Shown: positions 1-64,000 of the stretch, in pieces
How the letters are laid out: each line of letters opens with the position of its first letter
How positions within the stretch are numbered: the first letter of the stretch is position 1
Source: Variovorax paradoxus
GTDB lineage: Bacteria > Pseudomonadota > Gammaproteobacteria > Burkholderiales > Burkholderiaceae_C
Direction of reading: 5' to 3'
Assembly (NCBI RefSeq): GCF_030815855.1
Contig: NZ_JAUSXG010000001.1
Span: forward strand, 682,001-746,000
DNA length: 64,000 nucleotides
The notes under the pieces: model-generated
The model's input: only the letters and a program-made list of their open reading frames with translations
What the model was told of the DNA's origin: nothing
Database searches by the model: none
Program-made: the position numbers and the translations under genes

Positions 1-8
1 ATCTCACA

Positions 9-33
9 TGCAAGATGTTGCGCGAACCTTGCA
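9..33. promoter_or_regulatory. Imperfect inverted repeat upstream of the split TetR gene
   Basis: TGCAAG at 9-14 is mirrored by CTTGCA at 28-33, with GTT and AAC adding symmetry inside. It lies 60 bases before the TetR start and could be the regulator's own operator, shared with a divergent gene beyond the window edge. This is inference from position only. Confidence 0.3.
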
Positions 34-412
34 CGTCAGCCAAGAATATGAGCGATTATTCGCTTTTTCTACTCGCATTGGCGGCACCAGAAAATGGCGC
101 GAAAACCAGCTATCAAGCCCAGGAAAATCGCGACTCAGGAGCGATCGCGCGTGACGGTCGAAAACCTGATCGAGGCAACTGCTCGCATTCTGGTCAAGGA
201 AGGCTTCGACAAGGCGAGCACCAATCGCATTGCGGAGGTTGCGGGGGTAAGCATCGGTTCGCTCTATCAATATTTCCCCAGCAAGGAGGCGCTTGTCGCC
301 GCCGTGGTCGAGCGCCACCAACAGCAGATCATGCAAACGGTGCGAAGCGAGTTGACGCGGGTATCGACCCAGCCGCTGGACGTGGCAATGCGCAAATTCG
401 TCGCGGTCGCGG

Positions 413-416
413 TTAA
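413..416. repeat. Target site duplication TTAA, left copy
   Basis: TTAA at 413-416 directly abuts the left end of the element and is repeated at 1580-1583 next to the right end. Four-base YTAR duplications are usual for the IS5 group, so the ends are defined to the base. Confidence 0.93.
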
Positions 417-1579
417 GGAACGTCTGATCAAGTCCACCGATAGACGGTCTGAACGTTGATCACGCATGCTGAAGGAGCGCCAAAGATGAGCCAGATCAGT
501 TTTTTCGGATGCTGAGCATGCGGGCAAGAGGAAGAAGACACGCCGGGAAGTCTTCCTTGCCGAGATGGAACTGGTGGTGCCTTGGAAGGCCCTGCTCAAA
601 GTCATCGAGCCGCACTACCCTGTGGCAGGCCGCGGACGCCGGCCGTATCCGCTCGAGGCGATGCTCCGCGTGCACCTGATGCAGAACTGGTTCGCGCTGA
701 GCGATCCGGCGATGGAGGAAGCCCTGTACGAGATCGCCTCGCTGCGCGCGTTCGCGGGCCTGGGGATGGAGTCGGTTCCCGACGAGACGACGATCCTGAA
801 CTTCCGCCACCTGCTGGAGGCCAGCGATTTGGCCGAGGACATCTTCAAGCAGGTCAATGCCCACCTGGCCAAGAAGGGGCTGCTTCTGAAGAGAGGCTCC
901 ATCGTGGACGCCACGATCATCGCGGCACCCAGTTCGACCAAGAACGAGAGCGGGCAGCGAGACCCGGAGATGCACCAGACGAAGAAGGGCAACCAGTGGC
1001 ACTTCGGGATGAAGGCGCACATCGGCGTGGACGCGGACTCGGGGCTGGTGCACACGGTGACGACCACGGCGGCCAATGAGGCCGACGTGGAGCAGGTGAG
1101 CGACCTGCTGCATGGCAAAGAGGACGCGGTGTGGGCCGACTCGGGCTATCGCGGAGCACAGAGCCGAGTGGAGCGCAGCGTGCAATGGCACATTGCAGGG
1201 CGCCCCAGCGACATGGCGAAGATGCCGGAGGGCCGGGCCAAGACCAGAGCGCGCAAGCAGGAATATCAAAAGGCCAGCATCCGGGCGAAGGTGGAGCACC
1301 CGTTCCGGGTGATCAAGCGGCAGTTCGGCCTTGCGAAGGTGAGGTTCAAGGGGCTGGCCAAGAACACGGCGCATGTGATCACGCTGTTTGCGTTGTCGAA
1401 TCTGTGGATGGCCAGAAGGCAACTGATTGCGATGATGGGACAGGTGCGTCCGCAGACGGCGTGAATGGGCCGCAAAGGCTCTCAAACGCATGGCATGCCC
1501 ACTGCAACGAGCCTTCGCGCGCAGCGGGACAGCAAGCACACTCGTCCTCAAGCCAATTTGCGACTTGATCAGACGTTCC
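417..1579 (+). mobile_element. IS5 family insertion sequence, 1163 bp
   Basis: The terminal inverted repeats are GGAACGTCTGATCAAGTCC at 417-435 and its complement CGACTTGATCAGACGTTCC at 1561-1579, matching at 18 of 19 positions. TTAA duplications flank both ends. The element carries one DDE transposase gene in the forward direction. Length, repeat type and duplication all fit the IS5 group. Well-preserved ends and an intact duplication suggest a recent insertion. Confidence 0.95.
565..1464 (+). CDS. IS5 family DDE transposase, N-terminus frameshifted
   Basis: This frame encodes 299 residues of an IS5-type transposase that cuts and joins DNA at the element ends. The DUF772-like N-terminal region (YPLEAMLRVHLMQNWFALSD) is followed by the DDE core: the first Asp in IVDATIIAAPSS, the second in VWADSGYRG, and the Glu in RAKVEHPFRVIKRQFG. 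A natural start appears at 486 (MSQISFF), with a frame continuing DAEHAGKRKKTRREVFLAE into this one, but a surplus G at about 507 shifts the frame so that it stops at 513-515. Either this copy is a mutant able to start only at the internal ATG at 565, or the shift is a sequencing error or recoding site. Activity is therefore uncertain. Confidence 0.9.
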   Translation: MELVVPWKALLKVIEPHYPVAGRGRRPYPLEAMLRVHLMQNWFALSDPAMEEALYEIASLRAFAGLGMESVPDETTILNFRHLLEASDLAEDIFKQVNAHLAKKGLLLKRGSIVDATIIAAPSSTKNESGQRDPEMHQTKKGNQWHFGMKAHIGVDADSGLVHTVTTTAANEADVEQVSDLLHGKEDAVWADSGYRGAQSRVERSVQWHIAGRPSDMAKMPEGRAKTRARKQEYQKASIRAKVEHPFRVIKRQFGLAKVRFKGLAKNTAHVITLFALSNLWMARRQLIAMMGQVRPQTA

Positions 1580-1950
1580 TTAAAGCGCATCGTCTCGATC
1601 CGAAATTGCATCGAGTGCTCGCGGAGCAGATTCCGCGCGTGGGAAAACTCGAGAAGCTGGAAACCTTCAGTCGTGAAAATTTCAGTCTGTTCAGGGCCTA
1701 TCTCGAAGGAGCCCGGAACGAAATCGGCGTCGATGACCTGGAGCTCGCATCGTTTGTCTGTGTCACCACGATCGAAGCATTGACGCATAACGCGGTGCTG
1801 CATCATTCCAAAGTGCTGAGCGACGATCCGATGGAGGCGCTCATCGACGAGAGTGCACGTCTCGTGACCGGGTATCTCAAAGGCTGGCGCGCAAGCACTC
1901 CGACGCGCTGATACGCTCCAAGCCACACCAACCCAATCGAAGCAACTCGA

Positions 1951-2577
1951 ATGACCGATCTCCCGCACAGTCCCGCCGCCGACCGCAACAAGCAGCCCAT
2001 CCTCGATGCACTGCTTCGCATCCTCGGCGCGCGTGGCGCCGCCCTGGAGATCGCATCGGGCACAGGCCAGCACGCCGCCTGGTTCGCGGCAGCCATGCCC
2101 CAATGGACCTGGCAGCCCACCGACGCAGACGCGCGCATGCTCCCCGCACTCGCAAGCCGGGTCGCGGAAATTGCACTGCCCAATCTCCGCCCGCCACTCC
2201 TGCTCGACGTGATGGCGCCTCAATGGCCATCGCAGGGTCCGGCGTTCTCTCAAAAGGCCGAAGACAAGTTCGACGCGATCTATTGCGCCAACATGCTGCA
2301 CATCGCGCCTTGGGCCACGTGCGCCGCGCTGATGCAAGGGGCCGCGCGGCATCTGCTTCCTGGCGGGGTGCTGGTCACGTACGGGCCTTACTTCGAAGAA
2401 GGTGTTCCGCCGGCGCCGAGCAACCTGGCATTCGACGAAGACTTGCGCGCTCGCAATTCCGCTTGGGGCATACGCCGCCTGGAAGATGCGGCGGCAGAGG
2501 CGCGCCGAGCAGGCCTCGCATTGCGCGAACGGCATGCGATGCCCGCGAACAACCTGCTGCTGGTCTTCGGCCTCTAG
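1951..2577 (+). CDS. DUF938 family SAM-dependent methyltransferase
   Basis: The 208-residue protein has a class I methyltransferase fold. The SAM-binding glycine motif is ALEIASGTGQHAAWFA (about residues 31-46), an acidic residue follows at the end of the second strand (QPTDAD), and YCANMLHIAPW near residue 111 is the family signature region. Length and sequence fit DUF938, a bacterial and animal family of unknown substrate. The gene begins 39 bases after the broken TetR gene and might once have been co-transcribed with it. No strong ribosome binding site is visible before the ATG. The methyl acceptor cannot be told from the sequence. Confidence 0.87.
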   Translation: MTDLPHSPAADRNKQPILDALLRILGARGAALEIASGTGQHAAWFAAAMPQWTWQPTDADARMLPALASRVAEIALPNLRPPLLLDVMAPQWPSQGPAFSQKAEDKFDAIYCANMLHIAPWATCAALMQGAARHLLPGGVLVTYGPYFEEGVPPAPSNLAFDEDLRARNSAWGIRRLEDAAAEARRAGLALRERHAMPANNLLLVFGL

Positions 2578-2747
2578 CGCGCCACGCGGACGCGAGCTTT
2601 CTTATCCATCGCGGCATCACTTTTTCGATACGCACCGTTTGGGGTTACGCCGTTCTGCTGAACGGGATTCCACTCGTAGACGATTCATCTTCCTGCCAAT
2701 GACACTCCGTCCCCTGTCGGGACGTATTCATTCACCAGGAGTCTGCC

Positions 2748-4370
2748 GTGGATCCCAATCAACCCGTGTTCACTATCGTCTCGTTCGTAGGCGGCGGCAT
2801 TCGTGGCCTTTTGTCCGCGACGATTCTCCAGCGGCTGGCCAACGTCAGAGGGGGCGTGGTACTGAGCAACACCAGTCTTCTGGCCGGTTGCTCGACGGGG
2901 TCCATCATCACCAGCGAGTTGCTGGCAAACAGGACGCCTGGAGATCTCATCGATCTGTTCAAGGGCGGAGAGATTTCGTTCTACAACAGGATGAACGCCG
3001 ATCCGAGTAAGCCCGCATACCCGATCGACGAGGTTCTTGCCTCGCAGGTCAAGCTGCACGGCGACACCACGGTGGCAAACGCCGGGCGCAACGTGCTCTT
3101 CGTGTCGTTCAATGTCGGCGGGCTCGAGACGCAAAGCGATGGCCGCGTTGTGCCCAAGCCCTGGGACACGCTCATGTTCACGAACATGCTCAAGACGGAG
3201 CGGGACAAGAGAGACGGGCTCGACGGAAACAGCGACACGCCGATTGCCGTGGCCGCATCGTCCAGCGGCGCGATGCCCGGGCAGCTGGGCTCGCTGCAGG
3301 GCAATGTCGACGGCGCGTTTTTCAACCACGATCCGACGGTCGCTGCCATCGCGCTGGCCGTGCGCAGCGGCGTGGCGCTGGAGAACATCGTGGCCATCAC
3401 CATCGGCACGGGTCTGATGCCTGACTGGATTGCCACCGATACGCACGCGTGGGGCGCCCACCAATGGATGAACGGCGCGGGCAATCCGTTCGACAACACG
3501 CCGCCGTTCCTCATGAACCAGTCGCAGCCCTCGCCGGTGCTCGACATGTGCCTGAGCGGCACATCCGCCGAGATGATGCCGCGCCTGGCCAAGATGCTGC
3601 TGGGCGACCGCTACGTGAACATCAACCCGACGCTGCCGTGCTTCATTCCGGAAAATTCGACCAACTCGCAGGCGCTCGATCTGCTGGAGCGCCACGGCCA
3701 GACGGTGAACATCGACGAGGCGACGGCACTGATCGAAAAATACTGGCCGTACACGGAGGGCGTGCAGGCCAAGCCTGCGGCCAAGGACAGTGCGAAGCCG
3801 AGCGCTCTCGCATCGTCGTCATCATCATCGAAGGCCACCGCGCGCGGTGCCTCCGCGCCGGCATCCACGCCCGGACACGGCGAGTTCTTCTACATCCAGC
3901 GCAAGCTCTCCCCGAACGATGTGCTGGATGTGTGGGGAACCACGCCCAACTCGCAAGTGGTGGCGCGCGCCAAGCAGGCGGGCGCTCCCAGCCAGCAATG
4001 GCAGTTCATTCCTTCCGTGGAAAACCCGGGGTGGTACTTTCTGCAGACGGCGATGAATCCCGAGCGCGTCATGACGCTCCAGGACTCGGAACTGCCGCAC
4101 CCGTCGATCGTCGCGGACGTCAAGCAACCCGCGCTTCTCTCGCGCCAGCTCTGGTGCCTGATCTCGACAGCGGAGATCGGCTGGTGGTTCATCCAGAGCA
4201 AGAGCCAAGCCTTGGAGGTGGTCGACAGCCCCAACCTCAACGCCTACGTTCCCACGGTGATCGGCGCCGCGGACGAAGGCGGCGACACGATTGCGGTGGG
4301 CACCGCGCTCGACTATCTCGCGTTCGAGCCGCAGGCCTGGGGCTTCGTGCGCTTGACGGCCCCTCGGTGA
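2748..4370 (+). CDS. Patatin-like phospholipase with C-terminal ricin-like (beta-trefoil) region
   Basis: The gene starts with GTG at 2748, preceded by AGGAG at 2737-2741. The first 330 or so residues form a patatin domain: the oxyanion loop GGGIRG at residues 15-20, the nucleophile Ser49 in GCSTG, and the catalytic Asp188 in VDGAFF. A Ser/Ala-rich linker (about residues 345-380) leads to a tail of about 160 residues with repeated Trp-containing units (SQQWQF, RQLWCLI, PQAWGFV) that resemble the QxW repeats of ricin-type beta-trefoils. No signal peptide is visible. The likely activity is lipid acyl hydrolase, with the tail giving binding to sugar or another ligand. The tail assignment is inferred from pattern rather than a search. 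Confidence 0.85.
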   Translation: MDPNQPVFTIVSFVGGGIRGLLSATILQRLANVRGGVVLSNTSLLAGCSTGSIITSELLANRTPGDLIDLFKGGEISFYNRMNADPSKPAYPIDEVLASQVKLHGDTTVANAGRNVLFVSFNVGGLETQSDGRVVPKPWDTLMFTNMLKTERDKRDGLDGNSDTPIAVAASSSGAMPGQLGSLQGNVDGAFFNHDPTVAAIALAVRSGVALENIVAITIGTGLMPDWIATDTHAWGAHQWMNGAGNPFDNTPPFLMNQSQPSPVLDMCLSGTSAEMMPRLAKMLLGDRYVNINPTLPCFIPENSTNSQALDLLERHGQTVNIDEATALIEKYWPYTEGVQAKPAAKDSAKPSALASSSSSSKATARGASAPASTPGHGEFFYIQRKLSPNDVLDVWGTTPNSQVVARAKQAGAPSQQWQFIPSVENPGWYFLQTAMNPERVMTLQDSELPHPSIVADVKQPALLSRQLWCLISTAEIGWWFIQSKSQALEVVDSPNLNAYVPTVIGAADEGGDTIAVGTALDYLAFEPQAWGFVRLTAPR

Positions 4371-4463
4371 CGTGAGCTGCGCCGCACGGCCACCTCGGTG
4401 GTGGGCCGTGGGCGGCGGGCGCACAATTCCGTGAGTGTCACTTTGCCCACGGCAGAAACTTCC

Positions 4464-5261
4464 ATGACTGAGCTCTCCACTTCCCCTCGCGTCGCAGTCG
4501 TCACTGGCGGCGCGCGCGGCATCGGCCTGGCCATCGGCCATTGGTTCCTGGCGCACGGCTACAACGTCGCGCTGCTCGACATCGATGGCGTCACGCTCGA
4601 TCAAACCGTGGCCGACCTGGCTCAGCCCGAGAGGGTGCTCGGCGTGCACTGCGACGTGTCGAATTCGTCGCAGGTCGACGCTGCCGCGAAAGCCGTGGTC
4701 GAGCGCTTCGGGCAGGTCGATGCGCTGGTCAACAACGCGGGCGTGGCGGTGTTCAAGCCGGCGCTCGACATCTCGTTCGAAGAATGGCGCGCGGTGCTTG
4801 GCACCAATCTCGACGGTGCGTTCCTGTGCACGCAGGCGTTCGGCAAGCTGATGGTCGAGCGCGGGCGCGGGGCGGTGGTGAACATCGCCTCCATCTCGGG
4901 GCTGCGCGCGAGCACGTTGCGTGTCGCCTATGGCACCAGCAAGGCGGCACTCATTCACTTGACCAAGCAATACGCGGTCGAACTGGGCAATGCCGGCGTG
5001 CGCGTGAACGTGATCGCGCCGGGGCCGGTGGAGACCGAGATGGCCAAGCTCGTCCACAGCACGGCGATCCGCTCCGACTACTACGACACCATCCCGCTGG
5101 GCCGCTACGGCACGACGGAAGAAATGGCCAACGCGGTGGGCTTTCTGTGCAGCGACGAGGCCAGCTTCATCAACGGCCAGGTGCTCGCGGTGGACGGCGG
5201 CTTCGATGCCGCTGGCGTTGGCTTGCCGACCTTGCGCAGGGGCGGCAAGCCCGCGTCCTGA
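4464..5261 (+). CDS. SDR family NAD(P)-dependent oxidoreductase
   Basis: A classical short-chain dehydrogenase of 265 residues. The cofactor motif TGGARGIG lies near residues 14-21, the structural NNAG near 93-96, the catalytic Ser in NIASISG, and the YGTSK pair that supplies Tyr and Lys follows. PGPVETEM after the active site is typical. The frame is open further upstream, but the ATG at 4464 gives the normal family length and places the Rossmann motif correctly. Asp in LLDID after the second strand suggests NAD rather than NADP. The substrate is unknown. It converges on the serine hydrolase gene, with six bases between stops. Confidence 0.9.
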   Translation: MTELSTSPRVAVVTGGARGIGLAIGHWFLAHGYNVALLDIDGVTLDQTVADLAQPERVLGVHCDVSNSSQVDAAAKAVVERFGQVDALVNNAGVAVFKPALDISFEEWRAVLGTNLDGAFLCTQAFGKLMVERGRGAVVNIASISGLRASTLRVAYGTSKAALIHLTKQYAVELGNAGVRVNVIAPGPVETEMAKLVHSTAIRSDYYDTIPLGRYGTTEEMANAVGFLCSDEASFINGQVLAVDGGFDAAGVGLPTLRRGGKPAS

Positions 5262-5267
5262 ATCCTG

Positions 5268-6836
5268 TCAGCGCACGCGGGGCACCGCGGCCGTGAGCAG
5301 CGCCAGTGCCTGGTTCAGCGTCGATCCCGCGAACCGCTCGCCCTTGGAATGCCCGATCCGCACCACGATGAGATCGTGCGACGGAATCACCAGCACGAAC
5401 TGGCCTCCGGCGCCGAGCATGTAATAGGCCGAGGTCGGCATTGCCAGCGAGCTCATCCCGTTGATCCAGAAAAAGCCGCCGTAGATCGGCCGCTTGTCCG
5501 CCGCCCAGGCGGGCGCAACGCTGCTCACGAAATTGACAAAACCTTCGGGAAGAATGCGCTCGCCGTTCCACACGCCGTCTTGCAGGTAGAGATTGCCCAG
5601 TCGGGCCCAGTCGCGCGCCGACATGAAGTCGTAGCCCTGCGTCAGAAAGTTGCCGTAGGGGTCGGTCTCGATCACCATCGAGCGGATGCCGATCTTGTCG
5701 AACAGCGCGCGCTGCGGAAACGAGAGGTACTCCTCGCCGCGCTTTTCCACCGCAAGGCGCACCAGGTAGTTGGCCAGCACCGGGTCGGTGTTGCGGTAGC
5801 GGCCCACGGCGCCGGGTGGCCATTGCTGCGGCCGCGTGGCAGCGTAGTTGAACGCGTTGATCCGGCCCGTGTAGTAGTAGATGTGGTCGGGATAGGTGCC
5901 GTTGGGGTCGAAGTCGGGATCGTCCGGCGCCTTGATGCGCAGCCCGCTCGACATCTGCAGGATGTCGGAGATCTTGATCTGCTGCCGCCCATCGCCAGCG
6001 CCTTGCCACTCGGCAATCGGCGCCGGCTGGTCGAGCTTGTAGTCGCCCCGCTTGATGAGCACGCCCATCATCGTGGCCACGACGCTCTTGCCCATCGACC
6101 ACGATTCGAGCGGTGTCGTTGCGCCGATGCCGTTCATGTAGCGCTCCGCAACGATGCGCCCTTTGTGCGTGACCACGAAGGCCGAGGTGTAGGCCTCCGG
6201 CGTGCCGAACGCAGCTTCGACGGCCTGGTTCACCTTGGCCATGTTGACTTCGGACGGCGGCGCGTCGCCCGGCAGCACGTCGCCCATCGGCCAGGGTTGC
6301 GTCGCCGGGTCGGGCAGCGTGGTCTTGACCTCGACGGGCATGAAGAACACATCGTCCCTGCCGGCCGGGAGCGTGACGCAGCCCTGCGAGCCGAAATGGC
6401 GCGCCACCAGCGTCGGCCCGTTGGGAATCGAGATGCGAACCTCTTTCTTCACGCGGTCGACCACGGGCTTGCCGACGTTCTTGCGCTGCTCGTACGGCCC
6501 CACGAAGTAGCCGAGGCTTTCAGCGGCAACGTCGGGGTCGATGCCCGTGATGAACACTGCCGAGCACATCGTCTTGGCATAGCCCGAAGTGTTGTGCTCC
6601 AGCACGTTGCCGGGAGGCGGCACGTAGGGCGTGTTCAGTTCGAGCGCCCGTGCCCGGGCAATGAGCGCTTCGCGTTCGGGCAACTGCGCCGTGGTGGGCG
6701 GGGGTGGTGCCACCGGAACACCGACGACTCCGCCGCCTCCACCCCCGCCGCCGCCGCCGCCGCAAGAGGCCAGCGCGGCTGCCAGGCTCAGGGCCGCGGC
6801 GGTCGTGACAAGGGAACGGCGGAACGAGCAATTCAT
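5268..6836 (-). CDS. Lipoprotein serine hydrolase, class C beta-lactamase-like
   Basis: The 522-residue protein opens with a lipoprotein signal (MNCSFRRSLVTTAAALSLAA, lipobox LASC), so it should be anchored in an envelope membrane. The Cys is followed by a run of 11 glycines and a Pro-rich spacer. The hydrolase domain has the catalytic SxxK as Ser247-Met-Gly-Lys250, the YxN motif as Tyr347-Arg-Asn349, and GAGGQF near the C-terminus in the place of KTG. This family includes esterases, 6-aminohexanoate-dimer hydrolases and D-aminopeptidases, so true beta-lactamase activity should not be assumed. The start at 6836 is chosen for the signal peptide and the AAGGA in front of it. An N-terminal domain of about 150 residues before the catalytic part is not one I recognise. 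Confidence 0.85.
   Translation of the reverse strand: MNCSFRRSLVTTAAALSLAAALASCGGGGGGGGGGGVVGVPVAPPPPTTAQLPEREALIARARALELNTPYVPPPGNVLEHNTSGYAKTMCSAVFITGIDPDVAAESLGYFVGPYEQRKNVGKPVVDRVKKEVRISIPNGPTLVARHFGSQGCVTLPAGRDDVFFMPVEVKTTLPDPATQPWPMGDVLPGDAPPSEVNMAKVNQAVEAAFGTPEAYTSAFVVTHKGRIVAERYMNGIGATTPLESWSMGKSVVATMMGVLIKRGDYKLDQPAPIAEWQGAGDGRQQIKISDILQMSSGLRIKAPDDPDFDPNGTYPDHIYYYTGRINAFNYAATRPQQWPPGAVGRYRNTDPVLANYLVRLAVEKRGEEYLSFPQRALFDKIGIRSMVIETDPYGNFLTQGYDFMSARDWARLGNLYLQDGVWNGERILPEGFVNFVSSVAPAWAADKRPIYGGFFWINGMSSLAMPTSAYYMLGAGGQFVLVIPSHDLIVVRIGHSKGERFAGSTLNQALALLTAAVPRVR
6730..6764. repeat. CCG/CCC-rich short tandem repeat coding for a glycine run
   Basis: On the plus strand this stretch is mostly CCG and CCC/CCT triplets, read on the other strand as consecutive glycines directly after the lipoprotein Cys. 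Such tracts can change length by slippage; here length changes in units of three would only alter a linker. Confidence 0.7.
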
Positions 6837-6992
6837 TGGCGGTCCTTCGAAAGCGTCGCGATGGGAGCGTTGGTTTGCATTGTGCAAACTTCGACACCGG
6901 CGGGATTGTGTGTGAATCCCATGCGGCCGCCTAGCGCTTTTCAAGACGCGCGCAGGCGATGTAGCTCCAAGGTTCTCATCCCGCACACACCG

Positions 6993-7841
6993 CTAGCGGC
7001 ACATGTCGTACCCGCCGGTTTCCAGGTGAAGGTGGTCCCGGTGCGCGGCGTTGTAGTCGGGGCCGAGCACACCATTGAAATAGCGGCAGGCACCGCGGTG
7101 TGCATCGAGCAGCAGCAGGGCGGCGGGGTCGTTCGTGCTGCTTGCCGCATCGGCCGCACCGCTGCGAGGCCAGGCCTGCAGCACCGTGATGCGACGGCCG
7201 TCGGCCAACGTCAGGGCTGCCACGTCGAGCGCATCGGCTGTCGCATGCCGGCTGCGCGACGCGCCCGGCACGGTGCCTTCGCCGCGATTCACGTTGCGGC
7301 AGGCATAGCTGCCGAGGTGATCGATGGCCGCCACCGGTTGGCCGAAGCGCTGCATGGCGGCCGGCTGCAGCGCGTGCCTCTCCCACATGAAGAAGGACAG
7401 CGCCATCGGGCAACTGAGCGAAGGCGCCGTGCCCAGACGCACGCCGGCCGAGCGCAGCCTGACGGCGTTCTGGAAGCCGCAGCCCGGCGCGGTGACGCGG
7501 TCGGGCAGCAGGTCGTATTGCATGCCGGTTTGCGCGAGCGCCGCAAGGCAGCGCGCCGGCTCGGTGCGGGCTCGCGAAAGCCTGAAGCCGGTCAGCCAGT
7601 TCGGCGGCGCCATCACGTCGAGCGGCGCCCATGGATTGAAGCGCTCCGGAATCTCGACCCTGCCGGTCGCGACGGCCCACGCACCCACGGCAAGCGCGGC
7701 GAGCACGGCGCAGAGCGCGGCCAGGCCGAGCCAGCGCTTGCGGCGCGAAGGCGTCGGCTTTGCCGGATCGGGAATGCGGCGGGAGGGCTCGAGCATGTTT
7801 TCATCGTGCCACACGGCACCCTTTGCATTGCCCTGGAGCAT
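6993..7841 (-). CDS. Extensin-like C-terminal domain protein, membrane anchored
   Basis: A 282-residue protein with one hydrophobic segment near the N-terminus (LGLAALCAVLAALAVGAWAV) and a C-terminal extensin-like domain (pfam06904 type). Visible hallmarks are CGFQNAVRL, the SCPMALSFFMWE region, GSYACRNVN, SRHATADALDVAA and the closing HRDHLHLE with its histidines. The conserved His and Asp residues resemble metallopeptidases that act on cell wall peptides, but the function is unproved. The start at 7841 has GGAGG six bases before it; a second ATG at 7796 would leave the membrane segment intact. It points away from the DUF1801 gene at 7900. Confidence 0.85.
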   Translation of the reverse strand: MLQGNAKGAVWHDENMLEPSRRIPDPAKPTPSRRKRWLGLAALCAVLAALAVGAWAVATGRVEIPERFNPWAPLDVMAPPNWLTGFRLSRARTEPARCLAALAQTGMQYDLLPDRVTAPGCGFQNAVRLRSAGVRLGTAPSLSCPMALSFFMWERHALQPAAMQRFGQPVAAIDHLGSYACRNVNRGEGTVPGASRSRHATADALDVAALTLADGRRITVLQAWPRSGAADAASSTNDPAALLLLDAHRGACRYFNGVLGPDYNAAHRDHLHLETGGYDMCR

Positions 7842-7899
7842 GGCTATCCTCCACGGGCATTGCAGTTGAAGCAGGCGCTTGAATTTTCAGGAAGAGAAC

Positions 7900-8322
7900 A
7901 TGAAAAAAACGGACGCGATCCAGGACCAGCCGGCATCGGAGCTCATCTCGAAACGAATCGCCGAGCTCGGGGGCTGGCGCGGGGAAGCGCTGGGCCGAAT
8001 GCGCAAGCTCATCCAGCAAGCAGACCCGGGCGTCGTCGAAGAGGTGAAGTGGATGGGCACGCCGGTGTGGTCGCACGACGGCATCATCTGCACCGGCGAG
8101 TCCTACAAGGACAAGGTGAAGCTCACCTTCGCAAAGGGCGCCTCTTTGAAAGATCCGGCCGGTCTCTTCAACTCGAGTCTCGATGGCAACGTGCGCCGCG
8201 CGATCGACATCTTCGAAGGACAAGAAGTCGATGAATCCGCCTTCAAGGCGCTGGTCCGCGAAGCGGTCGCGCTCAACAGCTCGGGCAAATCGAAAGCTTC
8301 GGCGAAGAAGGCGAAAGCCTGA
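7900..8322 (+). CDS. DUF1801 family protein (first of a convergent pair)
   Basis: A 140-residue cytoplasmic protein with the DUF1801 pattern: an N-terminal helix pair (ISKRIAELGGWRGEALGRMRKLI), the EEVKWMGTPVWSHDGIICTG core and a Lys/Ala-rich tail (SGKSKASAKKAKA). AGGAAGAG before the ATG at 7900 decides the start. The family has a small alpha/beta fold related to frataxin-like and SCP2-like proteins, with no established activity. A second DUF1801 gene lies just downstream in the opposite direction, 24 bases between stops. Confidence 0.85.
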   Translation: MKKTDAIQDQPASELISKRIAELGGWRGEALGRMRKLIQQADPGVVEEVKWMGTPVWSHDGIICTGESYKDKVKLTFAKGASLKDPAGLFNSSLDGNVRRAIDIFEGQEVDESAFKALVREAVALNSSGKSKASAKKAKA

Positions 8323-8346
8323 AGGGCTGCTGCTCGAAAAACGGGG

Positions 8347-8721
8347 CTACCAGAAAGCGTCGTCCTTACGGTCACGTACGACGCGGACGCGGTGCTCGGC
8401 AATCTTGCGAATCAGGTCTTCCGGCAGGGGCACGTCGTAGGGAACCTGAAGGTAGTTCTTGGTTGTCTTGTGCTTTGCCAGCTCCTGGCGAAATACCTGC
8501 AACCCCGCTTCCGTGGGCGCGAAGCTGAGGTGCGCCTTGTGCGCGGAGAAAGCAAACAGGAACCGGGGCTCTACGAAGAAAGGGGTTCCCCATTTGATCG
8601 CTTCCTCGGCGTCCGGCGCCACGCTCTTGAGGATGGCGTGCACCCGGCGCAGATGCGGTTGGCCCTCGGGTGGGGCAGCGCGGATGTATTCGTCGATCGT
8701 GGCGGGACGGTTGATTGCCAT
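8347..8721 (-). CDS. DUF1801 family protein (second of a convergent pair)
   Basis: A 124-residue protein, again DUF1801: RVHAILKSVAPDAEEAIKWGTPFFV in the core, followed by LFAFSAHKAHLSFAP and a C-terminal LIRKIAEHRVRVVRDR. The start at 8721 has GGAGG eight bases upstream. It shares the EEAIKWGTP / EEVKWMGTP core with the neighbouring protein but little else, so the pair looks like distant relatives rather than a fresh duplication. The biochemical role is unknown. Confidence 0.85.
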   Translation of the reverse strand: MAINRPATIDEYIRAAPPEGQPHLRRVHAILKSVAPDAEEAIKWGTPFFVEPRFLFAFSAHKAHLSFAPTEAGLQVFRQELAKHKTTKNYLQVPYDVPLPEDLIRKIAEHRVRVVRDRKDDAFW

Positions 8722-8756
8722 TTTCTGTTGCCTCCGTTGCTTGCGCGGGCGTGCAC

Positions 8757-8773
8757 GCATGCATGCATGCATG
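8757..8773. repeat. GCAT tetranucleotide microsatellite
   Basis: The unit GCAT/CATG is repeated about four times (GCATGCATGCATGCATG) in the gap between a DUF1801 gene and the NlpC/P60 gene. The tract is fully self-complementary and can form a cruciform. It sits about 36 bases upstream of the minus-strand start codon at 8721. Confidence 0.85.
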
Positions 8774-8897
8774 TTGTTGCACACCTCATCTTGCCATCGG
8801 GCACAGCCGCTGCATCTTTCCGCCTACCAATCGCGTTAGAGTCTGGCGACGTCCACAAGCCCCGCCATTGCCAATGCCAAACTTGCAAGACGCCTCC

Positions 8898-9398
8898 ATG
8901 CCCACGCCACGCCGCCGCATGCCGTTGCTGCTCCGGCTGCTCCCCATCGGCGCCTGCCTGCTGGCGCTGGGCTGCGCGAGCCCACGAGCGCCGCCATCGT
9001 CGTCCACATACAGCACCTCGCCGCTGACGACCGAACAATCGAATGGCGTTGCGATCCATGCACTGGGCCTGGTTGGCACGCCGTACCGCTATGGCGGCAA
9101 CACGCCCGAAGGCGGGTTCGATTGCAGCGGCCTCATCGGCTACGTGTACAGAAACAACGCGGGCCAGGCCATGCCGCGCACGGTGGCGAGCTTGGCCGGG
9201 TTCGGCCGCCCTGTGCCGGCGTCCGACATCCGCTCGGGCGACCTGGTGCTCTTCGGCGCGTCCACGCCGTCGCATGCGGGCATCTATGTCGGCGCGGGGC
9301 AGTTCGTGCATGCGCCATCGACCGGCGGCGAAGTGCGGCTCGATCGGCTCGACGGCGCCTATTGGTCGCGCCAGCCGATGCAGGCGCGCCGGCTCTGA
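8898..9398 (+). CDS. NlpC/P60 family lipoprotein (peptidoglycan endopeptidase)
   Basis: A 166-residue protein with a lipoprotein signal (lipobox LALGC, Cys26) followed by an NlpC/P60 domain. The catalytic Cys76 lies in FDCSGLIGYVY, His126 in SHAGIYVG, and the third polar residue is probably His138 in FVHAPS. Relatives such as Spr/MepS cut peptide cross-links in peptidoglycan. Another in-frame ATG at 8874 exists; 8898 is preferred because it gives a standard signal peptide, but neither has a clear ribosome binding site. Attachment to the outer membrane is likely since the residues after Cys26 are Ala-Ser. Confidence 0.87.
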   Translation: MPTPRRRMPLLLRLLPIGACLLALGCASPRAPPSSSTYSTSPLTTEQSNGVAIHALGLVGTPYRYGGNTPEGGFDCSGLIGYVYRNNAGQAMPRTVASLAGFGRPVPASDIRSGDLVLFGASTPSHAGIYVGAGQFVHAPSTGGEVRLDRLDGAYWSRQPMQARRL

Positions 9399-9509
9399 AT
9401 TCGGGTTTTCCATTACGCAAAGCCACGCACGCGGCCCGCGCGGTCCGACGGATGCGGGTTCGAGGCGGGCGGGGAACACTCCCGGGTTCAATACCGAGGA
9501 GACATTCCC

Positions 9510-11576
9510 ATGCACAGCATCCGCCGCCACCTGGTGTGGCTCGCCGTGGCCGTGCTCGGCGCATTCGCGCTGGGCACCGTCGCCCTGACGCGCGGTGAAA
9601 GCGTCAACGCCCTGTGGGTGGTGACCGCCGCAATCTGCACCTACCTGATCGCCTACCGCTACTACAGCCTGTTCATCGCCGAGAAGGTGCTGGTGCTCGA
9701 TGGCAACCGCAAGACGCCGGCGCACCGCCACAACGACGGGCTCGACTACGTGCCGACCGACAAGAACGTGCTGTTCGGCCACCACTTCGCGGCCATTGCG
9801 GGCGCGGGCCCGCTGGTGGGCCCGGTGCTTGCGGCGCAGATGGGCTACCTGCCCGGGCTCTTGTGGGTGCTGGCGGGCGTGGTGTTCGCGGGCGCGGTGC
9901 AAGACTTCATCATTCTCTTCATCTCCACGCGGCGCGACGGCCGCTCGCTCGGCGACCTCGTCAAGCAGGAGATGGGCACGGTGCCCGGAATGATCGCGCT
10001 CTTCGGCACCTTCATGATCATGATCATCATCCTTGCCGTGCTGGCGCTGATCGTGGTGAAGGCGCTGGCCGAATCGCCGTGGGGCACCTTCACGGTCGCG
10101 GCCACCATTCCGGTGGCGCTGTTCATGGGCGTGTACCTGCGTTTCATTCGCCCGGGGCGCATCGGCGAGGTGTCGCTGATCGGCTTCGTGCTGCTGATGC
10201 TTGCCATCTTCGGCGGCCAGGCCGTGAGCCAGAACCCCGCATGGGCGCCGCTCTTCACCTTCGACGGCAAGGCGCTCACGTGGATGCTCGTGGGCTACGG
10301 CTTCGTGGCCGCGAGCCTGCCGGTGTGGCTGCTGCTGGCGCCGCGCGACTACCTGTCGACCTTCCTGAAGATCGGCACCATCATCGCGCTGGCGTTGGGC
10401 ATCGTGTTCGTCATGCCCACGCTGCAGATGCCCGCGCTCACGCAGTTTGCGAACGGCAGCGGGCCGGTGTGGTCGGGCAGCATGTTCCCGTTCCTGTTCA
10501 TCACCATCGCCTGCGGCGCGGTGTCGGGCTTTCATGCGCTGATCTCCTCGGGCACCACGCCCAAGATGCTCGACAACGAACGCCATGCGCGCTTCATCGG
10601 CTACGGCGGCATGCTGGCCGAATCGTTCGTGGCGGTGATGGCGCTGGTGGCGGCCTCGTGCATCGAGCCGGGCATCTACTTTGCGATGAACAGCCCGGCC
10701 GCGCTGGTGGGCAGCACGGTGCAGCAGGCGGCGCAAACCATCTCGAGCTGGGGCTTCGTGGTCACGCCCGAGATGCTGGTGCAAACCGCCAAGGACGTGG
10801 GCGAGAGCACCATTCTCGGCCGCGCGGGCGGTGCGCCGACCCTGGCCGTGGGCATGGCCCACATCCTTCACCAGGTGATCGGCGGGCAGGCCATGATGGC
10901 CTTCTGGTATCACTTCGCGATTCTGTTCGAGGCACTCTTCATCCTGACGGCCGTGGACGCCGGCACGCGCGCGGGCCGCTTCATGCTGCAAGACTTGCTG
11001 GGCAGCTTCGTGCCCGCGCTCAAGCGTACCGATTCGCTGCCGGCCAACCTGATCGCCACCGCGCTGTGCGTGGCGGCCTGGGGCTACTTCCTGTACCAGG
11101 GCGTGGTCGATCCGCTGGGCGGCATCAACACGCTGTGGCCGCTCTTCGGCATCTCCAACCAGATGCTGGCCGCGGTGGCGTTGCTGCTCGGTGTGGTGGT
11201 GCTGTTCCGCATGAAGCGCGAGCGCTACGCCTGGGTAGCGATTGCGCCGGCCGCATGGCTGCTGGCGTGCACGCTCACCGCGGGCTGGCAGAAGATTTTC
11301 TCGCCCGACCCGAAGATCGGTTTTCTCTCGCACGCAGCCAGGTACGCCGAAGGCCTGGCCAACGGCGTGCTGGTGGCGCCGGCCAAGACGCCCGAAGCCA
11401 TGTCGCGCATCGTCTTCAACGACCGGCTCGACGCTGCGCTCTGCGCGCTCTTCATGTTCGTGGTGCTGAGCGTGCTGGTGTACAGCATCAAGGCCTGCCT
11501 CGCGGCGCGCGCGGCCAACCGGCCCACAGCGCAAGAGACGCCGTTCGAGCCGCTGGCCGCATCGGCCGCGCGCTGA
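9510..11576 (+). CDS. cstA: Carbon starvation protein CstA, peptide/pyruvate-type transporter
   Basis: A 688-residue membrane protein with roughly 16 to 18 hydrophobic segments. It has CstA signatures: [41 protein letters not shown] near the N-terminus and [14 protein letters not shown] in the middle, with the C-terminal CstA_5TM region. Family members have been linked to peptide uptake and, for the BtsT subgroup, pyruvate uptake. GAGGAG precedes the ATG at 9510. The small ybdD gene follows after seven bases, the standard arrangement for this family. Confidence 0.95.
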
Positions 11577-11583
11577 GCAAACC

Positions 11584-11790
11584 ATGGGGCTCGCATTGCC
11601 CGAAGCCGGGCGCTACTTTGCCCGTTCGCTCAAGCAGTCGCTGCGGCTCATGGTCGGGCTGCCCGACTACGACGCCTACCTGAGCCACATGGCGGCCACC
11701 CACCCGGACCAGCCGCCGATGAGCTACGAGGCCTTCTTTCGCGAGCGGCTCGAGGCGCGCTACGGCGGCGGCAAGGGACGCTGCTGCTAG
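11584..11790 (+). CDS. ybdD: YbdD/YjiX family small protein
   Basis: A 68-residue protein ending GGGKGRCC, with the family core [15 protein letters not shown] and [17 protein letters not shown]. YbdD-type proteins are almost always encoded directly behind cstA/btsT and are thought to assist the transporter; this copy follows by seven bases and is surely in the same operon. The double Cys terminus is common in the family. Molecular role is not established. Confidence 0.92.
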
Positions 11791-11887
11791 GGCCATGCCG
11801 GCCGTACGGGATTCGGCTTTCAAGACCGGAGCTTCAGGAATACAGTCCGCCCACGCCCGCACGTTCGCGAGCGGCTTGGGGGACACC

Positions 11888-12691
11888 ATGAGCCAGGATC
11901 CGTTCGCAGAGTTCAAGAAGCGGCAGCGGGACATGTGGTCGAGCTTTGCGCCGACGGCCACGTTCACGCCTCCCGTCGCGGGGCACCTCGTGAAGTTCGC
12001 GCGCATCAAACCGGGCGAAACCGTTCTCGATGTCGGCACGGGCACCGGCGTCGTGGCCATCACCGCCGCGCGAAGCGGTGCGAAGGTCACGGGCCTGGAC
12101 CTCACGCCTGAGCTGCTGGAGGTGGCCCGCGAGAACGCGCGCATCGCCAGGCATGAAGAAATCGTGTGGACCGAGGGCGATGCCGAGCAGCTTCCCTATG
12201 CCGATGCATCGTTCGACGTGGTGCTCAGCCAGTTCGGCCACATGTTCGCGCCGCGCCCCGAGGTGGCGATCGCGGAGATGCGCCGCGTGCTGAAGCCCGG
12301 CGGGCAGGTGGCGTTCGCCACCTGGCCGCCCGAGCACTTCGTGGGGCGCATGTTCGCCTTCGTCGGGCGCAATTCGCCGCCGCCGCCCGCGGGCGCCTCG
12401 CCGCCGCCGTTGTGGGGCAATCCCGCCACCGTGGCCGAGCGGCTCGGGGCGAGCTTCGATGCGCCGTTCTTCGATCGCGGCGTCATGGCGTACCCGGCCC
12501 TCAGCGTCGAACATTTCCGGCTGTTCATCGAGCGCTCGGTCGGGCCGGTGCAAAAGCTGGTGGAGAGCCTTGCGGGCGATCCGCAGAAGCTTGAGTTGCT
12601 GCGCGCCGAGTTCGAAGCGCTGGCGGCGCCTTACCACTTCGACAACGTCTTGCATCAGGACTACCTGTTGACGCGCGCGCACGCGCGCTGA
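11888..12691 (+). CDS. Class I SAM-dependent methyltransferase (UbiE/COQ5-like)
   Basis: A 267-residue methyltransferase. Motif I is VLDVGTGTGVVAITAAR (about residues 48-64), motif II follows at VTGLDLTPELLEVA, the post-motif WTEGDAEQLPYADASFDVVLSQFG gives the acidic pocket, and RRVLKPGGQVAFATWPP is motif III. The ATG at 11888 follows a G-rich stretch (GGGGG) and gives a normal length; an in-frame ATG at 11795 would add 31 residues without homology features. The substrate is unknown, although ubiquinone-type C-methylation and small-molecule methylation are both possible for this group. Confidence 0.88.
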   Translation: MSQDPFAEFKKRQRDMWSSFAPTATFTPPVAGHLVKFARIKPGETVLDVGTGTGVVAITAARSGAKVTGLDLTPELLEVARENARIARHEEIVWTEGDAEQLPYADASFDVVLSQFGHMFAPRPEVAIAEMRRVLKPGGQVAFATWPPEHFVGRMFAFVGRNSPPPPAGASPPPLWGNPATVAERLGASFDAPFFDRGVMAYPALSVEHFRLFIERSVGPVQKLVESLAGDPQKLELLRAEFEALAAPYHFDNVLHQDYLLTRAHAR

Positions 12692-12790
12692 GCTGTCGTC
12701 CCCGCGCATCGGCCGTGTTCGCCGGCCTCGCTGCGCTCTTCGCCGACGCGGCCTTCCACCAGCGCAAGGCCGATGCCACATTCAGGCTTG

Positions 12791-12809
12791 ACCCGCGCGG
12801 AACGCGGGT
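12791..12809. repeat. Hairpin 1 of a tandem pair upstream of the M20 peptidase gene
   Basis: ACCCGCG at 12791-12797 pairs with CGCGGGT at 12803-12809 around a five-base loop. A second hairpin follows 12 bases later. It may be part of a terminator region for the methyltransferase gene or a leader structure. Confidence 0.5.
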
Positions 12810-12821
12810 GATAGCCTGCGG

Positions 12822-12847
12822 CGCCCGCGACCAGCGGGCGTCTTTCC
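12822..12847 (+). terminator. Probable rho-independent terminator after the methyltransferase gene
   Basis: CGCCCGC at 12822-12828 pairs perfectly with GCGGGCG at 12834-12840 around the loop GACCA, followed by TCTTTCC. The stem is strong and the T tract weak. It lies 131 bases after the methyltransferase stop and 37 before the M20 start, so it might instead act as an attenuator for the latter. Confidence 0.45.
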
Positions 12848-12883
12848 GCCGGGGACACCCGGACAAACAACAGAACGGACCTC

Positions 12884-14146
12884 ATGACTCTGCACAAGCG
12901 CCTCCCCTTCACGAAACCCGCGCCGCTGCGCGCCGCCTGCCACGGCGTGGTGCTGGCCTGCGCACTGATCGCCGGCAATGCCATGGCCCAGAAGCCGCAC
13001 CAGGGCGCGCTGGACGCGGCCACGCAGCAGAAGGAAGAGGCGCTGAAGCTGCTGGAGCGCATGGTCAACATCGACTCCGGCTCGGCCAGCACCGAAGGGC
13101 TCGACAAGGTCCGCGCAATTGCCGTCGAAGAGCTGCACAAGCTCGGCGCGCGCATCGAGACCTTTCCCGCCGAGCCGCATCCCGGCACCAACGTGGTCGC
13201 CACGCTCACGGGGCAGGGCAAGAAGAAGATACTGATCCTTGCTCACATCGACACCGTGTTCAAGGAAGGCACGGCCGCGGCCAAGCCGTTCTACATCAAG
13301 GACGGGCGCGCCTACGGCCCCGGCGTGATGGACAACAAGGGCGGCGTGGTGGCCGGGCTCCAGGCCTTGAAGATCCTGCAGAAGATCGGCTTCAAGGACT
13401 ATGGGCAGATCACCTTCCTCATCGACACGAACGAAGAGGTGGGCTCGGTCGGCACCAGCGCGCTCATCGAGCGCGTGGCCAAGCAGCACGACGTGGCGCT
13501 CAACCTGGAGCCGGGCCGTCCCGCCGACGGCCTCGTGGTGGAGCGCAAGGGCTCGGCCACGGCCCTCATCGAGGTGAAGGGCCTGGCCTCGCATGCGGGC
13601 GTCGCGCCCGAGGCGGGCCGCAACGCGGCGATGGAGGTGGCGCACCAGGTGCTGCAATTGTCGAAGACGGGCGATGCGGCGAAGAAGACCACGGTGAACT
13701 TCACGGTGCTCACAGCCAACGGGCCGACCAACGTGATTCCCGCCACTGCGAGCGCCAAGGGCGACGTGCGCGCCGCCACGCCCGAGGAGCTCGACCGCGT
13801 CGAGAAGGACCTCGCACGCATCTCGCAGAACAAGCTGATTCCCGACACCGAAGTGCGCGTGCGCCTCATCCGCGGCCTGCCGCCGATGCCGCGCTCGCCT
13901 GCATCGGACAAGCTCGTCGCCATGGCCGAGGGCATCTACGCCGAGATCGGCAAGAAGCTCACCATCGAAAGCAGCGGCGGCGCGGCCGACGCGAGCCTGG
14001 TGGCGGGCGTGGGCGTGCCGGTGCTCGACGGCTTCGGCATCGTGGGCGGCGGCATCCACACGCCGGAGGAATATGCCGAAGTCGAGAGCGTGGTGCCGCG
14101 GCTCTATCTGCTGTCGCGCATGTTGATGGACCTGAGCGCGAACTGA
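12884..14146 (+). CDS. Exported M20 family metallopeptidase (glutamate carboxypeptidase-like)
   Basis: A 420-residue zinc peptidase with an N-terminal signal peptide ending at AGNAMA-Q. The metal-binding pattern is clear: ILAHIDTVF gives the first His and its Asp, YGPGVMDNKGG the bridging Asp, and IDTNEEVGSVG the catalytic Glu and its neighbour; GIHTPEEY near the end supplies the last His. The dimerisation domain sits between (about residues 205-315). Overall pattern and length match the CPG2-like carboxypeptidases, which remove C-terminal glutamate from folates and peptides. The product is probably periplasmic. A terminator-like hairpin follows the stop. Confidence 0.9.
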   Translation: MTLHKRLPFTKPAPLRAACHGVVLACALIAGNAMAQKPHQGALDAATQQKEEALKLLERMVNIDSGSASTEGLDKVRAIAVEELHKLGARIETFPAEPHPGTNVVATLTGQGKKKILILAHIDTVFKEGTAAAKPFYIKDGRAYGPGVMDNKGGVVAGLQALKILQKIGFKDYGQITFLIDTNEEVGSVGTSALIERVAKQHDVALNLEPGRPADGLVVERKGSATALIEVKGLASHAGVAPEAGRNAAMEVAHQVLQLSKTGDAAKKTTVNFTVLTANGPTNVIPATASAKGDVRAATPEELDRVEKDLARISQNKLIPDTEVRVRLIRGLPPMPRSPASDKLVAMAEGIYAEIGKKLTIESSGGAADASLVAGVGVPVLDGFGIVGGGIHTPEEYAEVESVVPRLYLLSRMLMDLSAN

Positions 14147-14154
14147 AGCTTCGG

Positions 14155-14185
14155 CAGGCGGCGGGCTCAGGCGCCGCCTGAGTCT
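14155..14185 (+). terminator. Terminator-like hairpin after the M20 peptidase gene
   Basis: CAGGCGGCG at 14155-14163 pairs with CGCCGCCTG at 14172-14180 around an eight-base loop, starting nine bases after the stop codon. The following AGTCTTCC is only weakly T-rich. Confidence 0.55.
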
Positions 14186-14265
14186 TCCTGTGTGAAATCC
14201 CGTTTCTTTTTGCAAGCGCTTGCTGCCACGATGCCTCCACGCAAAACAACTGGTGGAGAACATCG

Positions 14266-14685
14266 ATGGCATCCGAACTGAATCAAATCGCAAGCTGGTC
14301 GCTGCGCTGGCGCATCGTCCTCGCGAGCGGGCTGTGCCTGATGGCGGCGCTCTCGGCGGCGCAGCCGCCAGATACGAATGTCGTCCTGCATGCCGAACAG
14401 CGCTTTCAGCTCGCGCTCGAAGCGCAGACCGCTCGCGACTACCGCACCATGCTCGACGAGCTTCGGCAAGCCGCCGGGGAGGGCAGCGCCGAGGCGCAGG
14501 AGATGCTGGGCATGGTGCTGCTGGCGGGCCCGACGCTTTACGGCCCCGAGATTCAAGCAGACCGTTGCGAGGCCCGCGGATGGATGCTTCGGGCTGCGTC
14601 GCAGGGCAGCGATATGGCGAAGACCCAACTCACTTTCCTGAACCGGCTGCGCCAATCTCCGGCCGGAAGAAACACCTGCGAATGA
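14266..14685 (+). CDS. Sel1-like repeat protein, exported
   Basis: A 139-residue protein with a hydrophobic N-terminus (WRIVLASGLCLMAALSAAQ) that looks like a signal peptide. The mature part holds two Sel1/TPR-like helical units: YRTMLDELRQAAGEGSAEAQEMLGMVLLAG and RGWMLRAASQGSDMAKTQLTFLNRL, with an irregular insert between them that carries one Cys (ADRCEARG). Such repeats usually bind other proteins. GGAGAAC precedes the ATG. No neighbour suggests a partner. Confidence 0.72.
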   Translation: MASELNQIASWSLRWRIVLASGLCLMAALSAAQPPDTNVVLHAEQRFQLALEAQTARDYRTMLDELRQAAGEGSAEAQEMLGMVLLAGPTLYGPEIQADRCEARGWMLRAASQGSDMAKTQLTFLNRLRQSPAGRNTCE

Positions 14686-14826
14686 GCGCGCCCATGAGTC
14701 TGCGTGCCGGCGGCCGTGACCTGCGGTTACCAGTGCGTGTGCGAGGATGCTTCTTCCGGGAATGGCGGGCTAGACTCCTGGCTCACCAAACCCTCGCTAC
14801 CCTCGGTACGAGACAGACTCATCATC

Positions 14827-15168
14827 ATGAAACTCTGGTTGATTTCCATCGCGCTTGCTTCGGCGGGCGCGGCCCATGCCGCAGCTGAAAACTGCGAAGC
14901 CCTGCGCACCCAGATCGAATCGAAGATCGCTGCGTCCGGCGTCACGCGGTTCACGGTCACCACCGTCGACGCCAATGCCGAGGCAAGCGGCCAGGTGGTG
15001 GGCAGTTGCGAGCTCGGCAGCAAGAAGATCGTCTATCAGCGCGAAGGCGCACCTGCGCCGGATGCGGCCTCGCCCGGCACCCCCTCGGCCCCGCGCGCGG
15101 GTGGCGAACGCATCTTGACCGAGTGCAAGGACGGCACGGTTTCCGTCGGCGGCGACTGCAAGAAGTAG
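14827..15168 (+). CDS. DUF1161 family periplasmic protein
   Basis: A 113-residue protein with a signal peptide (MKLWLISIALASAGAAHA) and the DUF1161 pattern NCEALRTQIESKIAASGVTRFTVTTVDA..GQVVGSCELGSKKIVY, where two Cys residues probably form a disulfide. A Pro/Ala-rich stretch follows, then a second Cys pair in ECKDGTVSVGGDCKK. The domain is widespread in proteobacteria and uncharacterised. The ATG at 14827 is chosen because it begins the signal peptide. Confidence 0.85.
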   Translation: MKLWLISIALASAGAAHAAAENCEALRTQIESKIAASGVTRFTVTTVDANAEASGQVVGSCELGSKKIVYQREGAPAPDAASPGTPSAPRAGGERILTECKDGTVSVGGDCKK

Positions 15169-15202
15169 CCGCCTGGCGCAGAGCCTTCTCCCGGAGCAAA
15201 CC

Positions 15203-16036
15203 TTGTCATCCAAAGCCTTCCGCATTGCACTCTCGGCTTCGGCCGCCGCCATCGGCGGCATCGCGGCGTACTGGACTCTCTTGGCCACGCGCCAGGGACA
15301 TATCCTGTTCGACGTCCGAAAGCTTCCCGTCGTTCATTTGTCCGACGATTTCTCCACCTACTCTCACACCGTGCCGGGCGGCATGGTGCGCGGGTATGTC
15401 TATCACCCGCACGGCGAAGAGGCGCTGCAGGACCTGTTCATCTACTTCGCGGGGCGTGGCGAAGACGTGCGCGCTACCGCGCAGGCGCTGCACTGGCTGC
15501 CGGAGGGCTTCGGGTTTGCCGCAATCAACTACCGGGGCGTGGCCGATTCACAGGGCCATCCGTCCGAGATCGCATCGGTTGCCGACGCCATGCAGTTTGC
15601 CCGGCACTTGCGCAAGGCTTTTCCGCAGGCGCGCCTGCACGTGGTCGGCCGGAGCCTGGGAACGGGCGTGGCCATCCAGCTCGTGGCGCAGCAGGAGTTC
15701 TCGAGCCTGCAGCTGGTCACGCCCTACGATTCGATGCTCGAAGTGGCGAAGAAGCGTTTTCCGCTCGTTCCGCTGGCGCTGCTGCTGCGGCACCGGTTCG
15801 ATTCGCTGACGCACTGCAAGGAAGTCGCCGCGAAGACACAGGTGCTGCTGGCCGAGCGGGACGAGGTGGTGCTGCCCGAGCGCTCGCAGAAGCTCATCGC
15901 AGCCTGGCCCACGCCCGTCAGCGTGCAGACCGTTCCCGCTTCCGACCACCACAGCATCATGGGCCTCGAAGCGACCTGGCTCCACCTGGTCGACTTCGCG
16001 CTGACGGCGATTCTTCCCGAGCCGGTGGCCGCCTGA
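15203..16036 (+). CDS. Alpha/beta hydrolase, membrane anchored (BEM46-like)
   Basis: A 277-residue hydrolase beginning with TTG at 15203, with GGAG just upstream. One N-terminal hydrophobic helix (IALSASAAAIGGIAAYWTLLA) should anchor or export it. The nucleophile elbow is GRSLGTG, the acid is probably Asp in LLAERDEVV, and the catalytic His lies in PASDHHSIMG. IYFAGRGEDVRAT forms the oxyanion strand. The layout matches BEM46/YfhR-type hydrolases of unknown substrate. It lies 34 bases behind the DUF1161 gene and may be co-transcribed. Confidence 0.85.
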   Translation: MSSKAFRIALSASAAAIGGIAAYWTLLATRQGHILFDVRKLPVVHLSDDFSTYSHTVPGGMVRGYVYHPHGEEALQDLFIYFAGRGEDVRATAQALHWLPEGFGFAAINYRGVADSQGHPSEIASVADAMQFARHLRKAFPQARLHVVGRSLGTGVAIQLVAQQEFSSLQLVTPYDSMLEVAKKRFPLVPLALLLRHRFDSLTHCKEVAAKTQVLLAERDEVVLPERSQKLIAAWPTPVSVQTVPASDHHSIMGLEATWLHLVDFALTAILPEPVAA

Positions 16037-16104
16037 TCTGCGGGAGGTGCCGTCACCCGGCGCCCAGGACCACCTTTGCGTGCGCAGCCACATGGTAAAC
16101 CCGG

Positions 16105-17025
16105 TCACGCGGCAGGTGTTCGCACAACGAGTGCGACACCGCCCATCACCAGGGCGATACCGGCCATGGTGAGCCAGGCCGGTATCTCCTTGAGAAACAG
16201 TGCGCCGATCAAGACGGCGAGCACCGGCGCGAGGGCGCCAAAAAAAGCCGCCCTCGGCGCGCCGAGCCGGCGCACGGCCTCGGTGTAGAAGTACATCCCG
16301 AGGATCGCGACCAGAATGCCTTGCGCGATCACCTGGAACCCGACGGCTACCGGCGGCGCAGTGAAGATGTTCGGCGTGAACCAGAAGAAGTAGACCGGTG
16401 CGAACAGCACGGCGGAGCACACGTTCACCAGCGCCGTTGCGTGCCATGGGCTGATGCCGGAGCGGCGCTGGGCAATGGTGAAGCTTGCAAAGCAGAAGCC
16501 TGCAAACAGGAACAGCAGATCGCCTCGCCACTCCCCGGCCGCACGGTTGGCAAGGAGCGCGTAGCCGCCGATACAAAGCACACCAGCGAGCACGACCGCC
16601 ATGCCTCCGAGTTGCCGGCGGGTGAACTTCTCGCCGAACAGAATGCCGGACAACACCGCCACCCAGATCGGCATCGTTCCGATCATGAGCGTGGCGACAT
16701 GCGATGCGGGCGCGAACTGCATGCCCACCGAGCCGAGCATCATGAAAGGCACGCCCGCGCCCAGCACCATCACCAGCAACCGCACGATGCCGATCTGCGC
16801 GATGCCAAGGCCCTTTCGGGCGAGGATGGGCCACAGGAGCAATGCCGAAACACCGAAGCGCAGGAACGTCACGTCATGCGGCCCGAGGGTGGTGGTTACG
16901 GCAAATCGCGTGGCCACCGACCAGCTCGACCAGATCAGCGCGACCGCAAGACCGCACACCATGCCCAGGGCCAGCGAGTGCCGCCCCGCGGACCCTGCCA
17001 GCACGACGGAAGGAACTGCAGACAT
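16105..17025 (-). CDS. EamA/DMT family transporter
   Basis: A 306-residue membrane protein with ten predicted hydrophobic segments arranged as two EamA repeats, the first around ALIWSSWSVATRFAV and the second around LFLFAGFCFASFTIA. These proteins mostly export amino acids or other small metabolites. The ATG at 17025 sits two bases after the stop of the dehydrogenase gene, so both are translated from one mRNA and are probably controlled by the divergent LysR protein. The pairing suggests efflux or uptake of a hydroxy acid or related product, but this is inference. Confidence 0.88.
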   Translation of the reverse strand: MSAVPSVVLAGSAGRHSLALGMVCGLAVALIWSSWSVATRFAVTTTLGPHDVTFLRFGVSALLLWPILARKGLGIAQIGIVRLLVMVLGAGVPFMMLGSVGMQFAPASHVATLMIGTMPIWVAVLSGILFGEKFTRRQLGGMAVVLAGVLCIGGYALLANRAAGEWRGDLLFLFAGFCFASFTIAQRRSGISPWHATALVNVCSAVLFAPVYFFWFTPNIFTAPPVAVGFQVIAQGILVAILGMYFYTEAVRRLGAPRAAFFGALAPVLAVLIGALFLKEIPAWLTMAGIALVMGGVALVVRTPAA

Positions 17026-17027
17026 GG

Positions 17028-17900
17028 CTACCTGCCCCTGCGCAGGATCTTGATGATGCCGATGGCGTCGTCCTGCGCTTGCCCGGCCCGCATGGCCTCC
17101 GAAAACAGCGAACGGTTGGCCGTGGAAATCGGAAGCCACAGGCCGCGTTGCTCGGCCTCGTCGCACACCAGTCCGATGTCCTTGGCGACATGGCGGATCG
17201 GCGCCTGCTGGGCAAAGTCATTCGACACGAGCTTGGCGGCTTTCGAGCGCAGCACGTCGTTGGCCAAGGGACCGGCCTGCGCCATGTCGAGAAACTGCTG
17301 CACGTCGAGGCCGATGCCTGCAGCGAAGTGCGTCGCTTCGGAAATCGCCTCGAAGCAGGCAATCAGCAGCAGCTGATTGGCCAGCTTCATGCGCATGGCC
17401 ATGGGAACCGGGCCGCAACGAACGGTCTTCTTTCCGATCGCGTCGAACAGCGGCTGGACGTCGTCGATGTACTGCTGCTCGGCGGCCGACGCCAGGATCA
17501 CGAGCTGCGCCGTCTCGGCGGGTTGCTTGGAGCCCGAAACCGGCGCTTCGATGTAGCGGGCTCCTACCGCCGCGAGGCTCGTGCCCAGCGCCGTCGAGTA
17601 CGCCGGTGCCACGGTGGCCATCAGCACGATGGTGCGGCCCCTCACGGGCGCGGCGATCGCACCCTCCGAGGAACGATCCAGAACCTGGTCCACCTCCGCA
17701 TGGCTCGGGACCATGAGGATGACGGTTTCCGACGCCTCGAAGACCTGGCCCGGCGTGTCGGCGACTTCGATGCCCAAGGGGCGCAGTACGTCGCAGCGAG
17801 CGGGTGTTCGGCTGTAGACCGTGACGCTGTGCCCGGCCTTCCTGAGATTCTTCGCCATGGGTTCTCCCATGACGCCAACACCGATAAGCCCGATTTTCAT
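17028..17900 (-). CDS. NAD(P)-dependent beta-hydroxyacid dehydrogenase
   Basis: A 290-residue member of the 6-phosphogluconate/3-hydroxyisobutyrate dehydrogenase superfamily. The Rossmann motif GLIGVGVMGEPMAKNL opens the protein, YSRTPARCD suggests NADP preference because an Arg follows the second strand, EAPVSGSKQPAE is the substrate-binding DxxxSGG-like loop with Lys absent at the usual Gly position, and KLANQLLL carries the catalytic Lys. It forms an operon with the EamA carrier and is divergent from a LysR gene. It is one of three such dehydrogenases in the window; unlike the glxR copy it is not next to glyoxylate genes. Confidence 0.87.
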   Translation of the reverse strand: MKIGLIGVGVMGEPMAKNLRKAGHSVTVYSRTPARCDVLRPLGIEVADTPGQVFEASETVILMVPSHAEVDQVLDRSSEGAIAAPVRGRTIVLMATVAPAYSTALGTSLAAVGARYIEAPVSGSKQPAETAQLVILASAAEQQYIDDVQPLFDAIGKKTVRCGPVPMAMRMKLANQLLLIACFEAISEATHFAAGIGLDVQQFLDMAQAGPLANDVLRSKAAKLVSNDFAQQAPIRHVAKDIGLVCDEAEQRGLWLPISTANRSLFSEAMRAGQAQDDAIGIIKILRRGR

Positions 17901-17915
17901 GATGATCTGTTGGTA

Positions 17916-17930
17916 TTCCTGATTCAGGAA
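17916..17930. promoter_or_regulatory. Putative LysR-type operator between the dehydrogenase and lysR genes
   Basis: TTCCTGATTCAGGAA is a perfect dyad with a single central base. It contains the T-N11-A pattern of LysR-type sites (T at 17917, A at 17929). It lies 16 bases upstream of the dehydrogenase start and 95 upstream of lysR, as expected for a site controlling both. Confidence 0.7.
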
Positions 17931-18024
17931 CCATTGCCTTGTTGAAGTTGCAAAGAACTCTAAAGAGAATGTGCTCGGCAAAGAAACGACAAATACAGAA
18001 CGAACAGTTCAGCGAAGGCGATGC

Positions 18025-18912
18025 ATGGAGTTCTCGGATCTGCAGATTTTTCGGACCGTGGTCCAGGCCGGCGGTGTGGTGCGGGCAGCGGAGGTCCTGC
18101 ATCGGGCACAGTCGAGCGTGACGGCTCGCATCAAGGTCCTGGAAGAAAAGCTGGGTGTCCAGCTGTTCCTGCGCGAGGGACGCCGAATGCAACTCACGCC
18201 CCACGGCAAGATACTTGTCGGCTACGCCGACCGCATGCTCGACTTGGCCAAGGAAGCGACCAACGCCATCAAGTCGGATCGGCCCACCGGTGTGCTACGC
18301 CTCGGCGCGATGGAAAGCACGGCCGCGGCCCGTCTGCCCGAGCCGCTCGGCCGCTTCCATGAACGCTACCCCGAAGTGGCGTTGGAACTCTTCTCGGGCG
18401 ATCCCCTCGACTTGGTCAGGCAGGTTCTTTGCTCCGAACTGGATGCGGCGCTCATCGCAGACCCCACCTCCGACCCTCGGCTGGAATCCATCGAGATCTA
18501 TGACGAGGAACTCGTGATCGTCGCGGAAGCCAGGCACGCACGCATCTCGTCGCCGAAGGACCTGCCGTCGAAGACGATCCTTGCCTTTCATCCAGGCTGC
18601 CCGCATCGCAAGAGACTCGAGGACTGGTTCCTGCGCGGCCGCGTCGCGCCCGGCCGAATCGTGGAGGCCGGTTCCTACCACCTGATTCTTGGCTGTGTCG
18701 CTGTCGGCATGGGCATCGCGCTGGTGCCGCACAGCGTGCTCGACAGCTACGCAGAGCGCGATCGCCTGAGCGTCCACAGGCTGCATTCGAAATTCGGCCA
18801 CGCCAAGACAAGGTTGGTGTGGCTCAAGGAAGCCCCTCAGACCAAGATACTCGCGCTGTCGGCCGTCCTGCTGGAAAGCCACGCCGCGCGACAGGGCACA
18901 CCGGCGGCGTAG
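18025..18912 (+). CDS. LysR family transcriptional regulator
   Basis: A 295-residue regulator. The N-terminal winged helix-turn-helix runs through FRTVVQAGGVVRAAEVLHRAQSSVTARIKVLEEKLGVQLF, and the effector-binding domain follows from about residue 90 (GVLRLGAMESTAAARLPEPL). It is divergent from the dehydrogenase-EamA operon, with a perfect LysR-type dyad between them, so it most likely regulates that operon and itself. The group (CysL/GltR-like with MESTAA after the linker) often senses organic acids or amino acids. The inducer is unknown. Confidence 0.9.
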   Translation: MEFSDLQIFRTVVQAGGVVRAAEVLHRAQSSVTARIKVLEEKLGVQLFLREGRRMQLTPHGKILVGYADRMLDLAKEATNAIKSDRPTGVLRLGAMESTAAARLPEPLGRFHERYPEVALELFSGDPLDLVRQVLCSELDAALIADPTSDPRLESIEIYDEELVIVAEARHARISSPKDLPSKTILAFHPGCPHRKRLEDWFLRGRVAPGRIVEAGSYHLILGCVAVGMGIALVPHSVLDSYAERDRLSVHRLHSKFGHAKTRLVWLKEAPQTKILALSAVLLESHAARQGTPAA

Positions 18913-18921
18913 CGTCTGGCG

Positions 18922-19752
18922 CTAAGTCGCCCAGATGCGCGGCGAGCTCGCCGGCAACTGCCACAACTCCGCGCGCCACGCCTGCCATACCTGCCGCAGC
19001 AGCTGCATTGCGGGCTCGACCACCGGTGCGAGCACGCGCAGCACGACGATCTCCGCATGCGGACTCGTCGCGCCCGCGCTCTCCTGCAGGCCGCGCGCGT
19101 CGATAGCTTCGCGCGCGAGCGCAAGCAGCGCCTCGCGCCGTGCCCGCGTGGCCGGCGTGCCCGCCACGAAGAACAGCGATGCGATACAGCGATGCCCGCC
19201 GAAGCCCAGCGGGCTTTGCAGCAGCCGCTGGTCGGCCGCATCGATGCGCCCGCGCTCCAGCCAGACACCCGGTGCTTCGATGTGCTGCAGATAGGTGCCG
19301 CGTTCGAACGGCTGATTCGCGTTCGGCAGCCCGAGCGCCGTCACGTCCCACCCGATCAACTCGGCGCCCGGTTCGGCCTCGATGGTGAGCCGGTTCTCGG
19401 CCCGGCACCCGCTATAGCAGATGGCCTCCAGCGGCAGCCACTCGAGCCGCGCACCCTTCGCTAGCCGGATGCGCGTGCGCTGCAGCGCCAATTCGCCTTC
19501 GGAGCGGTAGAAGCGCGAAGCGCCCGGCGTGGTGATCAGCCCGTGGCTACCGTCCGCCGCCTCGATGTCGATGTCGAGCGTGTCGCCGCCCACCAGCCCG
19601 CCCGGCGGATGCACCAGCACGTTGTGGCAGATCGCATCGCCCTCGGGGTACAGGCTCTGCAGGATGCGCAGCGGCCCGTCGTGGCGAAAACGCGCAACGC
19701 TGCGGGCGGATTCCTGTCGGTAGTCGAGATGAAGATGGGCGTGCCAGGGCAT
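18922..19752 (-). CDS. ureD: Urease accessory protein UreD/UreH
   Basis: A 276-residue UreD, the scaffold that with UreF and UreG loads nickel into urease. Family signatures include NVLVHPPGGLVGGDTL, TTPGASRFYRS, and WLPLEAICYSGCRAENR, and the length is normal. No urease subunit or other accessory gene lies beside it, which is unusual because ureD normally heads or sits inside the ure cluster. Here it is the last gene of a run behind an NMT1-type binding protein and a nucleoside deaminase, with 32 bases after the deaminase stop. It may serve a urease encoded elsewhere, with expression tied to purine breakdown, which yields urea. Confidence 0.9.
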   Translation of the reverse strand: MPWHAHLHLDYRQESARSVARFRHDGPLRILQSLYPEGDAICHNVLVHPPGGLVGGDTLDIDIEAADGSHGLITTPGASRFYRSEGELALQRTRIRLAKGARLEWLPLEAICYSGCRAENRLTIEAEPGAELIGWDVTALGLPNANQPFERGTYLQHIEAPGVWLERGRIDAADQRLLQSPLGFGGHRCIASLFFVAGTPATRARREALLALAREAIDARGLQESAGATSPHAEIVVLRVLAPVVEPAMQLLRQVWQAWRAELWQLPASSPRIWAT

Positions 19753-19784
19753 CCGTGGAGTCTAGTCGGGCCTCTTCCCCTTCT

Positions 19785-20318
19785 TCATTTCCATGCACCG
19801 TCGTGCGCGGCACTCGCTTCATCGAGCAGCGCCGGCCCGATGCATTCGATCGGATGCGGCGACGCACGGAACACGTCGCGGCACGACAGTTCCGCATCGC
19901 GCTGCTCCTGCCGCTCGCCGCGGAACACGCGCAGCCGTTCGGCGTCGATGCCGAACACCACGCGGCCGATGTTCGACCAGAAGATGGCGCCCGCGCACAT
20001 CACGCAGGGCTCGCCCGATGCATAGAGCGTGGCGCCCGCGAGCTCTTCGCGCGTGAGGCCGCGCCCCGCTAGCGCGCGCAGGGCATTCACCTCCGCATGC
20101 GCGGTGCAGTCGCCGGTCTCGGCGTTGCTGTTGGCGGCTTCGGCCAGCACTTCGCCGGCGGCGGAGACGATGACCGAGCCGAAGGGCCGGTTGCCGCGCC
20201 GGCGCGCCGCATGCGACCAGACGATGGCCTTGCGCAGGTAGCGCTCGTCGCGCTCGTCGAGCGCGGTTTCTTCAGGGATAACGGTGGGGCTGTTGCTGAA
20301 GTTCATGCCTTGAATCAT
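19785..20318 (-). CDS. Nucleoside/guanine deaminase of the CDA fold
   Basis: A 177-residue zinc deaminase. The zinc site is His74-Ala-Glu76 and Cys105-Val-Met-Cys108 in the PCVMC motif, as in bacterial guanine deaminase, TadA and cytosine deaminases. PFGSVIV precedes the site. Its ATG at 20318 overlaps the stop of the binding-protein gene (ATGA), implying coupled translation; ATG at 20306 is an alternative. The xanthine-riboswitch-like leader of this operon favours guanine to xanthine as the reaction, but the sequence alone cannot separate guanine from other bases or nucleosides. Confidence 0.85.
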   Translation of the reverse strand: MIQGMNFSNSPTVIPEETALDERDERYLRKAIVWSHAARRRGNRPFGSVIVSAAGEVLAEAANSNAETGDCTAHAEVNALRALAGRGLTREELAGATLYASGEPCVMCAGAIFWSNIGRVVFGIDAERLRVFRGERQEQRDAELSCRDVFRASPHPIECIGPALLDEASAAHDGAWK

Positions 20319-21340
20319 GTCTTGAGAAGAGTGCGTTCGTTGCGCGATGGCAGCATCGACGTGTTGAAGATGGCGTCGGACGATGGCTTGACCTTGAGGC
20401 CGAATACGTCGACGACCTCGTCGACCTGCTGCTCGAGCGTGAGCTTTTTGATGTCGCCCAGGCCGTGGCCGTGCGTGTCCGCGGCGCCCACATACTGCGC
20501 CGTGACGCCCCAGCGCTCGAGCTCCATCTTTTCGTCGAGCATGGGTTCGCGCTGGCGCGTGGCCGCAATGCTGGGTGACGAGCTGGCAAAGGTCTCGACA
20601 ATGGCGCGGTTCGTCGCGCGCAGAAAGGCCGCAACCAGCCTGGGGTTCTGCGCAATGAGGTTGCTGCTCGCGAGGATGGCGTTGCCATACAGGTTGACGC
20701 CGGCATCCGCATACTTGAGCACCGAGAGTTCCTCCGGCTTCATGCGTGCGAAGAGCGAAATGGCAGAGTCGTGAAAGTAGGTGGCGGCATCGACGTCGCC
20801 GCGCACCATCACGTTGTCGCGCGCGCTGAAGTCGGTGGTCTGCCACTGGAAGGCATCGCTACGCATGCCTTGCTTGCGCGCCACCATCGGCCATGCGCGG
20901 CGCGTCGATTCGACGGCTGCCGCCGCCACCTTCTTGCCTTGCAGGCTCTTGAAATCAGTCGTCACGCCGCGGTCCTTGCGGCCGATGATCACGAACGGTG
21001 CGCGGTTGTAGTACTGGTACACCGCCTGCACCATCGGAGTGCCGGGGTTCTGCGCGTTGAACTCGACCAGCGAGCTGATGTCGCCCAAGCCCATTTGATA
21101 GACGCCGCTTGCAATGCGCGTGATCGAGGCGACCGACCCCGCGCCGGTGTCGAGGGCCACGTCCAGGCCTTCATCCTTGTAGTAGCCCTTGCTGTGCGCG
21201 AGGAAGAACGGCGCGGTCTGCCCGTTGATGCGGAAATCGAGCGTGAACTTGAGCGGAGTCAGCTTGCCGCCGCCTTGGGCAAGAACAGCGGGAGCGGCAA
21301 GGGTGGCGGCACTGGCCGCAAGAAAGAATCGACGTTGCAT
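20315..21340 (-). CDS. NMT1/SsuA-type ABC transporter substrate-binding protein
   Basis: A 341-residue periplasmic binding protein with a Tat-like signal (MQRRFFLAASAATLAAPAVLA). The NMT1 core is present: LKFTLDFRINGQTAPFFLAHSKGYYKDEGLDVALDTGAG, then ASGVYQMGLGDISSLVEF. It heads an operon with the deaminase and ureD, and no permease or ATPase gene is adjacent. The related binding protein at 29322-30356 does have a complete ABC core, so the two may share it. The leader at 21389-21456 resembles a xanthine-sensing riboswitch, making a purine or a purine breakdown product the likely ligand. Confidence 0.88.
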   Translation of the reverse strand: MQRRFFLAASAATLAAPAVLAQGGGKLTPLKFTLDFRINGQTAPFFLAHSKGYYKDEGLDVALDTGAGSVASITRIASGVYQMGLGDISSLVEFNAQNPGTPMVQAVYQYYNRAPFVIIGRKDRGVTTDFKSLQGKKVAAAAVESTRRAWPMVARKQGMRSDAFQWQTTDFSARDNVMVRGDVDAATYFHDSAISLFARMKPEELSVLKYADAGVNLYGNAILASSNLIAQNPRLVAAFLRATNRAIVETFASSSPSIAATRQREPMLDEKMELERWGVTAQYVGAADTHGHGLGDIKKLTLEQQVDEVVDVFGLKVKPSSDAIFNTSMLPSRNERTLLKT

Positions 21341-21388
21341 GTGGGGCCTCGGATCTTTGAGTCTTGAATCCCCCGCACGAAGGCAGAG

Positions 21389-21401
21389 GCTCTTCAAGAG
21401 C
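21389..21401 (-). promoter_or_regulatory. Alternative hairpin overlapping the riboswitch-like P1 strand
   Basis: Read on the minus strand, GCTCT-TGA-AGAGC forms a five-base-pair hairpin. Its 5' arm is the same GCTCT that would close helix P1 of the adjacent riboswitch-like structure, so the two folds are mutually exclusive. Such competition is what an expression platform needs. No T tract follows, so control of translation or Rho access is more plausible than intrinsic termination. Confidence 0.45.
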
Positions 21402-21456
21402 AATTTCCGGGCGGGCGCACACAGGTGGTGCGTGCGCTGCTGAACGCTTCTACTCT
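21396..21456 (-). ncRNA. Putative xanthine (NMT1-motif) riboswitch, leader of the binding-protein operon
   Basis: On the minus strand the leader reads AGAGTAGAAGCGTTCAGC (21456-21439), then a variable 30-base segment, then GGAAATTGCTCTT (21408-21396). AGAG and CTCT can close helix P1; GCGCACGCA and TGTGTGCGC inside the variable part can form a nine-pair hairpin around CCACC, counting one G-U pair. The same two conserved blocks recur in the Rieske gene leader. This layout and the sequences UAGAAGCGUUCAGC and GAAAUUG fit my recollection of the xanthine/uric-acid riboswitch class found before NMT1-type genes in proteobacteria. It lies 55 bases upstream of the start codon. No covariance search was run. 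Confidence 0.75.
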
Positions 21457-21519
21457 TGCGGGAGTTCATGCATGAGCCATGCCACAATTCGGGCGCGCAA
21501 TTTGCATGACAAGTGGCGC
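21457..21519. promoter_or_regulatory. Shared divergent promoter segment between two riboswitch-like leaders
   Basis: If both leaders are transcribed, the start sites of the two divergent operons must lie within or at the edges of these 63 bases. The segment contains a perfect 10-base palindrome TCATGCATGA at 21466-21475. I could not identify convincing -35/-10 pairs. Confidence 0.55.
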
Positions 21520-21560
21520 AGAGTAGAAGCGTTCAGCCCTTGCGGCAGGAAATTGCTCTT
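21520..21560 (+). ncRNA. Putative xanthine (NMT1-motif) riboswitch, leader of the Rieske oxygenase gene
   Basis: The leader reads AGAGTAGAAGCGTTCAGC (21520-21537), a ten-base segment CCTTGCGGCA, then GGAAATTGCTCTT (21548-21560). The 18-base and 13-base blocks are identical to those in the divergent leader, while the segment between them differs in length and sequence, as expected for a variable hairpin between conserved internal-loop strands. AGAG/CTCT forms helix P1. The gene start is 46 bases downstream, preceded by AGAAGGAG. The identification rests on architecture, context and remembered consensus. Confidence 0.75.
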
Positions 21561-21605
21561 TCAGGTTCGTTCGTACCCACGCGCAACAACAGAAGGAGTC
21601 CACGC

Positions 21606-22685
21606 ATGCTCGTTACCCGACAACCCGTCTTCCGCAAGTTCTGGCATGCCGTCATGCCGCTCACCGAACTGGCCCATGGCCCCAAGCCCTTTACGCTGCT
21701 GGGCGAAGACATCGTTCTGTTCATCGATGCCGACGGCCAGCCAGCCGCACTGCGCGACCGCTGCTGCCACCGCACCGCGAAACTTTCGAAGGGCTGGTGC
21801 GTCGACGGCGAAGGAAAGGCCTGCGGGCAGGGCGCCCTCCAGTGCGGCTACCACGGCTGGACCTATGACCGCAGCGGGCAGGTGATCCGCATTCCCCAGT
21901 ACGAGTCTGGCCGCGAGATATCGCCGGAATACAAGACCACCGCCTACCGTTGCACCGCGCGCTACGGCTACGCCTGGGTGGCGCTGGAAGAGCCCATTGC
22001 CGAGATCCCGGCGATTCCGGAGTTCACCGACCCGGGCTACCGCACCATCTTCCAGTTCTATGAAGAGTGGCAGACCAGCCCGATGCGCGCGCTCGAGAAC
22101 TCGTTCGACAACTCGCATTTCAGCTTCGTGCACCGTGCCACTTTCGGCGTGGCCGCAAGCCCGAAACCGAGCAAGTACGAGTTGGTGGAAAACGAAAGCG
22201 GCTTCTATGCCGAGACGGTGATCGAAGCGACCAACCCGGTCAAGTTTCACGCGATCAGCGGCGTGACCGACCCGATCACCACGCGCCACATGCGCAACGC
22301 CTACTTCCTGCCGTTCTCGCGCCGGCTCGACATCGAGTATCCGAGCGGCGTACGCCACATCATCATCAACTGCTTCACACCCATCGACGACGGCCGCATG
22401 CAGCTGTGCCAATGGCTGTTCCGCAACGACACCGAGGCCGATTGCACGGCGCAGATGCTGATCGACTTCGACGAGGCGGTCACGCGCGAGGACAAGGACA
22501 TTCTCGAATCGACCGACCCCGATGCGCTGGTCGACACGCGCCGGCGCGGCGTCGAGTATTCGATGGAATCGGACCGGCCCGGCATGCTGATTCGCAAGCA
22601 CCTGATGCAGTTGCTTGCGAAACATGGCGAGGTGGAAATCCACCGCGGCACGCGCACGGTCATTCCCGTCGCAACGGCCGCCTGA
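21606..22685 (+). CDS. Rieske non-heme iron aromatic ring-hydroxylating oxygenase, alpha subunit
   Basis: A 359-residue oxygenase. The Rieske [2Fe-2S] ligands are Cys53-x-His55 and Cys80-x-x-His83 (CGYHGW). The mononuclear iron site is Asp172-x-x-His175-x4-His180 in ENSFDNSHFSFVH. It looks like the single-component-terminal type (PAO/VanA/KshA-like), and no beta subunit or reductase gene is adjacent, so electrons must come from a partner elsewhere. Its leader carries the riboswitch-like element shared with the divergent binding-protein operon, which suggests a role in purine oxidation or in oxidation of a related heterocycle. That role is inference. Strong AGAAGGAG precedes the ATG. Confidence 0.9.
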   Translation: MLVTRQPVFRKFWHAVMPLTELAHGPKPFTLLGEDIVLFIDADGQPAALRDRCCHRTAKLSKGWCVDGEGKACGQGALQCGYHGWTYDRSGQVIRIPQYESGREISPEYKTTAYRCTARYGYAWVALEEPIAEIPAIPEFTDPGYRTIFQFYEEWQTSPMRALENSFDNSHFSFVHRATFGVAASPKPSKYELVENESGFYAETVIEATNPVKFHAISGVTDPITTRHMRNAYFLPFSRRLDIEYPSGVRHIIINCFTPIDDGRMQLCQWLFRNDTEADCTAQMLIDFDEAVTREDKDILESTDPDALVDTRRRGVEYSMESDRPGMLIRKHLMQLLAKHGEVEIHRGTRTVIPVATAA

Positions 22686-22697
22686 ACGGCCGCCGCT

Positions 22698-23999
22698 TCA
22701 GGCGTGGGCTGCCGCGGGATTCGGGCGCGTTGCGCGGGGCGAGCCCCTTTCGTAGCGGTCCATCGCCAATCCGTCGGTGCGGATCTCCGGCCGCTGGCCC
22801 GTCACGATGTCGGAGATGAGCTTGCCCGAGCCGCAGGCCATGGTCCAGCCCAGCGTGCCGTGGCCGGTGTTGAGGAACAGGTTCGCATAGCGCGTGGCGC
22901 CGACGATGGGCGTGCTGTCGGGCGTCATCGGGCGCAGACCGGTCCAGAACGTGGCGCGCGGCAGGTCGCCGCCGGGGAACAGGTCGCTCACCACTTTTTC
23001 GAGCGTGGCGCGGCGGTGCGGATTCAGCCGCAGGTCGAAGCCGCCGAGTTCGGCCATGCCGCCCACGCGAATGCGGTTGTCGAAGCGCGTGACGGCCACC
23101 TTGTAGGTTTCGTCGAGCACGGTCGATTGCGGGGCCAGCGATTCGTCGAGCAGCGGCACGGTCAGCGAGTAACCCTTGACCGGGTACACCGGAATGTCGA
23201 GCCCCAGCGAGGCGACGGCGGCGCGCGAATAGCTGCCGAAGGCCATCACGTAGCGGTCGGCCGTGAGGATCTTGCCGGCACTGGTGCGCACGCCCGTGAT
23301 GCGGTCGCCCGCCATCTCGAGGCCTTCGATGGTCTGCCCGAAGCGGAAGTCGACGCCCAGGCCGCGTGCGATGTCGGCCAGGCCGCGCGTGAACAGGTGG
23401 CAGTCGCCGGTTTCGTCGTTCGGCAGGCGCAGGCCGCCCGTGAGCCGGTCGCGCGCACCGGCCAGGGCGGGTTCGACGCGCGCGAGCGCATCGCGGTCGA
23501 GCAATTCGTAGGGCACGCCGCATTCCTCGAGCACCGCGATGTCGCGTTGCACCGCGTCCAGCTGCGCCTGCGTGCGGAACAGCTGCAGCGTGCCGCCGGT
23601 GCGGTGTTCGTACTGCAGGCCGGTTTCGGCGCGCAATTGCTGCAGGCAGCCGCGGCTGTATTCGGCCACGCGCATCATGCGTTCCTTGTTGACCGCATAG
23701 CGCTCGGGCGAGCAGTTGCGCAGCATCGCCGCCATCCAGCGCAGCTGGAACAGCGTGCCGTCGGGGCGGATCGACAGCGGCGCATGCTTCTGGAACATCC
23801 ACTTGATGGCCTTCAACGGAATGCCCGGCGCGGCCCATGGCGTCGAGTAGCCCGGCGACACCTGCCCGGCGTTGCCGAAGCTGGTTTCCTCGGCGGGGCC
23901 GGCCTGCCGGTCGAGCAGCGTGACATCGGCACCCGAGCGCGCGAGGTAGTAGGCCGTCGTGGTGCCGATCACGCCGCCGCCGAGAACGATGACTTTCAT
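22698..23999 (-). CDS. dadA: D-amino acid dehydrogenase, FAD-dependent
   Basis: A 433-residue flavoprotein of the DAO family. The FAD-binding motif [29 protein letters not shown] starts the protein, [23 protein letters not shown] is the DadA signature, and [39 protein letters not shown] closes the FAD site near the C-terminus. DadA oxidises D-amino acids, chiefly D-alanine, to 2-oxo acids and passes electrons to the membrane quinone pool. The usual partner, the alanine racemase gene dadX, is not adjacent. The gene is divergent from an Lrp-type regulator, which is the standard arrangement for control by alanine. Confidence 0.93.
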
Positions 24000-24049
24000 G
24001 GGTATTTACCAGAATGAAGGTGAATACACGAAATCTAAAGTGCGCAATG

Positions 24050-24094
24050 CAGTGAATTTCATCGTTTTCAAGAGTTTTGCAGGGAAATTCACTG
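24050..24094. promoter_or_regulatory. Inverted repeat in the dadA-lrp promoter region
   Basis: CAGTGAATTTC at 24050-24060 is mirrored exactly by GAAATTCACTG at 24084-24094. The centre-to-centre spacing is about 34 bases, roughly three helical turns, so two regulator dimers could bind on the same face. It lies in the gap between dadA and the divergent Lrp gene and is the obvious candidate operator. Confidence 0.65.
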
Positions 24095-24127
24095 AAAATG
24101 GCTGCCTCGCGCCCCCGGAGAAGTGAA

Positions 24128-24595
24128 ATGCCCGAACTCGATCGCATCGACCGCAAGATCCTCGACCTGCTGCAGCGCCAGGGCCGCATTTCCATGACCG
24201 AACTGGCCGAGCGCATCGGCCTTTCGGCATCGCCTTGCGCCGAACGCGTGAAGCGCATGGAGCGCGATGGCGTCATCAGCGGCTATCACGCGCATGTGTC
24301 ACCCGAGGCACTCGGCAAGACGCTGCTGGTGTTCGTCGAAATCAAGCTCTCGGCCAAGTCGGGCGACGTGTTCGACAAGGTCCGCAAGGAGCTGCTGCAC
24401 ATGCCCGAGGTGCTCGAATGCCACCTGGTCTCAGGCAGCTTCGATTACTTGGTGAAGGCGCGCCTGAGCGGCATGAGCGAGTACCGCCACCTGCTGGGCG
24501 ACATCCTCAAGAAGCTGCCCGTGGCGGCCGAATCGCACAGCTACGTGGTGATGGAAGAAATCAAGGAAACGCTGATGCTCGCGGTGGACCGCTGA
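24128..24595 (+). CDS. Lrp/AsnC family transcriptional regulator
   Basis: A 155-residue Lrp. The helix-turn-helix lies in KILDLLQRQGRISMTELAERIGLSASPCAERVKRMERDGVI, and the RAM ligand-binding domain follows (VLECHLVSGSFDYLVKARLSGMSEYRHLL). The ATG at 24128 has GGAG close by; upstream in-frame codons are not supported. Divergent placement from dadA, with an exact inverted repeat between them, makes it the likely alanine-responsive activator of dadA (comparable to DadR). Confidence 0.92.
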   Translation: MPELDRIDRKILDLLQRQGRISMTELAERIGLSASPCAERVKRMERDGVISGYHAHVSPEALGKTLLVFVEIKLSAKSGDVFDKVRKELLHMPEVLECHLVSGSFDYLVKARLSGMSEYRHLLGDILKKLPVAAESHSYVVMEEIKETLMLAVDR

Positions 24596-24605
24596 GCGGC
24601 GCCGC

Positions 24606-24938
24606 TCAGCGCGCAGCGCCCGCGCGCTTGGCGTAGCGGTCGCCCCAATCGGCCAGAGGGCCGAGCGCCGCGTTGAGCGATGCGCCCAGTTTGGTCTCCG
24701 AATACTCCACCCGCGGCGGCACTTCGTGGAACACCTCGCGGTGCACGAGGCCGTCCGCCTCCAACTCGCGCAGCTGCTGGATCAGCATCTTCTCGCTGAT
24801 GTCGGGCAAGAGCCGCCGCAGCTCGCCGAAGCGGCGCGCCTGCAGATGAAGCTCCCACAGGATCACGGCCTTCCACTTGCCGCCGATGACCTCGAACGCG
24901 GGGCCGATGCCGCAGGAATAGGGTTTCTTGGCTTTCAT
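24606..24938 (-). CDS. HxlR family transcriptional regulator
   Basis: A 110-residue HxlR-type winged helix protein: CGIGPAFEVIGGKWKAVILWELHLQARRFGELRRLLPDISEKMLIQQLRELEADGLVHREV. The Cys near the N-terminus (YSCGIG) is the redox or electrophile-sensing position in members such as YodB and HypR. The start at 24938 has GAGG seven bases before; an ATG at 24971 is also in frame. It is divergent from a reductase gene at 25075, which it probably represses, and its gene converges on the lrp gene. Confidence 0.9.
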   Translation of the reverse strand: MKAKKPYSCGIGPAFEVIGGKWKAVILWELHLQARRFGELRRLLPDISEKMLIQQLRELEADGLVHREVFHEVPPRVEYSETKLGASLNAALGPLADWGDRYAKRAGAAR

Positions 24939-24972
24939 CTCGATTCCTCTGCGATCCTGTTGCTGGTTCATT

Positions 24973-24992
24973 ACTTACGTTTTGGTAAGTAC
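24973..24992. promoter_or_regulatory. Putative HxlR operator
   Basis: TACTTAC at 24973-24979 is mirrored by GTAAGTA at 24986-24992 around GTTTTG. A further GTAGGTACTT follows at 25015. The dyad lies between the hxlR gene and the divergent reductase gene; TACTTAC-type repeats are common at HxlR-controlled promoters. Confidence 0.65.
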
Positions 24993-25074
24993 CTCACTTT
25001 ATTGTAGGTACTTGACCACTGGAGAGTGCAATTCCTAGGATGCAGACCTCTTCACAACTCGCGAACGACCTGCC

Positions 25075-25947
25075 ATGAGCAACAAGGAAATCACCGTATT
25101 GGGCCTCGGATCGATGGGCGTGACCATCGCGCGGCTGTTCCTCGACAAGGGATACAAGGTCACGGTCTGGAACCGAACGGCGGACAAGGCCGCGGCGCTG
25201 ACCAGCCGGGGCGCCGTGCTCGCGCGCAGCGCCGCCGAAGCCGTGCGCGCCAGCCCCGTGACCCTGATGTGCGTGTACGACTACCGCGCGGCCGATGCCA
25301 TCCTCGGCGCGGACGGCGTGGCGGCCGCGATGGATGGCCGCCTGCTGGTGCAGCTCACCACCGGCAGCCCGCAGGACGCGCGCGACGCTGAAGCCTGGGC
25401 GCACCGCCAGGGCGCCACTTATCTCGAAGGCGCCATACAGGCCGCGCCCGACCAGATGGGCCAGCCCGACACGCCGATCCTCATGTCGGGCGCCGAGCCC
25501 GTCTTCCGCGCGGCCGAGCCGTTGCTCGGCGTGCTGGGCGGCGGCATCGTCTATCTGGGCGACAAGGCGAGCGCGGCCGCGGCGATGGACCTCGCCACGC
25601 TGTCGACCATCTACGGAACGCTGCTCGGCTTTCTGCACGGCGCGCGCGTGGCCGAGCACGAAGGCTTCGACGTGGCGGAATACGGCCGCATCGTGGCGGG
25701 GATCATGCCGACCTTCGGGGGTTTTCTGCAGCACGAAGCCAAGGTCATCCAGTCGGGCGACTTCGCCATTTCGCAAAGCCCGATGCGCATTTCGGTGGAG
25801 GCGACCCAGCGCATCCTGCAGACCGCGCAGCAGGCCGGCATCAACACCGAATTTCCGGCGTTTGCTGCGGGGCTGTTCCAGCGGGCCGATGCCGCGGGAC
25901 TGGGCGGCGAGGAACTGGCCGCGCTGATCAAGCTGCTGCGGCCTTGA
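25075..25947 (+). CDS. NAD(P)-dependent reductase of the imine reductase/beta-hydroxyacid dehydrogenase type
   Basis: A 290-residue protein with the NADP-binding start EITVLGLGSMGVTIARLFLDKGYKVTVWNRTADKA, where WNRT is typical of NADPH-specific imine reductases. The loop VQLTTGSPQDARDAEAWA and LEGAIQAAPDQMGQPDTPILMSG match the imine reductase pattern more closely than the EAPVSGG of hydroxyacid dehydrogenases, and the usual catalytic Lys is missing around residue 170 (AAAMDLATLS). Imine reductases reduce cyclic imines. Divergent control by an HxlR regulator suggests induction by an electrophile. The true substrate is unknown. Confidence 0.8.
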   Translation: MSNKEITVLGLGSMGVTIARLFLDKGYKVTVWNRTADKAAALTSRGAVLARSAAEAVRASPVTLMCVYDYRAADAILGADGVAAAMDGRLLVQLTTGSPQDARDAEAWAHRQGATYLEGAIQAAPDQMGQPDTPILMSGAEPVFRAAEPLLGVLGGGIVYLGDKASAAAAMDLATLSTIYGTLLGFLHGARVAEHEGFDVAEYGRIVAGIMPTFGGFLQHEAKVIQSGDFAISQSPMRISVEATQRILQTAQQAGINTEFPAFAAGLFQRADAAGLGGEELAALIKLLRP

Positions 25948-26030
25948 GGGCCACCAAGGGCATGAATGGCGCTGGAAAGCCGAAAGAAGTGTGAAGAATT
26001 ACACTAGACGCCGCTTTACAGGACACTTTA

Positions 26031-26927
26031 ATGAAGTGGGTCATTCTCGCCATCTTCGCGCTCAGCGCGCTCTACGTTCACTTCCGCGGCCAGGTCCGGC
26101 ATCGTTTTTTCAGACAGCTTTCTGATCATTCGACCTTCCTGGCGCCGTTGAACGCCTTCATGTACATCTTCTCGAAGGTGCCGAGCACGCCGTACCTGTC
26201 GCCCGCACAGTTCCCCGAAATGCGTGTGCTCGAGGAGAACTGGCAGGTCATTCGAGAAGAGGCGCTCGCCATGCGCAACGGCGGCAGCATCAAGGCCTCG
26301 AGCCAGTTCAACGACGTGGGCTTCAACTCCTTCTTCAAGAGCGGCTGGAAGCGCTTCTACCTGAAGTGGTACGACGAGGCGCATCCCTCGGCCGCCGTGC
26401 TGTGCCCCCGCACCACCGAGCTGCTCAAGGGCATCGGCACCATCAAGGCCGCCATGTTCGCCGAGCTGCCGCCCGGCAGCCGCCTGGTGCGGCACCGCGA
26501 CCCCTTCGCCGGTTCGCTGCGCTACCACCTGGGCCTGTGGACGCCGGGCGTGGAGGGCTGCTACATCGACGTGGACGGCCAGCGCTACCACTGGCGCGAC
26601 GGCGAGGCCGTGGTGTTCGACGAAACCTACATCCACTACGCCGAGAACACGACCGACCACGACCGCGTGATCCTGTTCTGCGACATCGAGCGTCCGCTGA
26701 AATACCGCTGGGCCAGTGCCGTGAACCGCTGGTTCGCGAAGAACCTGCTGGCGGCTGCTGCTTCGCCCAACGATGCCGGCGACAAGACGGGCGGCATCAA
26801 CCGCGCGTTCAAATACATCTACCAGATCCGCGTGATCGGCAAGCGGCTCAAGGCCTGGGACAAGCGGGCGTATTACCTCGTGAAGTGGTCGATCTTCGGC
26901 GGCCTTGCACTCTGGATCTTCTGGTAA
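26031..26927 (+). CDS. lpxO: Aspartyl/asparaginyl beta-hydroxylase domain protein, LpxO-like lipid A hydroxylase
   Basis: A 298-residue membrane-bound Fe(II)/2-oxoglutarate dioxygenase. An N-terminal hydrophobic helix (WVILAIFALSALYVHF) and a C-terminal one (YYLVKWSIFGGLALWIFW) flank the catalytic domain. The iron-binding His is in RLVRHRDPFAG, the conserved RYHLGL follows, and the distal His lies in DETYIHYAENTT with an Arg in HDRVILFCDIER that binds 2-oxoglutarate. LpxO adds a 2-hydroxyl group to a secondary acyl chain of lipid A. The length and the two membrane anchors fit LpxO better than soluble relatives. Confidence 0.85.
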   Translation: MKWVILAIFALSALYVHFRGQVRHRFFRQLSDHSTFLAPLNAFMYIFSKVPSTPYLSPAQFPEMRVLEENWQVIREEALAMRNGGSIKASSQFNDVGFNSFFKSGWKRFYLKWYDEAHPSAAVLCPRTTELLKGIGTIKAAMFAELPPGSRLVRHRDPFAGSLRYHLGLWTPGVEGCYIDVDGQRYHWRDGEAVVFDETYIHYAENTTDHDRVILFCDIERPLKYRWASAVNRWFAKNLLAAAASPNDAGDKTGGINRAFKYIYQIRVIGKRLKAWDKRAYYLVKWSIFGGLALWIFW

Positions 26928-26970
26928 GGCGCAAGCCCGCCGCGCGGTGCCTGGCCACCGCCGCCAACCC

Positions 26971-27195
26971 ATGTCGTTCGCAGACAAAGACCTGCCTGTT
27001 CCTGTCGACCTTGCCAGCGCCCAGGCGCTGATCGAGGCGGTTCAGCGCGAGGCGGCTGTACAGCAGCTCGCCCTGCGTGTACCGCCGCCCGAGCCCACCA
27101 CCTGCTGCGGGCGGGGCTGCAACGGCTGCGTGTGGGAAGGCTGGTTGGCGGCAGTGGCCTACTGGCGCGACGAGGCCACGCTGCTGCTGGCCTAG
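26971..27195 (+). CDS. Oxidoreductase-like domain protein, small Cys-rich
   Basis: A 74-residue protein ending with the oxidoreductase-like domain pattern (pfam09791 type): PPPEPTTCCGRGCNGCVWEGWLAAVAYWRDE. The four Cys residues form a compact CC-x3-C-x2-C motif that could bind metal. The N-terminal half is a simple helix. It starts 43 bases behind lpxO and probably shares its transcript. Its stop codon overlaps the stop of the deaminase gene on the other strand by four bases. The biochemical role is not known. Confidence 0.82.
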   Translation: MSFADKDLPVPVDLASAQALIEAVQREAAVQQLALRVPPPEPTTCCGRGCNGCVWEGWLAAVAYWRDEATLLLA

Positions 27196-27668
27196 CGAGA
27201 TTCCCAGAAGCCGCGGTGCGTGGCGATCATTTCTTCCGCCACTTCGGGCACGGGGCCGATCACCTCGACATTCTTCTGCCCGCGCGCGAACACCTCGCGG
27301 CAGGGCAGGCTCAGCGTGGGGTTCTCGGGGTGGTCGCCCGTGAGCGCGAGCAGCGCGCTTTCTTCCGCGCCGTAGACGATGCGGCCGATGTGGGCCCAGT
27401 AGCTGGTGCCCGCGCACATCGCGCAGGGTTCGAAGGTCGTCACCAGCGTGCATTGCCACAGATAGTCGGCCGGCCAGTTCTGCGCGGCATGGCGCGCCAG
27501 CGTGGCTTCGGCGTGGTTTACCGTGTCGATGTTCCCCTGCTCGGCGAGGATGGTTTCGCCGTCGGGGGCAACCAGCACGGCGCCGAACGGATGTCGGCCC
27601 ATTGCCATCGCGCGGCGCGCCGCCTGGTCGGCGCGCCGCAGCGCACGAATGATCTGGTCGCGTGTCAT
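27192..27668 (-). CDS. Nucleoside deaminase of the CDA fold (second copy)
   Basis: A 158-residue zinc deaminase. Zinc ligands are His52-Ala-Glu54 and Cys82-Ala-Met-Cys85, with HPFGAVLV before the site. Its general plan matches the other deaminase at 19785-20318, and both sit in operons headed by NMT1-type binding proteins. The two are only modestly similar, so they may act on different purines. It is the last gene of the binding protein-ATPase-permease run, ten bases after the permease stop, pointing to import followed by deamination. Confidence 0.87.
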   Translation of the reverse strand: MTRDQIIRALRRADQAARRAMAMGRHPFGAVLVAPDGETILAEQGNIDTVNHAEATLARHAAQNWPADYLWQCTLVTTFEPCAMCAGTSYWAHIGRIVYGAEESALLALTGDHPENPTLSLPCREVFARGQKNVEVIGPVPEVAEEMIATHRGFWESR

Positions 27669-27678
27669 TGGCTCCGCA

Positions 27679-28449
27679 TCACTGGTTCTGCGAACCGCGG
27701 TGCGCCCATCCGGTCGTGTGCTTCTCGATCACGCTGAACAGCTCATACATCAGCATGGCCATGGCGCCGACCACCATCAGGCCCGCAAAGGCCAGGCCCA
27801 TCTGCATGGCCGAGCCGGCGGAAATCAGCAGGTAGCCGATGCCTTCGTTGGCGGCCGTCATCTCGCTCACCGTGGTGCCGACGAAGGCCAGCGTGATCGC
27901 CACCTTGAGCGAACCGAAGAAGTAAGGCATGGAGCGCGGCAGGCCGATCTTCATGAGCACGTCCCAGCGCTTGGCACCGAGCACCCGCAGCACGTCTTCG
28001 AGTTCTGGCTCCAGCGTGGCGAGGCCGGTCGCGATGTTGACCATGATCGGAAAGAAGCTGATCAAGAAGGCCGTGAGAATCGCCGGCCCGGCGCCGATGC
28101 CGAACCACACCACGAGGATCGGCACGAAGGCCGCCTTGGGCAGTGCGTTGAAGGCCGTCATGAGCGGATAGATCGCCGCATACGCGATGCGCGAGCTGCC
28201 GATCACGAAGCCCAGCAGCACGCCCACCACGATGGCCAGGCCGAAGCCCGCCATCGTGACCCAGAAGGTGCGCCATGCGTGGCCCGCGATGATCTCCTTG
28301 AATTCCCAGAACTGGTTCCAGATGCGCAGCGGGCTCGGAAAGATGAAGTCCGACACGCCGAAGCCCGCGCAGATCACCTGCCACAGCAGGATCACCGCGA
28401 CGAGCAGCAGCCAGGGCGACCAGCGTTCGATTTGCTTGGTGTTCTTCAT
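27679..28449 (-). CDS. ABC transporter permease (SsuC/TauC type)
   Basis: A 256-residue permease with six membrane segments and the EAA loop in the form TLEPELEDVLRVLGAKRWDVLMKIGLPRSMPYF, where the ATPase docks. The family imports sulfonates, taurine, nitrate, thiamine precursors or pyrimidine/purine-like compounds. It is flanked by its ATPase upstream and a nucleoside deaminase downstream in one operon, favouring a nucleobase-like substrate. Confidence 0.9.
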   Translation of the reverse strand: MKNTKQIERWSPWLLLVAVILLWQVICAGFGVSDFIFPSPLRIWNQFWEFKEIIAGHAWRTFWVTMAGFGLAIVVGVLLGFVIGSSRIAYAAIYPLMTAFNALPKAAFVPILVVWFGIGAGPAILTAFLISFFPIMVNIATGLATLEPELEDVLRVLGAKRWDVLMKIGLPRSMPYFFGSLKVAITLAFVGTTVSEMTAANEGIGYLLISAGSAMQMGLAFAGLMVVGAMAMLMYELFSVIEKHTTGWAHRGSQNQ

Positions 28450-28458
28450 GGCGCGCCT

Positions 28459-29322
28459 TCAGTGAGATACCGCGGCGGCCGCTGTTTGCGCCGCGCCGAT
28501 GCCCGTGTTGCGGATCGCGCCGATGTGCCCGCGCAGCTCGAGCACGATGTCGGTGAACTCCTTGGTGTAGGTGAGCTCCAGCTCGCGGGGGCGCGGCAGC
28601 TCGATCTCGCGCTTGACCACGAAGCGGCCCGGGCTCTTGCTCATCACGTACACCGTGTCGGCCAGGAACACCGATTCGCGCAGGTCGTGCGTCACCAGGA
28701 TGACGTTGAACTGCTGCTCGGTCCAGAGGTCGCGCAGGATGCACCAGAGCTCCTCGCGCGTGAAGGCGTCGAGCGCGCCGAACGGTTCGTCGAGCAGCAG
28801 CATCTTGGGCTCGTGGATCAGCGCGCGGCAGATGCTCGCGCGCTGCTGCATGCCGCCCGAGAGCTGCCACGGAAACTTGTCTTCGTAGCCCGCGAGCCCG
28901 ACCTTCTGCAGCAGCTTGCGCGCGCGCTCGACGTATTCCTTGCGCCTGGCCTTGAAGCTGGAGCGGTAGGGCTCGACGATTTCCAGCGGCAGCAGCACGT
29001 TGTCGACCGTGGTGCGCCAGGGCAGTAGCGAAGGCGCCTGAAACGCCATGCCCGAGATCTTGAGCGGCCCGGTCACGGGCTGGCCGTCGATGCGGATCTT
29101 GCCCATCGACGGCATCTTGAGGCCAGTGGCGAGCTTCATGAAGGTCGACTTGCCGCAGCCCGAAGGGCCGACGATGGCAATGAACTCGCCGCGCTTCACC
29201 TTCAGGTCGATGGCCTCGACCGCGAAGTGGTTCTCGCGCAGGAGCTCCTCGTTGTAGGCGAGCCAGACGTCCTGAAAGTCGACGAAGGGCGCAGCGTTGT
29301 CGCTCGATGCGTCCACCGCCAT
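28459..29322 (-). CDS. ABC transporter ATP-binding protein (SsuB/TauB type)
   Basis: A 287-residue ATPase with Walker A GPSGCGKST (near residues 53-61), Q-loop in FQAPSLLPWRTT, signature LSGGMQQR, Walker B MLLLDEPFGALD and the switch His in VTHD. Its ATG at 29322 overlaps the stop of the binding-protein gene (ATGA), so translation is coupled. It is the only ATPase of this type near the two NMT1 binding proteins and could energise uptake with both. Confidence 0.92.
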   Translation of the reverse strand: MAVDASSDNAAPFVDFQDVWLAYNEELLRENHFAVEAIDLKVKRGEFIAIVGPSGCGKSTFMKLATGLKMPSMGKIRIDGQPVTGPLKISGMAFQAPSLLPWRTTVDNVLLPLEIVEPYRSSFKARRKEYVERARKLLQKVGLAGYEDKFPWQLSGGMQQRASICRALIHEPKMLLLDEPFGALDAFTREELWCILRDLWTEQQFNVILVTHDLRESVFLADTVYVMSKSPGRFVVKREIELPRPRELELTYTKEFTDIVLELRGHIGAIRNTGIGAAQTAAAAVSH

Positions 29323-30356
29323 CACTTGCGCAGCACGCCGTTGAGTTCGGCCGCGGGCGGCAGCAGCGCGGCGGTCCACACGGCGTCAGGGCTCACGCGC
29401 GTCTTGGTGTTGAACGCGTCCGATACCTGCGAGGCCATCAGCGACATGCGGCCCGCGTTCACCGCGCCGAAGCCTTCGCTGCGCGCGTCGGCACTGTTGA
29501 TCGCCGTGTCGATCGCCATCTGCAGGCGACGTGTTTCGAGCTTGCTGTCGATGATGCCGTCGCGCGCCTTCACCGATTCGATGCCCACTGCCGGGTTGGC
29601 GATCACTTCCTTCGCTCCCTTTGCAAAGGCCGAGAGGAATTTCTTCACCGCTTCAGGGTTCTCCTTGATGAGCTTGGGCGAGGCGATGATCACGTTGCCG
29701 TAGAGCTTCACGCCGTAGTCGGGGTAGGGCAACACGACGATGTCGGCGGCCTTGGCGCCGCGCGCCTCCAGGTTCAGCAGCGAGGTGAAGGTGAAGCCCG
29801 TGATCGCGTCGATGTCGCCGCGGATCAGCATGGTTTCGCGCAGCGTCGGGTCCATGGCGGTCCAGTTGACTGCGCCGATGTTGTTGGCCTTGGCGAAGAT
29901 CGGGAACGCGCGGCGGCCCGCGTCGAACACCGGCGCGCCGAGCTTCTTGCCGGCCAGGTCGGCCGGCTTGGCGATGCCGCTCTTCTTGAGCGCCATGACC
30001 GAGGCCGGCGTGTTGTTGTAGACCATCATCACCGCGACCGGCTTGTTCGGGCTGTCGGGGTTGTTGGCGTGGAACTCCATCAGCGCGGCGAGATCGGCAA
30101 AGCCCATCTCGTAGGCACCCGAGGCCACGCGCGTGACCGTGCCGCCCGAGCCGTTGCCGGCATCGATGGTCACGTCCAGGCCCGCGGCCTTGAAGTAACC
30201 CTTGGCGGCCGGGTGCAGGAACAGCGCGGCCGGTCCTTCGAAGCGCCAGTCGAGCTGGAACTTGATCGGCGTCGTGGTCTGGGCAAGGGCCGAAGAAAGG
30301 CCGAAGCTGAGGGCCGAGGCGGCGAGGAAGGACTGGAGCAGTTGGCGCTTGTTCAT
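29322..30356 (-). CDS. NMT1-type ABC transporter substrate-binding protein (second copy)
   Basis: A 344-residue periplasmic binding protein with a signal peptide ending SSALA-Q. The core IKFQLDWRFEGPAALFLHPAAKGYFKAAGLDVTIDAGNGSGGTVTRVASGAYEMGFADLAALMEF aligns visibly with the binding protein at 20315-21340. It heads a complete operon: binding protein, ATPase, permease, deaminase. Unlike the first copy, its leader lacks the paired riboswitch blocks, so the two systems seem to be controlled differently. Confidence 0.9.
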   Translation of the reverse strand: MNKRQLLQSFLAASALSFGLSSALAQTTTPIKFQLDWRFEGPAALFLHPAAKGYFKAAGLDVTIDAGNGSGGTVTRVASGAYEMGFADLAALMEFHANNPDSPNKPVAVMMVYNNTPASVMALKKSGIAKPADLAGKKLGAPVFDAGRRAFPIFAKANNIGAVNWTAMDPTLRETMLIRGDIDAITGFTFTSLLNLEARGAKAADIVVLPYPDYGVKLYGNVIIASPKLIKENPEAVKKFLSAFAKGAKEVIANPAVGIESVKARDGIIDSKLETRRLQMAIDTAINSADARSEGFGAVNAGRMSLMASQVSDAFNTKTRVSPDAVWTAALLPPAAELNGVLRK

Positions 30357-30372
30357 GCGGATCCGTTAGAGG

Positions 30373-30390
30373 TGAATGCTTCCGCATTCA
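30373..30390. promoter_or_regulatory. Dyad just upstream of the second NMT1 operon
   Basis: TGAATGC at 30373-30379 is mirrored by GCATTCA at 30384-30390 around TTCC. It lies 17 bases before the binding-protein start codon and could be an operator or a leader hairpin that affects translation. Confidence 0.45.
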
Positions 30391-30577
30391 AGCAAAAACG
30401 GTGCCCGCACGCGATTGGTGCGAACCCTCCCGGCGAACTGCCGCGGTGCAATTTCGAGGCCGCGATGCACCTTCGTTGTGAGTTCTGGTGAATTTCAGCC
30501 GAAAGAAGCATCGAAGCCGAACCACCATGGGGCGCCGCCGTGTCAGCTGGCGCCACCAGAGTCCGCCGCGCGCAGCC

Positions 30578-31579
30578 TCAGAGCGTCGCGCCGATCTTGC
30601 GCAGCTCCGCGATCTGCGGCGCCTTCGGCAGCCAGATCTTGTCGAACTCCGCAATGATCGGCGCGGGGTTGTAGCCCGTGTCGCCCTTGATGGTGATGCC
30701 GCTCGCCTTGAACTTGTCGACGAGGCCGAGTTCGGTGGTCACGATGTCCCTGATCTGCGCGTCGAGCGACTGCTTCACCAGGTCGGTGATGAGCGACTTG
30801 TCCTTGGCGTCGAGCGTCTGCCAGATGCGGCCCGACACCAGCGGCGCGAAGGGCATGAACAGCGCGTTCATCGGCAGCATCGTCTTGGCGACGCGGTCGA
30901 AGCGCTGGTTCCACGAGAACTCGATGTCGGCCTCGAGCCCGTCGACCTGCCCGTTGGACATGGCGTCGAACACGCCCGGCGTGGGAATGGGCGTGGGCGC
31001 GGCGCCCAGCAGTTGGTAGAAGTCGCGGTACACCGGCGTGGGGTTGATGCGCAGCTTCATGCCCTTGAGATCGGTGGGCGTGGAGATGGGCTTGGTGGAA
31101 AACACCACGCGCATGCCGGTGATGCCCCAGCCCAGGCCGATGGTGCCGGTTTCGCGCGGCAGCACGTCGAGCAGCTTCAGCGCCGCGGGCGTGCGCACCA
31201 GCGAGGCCACGTTGGTGGTCGAGCGCACGAGATACGGCGCGTTGATGGCCGCCACGCTGGAGACGCGCGAGCCGAGCTCGGCGGCCTGGATCCAGCCCAT
31301 GTCCAATGCGCCGGACTGCAGCTGCTGCATCATGGCCGACTCGTTGCCCAACTGGCCCGAGTGGAACACCGTGGCGCTCAGGCGGCCGTCGGTCGCCTTC
31401 TTGAGTGCCTCGCCGAAGCTCACCGCGGCGCGGTTCCACGAGTGGCCGGCGGGCGTGATGAGGCCGAGCCGGAATTCCTTGGCGGCCGCAGCGCGCGATA
31501 CGGTGCTGAAGAGCGCGGACGATGCGGCGGCGGTACCTGCTGCGGCTTGGACGACGAATTGGCGGCGGGAGAGGGACAT
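30578..31579 (-). CDS. dctP: TRAP transporter substrate-binding protein, DctP family
   Basis: A 333-residue periplasmic binding protein with a twin-arginine signal (SRRQFVVQAAAGTAAASSA). Family features are FRLGLITPAGHSWNRAAVSFGEALKKATDGRLSATVFHSGQLGNE and, later, KGMKLRINPTPVYRDFYQLLGAAPTPIPTPGVFDAMSNGQVDGLE, where the Arg contacts the ligand carboxylate. It is the third gene of the operon, behind the two membrane subunits. Ligand likely a carboxylic acid; identity cannot be read. Confidence 0.92.
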   Translation of the reverse strand: MSLSRRQFVVQAAAGTAAASSALFSTVSRAAAAKEFRLGLITPAGHSWNRAAVSFGEALKKATDGRLSATVFHSGQLGNESAMMQQLQSGALDMGWIQAAELGSRVSSVAAINAPYLVRSTTNVASLVRTPAALKLLDVLPRETGTIGLGWGITGMRVVFSTKPISTPTDLKGMKLRINPTPVYRDFYQLLGAAPTPIPTPGVFDAMSNGQVDGLEADIEFSWNQRFDRVAKTMLPMNALFMPFAPLVSGRIWQTLDAKDKSLITDLVKQSLDAQIRDIVTTELGLVDKFKASGITIKGDTGYNPAPIIAEFDKIWLPKAPQIAELRKIGATL

Positions 31580-31625
31580 GCGAGGCTCCGGGTTGAGTGA
31601 AAGGAAAAGGGGACGCTTGCCCGAT

Positions 31626-32891
31626 CTACTTGAGCAAGGCCAGCGACAGACTCGGAAAGAGCGAGAGCAGCACCAGCGCGGCGCAGCAGATCAGGAAGAA
31701 CGGCAAGGTCACGATGAACATCTTTCCCGGCTTGGCGCCGGTCACGGCGGAAGCCACGAAAAAGCTCAGACCCACGGGCGGCGTCATCAGCCCGAGCACG
31801 AGGTTGATCACCACCACCACGCCGAAGTGGCGCGGGTCGATGCCGTAGATCTCCGTGGCAATGGGCAGCAGGATCGGCACGGTCATGATCAGCCCCGGAA
31901 TGCCGTCGATCACCGTGCCGATCACCAGCAGGATCAGGTTCACCAGCAGCAGGAATGCGATCGGGTCTTTCGCCACGGTCTGGATCCAGGCCGCCGTGGC
32001 CTGCGGCACCTTGCCGTAGATCAGGAGCCATGAGAACACCGCGGCGGCTGCCACCAGGAACAGCACCACGGCCGAGTAGATCGCCGACTTGAGCAGGATC
32101 TGCGGAATCATCGCGAAGCGGAATTCCTTGGTGACGTAGCGCCCGATCAGCACCGCGGCCACCGCGCCCACCGCCGCCGATTCGGTCGGGTTGGCGATGC
32201 CGCCGAGAATCGAGCCGACGATCACGATCGGAATCAGCAGCGTGGGGCAGGCCGTGAGCATCGTGTGCAGGCGCTGTTTGATGGTGCGCTTCTCGGTGCG
32301 CGGGTAGTTGTAGATCAGCCCCATGCAGGCAATCACGATGAAGAACAGCACCGTGAGAATCACGCCGGGAATGATGCCGGCGATGAGCATGTCGCCCACC
32401 GCCACCTGCGCGAGCACGCTGTACACCACGAACATCACAGAGGGCGGAATGATCGGTCCGAGCATGCCGCCGTACACCGTGATGCCGGCCGCGAAGGTCT
32501 TGTCGTAGCCCTGCTTCTCCATCTCGGGCACCATGATCTGGCTCATGATCGCCACCTGCGCGGTGGCCGAGCCGATGATCGACGACACCAGCATGTTGGC
32601 CAGGATGTTCACGTAGGCAAGGCCGCCCTTCACCGACCCGATGAAGGCCAGCGCCAGGTCGACCAGGCGCTTGGTGATGCCGCCGCCGTTCATGATTTCG
32701 CCGATCAGGATGAACAGCGGGATCGCGATGAGGCTGTAGCTGTCGACGCCGCCGAACATCTGCACCGGAAACGACTGGAACAGCACCGTGTCGCCGGAGT
32801 TGAGGATGTAGAAAATGCCCGCAAGGCACAGGCAGGCGCCGATCGGCACGCCGACCAGCATGATCAAAAGGAAGAATGCGGAGGTCAGCAT
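31626..32891 (-). CDS. dctM: TRAP transporter large permease, DctM family
   Basis: A 421-residue membrane protein with about 12 hydrophobic segments, carrying the DctM patterns PLFILIGEIMNGGGITKRLVDLA, IIPPSVMFVVYSVLAQVAVGDMLIAGIIPG and LVLGLMTPPVGLSFFVAS. It forms the sodium-coupled channel of the transporter. It lies one base after the small-subunit stop, so the two are translated together. Confidence 0.94.
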   Translation of the reverse strand: MLTSAFFLLIMLVGVPIGACLCLAGIFYILNSGDTVLFQSFPVQMFGGVDSYSLIAIPLFILIGEIMNGGGITKRLVDLALAFIGSVKGGLAYVNILANMLVSSIIGSATAQVAIMSQIMVPEMEKQGYDKTFAAGITVYGGMLGPIIPPSVMFVVYSVLAQVAVGDMLIAGIIPGVILTVLFFIVIACMGLIYNYPRTEKRTIKQRLHTMLTACPTLLIPIVIVGSILGGIANPTESAAVGAVAAVLIGRYVTKEFRFAMIPQILLKSAIYSAVVLFLVAAAAVFSWLLIYGKVPQATAAWIQTVAKDPIAFLLLVNLILLVIGTVIDGIPGLIMTVPILLPIATEIYGIDPRHFGVVVVINLVLGLMTPPVGLSFFVASAVTGAKPGKMFIVTLPFFLICCAALVLLSLFPSLSLALLK

Positions 32892-32892
32892 G

Positions 32893-33507
32893 TCAGTTCA
32901 CCGCGTCTGCGTTGGTCACATGGAACTCGGTGTGCGTGCGCTTGGGCTGCAGACCGAGGTCTTCGATGAGGTTGGCCAGCGCATGCAGGCTCAGCGTGGC
33001 CGAGAAGATCGGCAGAATGAGCTGAATGGCCCAGGTTGGCCAGTTCAGCGTCTGCGTGCGCTCGGTATAAAGAAAGTTGAACGACTCGGCCGCGTATTCC
33101 TTGGCGTCGAAGCCATAGCGCACGATGCCGACCGGGTCCATGTAGAGCCAGCACATCGCCAGCAGCGCAAAGCCCAGCAGCAGCACGCCGCCCGAGGCAC
33201 TGGCCTTGGCGATGCGCGCGGCTTTTTCGCCGAGCTTGTCGGTGAGCAGCGTTACGGCAAAGTCGAGCCGCAGCCGCGTCATCGCCGAAGCGCCGATGAA
33301 GGTGAGCCACACCACGCAGTACACCGAGGCCTCGTCGACCCAGTAGAGCGGCACGCCGCTGTAGCGCGTGACCACGTTCAGCAGCACCAATGCGATGAGC
33401 AGGCCCATCAGGCCGGAAAGGAGGCGGCGCTCGCAGCGCAGCACGAAGTCCGATGCATCGAGCACCCGGCGGGAGAAGCCCCCGCGTTCCAAAGCGTGTC
33501 TGTCCAT
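32893..33507 (-). CDS. dctQ: TRAP transporter small permease, DctQ family
   Basis: A 204-residue protein with four hydrophobic segments; the core RYSGVPLYWVDEASVYCVVWLTFIGASAMTRLRLDFAVTLL is the DctQ signature. It is the first gene of the dctQ-dctM-dctP operon. The upstream 240 bases are unusually AT-rich and contain a perfect dyad at 33595-33609, probably the control region. Confidence 0.9.
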   Translation of the reverse strand: MDRHALERGGFSRRVLDASDFVLRCERRLLSGLMGLLIALVLLNVVTRYSGVPLYWVDEASVYCVVWLTFIGASAMTRLRLDFAVTLLTDKLGEKAARIAKASASGGVLLLGFALLAMCWLYMDPVGIVRYGFDAKEYAAESFNFLYTERTQTLNWPTWAIQLILPIFSATLSLHALANLIEDLGLQPKRTHTEFHVTNADAVN

Positions 33508-33574
33508 GGTGAGAAGGGAAGCGGTGGAGTGCTTCTGAAGTCGAGGAGTTGGCGAAGAGTCGGATCGGCTGGTG

Positions 33575-33610
33575 TTGCGTAAATATATTAATAAGATATT
33601 TAAAATATCC
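33575..33610. promoter_or_regulatory. AT-rich segment with perfect dyad upstream of the TRAP operon
   Basis: About 30 bases here are almost entirely A and T, in sharp contrast to the GC-rich surroundings. Within it GATATTT at 33595-33601 and AAATATC at 33603-33609 form a perfect dyad around one base. It lies about 90 bases upstream of dctQ, a suitable place for an operator or an UP-like promoter element. Confidence 0.6.
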
Positions 33611-33665
33611 GCTCAGGGTATTAGCAGATTGCATGCCAGCGAAAAAAATGATGGGCGGGCGAAAA

Positions 33666-33679
33666 CGGTGCATGCACCG
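33666..33679. promoter_or_regulatory. Perfect 14-base palindrome CGGTGCATGCACCG
   Basis: The sequence is completely self-complementary and lies between the AT-rich TRAP control region and the maeB terminator. It could be a regulator site for the TRAP operon, about 160 bases upstream of dctQ, but no regulator gene is adjacent. Confidence 0.4.
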
Positions 33680-33693
33680 ACCGTCCCGCAATG

Positions 33694-33725
33694 AAAAACG
33701 CCCCGCTGCGTGCTGCAGCGAGGCG
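33694..33725 (-). terminator. Rho-independent terminator of maeB
   Basis: Read on the minus strand, CGCCTCGCTGC pairs with GCAGCGGGGCG around AGCAC with a single wobble pair, and the stem is followed directly by TTTTT. It begins 24 bases after the maeB stop codon. This is the clearest intrinsic terminator in the window. Confidence 0.9.
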
Positions 33726-33748
33726 TCGGTTCAGGGAAGGCGACGAGG

Positions 33749-36052
33749 CTACTTCAGCGCCGTCGTCGCATTCGCCACCGCCAGCGCCGTCATGTTGACG
33801 ACGCGCCGCACGGTCGATGAAGGCGTGAGCACATGCGCCGACCCCGAGGCGCCCAGCAGGATCGGCCCGACCGTGATGCCGTTGGCGCCGGTCATCTTCA
33901 ACACGTTGTAGAGGATGTGGGCCGAGTCGAGGTTGGGGCACACCAGCAGGTTGGCTTCGCCGGTGAGCGTGGTCTCGGGCAGCGCGGTGCGGCGCACTTC
34001 TTCCGACAGCGCCGAGTCGCCGTGCATTTCGCCGTCGCATTCGATGTCGGGCGCCATGTGGGCGAACAGGTCGCGCGCGAGCCGCATCTTGCGCGCCGAG
34101 CCTCGGCTCGAGGTGCCGTAGTTCGAGTGCGAAAGAAAGGCCACCTTCGGCGGCAGCCCGAAGCGGCGCACCTCTTCGGCCGCCATGACGGCAATGCTGG
34201 CCAGCAGCTCGGCGCTCGGGTCTTCGTTCACGTTGGTGTCGGTAATGAACACCGTGCGCTTCTCGAGCGTGAGCGCGTTCAGCGTGGCGAAGCCCGGCGC
34301 GCCGGCCTTCAAGCCGATGAGGCTGCGGATGTGCTCCAGGTGCACGTCGAAGCGCCCGACCAGCCCGCAGATCATGGCGTCGGCATCGCCCAGATGCAGC
34401 ATCAGCGCGGCGATGATGGTGTTGGAGCGGCGCACCATGGTCTTGGCGGCCTCGGGCGTCACGCCGCGGCGGCCCATGATCCTGTGAAAGCTCTCCCAGT
34501 AGATGCGAAAGCGCGGATCGTCTTCAGGGTCGACGATTTCCACGTCGGTGCCGATGCGGATGTGCAGCCCGGCCTTCTTGATGCGCGCCTCGATCACCGC
34601 GGGGCGCCCCACCAGAATGGGTTGGGCGAGGCCTTCGTCCACGGCCAGTTGCGCCGCGCGCAGCACGCGTTCGTCTTCGCCCTCGGCATAGGCCACGCGC
34701 TTGGCGGCGGCGATCTTGGCGGCGCTGAACACCGGGCGCATGAACATGCCGGTCTGGTAGACGAAGCGCGTCAGGTGCTGGCGGTAGGCATCCATGTCCT
34801 CGATGGGTCGCGCGGCCACGCCGGAGGCGTGCGCAGCCTTGGCCACCGCCGGCGCAATGCGCAGGATGAGCCGCGAATCGAAGGGCTTGGGAATGATGTA
34901 GTCGGGCCCGAACGACAGTTCCTGCCCGGCATAGGCGGTGGCCACCTCTTCGCTGATGTCGGCCTTGGTGAGCTCGGCGATCTCGCGCACGCAGGCCAGC
35001 TTCATTTCTTCCGTGATCTTGCTGGCGCCGCAGTCGAGCGCGCCGCGGAAGATGTACGGGAAACACAGCACGTTGTTGACCTGGTTCGGGTAGTCCGAGC
35101 GGCCGGTGGCAATGATGCAGTCGGGCCGCACCGCCTTGGCGAGCTCGGGCCGGATCTCGGGCTCGGGGTTGGCCAGCGCCAGGATGATGGGCTGCGTGCC
35201 CATGGTCTTGACCATCTCGGCGCTCATCACGCCGGGGGCCGAGCAGCCGAGGAACACATCGGCGTCCTTCACCACGTCGGCCAGGGTGCGGGCGCCGGTG
35301 TCTTGCTGGGCATAGCGCGCCTTGGACTCGTCGAAGCCGCCTCCGCGGCCCATGTAGATCAGGCCCTTGGAATCGCAGGCGTAGATGTTGGCCGGCTTGG
35401 CGCCCAGGCCCACCATCACGTCGAGGCAGGCGATGGCGGCCGCGCCGGCGCCCGAGACGGCGATCTTCACTTCTTCGATCTTCTTGCCGACGAGTTCGAG
35501 TCCGTTGAGCAGCGCCGCGGCCGAGATGATGGCCGTGCCGTGCTGGTCGTCGTGGAACACCGGAATGTTCATGCGCTCGCGCAGCTTCCTCTCGATGTAG
35601 AAGCACTCGGGCGCCTTGATGTCCTCGAGGTTGATGCCGCCCAGCGTGGGCTCCAGCGCCGCGATGATGTCGACCAGCTTGTCGGGGTCGTTCTCGGCCA
35701 GTTCGATGTCGAACACGTCGATGCCGGCGAATTTCTTGAACAGGCAGCCTTTGCCTTCCATCACCGGCTTGGCCGCCAGCGGGCCGATGTTGCCCAGGCC
35801 CAGCACCGCCGTGCCGTTGGTGACAACGCCCACCAGGTTGCCGCGCGCAGTGAAGTCGGCCGCCAGCGACGGGTCCGCGGCAATGTCGAGGCAGGGGTAG
35901 GCCACGCCGGGCGAATAGGCCAGCGACAGGTCGCGCTGGTTCAGGAGCGGCTTGGTCGGCGTGATCGAGATCTTGCCTCTGACGGGCGAGCGGTGGTATT
36001 CGCGCGCTGCTTCGCGAAGAGCTTCTTCTGCGGGGGAGAGGGGTGCAGCCAT
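33749..36052 (-). CDS. maeB: NADP-dependent malic enzyme with C-terminal phosphotransacetylase-like domain
   Basis: A 767-residue fusion of the MaeB type. The malic domain (about residues 1-430) has [51 protein letters not shown], the catalytic Lys region [21 protein letters not shown] and an NADP fold at [17 protein letters not shown]. The C-terminal third resembles phosphotransacetylase ([20 protein letters not shown] to [36 protein letters not shown]); in known MaeB enzymes this part binds acetyl-CoA as a regulator and lacks PTA activity. The enzyme decarboxylates malate to pyruvate with NADPH formation. A strong terminator follows. Confidence 0.95.
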
Positions 36053-36153
36053 GAAATGTCTCCTTGTTTCTGACGGGCAATGAGGCTACCGCAAAAGCAT
36101 GGCTCGTTCCCAAAGGGGAAATGCCGAAAACGCCTGAACCCATAGCTTGCGCG

Positions 36154-36171
36154 GAACCGAAGCGCCGGTTC
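36154..36171. promoter_or_regulatory. Dyad in the maeB / halogenase-like gene divergent region
   Basis: GAACCG at 36154-36159 is mirrored by CGGTTC at 36166-36171. It lies in the 242-base gap between two divergent genes, followed by GCTAAACT that may contain a -10 element for the rightward gene. Weak evidence. Confidence 0.3.
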
Positions 36172-36294
36172 GCTAAACTCCGAAAGTGTTGGCCAAGGGC
36201 AACCAAGGTTAAACAAGGCAATGCAGAGCCGTGCAGCCAAGGCGGCCGGTCATCGTCAATCAAGACACACAAAGACAACAAAGAGGGGCAGCGC

Positions 36295-37635
36295 ATGACA
36301 CCCGGAGCTTTCACCACCAACGACCCCGACGTCGTGGTCATCGGCGGCGGGCCTTCGGGCTCCACCGTGGCGGCGCTGCTCGCGGACAAGGGCCACGACG
36401 TGGTGCTGATCGAGAAGGCGCAGCATCCGCGCTTTCACATCGGCGAATCGTTGCTGCCGATGAACATGCCGCTGTTCGACCGGTTGGGCGTGCGCACCGA
36501 GGTCGAGGCCATCGGCATCAAGAAGCACGGCGCCGAGTTCGTCTCGCCGTGGCACGACCACACGAGCCACTTCGATTTCGGCGAAGCGATGGACAAGAGC
36601 TTTCCGTACGCGGTGCATGTGCGCCGCTCCGAATTCGACGAACTGCTGTTCCGCCACGCCGGCAAGCGCGGCGCGCGCACCTTCGAAGGCCAGCGCGTCA
36701 CCGGTGTCGACATGGAGGCCGGCAAGGGCAGCCCCGACAACCGCCCGCTGGTGAAGGTGAAGGCCGACGACGGCACCGAGACCAGCTGGCGCCCGCGCTT
36801 CGTGATCGATGCCAGCGGGCGCGACACGCTGCTGTCGAACCAGTTCGACGCCAAGCAGCGCAACCGCAAGCACGCGAGCGCGGCGCTGTACGGCCACTTC
36901 GCCAATGCCGAGCGCCGGCCGGGCCGCTTCGAGGGCAACATTTCGCTCTTCTGGTTCGACCACGGCTGGTTCTGGTACATCCCGCTGAAGGACGGCACCG
37001 TGAGCGTGGGCGCCGTGGCCTCGCCCGCCTACTTCAAGCGCCGCCAGGGCAAGTCGCTCGAAGGGTTCCTCATGGAAACCATCGCGCTCGCGCCCAAGCT
37101 GGCCGCGCGCCTGAAGAACGCCACGTTGATGGAGGGCGCCACCACCACCGGCAACTACGCCTACGACTCCAAGTTCTGCCGCGGCGACCGCTTCATGATG
37201 GTCGGCGACGCCTATGCCTTCGTCGACCCGATGTTCTCCTCGGGCGTGTACCTGGCGATGAACAGCGGCTTCGAAGCCGCCACGGCGGCCGATCACTGGC
37301 TCAAGGGCGAGGCGAAGGAAGCCGAGAAGGCTTTCCGCCGCTACGAGAAGATCATGAAGCACGGGCCGAAGATGTTCTCGTGGTTCATCTACCGCATCAC
37401 CTCGCCGGCCATTCGCCGGCTCTTCATGGCGCCGCGCAACATCTGGCGCATGCAGGAGGCGCTCTTGTCCATACTGGCTGGCGACCTGTTCCGCGACACG
37501 CCCATCGGCCCGCGCTTCTGGGGCTTCAAGGTGACCTACTACGTCTCGTGCATCGGCATCCTGCCGCAGGCCGTGAAGACCTGGGCATGGCGCCGGCGCA
37601 ACCTGAAAGAGTCCCTGGAAGCAGCAAAGACCTGA
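36295..37635 (+). CDS. FAD-dependent monooxygenase of the flavin-dependent halogenase family
   Basis: A 446-residue flavoprotein. The FAD-binding motif DVVVIGGGPSGSTVAALLADKGHDVVLIEK opens the protein and HIGESLLP follows at residues 48-54. Two halogenase hallmarks are present: W225-F-W227-Y-I-P230 fits WxWxIP, and FVDPMFSSGVYLAMNSG fits the FxPxFSxG region. Lys76/Lys77 in IKKHGAEF occupy the position of the catalytic Lys near residue 79 of tryptophan halogenases. AGAGGGG lies before the ATG. No biosynthetic cluster or flavin reductase is adjacent, so the substrate is not obvious. A role as a non-halogenating monooxygenase remains possible. Confidence 0.8.
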   Translation: MTPGAFTTNDPDVVVIGGGPSGSTVAALLADKGHDVVLIEKAQHPRFHIGESLLPMNMPLFDRLGVRTEVEAIGIKKHGAEFVSPWHDHTSHFDFGEAMDKSFPYAVHVRRSEFDELLFRHAGKRGARTFEGQRVTGVDMEAGKGSPDNRPLVKVKADDGTETSWRPRFVIDASGRDTLLSNQFDAKQRNRKHASAALYGHFANAERRPGRFEGNISLFWFDHGWFWYIPLKDGTVSVGAVASPAYFKRRQGKSLEGFLMETIALAPKLAARLKNATLMEGATTTGNYAYDSKFCRGDRFMMVGDAYAFVDPMFSSGVYLAMNSGFEAATAADHWLKGEAKEAEKAFRRYEKIMKHGPKMFSWFIYRITSPAIRRLFMAPRNIWRMQEALLSILAGDLFRDTPIGPRFWGFKVTYYVSCIGILPQAVKTWAWRRRNLKESLEAAKT

Positions 37636-37644
37636 GCCGCAGGC

Positions 37645-38553
37645 TCAGTCCGGCGTGACCGTGTGCTGCGCCAGTGCTTCGAGCGCGCGCACCAGTGCCG
37701 AGTGGTCCTGCTGGCCGTGGCCCAGCGCCGCGCAGGCGTTCATCAGCTGCGCCGCGCCCGCCGTCTGCGGCAGGGCCACACCCAGCGCCCTTGCGCTCTG
37801 CAGCGCGAGGTTCAGGTCCTTCTGGTGCAGCGAGATGCGGAAGCCCGGCGCGAAGGTGCGCTTGATCATGCGTTCGCCGTGCACCTCGAGAATGCGCGAA
37901 CTCGCGAAGCCGCCCATCAGCGCCTGGCGCACCTTGGCCGGATCGGCGCCCGCCTTGGAGGCGAACAGCAGCGCCTCGCCCACCGCCGCGATGTTCAGCG
38001 CCACGATGATCTGGTTGGCCACCTTGCAGACCTGGCCGTCGCCCACGTTGCCCACCAGCGTGACGTTCTTGCCCATCTTCTCGAGCAGCGGACGCACGCG
38101 GCCGAACGTGCCTTCGTCGCCGCCGCACATGATGGTGAGGCTCGCGGCCTTGGCGCCCACCTCGCCGCCCGAGACCGGCGCGTCGATGTAGCCGCAGCCG
38201 AGCGCGATGATGCGTTTGGCGAAGCCCTTGGTGGCAATCGGATCGATGGAGCTGCAGTCGACCACGATCTTGCCGCGCGAATCCTTCAGGCCTTCGGCCA
38301 CGCCCAGCGTGCCCGGCTCGCCGAACAGCACTTTCTCCACGTCGGGCGTGTCGGGCACCATGATGAAGATGATGTCGGCCTGGCGTGCCACCTCGGCCGC
38401 CGAGGCGCAGATGGTGGCCTTCGAGATGAAGGGCTCGGGCGTGTTGCCCTGGGTGTTCACGTACAGCTGGTGTCCCGCGTCGAGCAGGTGGCCCGCCATG
38501 GGCGCGCCCATGATGCCGAGGCCGATGAATCCGATTTTTTGAGATTGCGACAT
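37645..38553 (-). CDS. glxR: 2-hydroxy-3-oxopropionate (tartronate semialdehyde) reductase
   Basis: A 302-residue beta-hydroxyacid dehydrogenase: Rossmann motif IGFIGLGIMGAPMAGHLLDAGH, substrate loop YIDAPVSGGEVGAKAASLTIMCGG, catalytic Lys in GQVCKVANQIIVALN. It reduces tartronate semialdehyde to D-glycerate. It is the third gene behind gcl and hyi on the minus strand, the standard order for glyoxylate assimilation, which makes GlxR the secure choice among the superfamily's many activities. Confidence 0.93.
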   Translation of the reverse strand: MSQSQKIGFIGLGIMGAPMAGHLLDAGHQLYVNTQGNTPEPFISKATICASAAEVARQADIIFIMVPDTPDVEKVLFGEPGTLGVAEGLKDSRGKIVVDCSSIDPIATKGFAKRIIALGCGYIDAPVSGGEVGAKAASLTIMCGGDEGTFGRVRPLLEKMGKNVTLVGNVGDGQVCKVANQIIVALNIAAVGEALLFASKAGADPAKVRQALMGGFASSRILEVHGERMIKRTFAPGFRISLHQKDLNLALQSARALGVALPQTAGAAQLMNACAALGHGQQDHSALVRALEALAQHTVTPD

Positions 38554-38586
38554 GTCTTCAGTTTCCTTGGATGCTGTTGTCTGGGT

Positions 38587-39372
38587 TCACTTCTGCTGGG
38601 TCAGGGCTTGGCGCCAACCCAGACCATCGACGGTGTCGGTGCGCGGCTTGTATTCGCAGCCGATCCAGCCGTCGTAGCCAATCGCATCGATGTGCTTGAA
38701 GAGCCACGGGTAGTTGATTTCGCCCGTGCCCGGCTCGCCGCGCCCGGGGTTGTCGGCCAGCTGGATGTGGCCGATGCGCGCGAGGTGCTTCGACAGCGTG
38801 TTGCCGAGTTCGCCCTCCATGCGCTGCGCGTGGTAGATGTCGTACTGCACCTTCAGGTTGGGAGAGCCCACTTCGTCGATCAGCGCCAGCGCTTGGTCGG
38901 TGCGCGTGAGGAAGAAGCCCGGAATGTCGAAGGTGTTGATCGGCTCGATCAAGAACCGCAGGCCGGCCGCTTCGAGTTCGCGGGAGGCAAGGCGCAGGTT
39001 CTCGACCACCGTCTTGTGCGCGGTCTCGGTGCTCACGCCGGCCGGCACCTTGCCGACCAGGCAGTTGAGCTGCGGGCAGCCCAGCGCCGTGGCGTAGTCG
39101 ATGGCCATGGCAATGCCTTCGCGGAACTCGCCCGTGCGGTCCGGGTGGCAGGCGATGCCGCGCTCGCCCTTGTCCCAGTCGCCGGCCGGCAGGTTGTGCA
39201 GCACCTGCTGCAAACCGTTGGCGCGCAGAGCCGCGGTGAGCTCCTTCTTTTCGAAGGGGTAGGGGAACAGGTATTCCACGGCCTCGAAGCCGGCCTTGGC
39301 GGCGGCCTCGAAGCGTTGCATGAATGGCAGCTCGGTGAAGAGCATCGTGAGGTTGGCTGCGAACTTGGGCAT
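38587..39372 (-). CDS. hyi: Hydroxypyruvate isomerase
   Basis: A 261-residue TIM barrel of the xylose isomerase-like group. Signatures are FAANLTMLFTELPFMQRFEAAAKAGFEAVEYLFPY, the metal ligands in LIEPINTFDIPGFFL and KVQYDIYHAQRMEG, IGHIQLADNPGRGEPGTGEINYPWLF, and GCEYKPR. It interconverts hydroxypyruvate and tartronate semialdehyde. It lies between gcl and glxR with short gaps of 16 and 33 bases. Confidence 0.93.
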   Translation of the reverse strand: MPKFAANLTMLFTELPFMQRFEAAAKAGFEAVEYLFPYPFEKKELTAALRANGLQQVLHNLPAGDWDKGERGIACHPDRTGEFREGIAMAIDYATALGCPQLNCLVGKVPAGVSTETAHKTVVENLRLASRELEAAGLRFLIEPINTFDIPGFFLTRTDQALALIDEVGSPNLKVQYDIYHAQRMEGELGNTLSKHLARIGHIQLADNPGRGEPGTGEINYPWLFKHIDAIGYDGWIGCEYKPRTDTVDGLGWRQALTQQK

Positions 39373-39388
39373 CTTTGTGTCTCTTCGT

Positions 39389-41182
<1,794 letters not shown>

Positions 41183-41259
41183 GGGACTGTCTCCATTAAG
41201 TGACGTCCACTGTAGGAAGCGGAGGTCATTCGAAGAAGATGGCTGGGAACCATAAAACC

Positions 41260-41276
41260 TATTCCGCGCTGGAATA
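41260..41276. promoter_or_regulatory. Putative LysR-type operator upstream of gcl
   Basis: TATTCC at 41260-41265 and GGAATA at 41271-41276 form a perfect dyad around GCGCT, with the T-N11-A pattern inside. It lies 78 bases upstream of gcl and 18 upstream of the lysR start, so the regulator could both activate gcl and repress itself. Confidence 0.7.
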
Positions 41277-41294
41277 AGTGATTACCATCGGCCC

Positions 41295-42197
41295 ATGGAC
41301 AGACTGTTGGCAATGGAAATGTTCGTGCGCGTGGTCGAGACCGGCAGCTTCTCGAAGGCGGCGCTCGAGTTCCACACCACCCAGCCCACCGTGACCAAGC
41401 AGGTGGCGGCCACGGAGGCGCGCCTGAAGGTGCGGCTGCTCAACCGCAACACGCGCGGCGTGAGCCTGACCGAACCGGGCGCGCTCTACTACGAGAAGTG
41501 CAAGAGCATCGTGCGCGAGGCCGCGGAGGCCGACAGCATCGTGCAGCTGCGCCAGAACCAGGCGCAGGGCTTGCTGCGCATCGGCACCTCGGTGGCCTTC
41601 GGCCGCCGCGTGGTGGTGCCGCTGGCGCTCGAGTACATGCGGCGGCATCCGCAGGTGCAGCTCGACCTGAGCTTCGAGGACCGCTACGTCGACCTGATCG
41701 CGCAGGGCATCGACGTGGCCATCCGCATGGGCAAGCTGGCCGATTCATCGCTGGGGGCGCGCTATCTGGGCACCAATCCCTGGGCCATGGTTGCAGCGCC
41801 GGGCTACCTGAAGAAGCACGGCACGCCCAAGCGCGCGCAGGACCTGAGCGCGCATGTGGCGCTCATCTACAGCAGCGTGGTGGGCGACGAGTTCTGGCGC
41901 ATGCACACGCCCAAGGGCGATCCGGTGACGGTGCCCGTCTCGGGCCGCTTCCGCTCCAACAACCTTTCCGCCGTGTTGGCCGCGGCACGCGACGGCCTCG
42001 GCATTGCGCTCATGCCGCGCTACGTGGCGAGCGAGTCGCTGGCCTCGGGCAAGGTGCTCGAAGTGCTCGGCGACCACAAGCTGCCCGAGCAGGAGATCCA
42101 CGCCGTCTTTCCCTCGCCCAAGCTGGTACCGGGCAAGGTGTCGGGCTTCGTGGCTTTCCTGCAGGGGCGGTTCGACGAGGGGTGGTGGGGCGACTGA
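41295..42197 (+). CDS. LysR family regulator, divergent from gcl
   Basis: A 300-residue LysR protein. The helix-turn-helix is in MEMFVRVVETGSFSKAALEFHTTQPTVTKQVAATEARLKVRLLNRNTRGVSLTEPG, and the effector domain from about residue 90 is of the CrgA/AaeR-like group (LRIGTSVAFGRRVVVPLALEYMRRHPQVQLDLSFEDRYVDLIAQGIDVAIRMG). Its position opposite gcl-hyi-glxR with a LysR-type dyad between makes it the likely regulator of glyoxylate assimilation. Confidence 0.92.
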   Translation: MDRLLAMEMFVRVVETGSFSKAALEFHTTQPTVTKQVAATEARLKVRLLNRNTRGVSLTEPGALYYEKCKSIVREAAEADSIVQLRQNQAQGLLRIGTSVAFGRRVVVPLALEYMRRHPQVQLDLSFEDRYVDLIAQGIDVAIRMGKLADSSLGARYLGTNPWAMVAAPGYLKKHGTPKRAQDLSAHVALIYSSVVGDEFWRMHTPKGDPVTVPVSGRFRSNNLSAVLAAARDGLGIALMPRYVASESLASGKVLEVLGDHKLPEQEIHAVFPSPKLVPGKVSGFVAFLQGRFDEGWWGD

Positions 42198-42218
42198 CCG
42201 CGCCCACCATCTTCTCTG

Positions 42219-43718
42219 TCAGGCCGGCACGAAGGCGCCGTGCAGGCCCAGCGGCAGTGTGTACGGCAACGTGGCCTGCGCCACCGGGCCGGCCGCCAGA
42301 TTGTCGGCCGCAAAGCACGAGAGCAGCGTTTTCTGCTGGCCGAAGTCGAGCACCGTGCCGAGCACCCAACCGGGCCTCGCGCCGTCCGGAATGAAGATGT
42401 GTTCTTCCACGATGGCCTGCCTGCCGTAGGCAAAGCGCTGGCTGCGGCCGGTCTCGACGTTGGTGCGCGCGACGGCACCGAAGCCGGGCTGGTCCGGCCT
42501 GCCCTGGGTCGCATGGACCACATGGCGGTGCCGCAACCCGACGCGGCGCGGATCGATGCGCGGAAACTCGGCATCGAGCGCCAGCGCACTCTGTGTGGCG
42601 CGCCCGGTGCGCAGGTTCATGGTGGCAACTGTCAGGTGCGGATCGGCGCGCTTCACCCAGCGCCCGCGCATCACCTCGCGGTTGGTGGTGAACACCGAAT
42701 CGGCATTCTCAGAGCGCACGTAGTCGATATGGATCAGCGTGCCGCCCGGCGTGTCTTCTTCCCAGGCATTGCCCACATGGAACAGAAAACCGGCCGGCAG
42801 CGTCAGCAGCTGGCGGCGCTCCCAGTTCCGCTTGTCGATCACCAGCACGCGCATCTGCAGCTCGGGCCGCCAGACATGCGCATCGAGAAAACTCGCGCCG
42901 GCCTCCTTGCGTTTGCTGTCGTAGACCAGCGGCGGCATCAGGAACACCAGGTGCCGTTCGGTCACCGCGAAGTCGTGGATCATCGGCAGATCGGGCACCG
43001 GCATCGCGGTGGCGCGGCGCAGAGTGCCGTCGGGCGCGATTTCGTACAGCGCCAGCATGCTCTGGCCCGCGCTGACGCCGAAGTTCCACACCGTGCCGTC
43101 GGGATCCACTCTGGGGTGGGCCGAAAAGGGCATGCCCGCGAGATCGAGGCGCCAGGTCTTCACGCCCAGCGTCTCCAGCGTGCGTGCATCGAGCCGCGTG
43201 GCCGAGCCACCTTCCCACAGCGCCAGCACCTCGCCCTGTATCGGCAGCACGTTGGTGTTGGCGACATTGATGCTGTCCGGCGAGGTCGGCGGCTCGGCGC
43301 CCGGCGGCATGGTGCCGAAGCCCTCGGCCAGCCGGCGCCCGGCGCGCAGCTCGGCCACGCGCTTGGGTGTGGCGACATAGCGGCCCTGGTGCCGCACGTC
43401 GGTGCCTTCGATCGTGAAGCGATACACCATGCCGTCGCCGTCGAACCAGTGGCGATAGCGCTCGCCGCCGAGGTCGTGCCCCGCCGGGCCGTTGCGGAAC
43501 AGCGTGCCGGCGACGGCATCGGGAAAGCGCCCGCGCACGGTGGCGCGGGTGAGCGGCAAGTCGCCGGGCGGCGTGGCGAAGCCGGATTTCCACGGCGTGC
43601 CGGCGGCTTCGAATTCGGTTTGCCAGTCGTCGGCACCGTTGGTGGCGCGTGCCAGTGCAGGCAGGAGGGGCAGGGCGCCGGCCGTCGCGAGCAGGCGCAG
43701 GAGTTCGCGTCGTTCCAT
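42219..43718 (-). CDS. Carotenoid oxygenase family protein, exported
   Basis: A 499-residue member of the carotenoid cleavage dioxygenase/RPE65 family. The four iron His residues are recognisable: PFSAHPRVD, MIHDFAVT, LFHVGNAWEE and, at the C-terminus, GLHGAFVPA. The N-terminal MERRELLRLLATAGALPLLPALARA looks like a Tat-type export signal, which is not common for this family. Members cleave double bonds in carotenoids, stilbenes or lignin-derived phenolics. It follows a DUF2141 gene by seven bases, so the two are probably co-expressed. No carotenoid biosynthesis gene is in the window, which favours a phenylpropanoid-type substrate, but this is a guess. Confidence 0.88.
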   Translation of the reverse strand: MERRELLRLLATAGALPLLPALARATNGADDWQTEFEAAGTPWKSGFATPPGDLPLTRATVRGRFPDAVAGTLFRNGPAGHDLGGERYRHWFDGDGMVYRFTIEGTDVRHQGRYVATPKRVAELRAGRRLAEGFGTMPPGAEPPTSPDSINVANTNVLPIQGEVLALWEGGSATRLDARTLETLGVKTWRLDLAGMPFSAHPRVDPDGTVWNFGVSAGQSMLALYEIAPDGTLRRATAMPVPDLPMIHDFAVTERHLVFLMPPLVYDSKRKEAGASFLDAHVWRPELQMRVLVIDKRNWERRQLLTLPAGFLFHVGNAWEEDTPGGTLIHIDYVRSENADSVFTTNREVMRGRWVKRADPHLTVATMNLRTGRATQSALALDAEFPRIDPRRVGLRHRHVVHATQGRPDQPGFGAVARTNVETGRSQRFAYGRQAIVEEHIFIPDGARPGWVLGTVLDFGQQKTLLSCFAADNLAAGPVAQATLPYTLPLGLHGAFVPA

Positions 43719-43725
43719 GCGAGCC

Positions 43726-44160
43726 TCAGCGCAGCTGAATGGCGGTCTGGAGATCGGCAGACTCGACGTTGAGCGCGGCCGCCTCGAAGTCGGGCGCGCC
43801 GCGGTTGCCCTTGGCGTCGTTCGAGAAGCCGTAGCGCTCGATGGGCATGCCCACCAGGTTGGTGTCGAGCTTGCCGTTGCCGTTCTCGTCGGCGAACACG
43901 CGCAGCGCGTAGCGGCCGGGCGCCAGGCCGTTGAAGCGGAGCTGGGCCGCGCCGGCGCGCAGGGGGACGGTTTGCGCAGCCAGCGACTTGCCGCCGGCAA
44001 AAGCCGCGGCGCTGTCGTACAGCGCCACGTAGAGCGTGGCTTCGGTGGCGGGGCCGCCGGCCACGTTCAGGCTCAAGTCGGCCGCGAGCGCGGCCAGCGG
44101 TGAAAGGAGCGCGGCGGCGCACAGGGCGCGCACGCCCGGTCGGGGCAAAAGAAAGTTCAT
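43726..44160 (-). CDS. DUF2141 family exported protein
   Basis: A 144-residue protein with a signal peptide (RALCAAALLSPLAALA) and a single beta-sandwich domain of the DUF2141 type: EATLYVALYDSAAAF, GLAPGRYALRVFADENGNGKLDTNLVGMPIERYGFSNDA. The DxNxNGxLD segment may bind calcium. DUF2141 genes are often neighbours of carotenoid oxygenase genes, as here (seven bases apart), though the reason is not known. Confidence 0.88.
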   Translation of the reverse strand: MNFLLPRPGVRALCAAALLSPLAALAADLSLNVAGGPATEATLYVALYDSAAAFAGGKSLAAQTVPLRAGAAQLRFNGLAPGRYALRVFADENGNGKLDTNLVGMPIERYGFSNDAKGNRGAPDFEAAALNVESADLQTAIQLR

Positions 44161-44245
44161 CGGAGAGACCTCGTTGGAAGTTGGAGGCCTCGACGATCTC
44201 GCAGGCGCCGTGTGCCGGCCAGCGCAATGCGACGAAATGCGGAAT

Positions 44246-44264
44246 GCGCGCGCCGAACGCGCGC
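44246..44264 (-). terminator. GC-rich hairpin after the AI-2E family gene
   Basis: GCGCGCG pairs with CGCGCGC around a loop that reads TTCGG on the minus strand. It lies about 50 bases after the permease stop. Only scattered T residues follow, so it is a weak terminator candidate; it may instead be a leader structure of the DUF2141 gene. Confidence 0.3.
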
Positions 44265-44311
44265 CGGCAGCGCAGGACGCGCGCACCTCTGAATGGGCGC
44301 GCCGGCGTGCT

Positions 44312-45394
44312 TCAGCGGCTCTTGCCGTCTTCGCCGGGGCCGGTTTCCAGCTGGCCCGATTCCACGAACAGGCTCCATGCCGCCATGAACAGCGCCGCGA
44401 TCACCGGACCGATCACGAAGCCGTTGATGCCGAAGATCGCCATGCCGCCGATGGTCGACATCAGCACGATGTAGTCGGGCATCTGCGTGTCCTTGCCCAC
44501 CAGCACCGGGCGCAGGATGTTGTCGACCAGTCCGATCACGAACACGCCCACGAAGATCAGGATGCCGCCCTGCCAGAGATGGCCGGTGGCAAGGTAATAG
44601 ATGGCCACGGGCCCCCAGATGAGCGCCGCGCCCACCGCGGGCAGCAGCGAGAGAAAGGCCATCAGCACGGCCCACAGCAGCGCGCCCTGCACGCCGAGCA
44701 GCCAGAACGCCAGTCCGCCGATGGCGCCCTGCGCAATCGCCACGGCCACGTTGCCCTTGATGGTGGCGCGGATCACGGTGGTGAACTTGTTGAGCAGGTA
44801 ATGCGTGTGCGGCTTGGCCAGCGGCACGGCTTCACGCATCATCTTCGACAGCGTCGAACCGTCGCGCACCAGGAAGTACAGCAGGTACAGCATCACGAAG
44901 AAGCTGATGAGGAAGTCGAAGGTGTTCTGGCCGATGGTGAGCGCCTGGCCCGCGATGAGCTGGCTGCCCTGCGCGGCGCCGGCCGAAATGCGGGCCTGCC
45001 AGGCTTCCATGTCGCCGAGGTTGAAGCGCTCGAAGATGCTCATCAGCCATTGCGGCACGGCGTTCAGGATCTGCTGGAAGTAGGCCGCGAAATTGATCTG
45101 CCCCGACCGGATGCTCTGCGTGACCTGCACGATCTCCTGCACCAGCGACACCCCGACCATGGCCAGCGGAAGAATCACGATGAAGAGGCAGATGGCCAGC
45201 GTCGAGAGCGCTGCGGCGTTGGGCCAGCCGGGCATTTTCTTGAGCAGCCGCTTGTAGAGCGGGGTGAAGAGAATCGCCAGCGCAACTCCCCACAGCACCG
45301 CGCCGAAGAACGGCATCAGCACCCAGAGAAAGGCGACAGTGACGATGGCGAGCAGGGCGAGGAATACGCCGCGCTGGAGTTGGGGTGAGTTCAT
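44312..45394 (-). CDS. AI-2E family transporter (PerM-like)
   Basis: A 360-residue membrane protein with about eight hydrophobic segments. Family signatures are LWVLMPFFGAVLWGVALAILFTPLYKRLLK near the N-terminus, YLLYFLVRDGSTL in the middle and FLSLLPAVGAALIWGPVAIYYLATG followed by DNILRPVLVGKDTQMPDYIVLMSTIGGMAIFGINGFVIGPVI near the end. Members include TqsA, a putative autoinducer-2 exporter, and sodium/proton antiporters, so the substrate is open. Confidence 0.9.
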   Translation of the reverse strand: MNSPQLQRGVFLALLAIVTVAFLWVLMPFFGAVLWGVALAILFTPLYKRLLKKMPGWPNAAALSTLAICLFIVILPLAMVGVSLVQEIVQVTQSIRSGQINFAAYFQQILNAVPQWLMSIFERFNLGDMEAWQARISAGAAQGSQLIAGQALTIGQNTFDFLISFFVMLYLLYFLVRDGSTLSKMMREAVPLAKPHTHYLLNKFTTVIRATIKGNVAVAIAQGAIGGLAFWLLGVQGALLWAVLMAFLSLLPAVGAALIWGPVAIYYLATGHLWQGGILIFVGVFVIGLVDNILRPVLVGKDTQMPDYIVLMSTIGGMAIFGINGFVIGPVIAALFMAAWSLFVESGQLETGPGEDGKSR

Positions 45395-45491
45395 ACGTGA
45401 CTCGGACTGTAGCCGAGCCGGAACGCACCTTCTCGTCGGTCGGCATGCCCTTGTCGCAAGCGCCGGCGCGTTCGAACCCGCCGCGGCGGCT

Positions 45492-46196
45492 TCAGCGCCT
45501 GGCGCGCGGCAGGGCCACAGGCGCCAGCGTGGCGCGCAGCCGCGACGGAGCGTCGGGCTCCACCGCCGTTTCCACCTCGAGCGAACGTTCGACATTGCCG
45601 ATGTGCTCGATCATCAGCTGGCGCGCCTTGGCCGTGTCGCCGGCTTCAAGCGCCGCGACGATGGCGCCGTGCTCGGCGCACGATTGCCCGGCCTCGTGCC
45701 TCGACTGGTAGAGCGTGGCGGCCAGCGTGGTGCGGGCCGTGAGGTCGCGCAGCACGTCGACCAGCAGCTGGTGCCCCATCTGCTCGGCCAGGCACACGTG
45801 GAAATCCGCCAGCAGAAAGGCGCGCGTGGCGGCGTCGGCGCCCTCGATGGCGCGCCGCTCGTCGGCAATGTGGTCGCGCAGCTTGCGTATGACTTTTTGC
45901 AGCGGCCGGCCTTCGCTTTCGGCCAGGATGCCCGCTTCGACGATGCGCCGCGCCGAGAAGGCGTCGCGCGCCTCTTCGGCCGAAGGTTCCACCACGTACC
46001 AGCCGCGGCGCGACTGCACCTCGACGAAGCCGCGCGCCTGCAGCTGCATCAGCGCCTCGCGCACCATCGTCCGGCTCACCGCGAAATTCTCGGCCAGCGC
46101 CTGCTCGCCGAGCCGTTCGCCCGGCGCGAGCTTCTGCGCCAGGATGGCCTCGACCACGCGCTCCGCAATGGAGGTGGGATTGACGTCGGCGGCCAT
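45492..46196 (-). CDS. GntR family regulator (FadR/FCD subgroup), co-operonic with dctA
   Basis: A 234-residue regulator. The N-terminal winged helix is in LAPGERLGEQALAENFAVSRTMVREALMQLQARGFVEVQSRRGWYVVEP; the FCD ligand domain follows with metal-binding residues in FHVCLAEQMGHQLL and SCAEHGAIVAALEAGD. It starts five bases after the dctA stop, so both share one transcript, and it likely controls the operon in response to a dicarboxylate. The inverted repeat at 47559-47591 is the best candidate operator. Confidence 0.9.
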   Translation of the reverse strand: MAADVNPTSIAERVVEAILAQKLAPGERLGEQALAENFAVSRTMVREALMQLQARGFVEVQSRRGWYVVEPSAEEARDAFSARRIVEAGILAESEGRPLQKVIRKLRDHIADERRAIEGADAATRAFLLADFHVCLAEQMGHQLLVDVLRDLTARTTLAATLYQSRHEAGQSCAEHGAIVAALEAGDTAKARQLMIEHIGNVERSLEVETAVEPDAPSRLRATLAPVALPRARR

Positions 46197-46201
46197 CGCT
46201 T

Positions 46202-47539
46202 TCAATGGCTGCCCATGGGTGTGGCCACGCCCGCGGCCGGCAGGTTCCCGGGCTCGGCCAGCGGCTCGTCGTCCGGCGAGTAGGAGCCGTCGAGCACGGC
46301 ATGCGCGCGCTCGCGGTCGATGTCGCCCTCCCAGGCCGCAATGGCCACCGTGGCCACGCAGTTGCCGATCAGGTTGCCCAGTGCGCGGGCAATGCCCATG
46401 AACCAGTCGACCGACAGCACCAGCACCAGGCCGATCGCCGGAATGGCGGGAATCGCGTGCAGCGTGGCGGCCAGCACCACGATGGCCGAGCCCGGCACGC
46501 CGTGCGCGCCCTTGGAGGTGACCAGCGCAATGGCGAGGATCGTCAGCAGGTCCGCCATCGAGATCGGCGTGTTGGTGGCCTGCGCGATGAACACCGCCGC
46601 CAGCGTGATGTAGATCGAGAAGGCGTCGAGGTTGAAGGAGTAGCCCGTGGGAATCACCAGGCCCACTGTCGAATCGCGGATGCCCATGCGGCGAAGCTTG
46701 GCCATGATCTGCGGCAGCACGCTGTCCGACGAGGTGGTGGCGAACACGATGGCGAGCTCTTCGCGCAGGTAGCGCAGCAGCTTCCACAGGCTGAAGCCCG
46801 ACATGCGCATGACCAGCCCGAGCACCACGAACACGAAGATCAGCACCGCGCCGTAGAAGAGGGCGACCAGCATGCCGAGCTGCTTGAGCGAGCCGATCCC
46901 GTACTTGCCCACGGTGAAGGCAATGGCGCCCAGCACGCCGAGCGGCGCCAGCTTGATGATGATGCCCATGATCTTGAACAGCACCAGAGAAAGCGCGTCC
47001 ACCACCGCGCCCACCGGCTTGCCGCGCTCGCCCAGCAGCGACAGCGCGCAGCCGAACAACACCGCGAACAGCAGCACCTGCAGCACGTCGCCGGTGGCGA
47101 AGGCGTTGACCACGGTGGTGGGTATCAGCTTCATCAGGAACTCGACCGTGCCGCCGCTCGTGAGCTTGTCGGCGTTCGAGGCATAGGCGCTCATGGCGCT
47201 CGCGTCGAGCTTGCCCGGGTCCACGTTCATGCCCGTGCCCGGCTGGAACACGAAGGCCAGCACCAGGCCCATGGCCAGCGCAATGGTGGTCAGCACTTCG
47301 AAATAGATCAGGGCCTTCACGCCGACCCGGCCCACGCGCTTCAGGTCGCCCGCGCCGGCGATGCCGTGCACCACCACGCAGAACACCAGCACCGGGATGA
47401 TCATCTTGATCAGCTTGATGAAGCCGTCGCCGAGCGGCTTGAGCTTGACGGCGAACTCCGGCGCGAAGAGGCCGGCCAGCACGCCGAGCACCAGCGCGAT
47501 GACGACCTGGCCGAAGAGGGATTTGACGAAGCGGGGCAT
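46202..47539 (-). CDS. dctA: C4-dicarboxylate/cation symporter, DctA family
   Basis: A 445-residue sodium or proton symporter. Characteristic stretches are FGQVVIALVLGVLAGLFAPEF at the N-terminus, the hairpin motif LAIVFATTSSDSVLPQIMAKL, VIPTGYSFNLDAFSIYITLAAVFIAQATN in transmembrane segment 7, and KGAHGVPGSAIVVLAATL in the second hairpin. It imports succinate, fumarate, malate or related acids. A GntR regulator gene follows directly. The ATG at 47539 is chosen for normal length and the GGAAGG ahead of it. Confidence 0.92.
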   Translation of the reverse strand: MPRFVKSLFGQVVIALVLGVLAGLFAPEFAVKLKPLGDGFIKLIKMIIPVLVFCVVVHGIAGAGDLKRVGRVGVKALIYFEVLTTIALAMGLVLAFVFQPGTGMNVDPGKLDASAMSAYASNADKLTSGGTVEFLMKLIPTTVVNAFATGDVLQVLLFAVLFGCALSLLGERGKPVGAVVDALSLVLFKIMGIIIKLAPLGVLGAIAFTVGKYGIGSLKQLGMLVALFYGAVLIFVFVVLGLVMRMSGFSLWKLLRYLREELAIVFATTSSDSVLPQIMAKLRRMGIRDSTVGLVIPTGYSFNLDAFSIYITLAAVFIAQATNTPISMADLLTILAIALVTSKGAHGVPGSAIVVLAATLHAIPAIPAIGLVLVLSVDWFMGIARALGNLIGNCVATVAIAAWEGDIDRERAHAVLDGSYSPDDEPLAEPGNLPAAGVATPMGSH

Positions 47540-47558
47540 GGAGGAACCTTCCATTGGT

Positions 47559-47591
47559 TTGGATGCAAGATCAACCAAATCTTGCATACAA
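47559..47591. promoter_or_regulatory. Inverted repeat upstream of dctA, likely GntR operator region
   Basis: TTGGATGCAAGAT at 47559-47571 is mirrored by ATCTTGCATACAA at 47579-47591 with one mismatch in 13. The right half contains TTGCATACAA, close to the TNGTNNNACNA-type sites of FadR/FCD regulators. It lies 20 bases upstream of the dctA start codon, so a bound regulator would block the promoter or leader. Confidence 0.65.
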
Positions 47592-47659
47592 GCAATGTAG
47601 GCAACGGATGCCCTGGCCGGGGAGAGGGTATTCCCGGGCTGTCGAGTTCCCACCGATCC

Positions 47660-47689
47660 CTGACCCCCGGCGTTCGGAGGGTCAGTTTT
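47660..47689 (+). terminator. Hairpin with T tract between dctA and the isocitrate dehydrogenase gene
   Basis: CTGACCC at 47660-47666 pairs with GGGTCAG at 47679-47685, and TTTT follows on the plus strand. The genes on both sides run on the minus strand, so an intrinsic terminator in this orientation has no obvious transcript to end. It may be a relic of a mobile element end or block antisense transcription into the isocitrate dehydrogenase gene. Confidence 0.4.
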
Positions 47690-47752
47690 CGGTGGCAAAT
47701 CGACGGTTCGAGCTTTCGCCGCGTGCCGCCAAGCTGGCAGCCGCGCCTTGCT

Positions 47753-49990
<2,238 letters not shown>

Positions 49991-50076
49991 GGCGGCTTTC
50001 GGGCGGGCTGAACAACAACAAAAACGCAATGTCACGAGATGGACAGCGTTGCGAACGGGCGCAAACTTTAACAAAA

Positions 50077-50090
50077 GCCTGTGTACAGGC
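50077..50090. promoter_or_regulatory. Short dyad in the icd / response regulator gap
   Basis: GCCTGT and ACAGGC are separated by two bases. A similar half (ACCTGTGCAC) recurs at about 50120. Position between divergent genes suggests a regulator site, possibly for the adjacent response regulator, but support is limited to symmetry. Confidence 0.35.
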
Positions 50091-50153
50091 GGATCCGACG
50101 GGTATGCCGATCTAGCCAAAACCTGTGCACCTCGGGGCACAATCGGCCCTGCC

Positions 50154-50909
50154 ATGAGCACCGTTGCCGAACCGTCGTTCCCCCCTCCGCATGCCGCGCC
50201 GCAGATCCGCGTGCTGATTGCCGACGACCAGGCGCTGATTCGCCGCGGCATGGCCATGCTGCTCGATGCCGCGCCGGACATCGAGGTCGTCGGCCAGGCG
50301 GCCGACGGCGTGGAAGCCGTGGAGCTGGCCCGCCGCCTGCTGCCCGATGTGGTGCTGATGGATCTGCACATGCCGCGCAAGGGCGGCGTGCTCGCGACGC
50401 GCGAGATATCGGCGGCCTTGCCGCGCACGCGCGTGATGGTGCTGACCACCTTCGACCGCGACGACCTGGTCTTCGATGCGGTGCGTGCCGGTGCGCAGGC
50501 GTACCTGCTCAAGGACGCGTCGGAAGAAGAGGTGCTGGACACCGTTCGCGCGGTGCATCGCGGCGAGTCACGGCTCACGCCGCAGATCGCGCGCAAGGTG
50601 ATGGACCAGTTCCGGCTGCTGGCCGATCGTGTCGCGCAAGAGCAGCCGGTCGCAGCTGCGCCGGATCTCCGCGCCGAGCCGCAAGCCACCGTGCCCGGGG
50701 AGTCGTCGCAGCCCGCCGCAATGACCAAGCCGCTCACCGACCGCGAGGCCGCGGTGCTCGAACTGATCGCCAAGGGCTACGGCAACCGCCAGATTGCCGC
50801 AGCGCTCAACCTGGCCGAGGGAACGGCAAAGAACCACGTCAGCCGGATCATGCAAAAGCTTCACGCGAACACCCGCACCGAGCTGGCGGTTCTCGTGCTC
50901 AAGAAATAA
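50154..50909 (+). CDS. NarL/FixJ-type response regulator
   Basis: A 251-residue response regulator. The receiver domain has the acidic pair in IADDQ (residues 23-25), the phospho-acceptor Asp70 in [14 protein letters not shown], Thr in LTTFD and Lys in AYLLKDAS. A long Pro/Ala-rich linker (about residues 160-185) leads to a LuxR helix-turn-helix: [43 protein letters not shown]. The best partner is the HisKA_3 kinase at 52615-54435; the two genes run in the same direction but are separated by an MFS gene in the opposite direction. Confidence 0.92.
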
Positions 50910-50970
50910 AGCGCTGCGTCCTGCGCGCCGTACGCGCCCCACGTCCCTCAGGCGCCTCCCCAATGCGAAA

Positions 50971-51009
50971 TGCACCCGGTGGCCCGGCAAGGCCGGTACC
51001 ACGGGTGCA
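50971..51009. terminator. Long hairpin between convergent response regulator and MFS genes
   Basis: TGCACCC-G-GTGG at 50971-50982 pairs with CCAC-GGGTGCA at 50999-51009, and CCGGC/GCCGG extend the stem inside. It lies between two convergent stops. On the minus strand TTTCGC follows, and on the plus strand no T tract, so it may serve mainly the MFS gene. Confidence 0.55.
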
Positions 51010-51035
51010 CTGAAAAATGGAAGAGCTTGTGCCGG

Positions 51036-52388
51036 TCAGGCCGCGCGGCCTGCGGGCGACAAGCCGCCAGGCATCGCGAGGTCAGGCGCCGGCGAAGGCG
51101 CATGCGATGCGGCGGCATTGCTGGCCGTGTGCCGCGCCAGCATCGGCCGCAGCGCGACGATCGCGAGGAAGGCTGCGAACAGGTCGAGCGCCGCCACGGT
51201 GTAGAGCACGGTCGACCAGGTGCCGGTCGCCTCCATCATCAGGTTGCCGAGCGGCACGAACAGCGCGCCGACGCCCTTGGCGCAGTACAGCACGCCATAG
51301 ATCTTGCCGATGTGCTTGGTGCCGAAGGCGTCGCCCGCGAGCGCGGAGAACAGCGAATACACCTCGCCCCAGGCCAGGAAGACCACGCCCGACAAGATCA
51401 GGAAGGCCCACGGGTTGTGGCCGAAGTAGCCCAGCGCGATGATGCCGATGCCTTCGAGCGTGAAGGCGATCACCATCGTCTTCTCGCGGCCGATGTGGTC
51501 GGAGATCCAGCCGAACAGCGGCCGCGAGATGCCGTTCATGACGCGGTCGAGCATCAGCGCGAGCGGCAGTGCGGCCATGGTGACGAAGTACAGGTCGACC
51601 TTGAAGTTCTTCACGCCCAGGTCCTGTGCGATTACGCCCAGCTGCGCCACGGCCATCATGCCGCCGGTGACCACGCACGAGAACATCAGGATCATCAGCC
51701 AGAACAGCGGCGTGCGAAGCGCTTCGCCCAGCGTGTAGTCGCGCCGGCTCTGCGCGACCTTGGCCGAGCCGCGCACCTCGTTGCCCTTGGGCTGGCGCAG
51801 GAACCAGGCAGCGGCAAAGGCGAGCGAGCCCTGCAGCAAACCGAAGAACAGGAAAGCCTGCTGGAAGCCGGACGATTCGATCATCGCCGCGATCGGCAGG
51901 ATGGTGGCGGCCGAGCCGGCGCCATAGCCGCCCGCCGTCAGGCCGACGGCCAGGCCGCGGCGGTCGGGGAACCACTTGAGCGCGTTGTTGATGCAGGTGG
52001 CGTAGATCGAACCCACGCCGATGCCGCCGATGGCCGCGCCGAGGTAGAAGCCCATCAGCGTGGTGGCTTGCGAGTTGATGGCCCAGGCCGCGCCGATGAA
52101 CAGCGCGCCGAAGGCCACGATCAGGCGCGGTCCGAACTTGTCGATGAAGTAGCCCTCGATCGGCGCGAGCCAGGTCTGCACCAGCACGAAGATCGTGAAG
52201 GCGACCTGGATCGACGCACGCTCCCAGCCGAACTTGCCCTGGATTTCCGGCACGAACAAGGTCCATGCGTACTGGATGTTGGCCGTGGCGATCATGCAGA
52301 CGATGCCGACCACCAGCTGCAGCCAGCGGTTATCGATCAATCGCGGCGGCGCGCCGGATGAGATGTATGTCGGGGAAGTGGGGTTCAT
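51036..52388 (-). CDS. MFS transporter, oxalate/formate antiporter (OxlT) family
   Basis: A 450-residue carrier with 12 hydrophobic segments. Features of the OxlT group are RWLQLVVGIVCMIATANIQYAWTLFVPEIQGKFGWERASIQVAFTIFVLVQTWLAPIEGYFIDKFGPR at the start and GWISDHIGREKTMVIAF in the middle loop, where MFS signatures recur. Relatives exchange oxalate for formate or carry other small acids. The gene is flanked by a response regulator and a histidine kinase gene, which suggests inducible uptake. Glyoxylate genes lie 10 kb away. No oxalate decarboxylation genes (frc, oxc) are in the window. Confidence 0.88.
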   Translation of the reverse strand: MNPTSPTYISSGAPPRLIDNRWLQLVVGIVCMIATANIQYAWTLFVPEIQGKFGWERASIQVAFTIFVLVQTWLAPIEGYFIDKFGPRLIVAFGALFIGAAWAINSQATTLMGFYLGAAIGGIGVGSIYATCINNALKWFPDRRGLAVGLTAGGYGAGSAATILPIAAMIESSGFQQAFLFFGLLQGSLAFAAAWFLRQPKGNEVRGSAKVAQSRRDYTLGEALRTPLFWLMILMFSCVVTGGMMAVAQLGVIAQDLGVKNFKVDLYFVTMAALPLALMLDRVMNGISRPLFGWISDHIGREKTMVIAFTLEGIGIIALGYFGHNPWAFLILSGVVFLAWGEVYSLFSALAGDAFGTKHIGKIYGVLYCAKGVGALFVPLGNLMMEATGTWSTVLYTVAALDLFAAFLAIVALRPMLARHTASNAAASHAPSPAPDLAMPGGLSPAGRAA

Positions 52389-52614
52389 TCGCTTTTGTCT
52401 CCATTCGTTGTCGCGCCGATCGCGTCGCGGCACGTTGCAGGGGTTTGAATTCAGTCGCGCTGGGGGCACGGATCGCGATGGGTGCAACTGTTGCCGCAAA
52501 CCGCCGTCGGCGCGCCTGCCGGAAGTCACGCGTCGAGTCGAGACAAACCCGGAGGGCTCAGGGGAACTACCCGTGCCGAAAGTCATGGCGGCCGTTTGCG
52601 AGAATGCGCAGCCA

Positions 52615-54435
52615 ATGAACCTCGCACGTCGCATCGACCCACGGCGCTCGATGGCCGCCGCGATCGGCTGGCTGCTGATTGCGCTCACCTTGTGCCTGGC
52701 GCTCGTGGCCAACCTGTGGCTGCGCGGTTTCGTGCGTGCGACGCTGCTCGAGCAGCACGGCCAACGGCTGGAGGCCGCGGCCGAGCACGTCAATGCCGAA
52801 CTCGACACCGCACTGCTGCTGCGCCTGCAGGCGGTCAGCGTGGTGGCGGCCATGCTGTCGGAAGACGTGCAGCACAGCGAAGGCGCACGCCTGAAGCGGA
52901 CGCTCCAGGCCGTACGCCGCGGCGTGCCCGACCTGATCTGGCTGGCGGTGACCGATGCCGACGGCTTCATCGTCGCAGCGACCGACGAGCAGGTGGTCGG
53001 CCAGAACGTCAATCAGCACGCATGGATCTCGCAAGGCCTGAACGCCGCGTGGATCGAGGAAGGCCGCTCGCCGGGCGAACGCTTCCTGAAGCTCACCGCG
53101 CCGGTGCGCAATGCCGACGGGGCGATCATCGGCGTCGCCGCGGCCAACCTGAGCTGGAGCTGGGTGGAGAAGATGGTGGCCGAAATCCGCGCCTCTCCCG
53201 GCGAATGGCTGCTGATCGACCGCGACGGCATCGTGCGCCACGGGCCGGGTGCCCTGCTGGGAAAACGCTGGCAAGACGTCGGCGATCCCATCACGCCATT
53301 CGATCCCGTCGTCGCCGGCTTAGGGAACGACGGATCCGATCTGCCCACGCGCATCCGGACAAGGCGGCTCCTGGACAACCGGCCCTACCTGATCGCCTCC
53401 CCGCCCAATGCGCGCGACGGCACGCTGCGCCGGCTCGGCTGGCAGGCCGTGGTGATCCAGCCGGTCGAATCGGTTGCGGCATTCGCGACGGCCATCGAAT
53501 GGCGCATCTCGATCGTGCTGAGCCTGCTGGGCTTGGCCACCGCCGTCGCCGGCATCATCGTGGCGCACCGCCTCACGCGCCGCGTGAGCGTGATCGCCCA
53601 TTCGGCCGACGCGGTGCTGGCCGGGAGCGCGACGCGCATCGAAGTGCCGCAGGGTGCCGACGAAGCCGCACGGCTGGGCAGCGCGCTCGACCGATTGCTG
53701 GACACGCTGCAGCGCGAACGCGACGAGTTGCGCCGGCTCAATACCGAACTGGACGAGCGCGTGCGGCAGCGCACCGAAGAGATCAGCCGGCTCGCGCAGG
53801 AGTCGCGCGATGCCGCGGTGGTGCGCGAGCGCCTGCGCCTGGCGCGCGGACTGCACGACACGCTGGCGCATTCGATGATGGCGATGCTCACCGAGATCCG
53901 TGTGCTCAAGCACCTGGCATCGAGCCGGCCCGATGCGCTGCCGGACGAGCTGGTTCGGGCCGAACGCGCGGCGCGCGACGGGCTGGACGAGGCACGCCGC
54001 GCGATCGACCAGCTGCGCAGCAACCCGGTGCGCGACATCGGGCTGGGCGCGGCGCTGGCCGAGCTGGCCAAGAACCTAAGCGAGCGCTCCGGCATCGAGC
54101 TCGACTGCCAGATCGAACCCGCCTTGTCCGCCTTGGCGGCCGAGCCGGCGGAAACCGTGTTCCACATGTGCGAGGAAGTGCTGCGCAACGTCGAACGCCA
54201 CGCGGGCGCGCGGCGGCTGCTGATCCGCCTGCACCGCGTTGCGCACGGCGGTGTGGAGTTGGAGATCGGCGACGACGGCGTCGGCTTCGAGCCGAGCGCG
54301 GGCGCAGCGGGGCACTACGGGCTCGTGGGGCTGCGGGAGCAGGCCGATGCGATCGGCGCGCGGCTGCGCATCGAGAGCCGCCGCGGCGAAGGCACATGGG
54401 TGTCGCTGCGCTGGGCGCAACGCGTCGGGGGGTGA
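52615..54435 (+). CDS. Membrane sensor histidine kinase (HisKA_3) with extracytoplasmic Cache-type domain
   Basis: A 606-residue kinase. Hydrophobic helices near residues 12-38 and 294-316 bound a periplasmic sensor of about 250 residues with a Cache-like look (LIWLAVTDADGFIVAATDEQVVGQNVNQHAWISQGL). A HAMP-like stretch (RLTRRVSVIAHSADAVLAGSATRIEVP) and a coiled coil follow. His414 in RLARGLHDTLAHSMM is the phospho-acceptor, and the HATPase domain has the N box near MCEEVLRNVERHA and GDDGVGFEP. ATG at 52615 is used; 52585 is also in frame. Its likely partner is the NarL-type regulator at 50154, with the MFS carrier between as probable target. Confidence 0.9.
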   Translation: MNLARRIDPRRSMAAAIGWLLIALTLCLALVANLWLRGFVRATLLEQHGQRLEAAAEHVNAELDTALLLRLQAVSVVAAMLSEDVQHSEGARLKRTLQAVRRGVPDLIWLAVTDADGFIVAATDEQVVGQNVNQHAWISQGLNAAWIEEGRSPGERFLKLTAPVRNADGAIIGVAAANLSWSWVEKMVAEIRASPGEWLLIDRDGIVRHGPGALLGKRWQDVGDPITPFDPVVAGLGNDGSDLPTRIRTRRLLDNRPYLIASPPNARDGTLRRLGWQAVVIQPVESVAAFATAIEWRISIVLSLLGLATAVAGIIVAHRLTRRVSVIAHSADAVLAGSATRIEVPQGADEAARLGSALDRLLDTLQRERDELRRLNTELDERVRQRTEEISRLAQESRDAAVVRERLRLARGLHDTLAHSMMAMLTEIRVLKHLASSRPDALPDELVRAERAARDGLDEARRAIDQLRSNPVRDIGLGAALAELAKNLSERSGIELDCQIEPALSALAAEPAETVFHMCEEVLRNVERHAGARRLLIRLHRVAHGGVELEIGDDGVGFEPSAGAAGHYGLVGLREQADAIGARLRIESRRGEGTWVSLRWAQRVGG

Positions 54436-54762
54436 CGCGAATCCGCAATCTCGCGGGTTCGAGAATCAGGCCGCTGGAAAAGGGACGTGGTGCGCTTTTC
54501 ATGTCATGCGCTTTGGCCCACGAGTCTGGCTCATTGGCTTGTCCGCCGTCATGTCTGGTTCCTTGCACATCGTGCTCGCTCGATTCCGCAAAAGCACCGT
54601 TCGGTTCCAGAGGAGGGCACCACGTCTGCAACCAGACTGCGCCGTCGAATCTCCGCCATCTGTCGGAGAGTTGCCCAAGCGCTGTAGGAATTGCGCCGAC
54701 GGCGGCGGTTCAGGCGGGTGACATGCTGGCGGGCCGGCGCGTCTCCCGTTACGATTTGCCCG
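54436..54762. other. 327-base gap without a gene
   Basis: I see no convincing open frame, repeat or RNA here. Base composition is somewhat lower in GC than the flanking genes. It presumably holds the promoter of the aldo/keto reductase gene. Confidence 0.6.
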
Positions 54763-55620
54763 ATGCGAACACTCCCTCTCTCCCACGCCAACGAACTACC
54801 GGTCCTGGGCCTCGGCACCTGGCGCATGGGCGAGGTGGCGAACCGCCGCTCGGCCGAAGTAGCCGCCGTGCGCGAGGCCATCGGGATGGGCTACCGGCTG
54901 ATCGACACCGCCGAGATGTATGGCGAGGGCGGCGCGGAAACCGTGCTCGGGCAGGCCATTGCCGAGGCCCTGCGCGCGGGCGACGTGCGGCGCGACGAGC
55001 TCTTCATCGTCAGCAAGGTCTATCCCCACAACGCGAGCCGGCGCGGCACGCCCGAGGCCTGCGAGCGCAGCCTGAAGCGCCTCGGTCTCGACATGATCGA
55101 CCTCTACCTGCTGCACTGGCGCGGCAGCCATCCGCTGCGCGAAACGGTCGATGCGATGCAGGCGCTGGTGGCCAAGGGACGCGTCGCCCACTGGGGCGTG
55201 AGCAATTTCGATACCGATGACATGGAAGAGCTGGCCCAGGCCACGGGCAATGGCCCTGGCTGCGCGGCCAACCAGGTGTACCTGTCGCTGGGCGAGCGCG
55301 GTCCCGAGTTCAGCCTGCTGCCGTGGTTGCGCGAACGCGGCATGCCGCTGATGGCCTACAGCCCGATCGACCAGGGAGCCTTGGCCGGCGATGGTGCGCT
55401 CGGTGAACTGGCGGAGCGGCTCGGCGTGACGGCCGCGCAACTCGCGCTGGCTGCGGTGATTGCGCGGCCGGGCGTGGTCGCCATTCCGAAAGCGGTACGC
55501 AGCGTGCATCTGCAGCAGAACCTCGCGGCCGCCGATCTGCAGCTCGATGCCGCCACGCTCGCCGAACTCGACCGCATCTATCCGCCGCCGCGGCGCAAGA
55601 CACCGCTCGCGATGATCTGA
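54763..55620 (+). CDS. Aldo/keto reductase
   Basis: A 285-residue TIM-barrel NADPH reductase. The catalytic tetrad is visible: Asp and Tyr in LIDTAEMYGEGGAE, Lys in FIVSKVYPHNA, and His in LYLLHWRG. The C-terminal IPKAVRSVHLQQNLAA binds the NADPH phosphate. It resembles the YeaE/MGR group, which reduces methylglyoxal and other aldehydes. The ATG at 54763 gives the usual start just before LPLSHANELPVLGLGTWRMGE. It stands alone. Confidence 0.9.
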   Translation: MRTLPLSHANELPVLGLGTWRMGEVANRRSAEVAAVREAIGMGYRLIDTAEMYGEGGAETVLGQAIAEALRAGDVRRDELFIVSKVYPHNASRRGTPEACERSLKRLGLDMIDLYLLHWRGSHPLRETVDAMQALVAKGRVAHWGVSNFDTDDMEELAQATGNGPGCAANQVYLSLGERGPEFSLLPWLRERGMPLMAYSPIDQGALAGDGALGELAERLGVTAAQLALAAVIARPGVVAIPKAVRSVHLQQNLAAADLQLDAATLAELDRIYPPPRRKTPLAMI

Positions 55621-55669
55621 CGCGCAGCCAGCCAGCGTGCAACAACGCCGCGGTCGCACGCGGAGCGCT

Positions 55670-56425
55670 TCAGGCGAGCAGCGCCTTCACCAGATCAAGC
55701 TGCCGGTCGGGCTTGTCGGTGCCCAGCTCCAGGCTGGCTTCGATGCGCTCCAGGTGGTCGGTCATGCAGGCCACGGCGCCTTGCACGTCGCCCTTGCGGC
55801 AGATGCGGAGGAAATCCGAGTGCTCGTCCGACGAGCAGTGCGGATCGTTCGACGAGTGATAGAGCATCGCGATCAGCGAGCTGCGCGCCACCAGCTCGCG
55901 CACCAGTTCCGTCAGCGTGTGGTTGCCCGTGGCCTCGGCCAGCGCCACGTGGAAATCGCCCAGCACTTTCTCGCGCACGGTGCCCATGGCAGGGCTCTGG
56001 CGCAGCGCGGCGCGCTCGAACTTGACGTGCTGCTCCAGCACCTGGTAGTCGCGCGGCCGCGCTTGGGCGATGAACAGGCGCACCACCTCGCTCTCGAGAA
56101 TGCGGCGCACTGCGAAGACCTCGCGCGCCTCCTGCACCGTGGGCTGCGAGACGAAGGCGCCCTTGTCGGGAATCATCTCGATGAGCTTGTCCTTCGAGAG
56201 CATCAGGAGCGCCGCGCGCACCTTGGTGCGGCTCACCGAATAGACGCGGCCCAGCGCCTCTTCGCGCAGCCAGGTGCCCGGCGGCAGGCGCTTTTCGACG
56301 ATCGCGGTGGCGATGTCCTGCGCAATGCTTTCGATGGAGCTGCCCTTGTCGGCGGCAGCCGCGCCGTTCTCTGCCGGAGCGGCAGTGGCAGGGGAGGCGG
56401 GAGGTTTGGAGCTGGCGCGGGGCAT
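55670..56425 (-). CDS. GntR family regulator (FCD subgroup) of the racemase/permease locus
   Basis: A 251-residue regulator with an Ala/Pro-rich N-terminal extension of about 30 residues, a winged helix (LPPGTWLREEALGRVYSVSRTKVRAALLMLSKDKLIEMIPDKGAFVSQPT) and an FCD ligand domain with the metal-binding pattern FHVALAEATGNHTL and DEHSDFLRICRKGD. It is the third gene of a run behind the NCS1 permease and racemase genes, with gaps of 31 and 44 bases, so it likely controls them. The perfect palindrome at 58814-58825 is the likely operator. Confidence 0.9.
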   Translation of the reverse strand: MPRASSKPPASPATAAPAENGAAAADKGSSIESIAQDIATAIVEKRLPPGTWLREEALGRVYSVSRTKVRAALLMLSKDKLIEMIPDKGAFVSQPTVQEAREVFAVRRILESEVVRLFIAQARPRDYQVLEQHVKFERAALRQSPAMGTVREKVLGDFHVALAEATGNHTLTELVRELVARSSLIAMLYHSSNDPHCSSDEHSDFLRICRKGDVQGAVACMTDHLERIEASLELGTDKPDRQLDLVKALLA

Positions 56426-56469
56426 GCGGAGATTGTGGCCCAGCGGATGCTGCCGCGCCGGCGCCGGCC

Positions 56470-57210
56470 CTATCGCGCGGCCAGCGTGAAGCCTTCGAGC
56501 GCGCCCTTCATGGTCTTGGGCAGGGGGCGCGCCAGTTCGCCGTGCTTGCTGGTCGAAAGCCTGAGTGCGACCAGCGACTCGATGAGCTTGGTGCCCGCGG
56601 CCACGCCGTCGATCACCGGCACGCCCAGCAGGCTGCCGATGTGCTCGCACAGGTCGGTCATGCCGGCGCAGCCGAGCACGATGCAGTCGGAGCCGTCTTC
56701 CTCCAGAGCACGCCGGCACTCGTCGACGATGCGCTCGCGGGCGTTGGAACCGGGCTCCTCGAGCTCGAGCACCGGCAGCTCGCAGGCGCGCACGTTGGCA
56801 CAGAAGCGCTCCATGCCGTAGATCTCGGCCAGGTGCCAGGCCTGGCCCATGGTGCGGCCGAGCGTGGTCACCACGCTGAACCGGCTGCCCACCATGCTGG
56901 CCAGGTGCATCGCGGCTTCGGCGACGCCCACCACCGGGCCGCGCGCCAGCTCGCGCGCGGCCTTCAGCCCCGGGTCGCCGAAGCAGGCGATCACGTAGCC
57001 GTCGAAGCCGTCTCGCTCGCCGGCCGCAATCTCCTGCAGCAGGCCGGGTACGGCCAGCGCTTCGTCGTAGTGGCTCTCGATCGAGACCGGCCCCATCGCC
57101 GGGCTCACCGCCACGATCTCGGTGCCGGCGTGCGCTACCGCGCGGGCGCAGGCGCCGATTTTCTCGGTCATGCTCCAGGTGGTGTTGGGATTGATGATCT
57201 TGATGCGCAC
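56470..57210 (-). CDS. Hydantoin/allantoin racemase, Asp/Glu racemase superfamily
   Basis: A 246-residue racemase. The two catalytic Cys residues lie in YVIACFGDPGLKAARE (first half) and CIVLGCAGMTDLCEHIG (second half), and the start IKIINPNTTWSMTEKIG is typical for hydantoin racemase and the allantoin racemase HpxA. It follows an NCS1 permease of the hydantoin/allantoin type. Allantoin racemisation would provide the (S) isomer used by allantoinase. No hydantoinase or allantoinase gene is adjacent, so either role is possible. Confidence 0.88.
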   Translation of the reverse strand: MRIKIINPNTTWSMTEKIGACARAVAHAGTEIVAVSPAMGPVSIESHYDEALAVPGLLQEIAAGERDGFDGYVIACFGDPGLKAARELARGPVVGVAEAAMHLASMVGSRFSVVTTLGRTMGQAWHLAEIYGMERFCANVRACELPVLELEEPGSNARERIVDECRRALEEDGSDCIVLGCAGMTDLCEHIGSLLGVPVIDGVAAGTKLIESLVALRLSTSKHGELARPLPKTMKGALEGFTLAAR

Positions 57211-57241
57211 GGCGCGGTCCCTTTCTTTCTCTTTCGGTATT

Positions 57242-58735
57242 TCAAGTCTTGTTGTTGCGGTTCACGAGCACGTACAACACGAAGCCCAGCCCCATGCCGA
57301 TGAACCACGCATAGTTGGCGGCACCGCGCAGCGTCGGCACCATCACGCAAAGAATCGGCACCAGCGCGGAGGGAATCAGCGCCTGGATCGCCTTCGGGTT
57401 GTAGCCGCCGCTGTACCAGTACTTGCCTTGCTTGCTCATGGTGTAGAGCGCGTCGACGTCGATCTGTTGCTTGCGCACGATGTAGTAGTCGGCAATCAAG
57501 ATGCCGAACAGCGGGCCGATGAAAGAGCCCAGCACGTCGAGCGTGTAGTGAATGACCTCGGGGCTGTTGTAGAGGTTCCAAGGCGTGAGAAAGATCGAGC
57601 CCACCGCCGCGATCATGCCGCCCGTGCGCCAGCTGATGTGCTGCGGCGCCACGTTCGAGAAGTCGAACGCCGGCGAGACGAAGTTGGCCACGATGTTGAT
57701 GCCGATGGTGGCGATCATGAAGGTCAGCGCGCCCAGCACCACGGCGGTGGTGCTGTCGATCTTGCCCACGGTGTGCACCGGATCGGTGATGAGTTCGCCG
57801 AACACCGGCAGCGTGGCGGCCGTGGTGATCACGGTCAAGAGCGAGAAGAACACGAAGTTGACCGGCAGGCCCCAGAAGTTGCCCTTCTTCACCGCCTCGA
57901 AGCTCTTGCCGTAGCGCGAGAAGTCGCCGAAGTTGAGCATCGGGCCGCTGAAGTAGCTCACCACCAGCGCAATGGCCGAGAGCATCACGGGCAGTGCGTC
58001 CCAGCCCTGGAACTTGATGCCGCCCAGGTTCAGGTCGATCTTGCTCCAGCCGGCCTTCCACACCAGCCAGCCGCACAGCACCGCCATGACCACGTACACG
58101 GCCGGGCCGGCCCAGTCGATGAACTTGCGGATGGCTTCCATGCCATGCCAGAACACGAAGGCCTGCAGCACCCACATGACCATGAACGCCACCCAGCCCA
58201 GCGTCGACAGGCCCGCGAAGCCGTGCGCGGCCACGTCGGCATACGGCGCGAGATTGGGGAACATGTGCAGCGCCAGCACCATGAAGGCGGCCGACGCGAG
58301 GTACGTTTGCACGCCGTACCAGGCGACCGCGATGAGCCCGCGGATGATGGCCGGGATGTTGGCGCCCAGCACGCCGAAGGGCGCGCGGCACACCACGGGG
58401 TAGGGCACGCCCGTCACCTGGCTGGGCTTGGCCACGAGGTTGCAGAAGAACTGCACGATCACGATGCCGACCAGCAGCGACACCAGCACCTGCCAGCTCG
58501 ACAGGCCCAGCGCGAACAGGCTGCCGGCCGTGATGTAGCCGCCCACGCTGTGCACGTCGGACATCCAGAACGCAAAGATGTTGTATTGGCCCCAAGTCTG
58601 CTTCTTCAGCGGCGCAAGGTCTTCGTTGGTCAGCCGCGGGTGGTAGCCGGGCTTGATCAGCGCATTGGACTCGGCATGCGGCGCATGGCCGGCTTCGCTC
58701 GCCCCCGCGGGGGCCTGGCTGACGACTGTGCTCAT
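57242..58735 (-). CDS. NCS1 family nucleobase/hydantoin/allantoin permease
   Basis: A 497-residue carrier with 12 hydrophobic segments. NCS1 features include NEDLAPLKKQTWGQYNIFAFWMSDVHSVGGYITAGSLFALGL in segment 1, the substrate-site Trp/Asn/Gln positions in WYGVQTYLASAAF, and PVVCRAPFGVLGANIPAIIRGLIAVAWYG. It resembles the Mhp1/PucI group. It is the first gene of the permease-racemase-GntR run, and its leader holds a palindromic GntR-type site. Confidence 0.9.
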   Translation of the reverse strand: MSTVVSQAPAGASEAGHAPHAESNALIKPGYHPRLTNEDLAPLKKQTWGQYNIFAFWMSDVHSVGGYITAGSLFALGLSSWQVLVSLLVGIVIVQFFCNLVAKPSQVTGVPYPVVCRAPFGVLGANIPAIIRGLIAVAWYGVQTYLASAAFMVLALHMFPNLAPYADVAAHGFAGLSTLGWVAFMVMWVLQAFVFWHGMEAIRKFIDWAGPAVYVVMAVLCGWLVWKAGWSKIDLNLGGIKFQGWDALPVMLSAIALVVSYFSGPMLNFGDFSRYGKSFEAVKKGNFWGLPVNFVFFSLLTVITTAATLPVFGELITDPVHTVGKIDSTTAVVLGALTFMIATIGINIVANFVSPAFDFSNVAPQHISWRTGGMIAAVGSIFLTPWNLYNSPEVIHYTLDVLGSFIGPLFGILIADYYIVRKQQIDVDALYTMSKQGKYWYSGGYNPKAIQALIPSALVPILCVMVPTLRGAANYAWFIGMGLGFVLYVLVNRNNKT

Positions 58736-58813
58736 GGTCTTTCCTCGTGCGAATGGTTGGTTTGTCGGGAGGACCGTTCCGATGCAAATTCCGCGCCGGG
58801 ATCGGGTGCGTTA

Positions 58814-58825
58814 TTTGTATACAAA
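58814..58825. promoter_or_regulatory. Perfect palindrome TTTGTATACAAA, likely GntR operator
   Basis: The 12-base palindrome contains the TNGTNNNACNA-type core recognised by many FCD-subgroup GntR proteins. It lies 78 bases upstream of the NCS1 permease start, and the operon ends with an FCD GntR gene. Confidence 0.7.
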
Positions 58826-59017
58826 AACCGTGTGCAATCAAGCCCATCCGGCAAATCATATATCCGTAGATTCCCTGAGACGGGGGTGGCGTGCTGCGTA
58901 AGGCACCGGAAAAACTCTGACTCATCCGGCGCAAGCGTGAGCGCGCCGTTGGCCGGAAGGCGCTGGTCTTGCCGCGCAATTGACTGCTTTCCCGGACGTC
59001 GCCGGCGATTCTCAGAT

Positions 59018-59572
59018 TCAGCAGGCTGGCGCTTGAGGGACCTGCACATTCAAGAGCAGGGCGACTGTTGCGGCCAGCCCGCAGAACGCAACCAGTTCGG
59101 CCACGCCGCGTTCTCCGAAGTGCCGCTGCACCTGCTCAAACACGTCGTCCGCAACGCCGTGGTGTTCGGTGAGCGCCAGGAAGAACCGGCCGGCTACTTC
59201 CACGGACCCGCCATCCTTCGGAATCTTGCCGGCTGCAATCGCTTCAACCATTTCAATCGAAAGTCCGGCCGACAACGCCTTGGCTGCGTGAGTCTCCCAC
59301 TGGTGGCGGCATTGCTGCCTGTGCGCCGTCATGAGAAAGATGGCTTCCAGCACCCGCTGCGGCAGCGTGCCAGTCCAAAGCTCGGTCGAGAGTTGCTCCA
59401 GAAGATCGGCGATCGGGGGGCTCCCCAGCAGTGGCAGGTAGGGGGCCGGCACGCGGCCGCGCCGCCGTTCGATCAGATCGTAGGCCGCACGCTGTTCCGC
59501 GGAGCGCAAGGCCTCGGCCGTCGTAGGGAAACGAGTGGCTGCATGGGGGCTTGCGGGCGTCGTCTCAGGCAT
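59018..59572 (-). CDS. Carboxymuconolactone decarboxylase (CMD/AhpD-like) family protein
   Basis: A 184-residue helical protein. The usual CMD pattern ELVILMTA..CxYEWxxH is seen as LEAIFLMTAHRQQCRHQWETHAAKALSAGLSIEMVEAIAAG; the position normally occupied by the first Cys of AhpD is different, so it is unlikely to be a peroxiredoxin reductase. A second unit follows (VAELVAFCGLAATVALLLNV). Its ATG overlaps the end of the binding-protein gene by eight bases, showing one operon with that gene and the enolase-superfamily gene. Confidence 0.85.
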   Translation of the reverse strand: MPETTPASPHAATRFPTTAEALRSAEQRAAYDLIERRRGRVPAPYLPLLGSPPIADLLEQLSTELWTGTLPQRVLEAIFLMTAHRQQCRHQWETHAAKALSAGLSIEMVEAIAAGKIPKDGGSVEVAGRFFLALTEHHGVADDVFEQVQRHFGERGVAELVAFCGLAATVALLLNVQVPQAPAC

Positions 59573-60554
59573 TGGGCTTGATGTTGCCGGCCTTGACGAC
59601 CGCCGCCCATTTCTCGATCTCCTGGCGGATGCGGGTCCTGAACTCCTCGGCGGTGCTGCCGACCGGCACGAAGCCGAGTTCGACGAGCTTCTGATGCAGC
59701 GGGCCCGCGCGCACGGCTTGCGCCGCGGTGGACGACAACCGGGACACGGTGTCCGGCGCCAATCTGGCAGGGCCGATCAAACCGAAGATCGGCGTGGCGT
59801 CGACGCTGGGCAGCCCAGCTTCCTGCATCGTCGGCGTGTCGGGCAGTTGCGCGGCCCGGCGCATCCCGGTGACTGCCAGGGCGCGGACGGTGCCCGCGCG
59901 GATGTGGTCGATCATCGTGGGGACGGTGGTGAACCCGAACTGGACGTGGCCCGCGAGCAGGTCGTTCAGTACGGTGCCGCCGCCCCGGTACGGCACGTGG
60001 TTGATGTCGATCGCGGCGGCCTTGCGCAACTGCTCGCCGGCCAGGTGCGGCGCACTGCCGACGCCGGCCGATCCGTAGTTGAGACCGCCCGGCTTTGCCT
60101 TGGCCAGGGCGACGAACTCCTTCAGCGTCGCTGCGGCAACCGCGCTGTGCACGATGAGCACCAGCGGCGCCGATGCCATGAGCGAAATTGGCGCGAAGTC
60201 CTTCTCCGTGTCGTACGGCAGCGCGCTGCCGAAAAGCCCGGGGTTGATCACGAATGCCGTGTCGACGAAGCCGAGCGTGCGGCCGTCCGGCGCCGCAGTG
60301 GCGACCGCGCGCGTGCCGATCTGCGTGCCGGCACCTCCTCGGTTGTCGACAATCACCGGGGCCGCGACGGCGGGCTCCAATGCCTGCGCCATCAGCCGGC
60401 CGAGCGTGTCCGTGGCGGCCCCCGGAGGGTAGGGCACGATGAGTCGGACCGGCGTCTTCGTGTCTGCGAGCGCAAGGCGCCCCGCGCCGAGCGAACCCAC
60501 CAAGGAAAGCGCAACGCCCCCGCGAATCAACGAGCGCCTGTTGTGCATGGGCAT
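59565..60554 (-). CDS. Bug/TctC family tripartite tricarboxylate transporter binding protein
   Basis: A 329-residue periplasmic binding protein with a Tat-like signal (NRRSLIRGGVALSLVGSLGAG). Family hallmarks are RLIVPYPPGAATDTLGRLMAQAL, APVIVDNRGGAGTQIGTRAVA and LNYGSAGVGSAPHLAGEQL. The matching membrane subunits TctA and TctB are absent nearby, as is usual for the many orphan Bug proteins of betaproteobacteria. It lies between a mandelate racemase-type enzyme and a CMD protein, so it may sense or deliver the acid handled by that enzyme. AGGAG precedes the ATG. Confidence 0.92.
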   Translation of the reverse strand: MPMHNRRSLIRGGVALSLVGSLGAGRLALADTKTPVRLIVPYPPGAATDTLGRLMAQALEPAVAAPVIVDNRGGAGTQIGTRAVATAAPDGRTLGFVDTAFVINPGLFGSALPYDTEKDFAPISLMASAPLVLIVHSAVAAATLKEFVALAKAKPGGLNYGSAGVGSAPHLAGEQLRKAAAIDINHVPYRGGGTVLNDLLAGHVQFGFTTVPTMIDHIRAGTVRALAVTGMRRAAQLPDTPTMQEAGLPSVDATPIFGLIGPARLAPDTVSRLSSTAAQAVRAGPLHQKLVELGFVPVGSTAEEFRTRIRQEIEKWAAVVKAGNIKPNA

Positions 60555-60576
60555 TTCTGTCTCCTGAAAATAAGTT

Positions 60577-61680
60577 CTAAACGCGGCGCACGAAGCCGCT
60601 GTCGAGCAGCGCTGGTTCCGGGTCGGCGCCCAGCCCAGGCCGGTCTGTCAGCTGAAAGGCGCCGTCGATGCAGGGCACGGCGTCGCCGTAGGGTGTGAAG
60701 CCGAGATCGCAGAAGAGTCGCTCCACATGCACTTCGTCCTCCTGCGCGGCCAGCACGTGCAGCGTGGCCAGCAACCCGGGGCCGAAGAAGGCCGACTGCG
60801 GTGCGCAATGCACGGCGCTGCCGGCGCACTCGCGCGAGAGCCGCAGCAGCGTGGTGACGCCTCCCGATTTGATCGCGCAAGGTTGCAGATAGTCGACGGC
60901 CTGGGCTCTCGCCATGGCGCTCAGTTCATGCACGCTGCTGGCGTTCTCGCCGGCAGCGGTCGGCACGCCGGTTCGCATGCGCAGTGCACGAAGTGCCTCG
61001 ATGTCCTCCGGCGGCCAGAGCGGTTCCTCGATCCAATGCAGGCCGAAGGCCGCCATCCTGGCTACGACCTCGTCGGCCTGGTCGGCCGTCCAGGCGCAGT
61101 TCGCGTCGACCATCAGCGGCATGCCCGGGCCCATCACGCTGCGCGCAGCGGCCACGGCCTCGGGAGTCTTCTCGTGCAGCTTCACCTGTGTGAAGCCGGC
61201 CGCCAGCGCACGCTCCACATTCCTGGCCACCAGCGCCGTGTCGCCGTAGTACTGAAGCAGCGACGCGTACGCGGGCAGGCGGGTGCGTCGCGCTCCGCCG
61301 AGCAGGGCATGCAGCGGCACGCCGGCAATCTTCGCCTTCAGGTCCCAGATCGCGATGTCCAGGCCGCTCAACGCATGCAGCACCGGCCCCGAGCGGCCCA
61401 TGTTGTGCAGCGTGCGTTCGAGCGAAGCCATGAGCTCGGGGTCCGCCGCGTCCCGGCCTGTCGCGAGGGGGGCGACCCGGCTGCGAAAGATCGCCGAGAG
61501 CGCGTCGAGTTCGGCGCCATACGATTCGCCCCAGCCGACCAGGCCATTGTCGAGCTCGACGCGCACAAGGCCGCTGTCCAGCGTGGTTCTCGGCCGTCCG
61601 GCGAACAGCGGTGCCGGCGCGCCGTGGTCGAAGGGCAATCGAAGCTGGAGGCAGTCGACCGATCGAATGGTGGTGGACAT
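60577..61680 (-). CDS. Mandelate racemase/muconate lactonizing enzyme family protein
   Basis: A 367-residue enolase-superfamily enzyme. The barrel ligands for Mg are Asp in LMVDANCAW, Glu in HWIEEPLWP and Glu in TAAGENA. The second-strand catalytic Lys sits in FTQVKLHEK, where His occupies the second position of the usual KxK. The N-terminal capping domain covers about residues 1-125. Members dehydrate or epimerise sugar acids and other carboxylates. It is the first gene of an operon with a Bug binding protein and a CMD protein, with a perfect LacI-type operator just upstream. Confidence 0.88.
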   Translation of the reverse strand: MSTTIRSVDCLQLRLPFDHGAPAPLFAGRPRTTLDSGLVRVELDNGLVGWGESYGAELDALSAIFRSRVAPLATGRDAADPELMASLERTLHNMGRSGPVLHALSGLDIAIWDLKAKIAGVPLHALLGGARRTRLPAYASLLQYYGDTALVARNVERALAAGFTQVKLHEKTPEAVAAARSVMGPGMPLMVDANCAWTADQADEVVARMAAFGLHWIEEPLWPPEDIEALRALRMRTGVPTAAGENASSVHELSAMARAQAVDYLQPCAIKSGGVTTLLRLSRECAGSAVHCAPQSAFFGPGLLATLHVLAAQEDEVHVERLFCDLGFTPYGDAVPCIDGAFQLTDRPGLGADPEPALLDSGFVRRV

Positions 61681-61698
61681 CTGGCTTTATCAATTGTA

Positions 61699-61712
61699 TG
61701 GTAGCGCTACCA
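61699..61712. promoter_or_regulatory. LacI-type operator TGGTAGCGCTACCA
   Basis: A perfect 14-base palindrome with the central CG typical for LacI/GalR family sites. It lies 18 bases upstream of the enolase-superfamily start codon and 47 bases after the stop of the LacI gene at 61760-62842, which is on the same strand. It is the clear candidate site for one or both LacI paralogues. Confidence 0.85.
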
Positions 61713-61759
61713 AAACCAATGGTACGAGCATCTGTGGGCCCGCGTGTGCGGGTTTCTAT

Positions 61760-62842
61760 CTAGGCGCTCTCGCGCGAAACGATGGAGAAGCCCACGTCGA
61801 CCTTCGCTTCTTCGACCTCGATGCCTTCGCTGCGGCTCACGATGAACCGAGCCGCGAGCTGGCCGATGCGCGTGCTGTCGATGCGCACGGTCGTGAGCGA
61901 GGGCGACACGTCCGCCGCGAAATCGAGGTCGCCGAAGCCGACCACGGCGATGTCCTGCGGCACGCGCAGGCCGCGCGCCGCGGCTTCGGTGACGACGCCG
62001 AGCGCCAGCACGTCCGAGCTGCAGAAGATGGCGTCGGTCTCGGGCTGATGCCGCAGCATCTCGCCCAGCGCCTGGCGGCCGCTACGCACGGTGGCCGGTG
62101 CCACCACGGTCTCGACCTGCGCAGCAAGCGCGCGCCCGCGCGCGGGGCCGTGTAGCGCCGCATTGACGAAGGCGCTGGCCCGGCGGGCCGCACGCTCGTG
62201 ATTGCCGCCGATGAACCCCAGGTGGCGACGGCCACGCTCGATCAGGAACGCGGCCACGGCGGTCGCGATGGCCTCGTGCGAGAAGCCGACCAGCATGTCG
62301 ATCGGGTCCTGCACCATGTCCCACGTCTCCACCACCGGAATGCCCGAAGCCACAAGTTGCCGTCGGCCGGCCGGAGAGGGCACGACCCCGCCCAGCACGA
62401 TGCCGTCGGGCCGACGGCCGATGATGGCTTCGAGCAGCGCGTCCTCCTTCTGCGTGCCATAGCCGCTCTGGCCCAGCATCAACTGGTGGTCGCGGGCCGC
62501 GAGTTCGGCGATGAGGGACTGCACCATCTCCTGGAACACCGGCCCGGCAATCGAAGGAACGACAGCCGCGACCAGGCGGCTTCGCTGCGAGGCCAGGCTT
62601 CCGGCCACCCGGTTGGCGACGTAGCCCGTCGACTCGACCGCCGCACGAACCTTCGCGAGGATGGCGGCCGACACCTGATCGGGCGTGTTCAGCGCGCGCG
62701 ACACGCTCATCGCGGAGACGCCCGCCAGCTGAGCGACTTCGAGCAGGGTGATGCCGCCGGCGACCCTTCCGCGGCGCGGCGGCAGAGGCGAGGGCGCGGA
62801 ACGTCCTGCTGCGGCAGGTTGTTTGTTCGAAGGGGTCGGCAT
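61760..62842 (-). CDS. LacI family regulator (paralogue A)
   Basis: A 360-residue regulator. After a Pro/Arg-rich extension of about 28 residues comes the LacI helix-turn-helix: ITLLEVAQLAGVSAMSVSRALNTPDQVSAAILAKVRAAVESTGYVANRVAG, then the periplasmic-binding-like effector domain (RLVAAVVPSIAGPVFQEMVQSL to AVVGFGDLDFAADVSPSLTTVRID), of the GntR/IdnR-like gluconate group. It lies directly upstream of the operon it probably represses. It is closely related to the divergent LacI gene at 62933. ATG at 62842 is used; TTG at 62854 is in frame. Confidence 0.92.
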   Translation of the reverse strand: MPTPSNKQPAAAGRSAPSPLPPRRGRVAGGITLLEVAQLAGVSAMSVSRALNTPDQVSAAILAKVRAAVESTGYVANRVAGSLASQRSRLVAAVVPSIAGPVFQEMVQSLIAELAARDHQLMLGQSGYGTQKEDALLEAIIGRRPDGIVLGGVVPSPAGRRQLVASGIPVVETWDMVQDPIDMLVGFSHEAIATAVAAFLIERGRRHLGFIGGNHERAARRASAFVNAALHGPARGRALAAQVETVVAPATVRSGRQALGEMLRHQPETDAIFCSSDVLALGVVTEAAARGLRVPQDIAVVGFGDLDFAADVSPSLTTVRIDSTRIGQLAARFIVSRSEGIEVEEAKVDVGFSIVSRESA

Positions 62843-62932
62843 GGACGGTGGCAAGGGCGCGAAAAGCTTAACCTGATTCGCGGTGCGGGCCTCAGGAGGC
62901 GCCAGCCCCGGCCGTTATAGTCCGCTCCAACC

Positions 62933-63949
62933 ATGACAGATCGTCCTTTGCAGCCTCGCCATCTGAGCGTCACCGTGATGGACGTCGCCAAGCTCGCGGG
63001 CGTGTCGGCGATGACGGTGTCGCGGGTCTTCAATGCACCCCACTCGGTCAACGCCAAGACGCTCGCCAAGGTGCAGGCGGCGGTGGCGTCCACGGGCTAC
63101 GTGCCGAATCGTGGCGCGGGGGGGCTGCGCTCCGCCAAGACACGCCTGGTGTCGGCGGTGGTGCCGACCCTGTCGGGGCCTGTCTTCCTGGACACCATCG
63201 AAGCGCTGAATTCCCGGCTCCAGCAGCACGGCTACCAACTCATGGTGGGGCAGAGCGGCTACAGCACCTCGACGGAGGACGACCTCGTGCGCGACATCAT
63301 CGGGCGCCGGCCCGACGGCATCGTGCTCACCGGCGTCGTGCACAGCGAACTCGGGCGCCAGCGGCTCCTTGCGGCTGGCATTCCGATCGTCGAGACCTGG
63401 GATGTGGCGCTCGATCCGATCGACATGCTGGTCGGTTTCTCGCACGAAGCCGTTGGCCGCAGCGTCGCGGAATACCTGCTCCAGAAGGGCCGCAGGCGGC
63501 TCGCGCTGATCGGCGGCGACGATCCGCGTTCGGTGCGTAGAGCGGAAGCGTTCACTGCCATGGCGCAGGCACAGGGTGCCGTGGCCCCGATCGTGCATCT
63601 CGTCCCCGCGCCGACCAAGCTCAGCGATGGGCGGCGTGCCCTGCGTTCGATCCTGCAGTCCAACCTGCCGGTCGACGCGGTTTTCTGCAGTTCCGACATG
63701 CTGGCGCTGGGCGTGCTGACCGAAGCGCGTGCCGCCGGCCTCGGCGTTCCCGCCGATCTTTCGGTCGTCGGTTTCGGTGACCTGAACTTTGCGGCCGACC
63801 TGGACCCGGCGCTGACCACCGTGCGGATCGACGGGCGGCGCATCGGCCAGATCGCAGCCGACTGCATCGTCGAGCGAGCCGCAGGACGGCGTCCGCCGGA
63901 GCTGATCGTCGATGTGGGCTTCACGATCGTTCGTCGGGCGAGCGCCTAG
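62933..63949 (+). CDS. LacI family regulator (paralogue B)
   Basis: A 338-residue regulator with the helix-turn-helix VTVMDVAKLAGVSAMTVSRVFNAPHSVNAKTLAKVQAAVASTGYVPNRGAG and the same GntR/IdnR-like effector domain. Long stretches match paralogue A, for example IIGRRPDGIVL, DPIDMLVGFSHEA, FCSSD.LALGV and VVGFGDL.FAAD. The recognition helices are nearly the same, so both may bind the palindrome at 61699. No ribosome binding site is visible before the ATG. Genes that it might control to the right are beyond the window. Confidence 0.92.
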   Translation: MTDRPLQPRHLSVTVMDVAKLAGVSAMTVSRVFNAPHSVNAKTLAKVQAAVASTGYVPNRGAGGLRSAKTRLVSAVVPTLSGPVFLDTIEALNSRLQQHGYQLMVGQSGYSTSTEDDLVRDIIGRRPDGIVLTGVVHSELGRQRLLAAGIPIVETWDVALDPIDMLVGFSHEAVGRSVAEYLLQKGRRRLALIGGDDPRSVRRAEAFTAMAQAQGAVAPIVHLVPAPTKLSDGRRALRSILQSNLPVDAVFCSSDMLALGVLTEARAAGLGVPADLSVVGFGDLNFAADLDPALTTVRIDGRRIGQIAADCIVERAAGRRPPELIVDVGFTIVRRASA

Positions 63950-64000
63950 CGTCGTCCCGGCCTTTCTGGCGCACGTCAGTGGGCGTGCCCCGGGACAGGG

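Follow-up and report, generated by a model that had tools for sequence, protein, structure and literature searches.

Within the window analyzed here (the whole 64 kb stretch of DNA), an intergenic gap at 21341-21605 separates two divergently transcribed units (Table 1). The left unit, on the minus strand, is an operon that begins with a gene for an NMT1/THI5-like ABC substrate-binding protein, followed after 8 bp by a gene for a CDA-fold deaminase, the start codon of which was chosen by us. The closest solved structure of this deaminase is a CMP/dCMP-type deaminase, and the next are TadA and the guanosine and guanine deaminases. The right unit consists of a single gene for a Rieske non-haem oxygenase, whose top solved matches are the methylxanthine demethylases NdmA (8.5e-30) and NdmB (1e-28), with SxtT next (9.9e-28). 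The genes on both sides of the gap are of purine type, their functions being assigned by similarity only. The same window also contains a second operon (27192-30356, minus strand) of NMT1-type, ABC transporter and deaminase genes, which has no riboswitch. Its upstream DNA (30391-30421) carries a sigma54-like sequence, GGGCACCGTTTTTGCT, which runs from 30406 on the minus strand. It also has, at 30407, a sequence resembling an NtrC site.

Table 1. Genes, aptamers and putative control elements in and around the divergent gap (window coordinates)
Feature	Position	Strand	Basis or remark
CDA-fold deaminase gene, 8 bp past the NMT1-type gene	19785..20306	-	PF00383
NMT1/THI5-like ABC substrate-binding protein gene, first of left operon	20315..21340	-	Pfam NMT1 PF09084, 1.3e-34
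Left competing hairpin, UCUUGAA (21399-21393) with UUCAAGA (21368-21362)	21362..21399	-	shares CUCU with P1
Left xanthine riboswitch aptamer, leader of NMT1-type gene	21393..21460	-	RF03054, 54.3 bits, cut-off 36
Candidate NtrC-type enhancer GCACACAGGTGGTGC in left variable hairpin (P2b)	21417..21431	.	1 mismatch to GCACC-N5-GGTGC
Left sigma54-like -24/-12 promoter TGGCATGGCTCATGCA	21469..21484	-	score 27; 14 nt ahead of GAGTA
Right sigma54-like -24/-12 promoter GGGCGCGCAATTTGCA	21491..21506	+	score 26; 15 nt ahead of GAGTA
Right xanthine riboswitch aptamer, leader of Rieske oxygenase gene	21516..21563	+	RF03054, 48.6 bits, cut-off 36
Right P1 3′ strand end CUCUUUC, able to pair with the Shine-Dalgarno sequence	21556..21562	+	43-leader alignment, RNAalifold
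Right Shine-Dalgarno sequence GAAGGAG of the Rieske gene	21592..21598	+	sequence; can pair with 21556-21562
Rieske non-haem oxygenase gene, single-gene right unit	21606..22685	+	PF00355, PF19112

Each of the two divergent leaders contains an aptamer that belongs, by sequence, to the xanthine (NMT1) riboswitch class and is predicted to bind xanthine or urate. The sequence-only reading of this DNA had proposed xanthine-type riboswitches ahead of purine-type genes, and a covariance search with the Rfam model bears this out: both copies lie above the gathering score, with E-values of 2.7e-9 and 9.8e-8 over the 64 kb window, one ahead of the NMT1-type and deaminase genes and the other ahead of the Rieske gene. 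No RF03054 copies beyond these two were found with the model in the 5.95 Mb genome. A response of the two operons to one and the same purine, as that reading proposed, would fit these assignments. The finer features described in that reading are also present, namely an 18-base block, AGAGTAGAAGCGTTCAGC, and a 13-base block, GGAAATTGCTCTT, that occur in identical form within both aptamers, an intervening variable segment that is long in the left copy, where it folds into a nine-pair hairpin, and short in the right, and flanking AGAG and CTCT segments that constitute the closing pairs of the first helix in the cmscan alignment. These blocks make up the core that is conserved throughout the riboswitch class, and so their identity does not in itself establish that either copy derives from its neighbor. 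The ligand-pocket junction nucleotides, GAGUAGAAGCGUUCAGC and GGAAAUUGCUC, are found in both copies, as in the crystallized RNA (PMC8266621; this and the other papers are cited from parts of their text), and the core equals that of the crystallized Ideonella RNA except for an A in place of C at position 34 (our own numbering) of the right copy (PMC8266621).

The mirrored arrangement had been thought uncommon, a view that a wider search overturns. RF03054 matches occur in 92 of 101 Variovorax genomes, and a divergent pair within 1 kb is found in 72 of the 88 genomes whose loci were read (G001, G012, G047 and G073 have matches and lie outside the 88). In an even sample of the phylum, the riboswitch is present in 17 of 398 genomes, 10 of which have divergent pairs, so that the arrangement extends to other families; an order sample has such pairs in 5 of 14. 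A family sample searched with a strict pattern (gaps of 30-90) yields pairs in 9 of 399 genomes, an undercount, since many gaps are longer than the pattern allows. Divergent pairs also occur in Marinobacter, Pseudomonas and Halopseudomonas, among others, in the matches listed, and opposed adjacent copies are depicted for Hydrogenophaga intermedia S1 (Fig. 5 legend of PMC7373994). Both the elements and their mirrored arrangement are therefore already known, and the arrangement is frequent. Some loci depart from the simple pair. In one Variovorax-type gap (L218, genome G033), the Rieske-side aptamer and its linker occur in tandem (1197 and 1264, 67 bp apart), giving three aptamers in the gap. 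In locus L034 (genome G454, around 1511-1597, both strands), the two opposed aptamers do not differ by a single letter over 47 nt, variable hairpin included, a likeness suggestive of gene conversion or of an inverted duplication within the genus concerned.

Upstream of each aptamer is a sigma54-like -24/-12 element, with expected transcription starts at approximately 21458 (left) and 21517 (right), in both cases among the first bases of the aptamer. The left element shows more than 90% conservation at most positions over 70 Variovorax NMT1-side leaders, and the right element, whose -24 portion (GGGCGCG) departs from the ideal TGGCACG, is kept in 79 Variovorax Rieske-side leaders. The scores in Table 1 are on our own scale, derived from the textbook sigma54 consensus; consensus sequences in print are TGGCAC-N5-7-TTGCT (PMC12316311) and GGcacg-N4-ttGC (PMC5491218). 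The gene for glnA in the same genome (TIGR00653 above cut-off) is preceded by a promoter, TGGCACAGAAACTGCA, that scores 28, with an NtrC-like sequence, TCACCAATTTGGTGC, 60 bp upstream, and two rpoN loci exceed the cut-off.

The position of these elements relative to the aptamer is highly constrained. Among 104 mainly Burkholderiales aptamers, GG-N10-GC ends 12-17 nt ahead of the core in 94, with 76 at 14-15 nt; at other offsets the number out of the same 104 averages 1.05 and never exceeds 9. The minus-strand aptamer of Variovorax locus L007 has no GG-N10-GC at that spacing. A later, alpha/gamma-type set has the motif at close spacing in 44 of 168 aptamers (from the best 80 of 119 stretches), and others have it 18-55 nt away. 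Over all sets, at least 154 of whose 369 aptamers are from Variovorax, a site scoring 26 or more lies within 70 nt of 243 of the 369, compared with 1.2 in mononucleotide shuffles, and such sites are spread over 27 of 49 named genera and 19 of 24 other genus groups. These counts (104, 168 and 369) refer to aptamers that match the core regular expression and have enough upstream DNA, with 80-nt-identical repeats taken once. The sigma54-like site is mostly absent in Rhodobacterales (1 of 22), as it is from second copies in Hyphomicrobiales loci. The motif alone is not specific, as sites scoring 29 reside inside other genes of control stretches. Taken with its position, there is a strong case for assigning sigma54 promoters to both leaders, with use by RpoN as the likely corollary.

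Several related arrangements can be noted elsewhere. A single aptamer of Acinetobacter baylyi DSM 14961 (L107), a species that is easily handled in the laboratory, is located behind a clear sigma54-like promoter, TTGGCATATTCATTGCTTA. Six rhizobia-type loci (L086, L096, L103, L109, L122 and L140) have two same-strand aptamers approximately 2.8-4.2 kb apart, the first behind a sigma54-like promoter and the second without one nearby; the second aptamer may sit inside an operon. L003-L005 and L163 (Variovorax beijingensis) contain an additional aptamer that stands alone, is of a different sequence type (the lone type) and precedes an NMT1-like gene located farther away. This aptamer is likewise behind a GG-N10-GC element, and its upstream letters in L163 are the same as those in L004 and L005.

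The variable hairpin of the left aptamer contains a palindrome that resembles the site of the nitrogen regulator NtrC, for which the consensus is GCACC-N5-GGTGC. This candidate enhancer lies some 93 bp ahead of the position where right-hand transcription is expected to begin, and the genome has one ntrC locus above the equivalog cut-off (669.7 bits joined) and one glnA site that agrees with the consensus. The core of the palindrome, GCAC-N7-GTGC, is present in 64 of 69 Variovorax NMT1-side aptamers (46 distinct) and in none of 80 Rieske-side aptamers (65 distinct). The 69 leave out L003, L004, L005 and L247, which are of the lone aptamer type, and L230, which has no palindrome and a partner not recognized as Rieske; with L230 added, the count is 64 of 70. 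Of 43 divergent pairs, 27 have an NtrC-like site with at most one mismatch, compared with 0.97 in shuffles; these pairs are mostly of one genus, and hairpins favor palindromes. The 64 kb window as a whole contains 15 such sites, which gives the background frequency. The sequence-only reading had set a structured RNA against a DNA operator at this locus. The RNA stands as described, but the contrast was too sharp, given two sigma54-like promoters and an enhancer-like left hairpin.

The distribution of NtrC-like sites beyond the aptamers is mixed. Among the nitrogen genes checked in the same genome, glnA alone has such a site at the usual distance: the 3 kb stretch that precedes the first amtB contained none with at most one mismatch, and the second amtB has one approximately 850 bp upstream. 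In the alpha/gamma-type set, among the matches listed, NtrC-like sites lie upstream in 14 of 60 leaders with the sigma54 pattern (downstream control, 0 of 60; shuffles, 1.25) and in 15 of 86 without it (control, 2 of 86; shuffles, 1.43). Because they are enriched with and without the pattern, these sites do not single out sigma54 leaders.

In the right leader, the last bases of the P1 3′ strand are able to form pairs with the downstream Shine-Dalgarno sequence of the Rieske gene, and this complementarity is conserved in the aligned sequences. Across 43 Variovorax leaders, 98.3% of cells form pairs, a percentage and score that none of 500 shuffles match. There is one double change, C-G to G-C, in three leaders, which may represent a single event, and 148 of 500 shuffles match the number of double-change pairs. 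Part of the complementarity comes free, since the CUCUU of the class resembles an anti-Shine-Dalgarno sequence; sliding the segments by +3 columns leaves 95.5% pairing among fewer remaining cells. RNAalifold picks the CUCUUUC/GAAGGAG hairpin over P1, and P1 of the right leader is invariant and hence uninformative either way. When right leaders are folded freely, the ribosome site is masked in 70 of 76 (14 of 380 with shuffled linkers). When the aptamer is enforced, the mean cost of opening the site falls from 12.0 to 6.35 kcal/mol, and opening is easier by more than 1 kcal/mol in all 76; with shuffled linkers, the median change is -0.35 kcal/mol and opening is eased in 77 of 228.

On the left, a putative hairpin competes with P1. 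In this hairpin, 92.5% of cells pair over 46 leaders, a level that 25 of 500 shuffles reach, and covariation is weak, as its double-change count is reached by 11 and its score by 71 of 500 shuffles. Enforcing the left aptamer lowers the opening cost from 10.8 to 5.6 kcal/mol, with opening more than 1 kcal/mol easier in 65 of 68 leaders and more than 1 kcal/mol harder in none (shuffled linkers: median -0.96 kcal/mol, eased in 100 of 204); mean pairing of the Shine-Dalgarno sequence alone is nearly unchanged. A different left pairing, between the core CGGA and a UCCG near the Shine-Dalgarno sequence, was rejected: 92.4% of cells pair, and covariation is absent. The folded sets (68 left, 76 right) contain no duplicates, no lone-type aptamers, and no leaders that exceed 190 nt or lack a recognized start, and the alignments A1 and A2 hold 46 of the 68 and 43 of the 76 leaders. 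All of these energies come from a model that has no tertiary contacts, kinetics or steric blocking near P1.

Overall, the modeling predicts that the ribosome site becomes free once the aptamer forms, making each leader an ON switch, most clearly at the Rieske gene. The modeled cost of forming the aptamer, 8-10 kcal/mol, is more than micromolar binding should repay at equilibrium, and thus the switch would need kinetic control. Control is likely to be translational, because a simple scan of 21300-21650 found no terminator-like site.

Other readings of these features can also be weighed. Conceivably, both units could be transcribed in the ordinary way from sigma70 promoters, with GG-N10-GC reflecting a GC-rich coincidence or shared ancestry within one genus. 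The plain motif is certainly common, with 1516 occurrences on both strands of the 64 kb window, and a conserved ACAAT/ACATAA-like sequence just before the right -24 element (window 21484-21489) is present in 60 of 79 Rieske-side leaders and in none of 70 on the NMT1 side. Against it stand the fixed spacing, the longer consensus and the recurrence across orders described above, and a simple scan detected zero sigma70-like promoters in 21300-21650; this explanation appears very improbable. The palindrome is harder to place. We put the chances that it acts as an NtrC enhancer at even or slightly lower, and it is an even bet that it is instead a feature of the RNA, or conserved by chance, with no role as a DNA enhancer. 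Any stable hairpin is an inverted repeat, and the GCACC bases, which form a loop in the folded leader of L009, are partly paired in the window hairpin. In addition, three Variovorax loci with a Rieske partner (L024, L028 and L226) keep the palindrome arms at altered spacing, and L010 and L017 retain the palindrome despite a right promoter that is approximately 600 bp away. Helical phasing of the gap lengths receives no support (32 distinct gaps; random values as high in 33%), leaving DNA looping from the hairpin site without that backing. Against a purely RNA role, each base of the NMT1-side GCACC is 90-99% conserved, compared with 39-74% for the most frequent base at each of the four positions that follow, and the P2b loop was swapped for GAAA in the RNA crystallized with xanthine, indicating that it is dispensable for binding (PMC8266621). 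The site also recurs in other genera, as a perfect match in the same hairpin (L038) or with one mismatch in the spacer (L037, L039, L043, L045 and L063). Moreover, a copy with at most one mismatch lies upstream (within 300 nt) of 4 of 13 Rieske leaders that have no partner, two of them at -109/-110; one of the 13, L025, lies at the end of a contig, where 85 nt of upstream sequence are available.

The direction of the switch is likewise a matter on which the evidence diverges, because the predicted ON sign conflicts with the OFF behavior published for the class (PMC7373994). The same RNAs and promoters could operate with both leaders OFF, such that xanthine lowers translation as a form of product feedback, and this is a serious contender, albeit at somewhat less than even chances. 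It is favored by a reporter test of the H. intermedia leader, the right-hand member of an opposed pair, in which the wild type was expressed below a binding mutant (PMC7373994). That test, however, concerns one leader in E. coli in two media, with no ligand titration in the portions of text seen (PMC7373994), and the folding results run the other way: enforcing the aptamer eases opening in every Rieske leader and nearly every NMT1 leader and hinders none, far more often than with shuffled linkers. A further 169 leaders from L033-L195, mostly of other genera (at least five are from Variovorax, at L040, L062 and L163, and start codons were picked mechanically), have opening eased in 112 and hindered in 7, compared with 71 and 9 in shuffled-linker controls.

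With these alternatives in view, the gap is best regarded as a compact, two-sided control region for purine scavenging in which sigma54 promoters are combined with xanthine riboswitches, an interpretation that we consider probable. The aptamers, the promoter motifs with their fixed spacing, and the complementarity of the right P1 3′ strand to the Shine-Dalgarno sequence are evident in the sequence itself, and from these we infer sigma54 use, activation by NtrC, a response to ligand, and translational control. Transcription would start from two sigma54 (RpoN) promoters placed back to back, with NtrC as the probable activator when nitrogen is scarce, and each transcript would begin at the first bases of an aptamer. 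Binding of xanthine, or urate, would stabilize P1 and thereby alter access to the ribosome sites of the NMT1/deaminase operon and the Rieske gene, with an ON sign that is predicted most strongly for the latter. Nitrogen shortage would thus cause both units to be transcribed, and xanthine would report the arrival of purine, so that an ON Rieske leader would allow the next enzyme to be made only when its likely substrate is present.

A more specific combination, in which the left hairpin is an NtrC enhancer for the Rieske promoter and the Rieske leader is a xanthine ON switch, seems unlikely to hold in full. If it did, one 200-bp module would be read twice, with the same bases acting as a DNA enhancer and as part of an RNA aptamer, an unusual packing of two regulatory layers. 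The free P1 3′ strand would mask the Shine-Dalgarno sequence, the reverse of the published behavior of the class, and synthesis of the Rieske product would require both nitrogen shortage and the presence of xanthine.

What appears to be new here is, with strong confidence, the sigma54 context, for which no statement in print was found: the main texts of PMC7373994 and PMC8266621, supplements apart, hold no relevant passage on a sigma54 or nitrogen link to the riboswitch, a statement that for NtrC covers PMC7373994 only. The enhancer-like palindrome within an aptamer is new with moderate confidence, and the predicted ON platform is testable, the Rieske leader providing a direct test case for ON members of the class. 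The cellular use of these switches was left open in the concluding remarks of the class paper (PMC7373994). If aptamers begin sigma54 transcripts in many genera, that use is likely to be nitrogen scavenging, with nitrogen shortage needed for transcription and a purine intermediate tuning translation; the genes for purine scavenging appear to come under the joint control of nitrogen scarcity and a product of purine degradation.

Comparisons can be made with several known systems. The elements described here share their core, secondary structure, downstream gene type and opposed copies with the published xanthine riboswitch RF03054 (PMC7373994; PMC8266621), and differ from that description in the sigma54 promoters that feed the aptamers and in the predicted ON platform of the Rieske leader, where the published behavior is OFF. 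In Burkholderia cenocepacia H111, the named common targets of sigma54 and NtrC include xanthine dehydrogenase, urease and a urate oxidase cluster, and allantoicase is listed in the NtrC table (PMC5491218). The promoter type, the presence of rpoN and ntrC, and the purine catabolic nature of the targets are shared with that scavenging system, for which transcriptional control is described (PMC5491218), whereas the present locus adds a metabolite-binding RNA at the 5′ end of the transcript. Finally, the Klebsiella hpx system (Riva 2008, via PMC7373994) resembles this locus in having a Rieske-type oxygenase linked to hypoxanthine and xanthine oxidation; any kinship of the Rieske gene here with the HpxD family would be putative, and its best solved matches are NdmA and NdmB.
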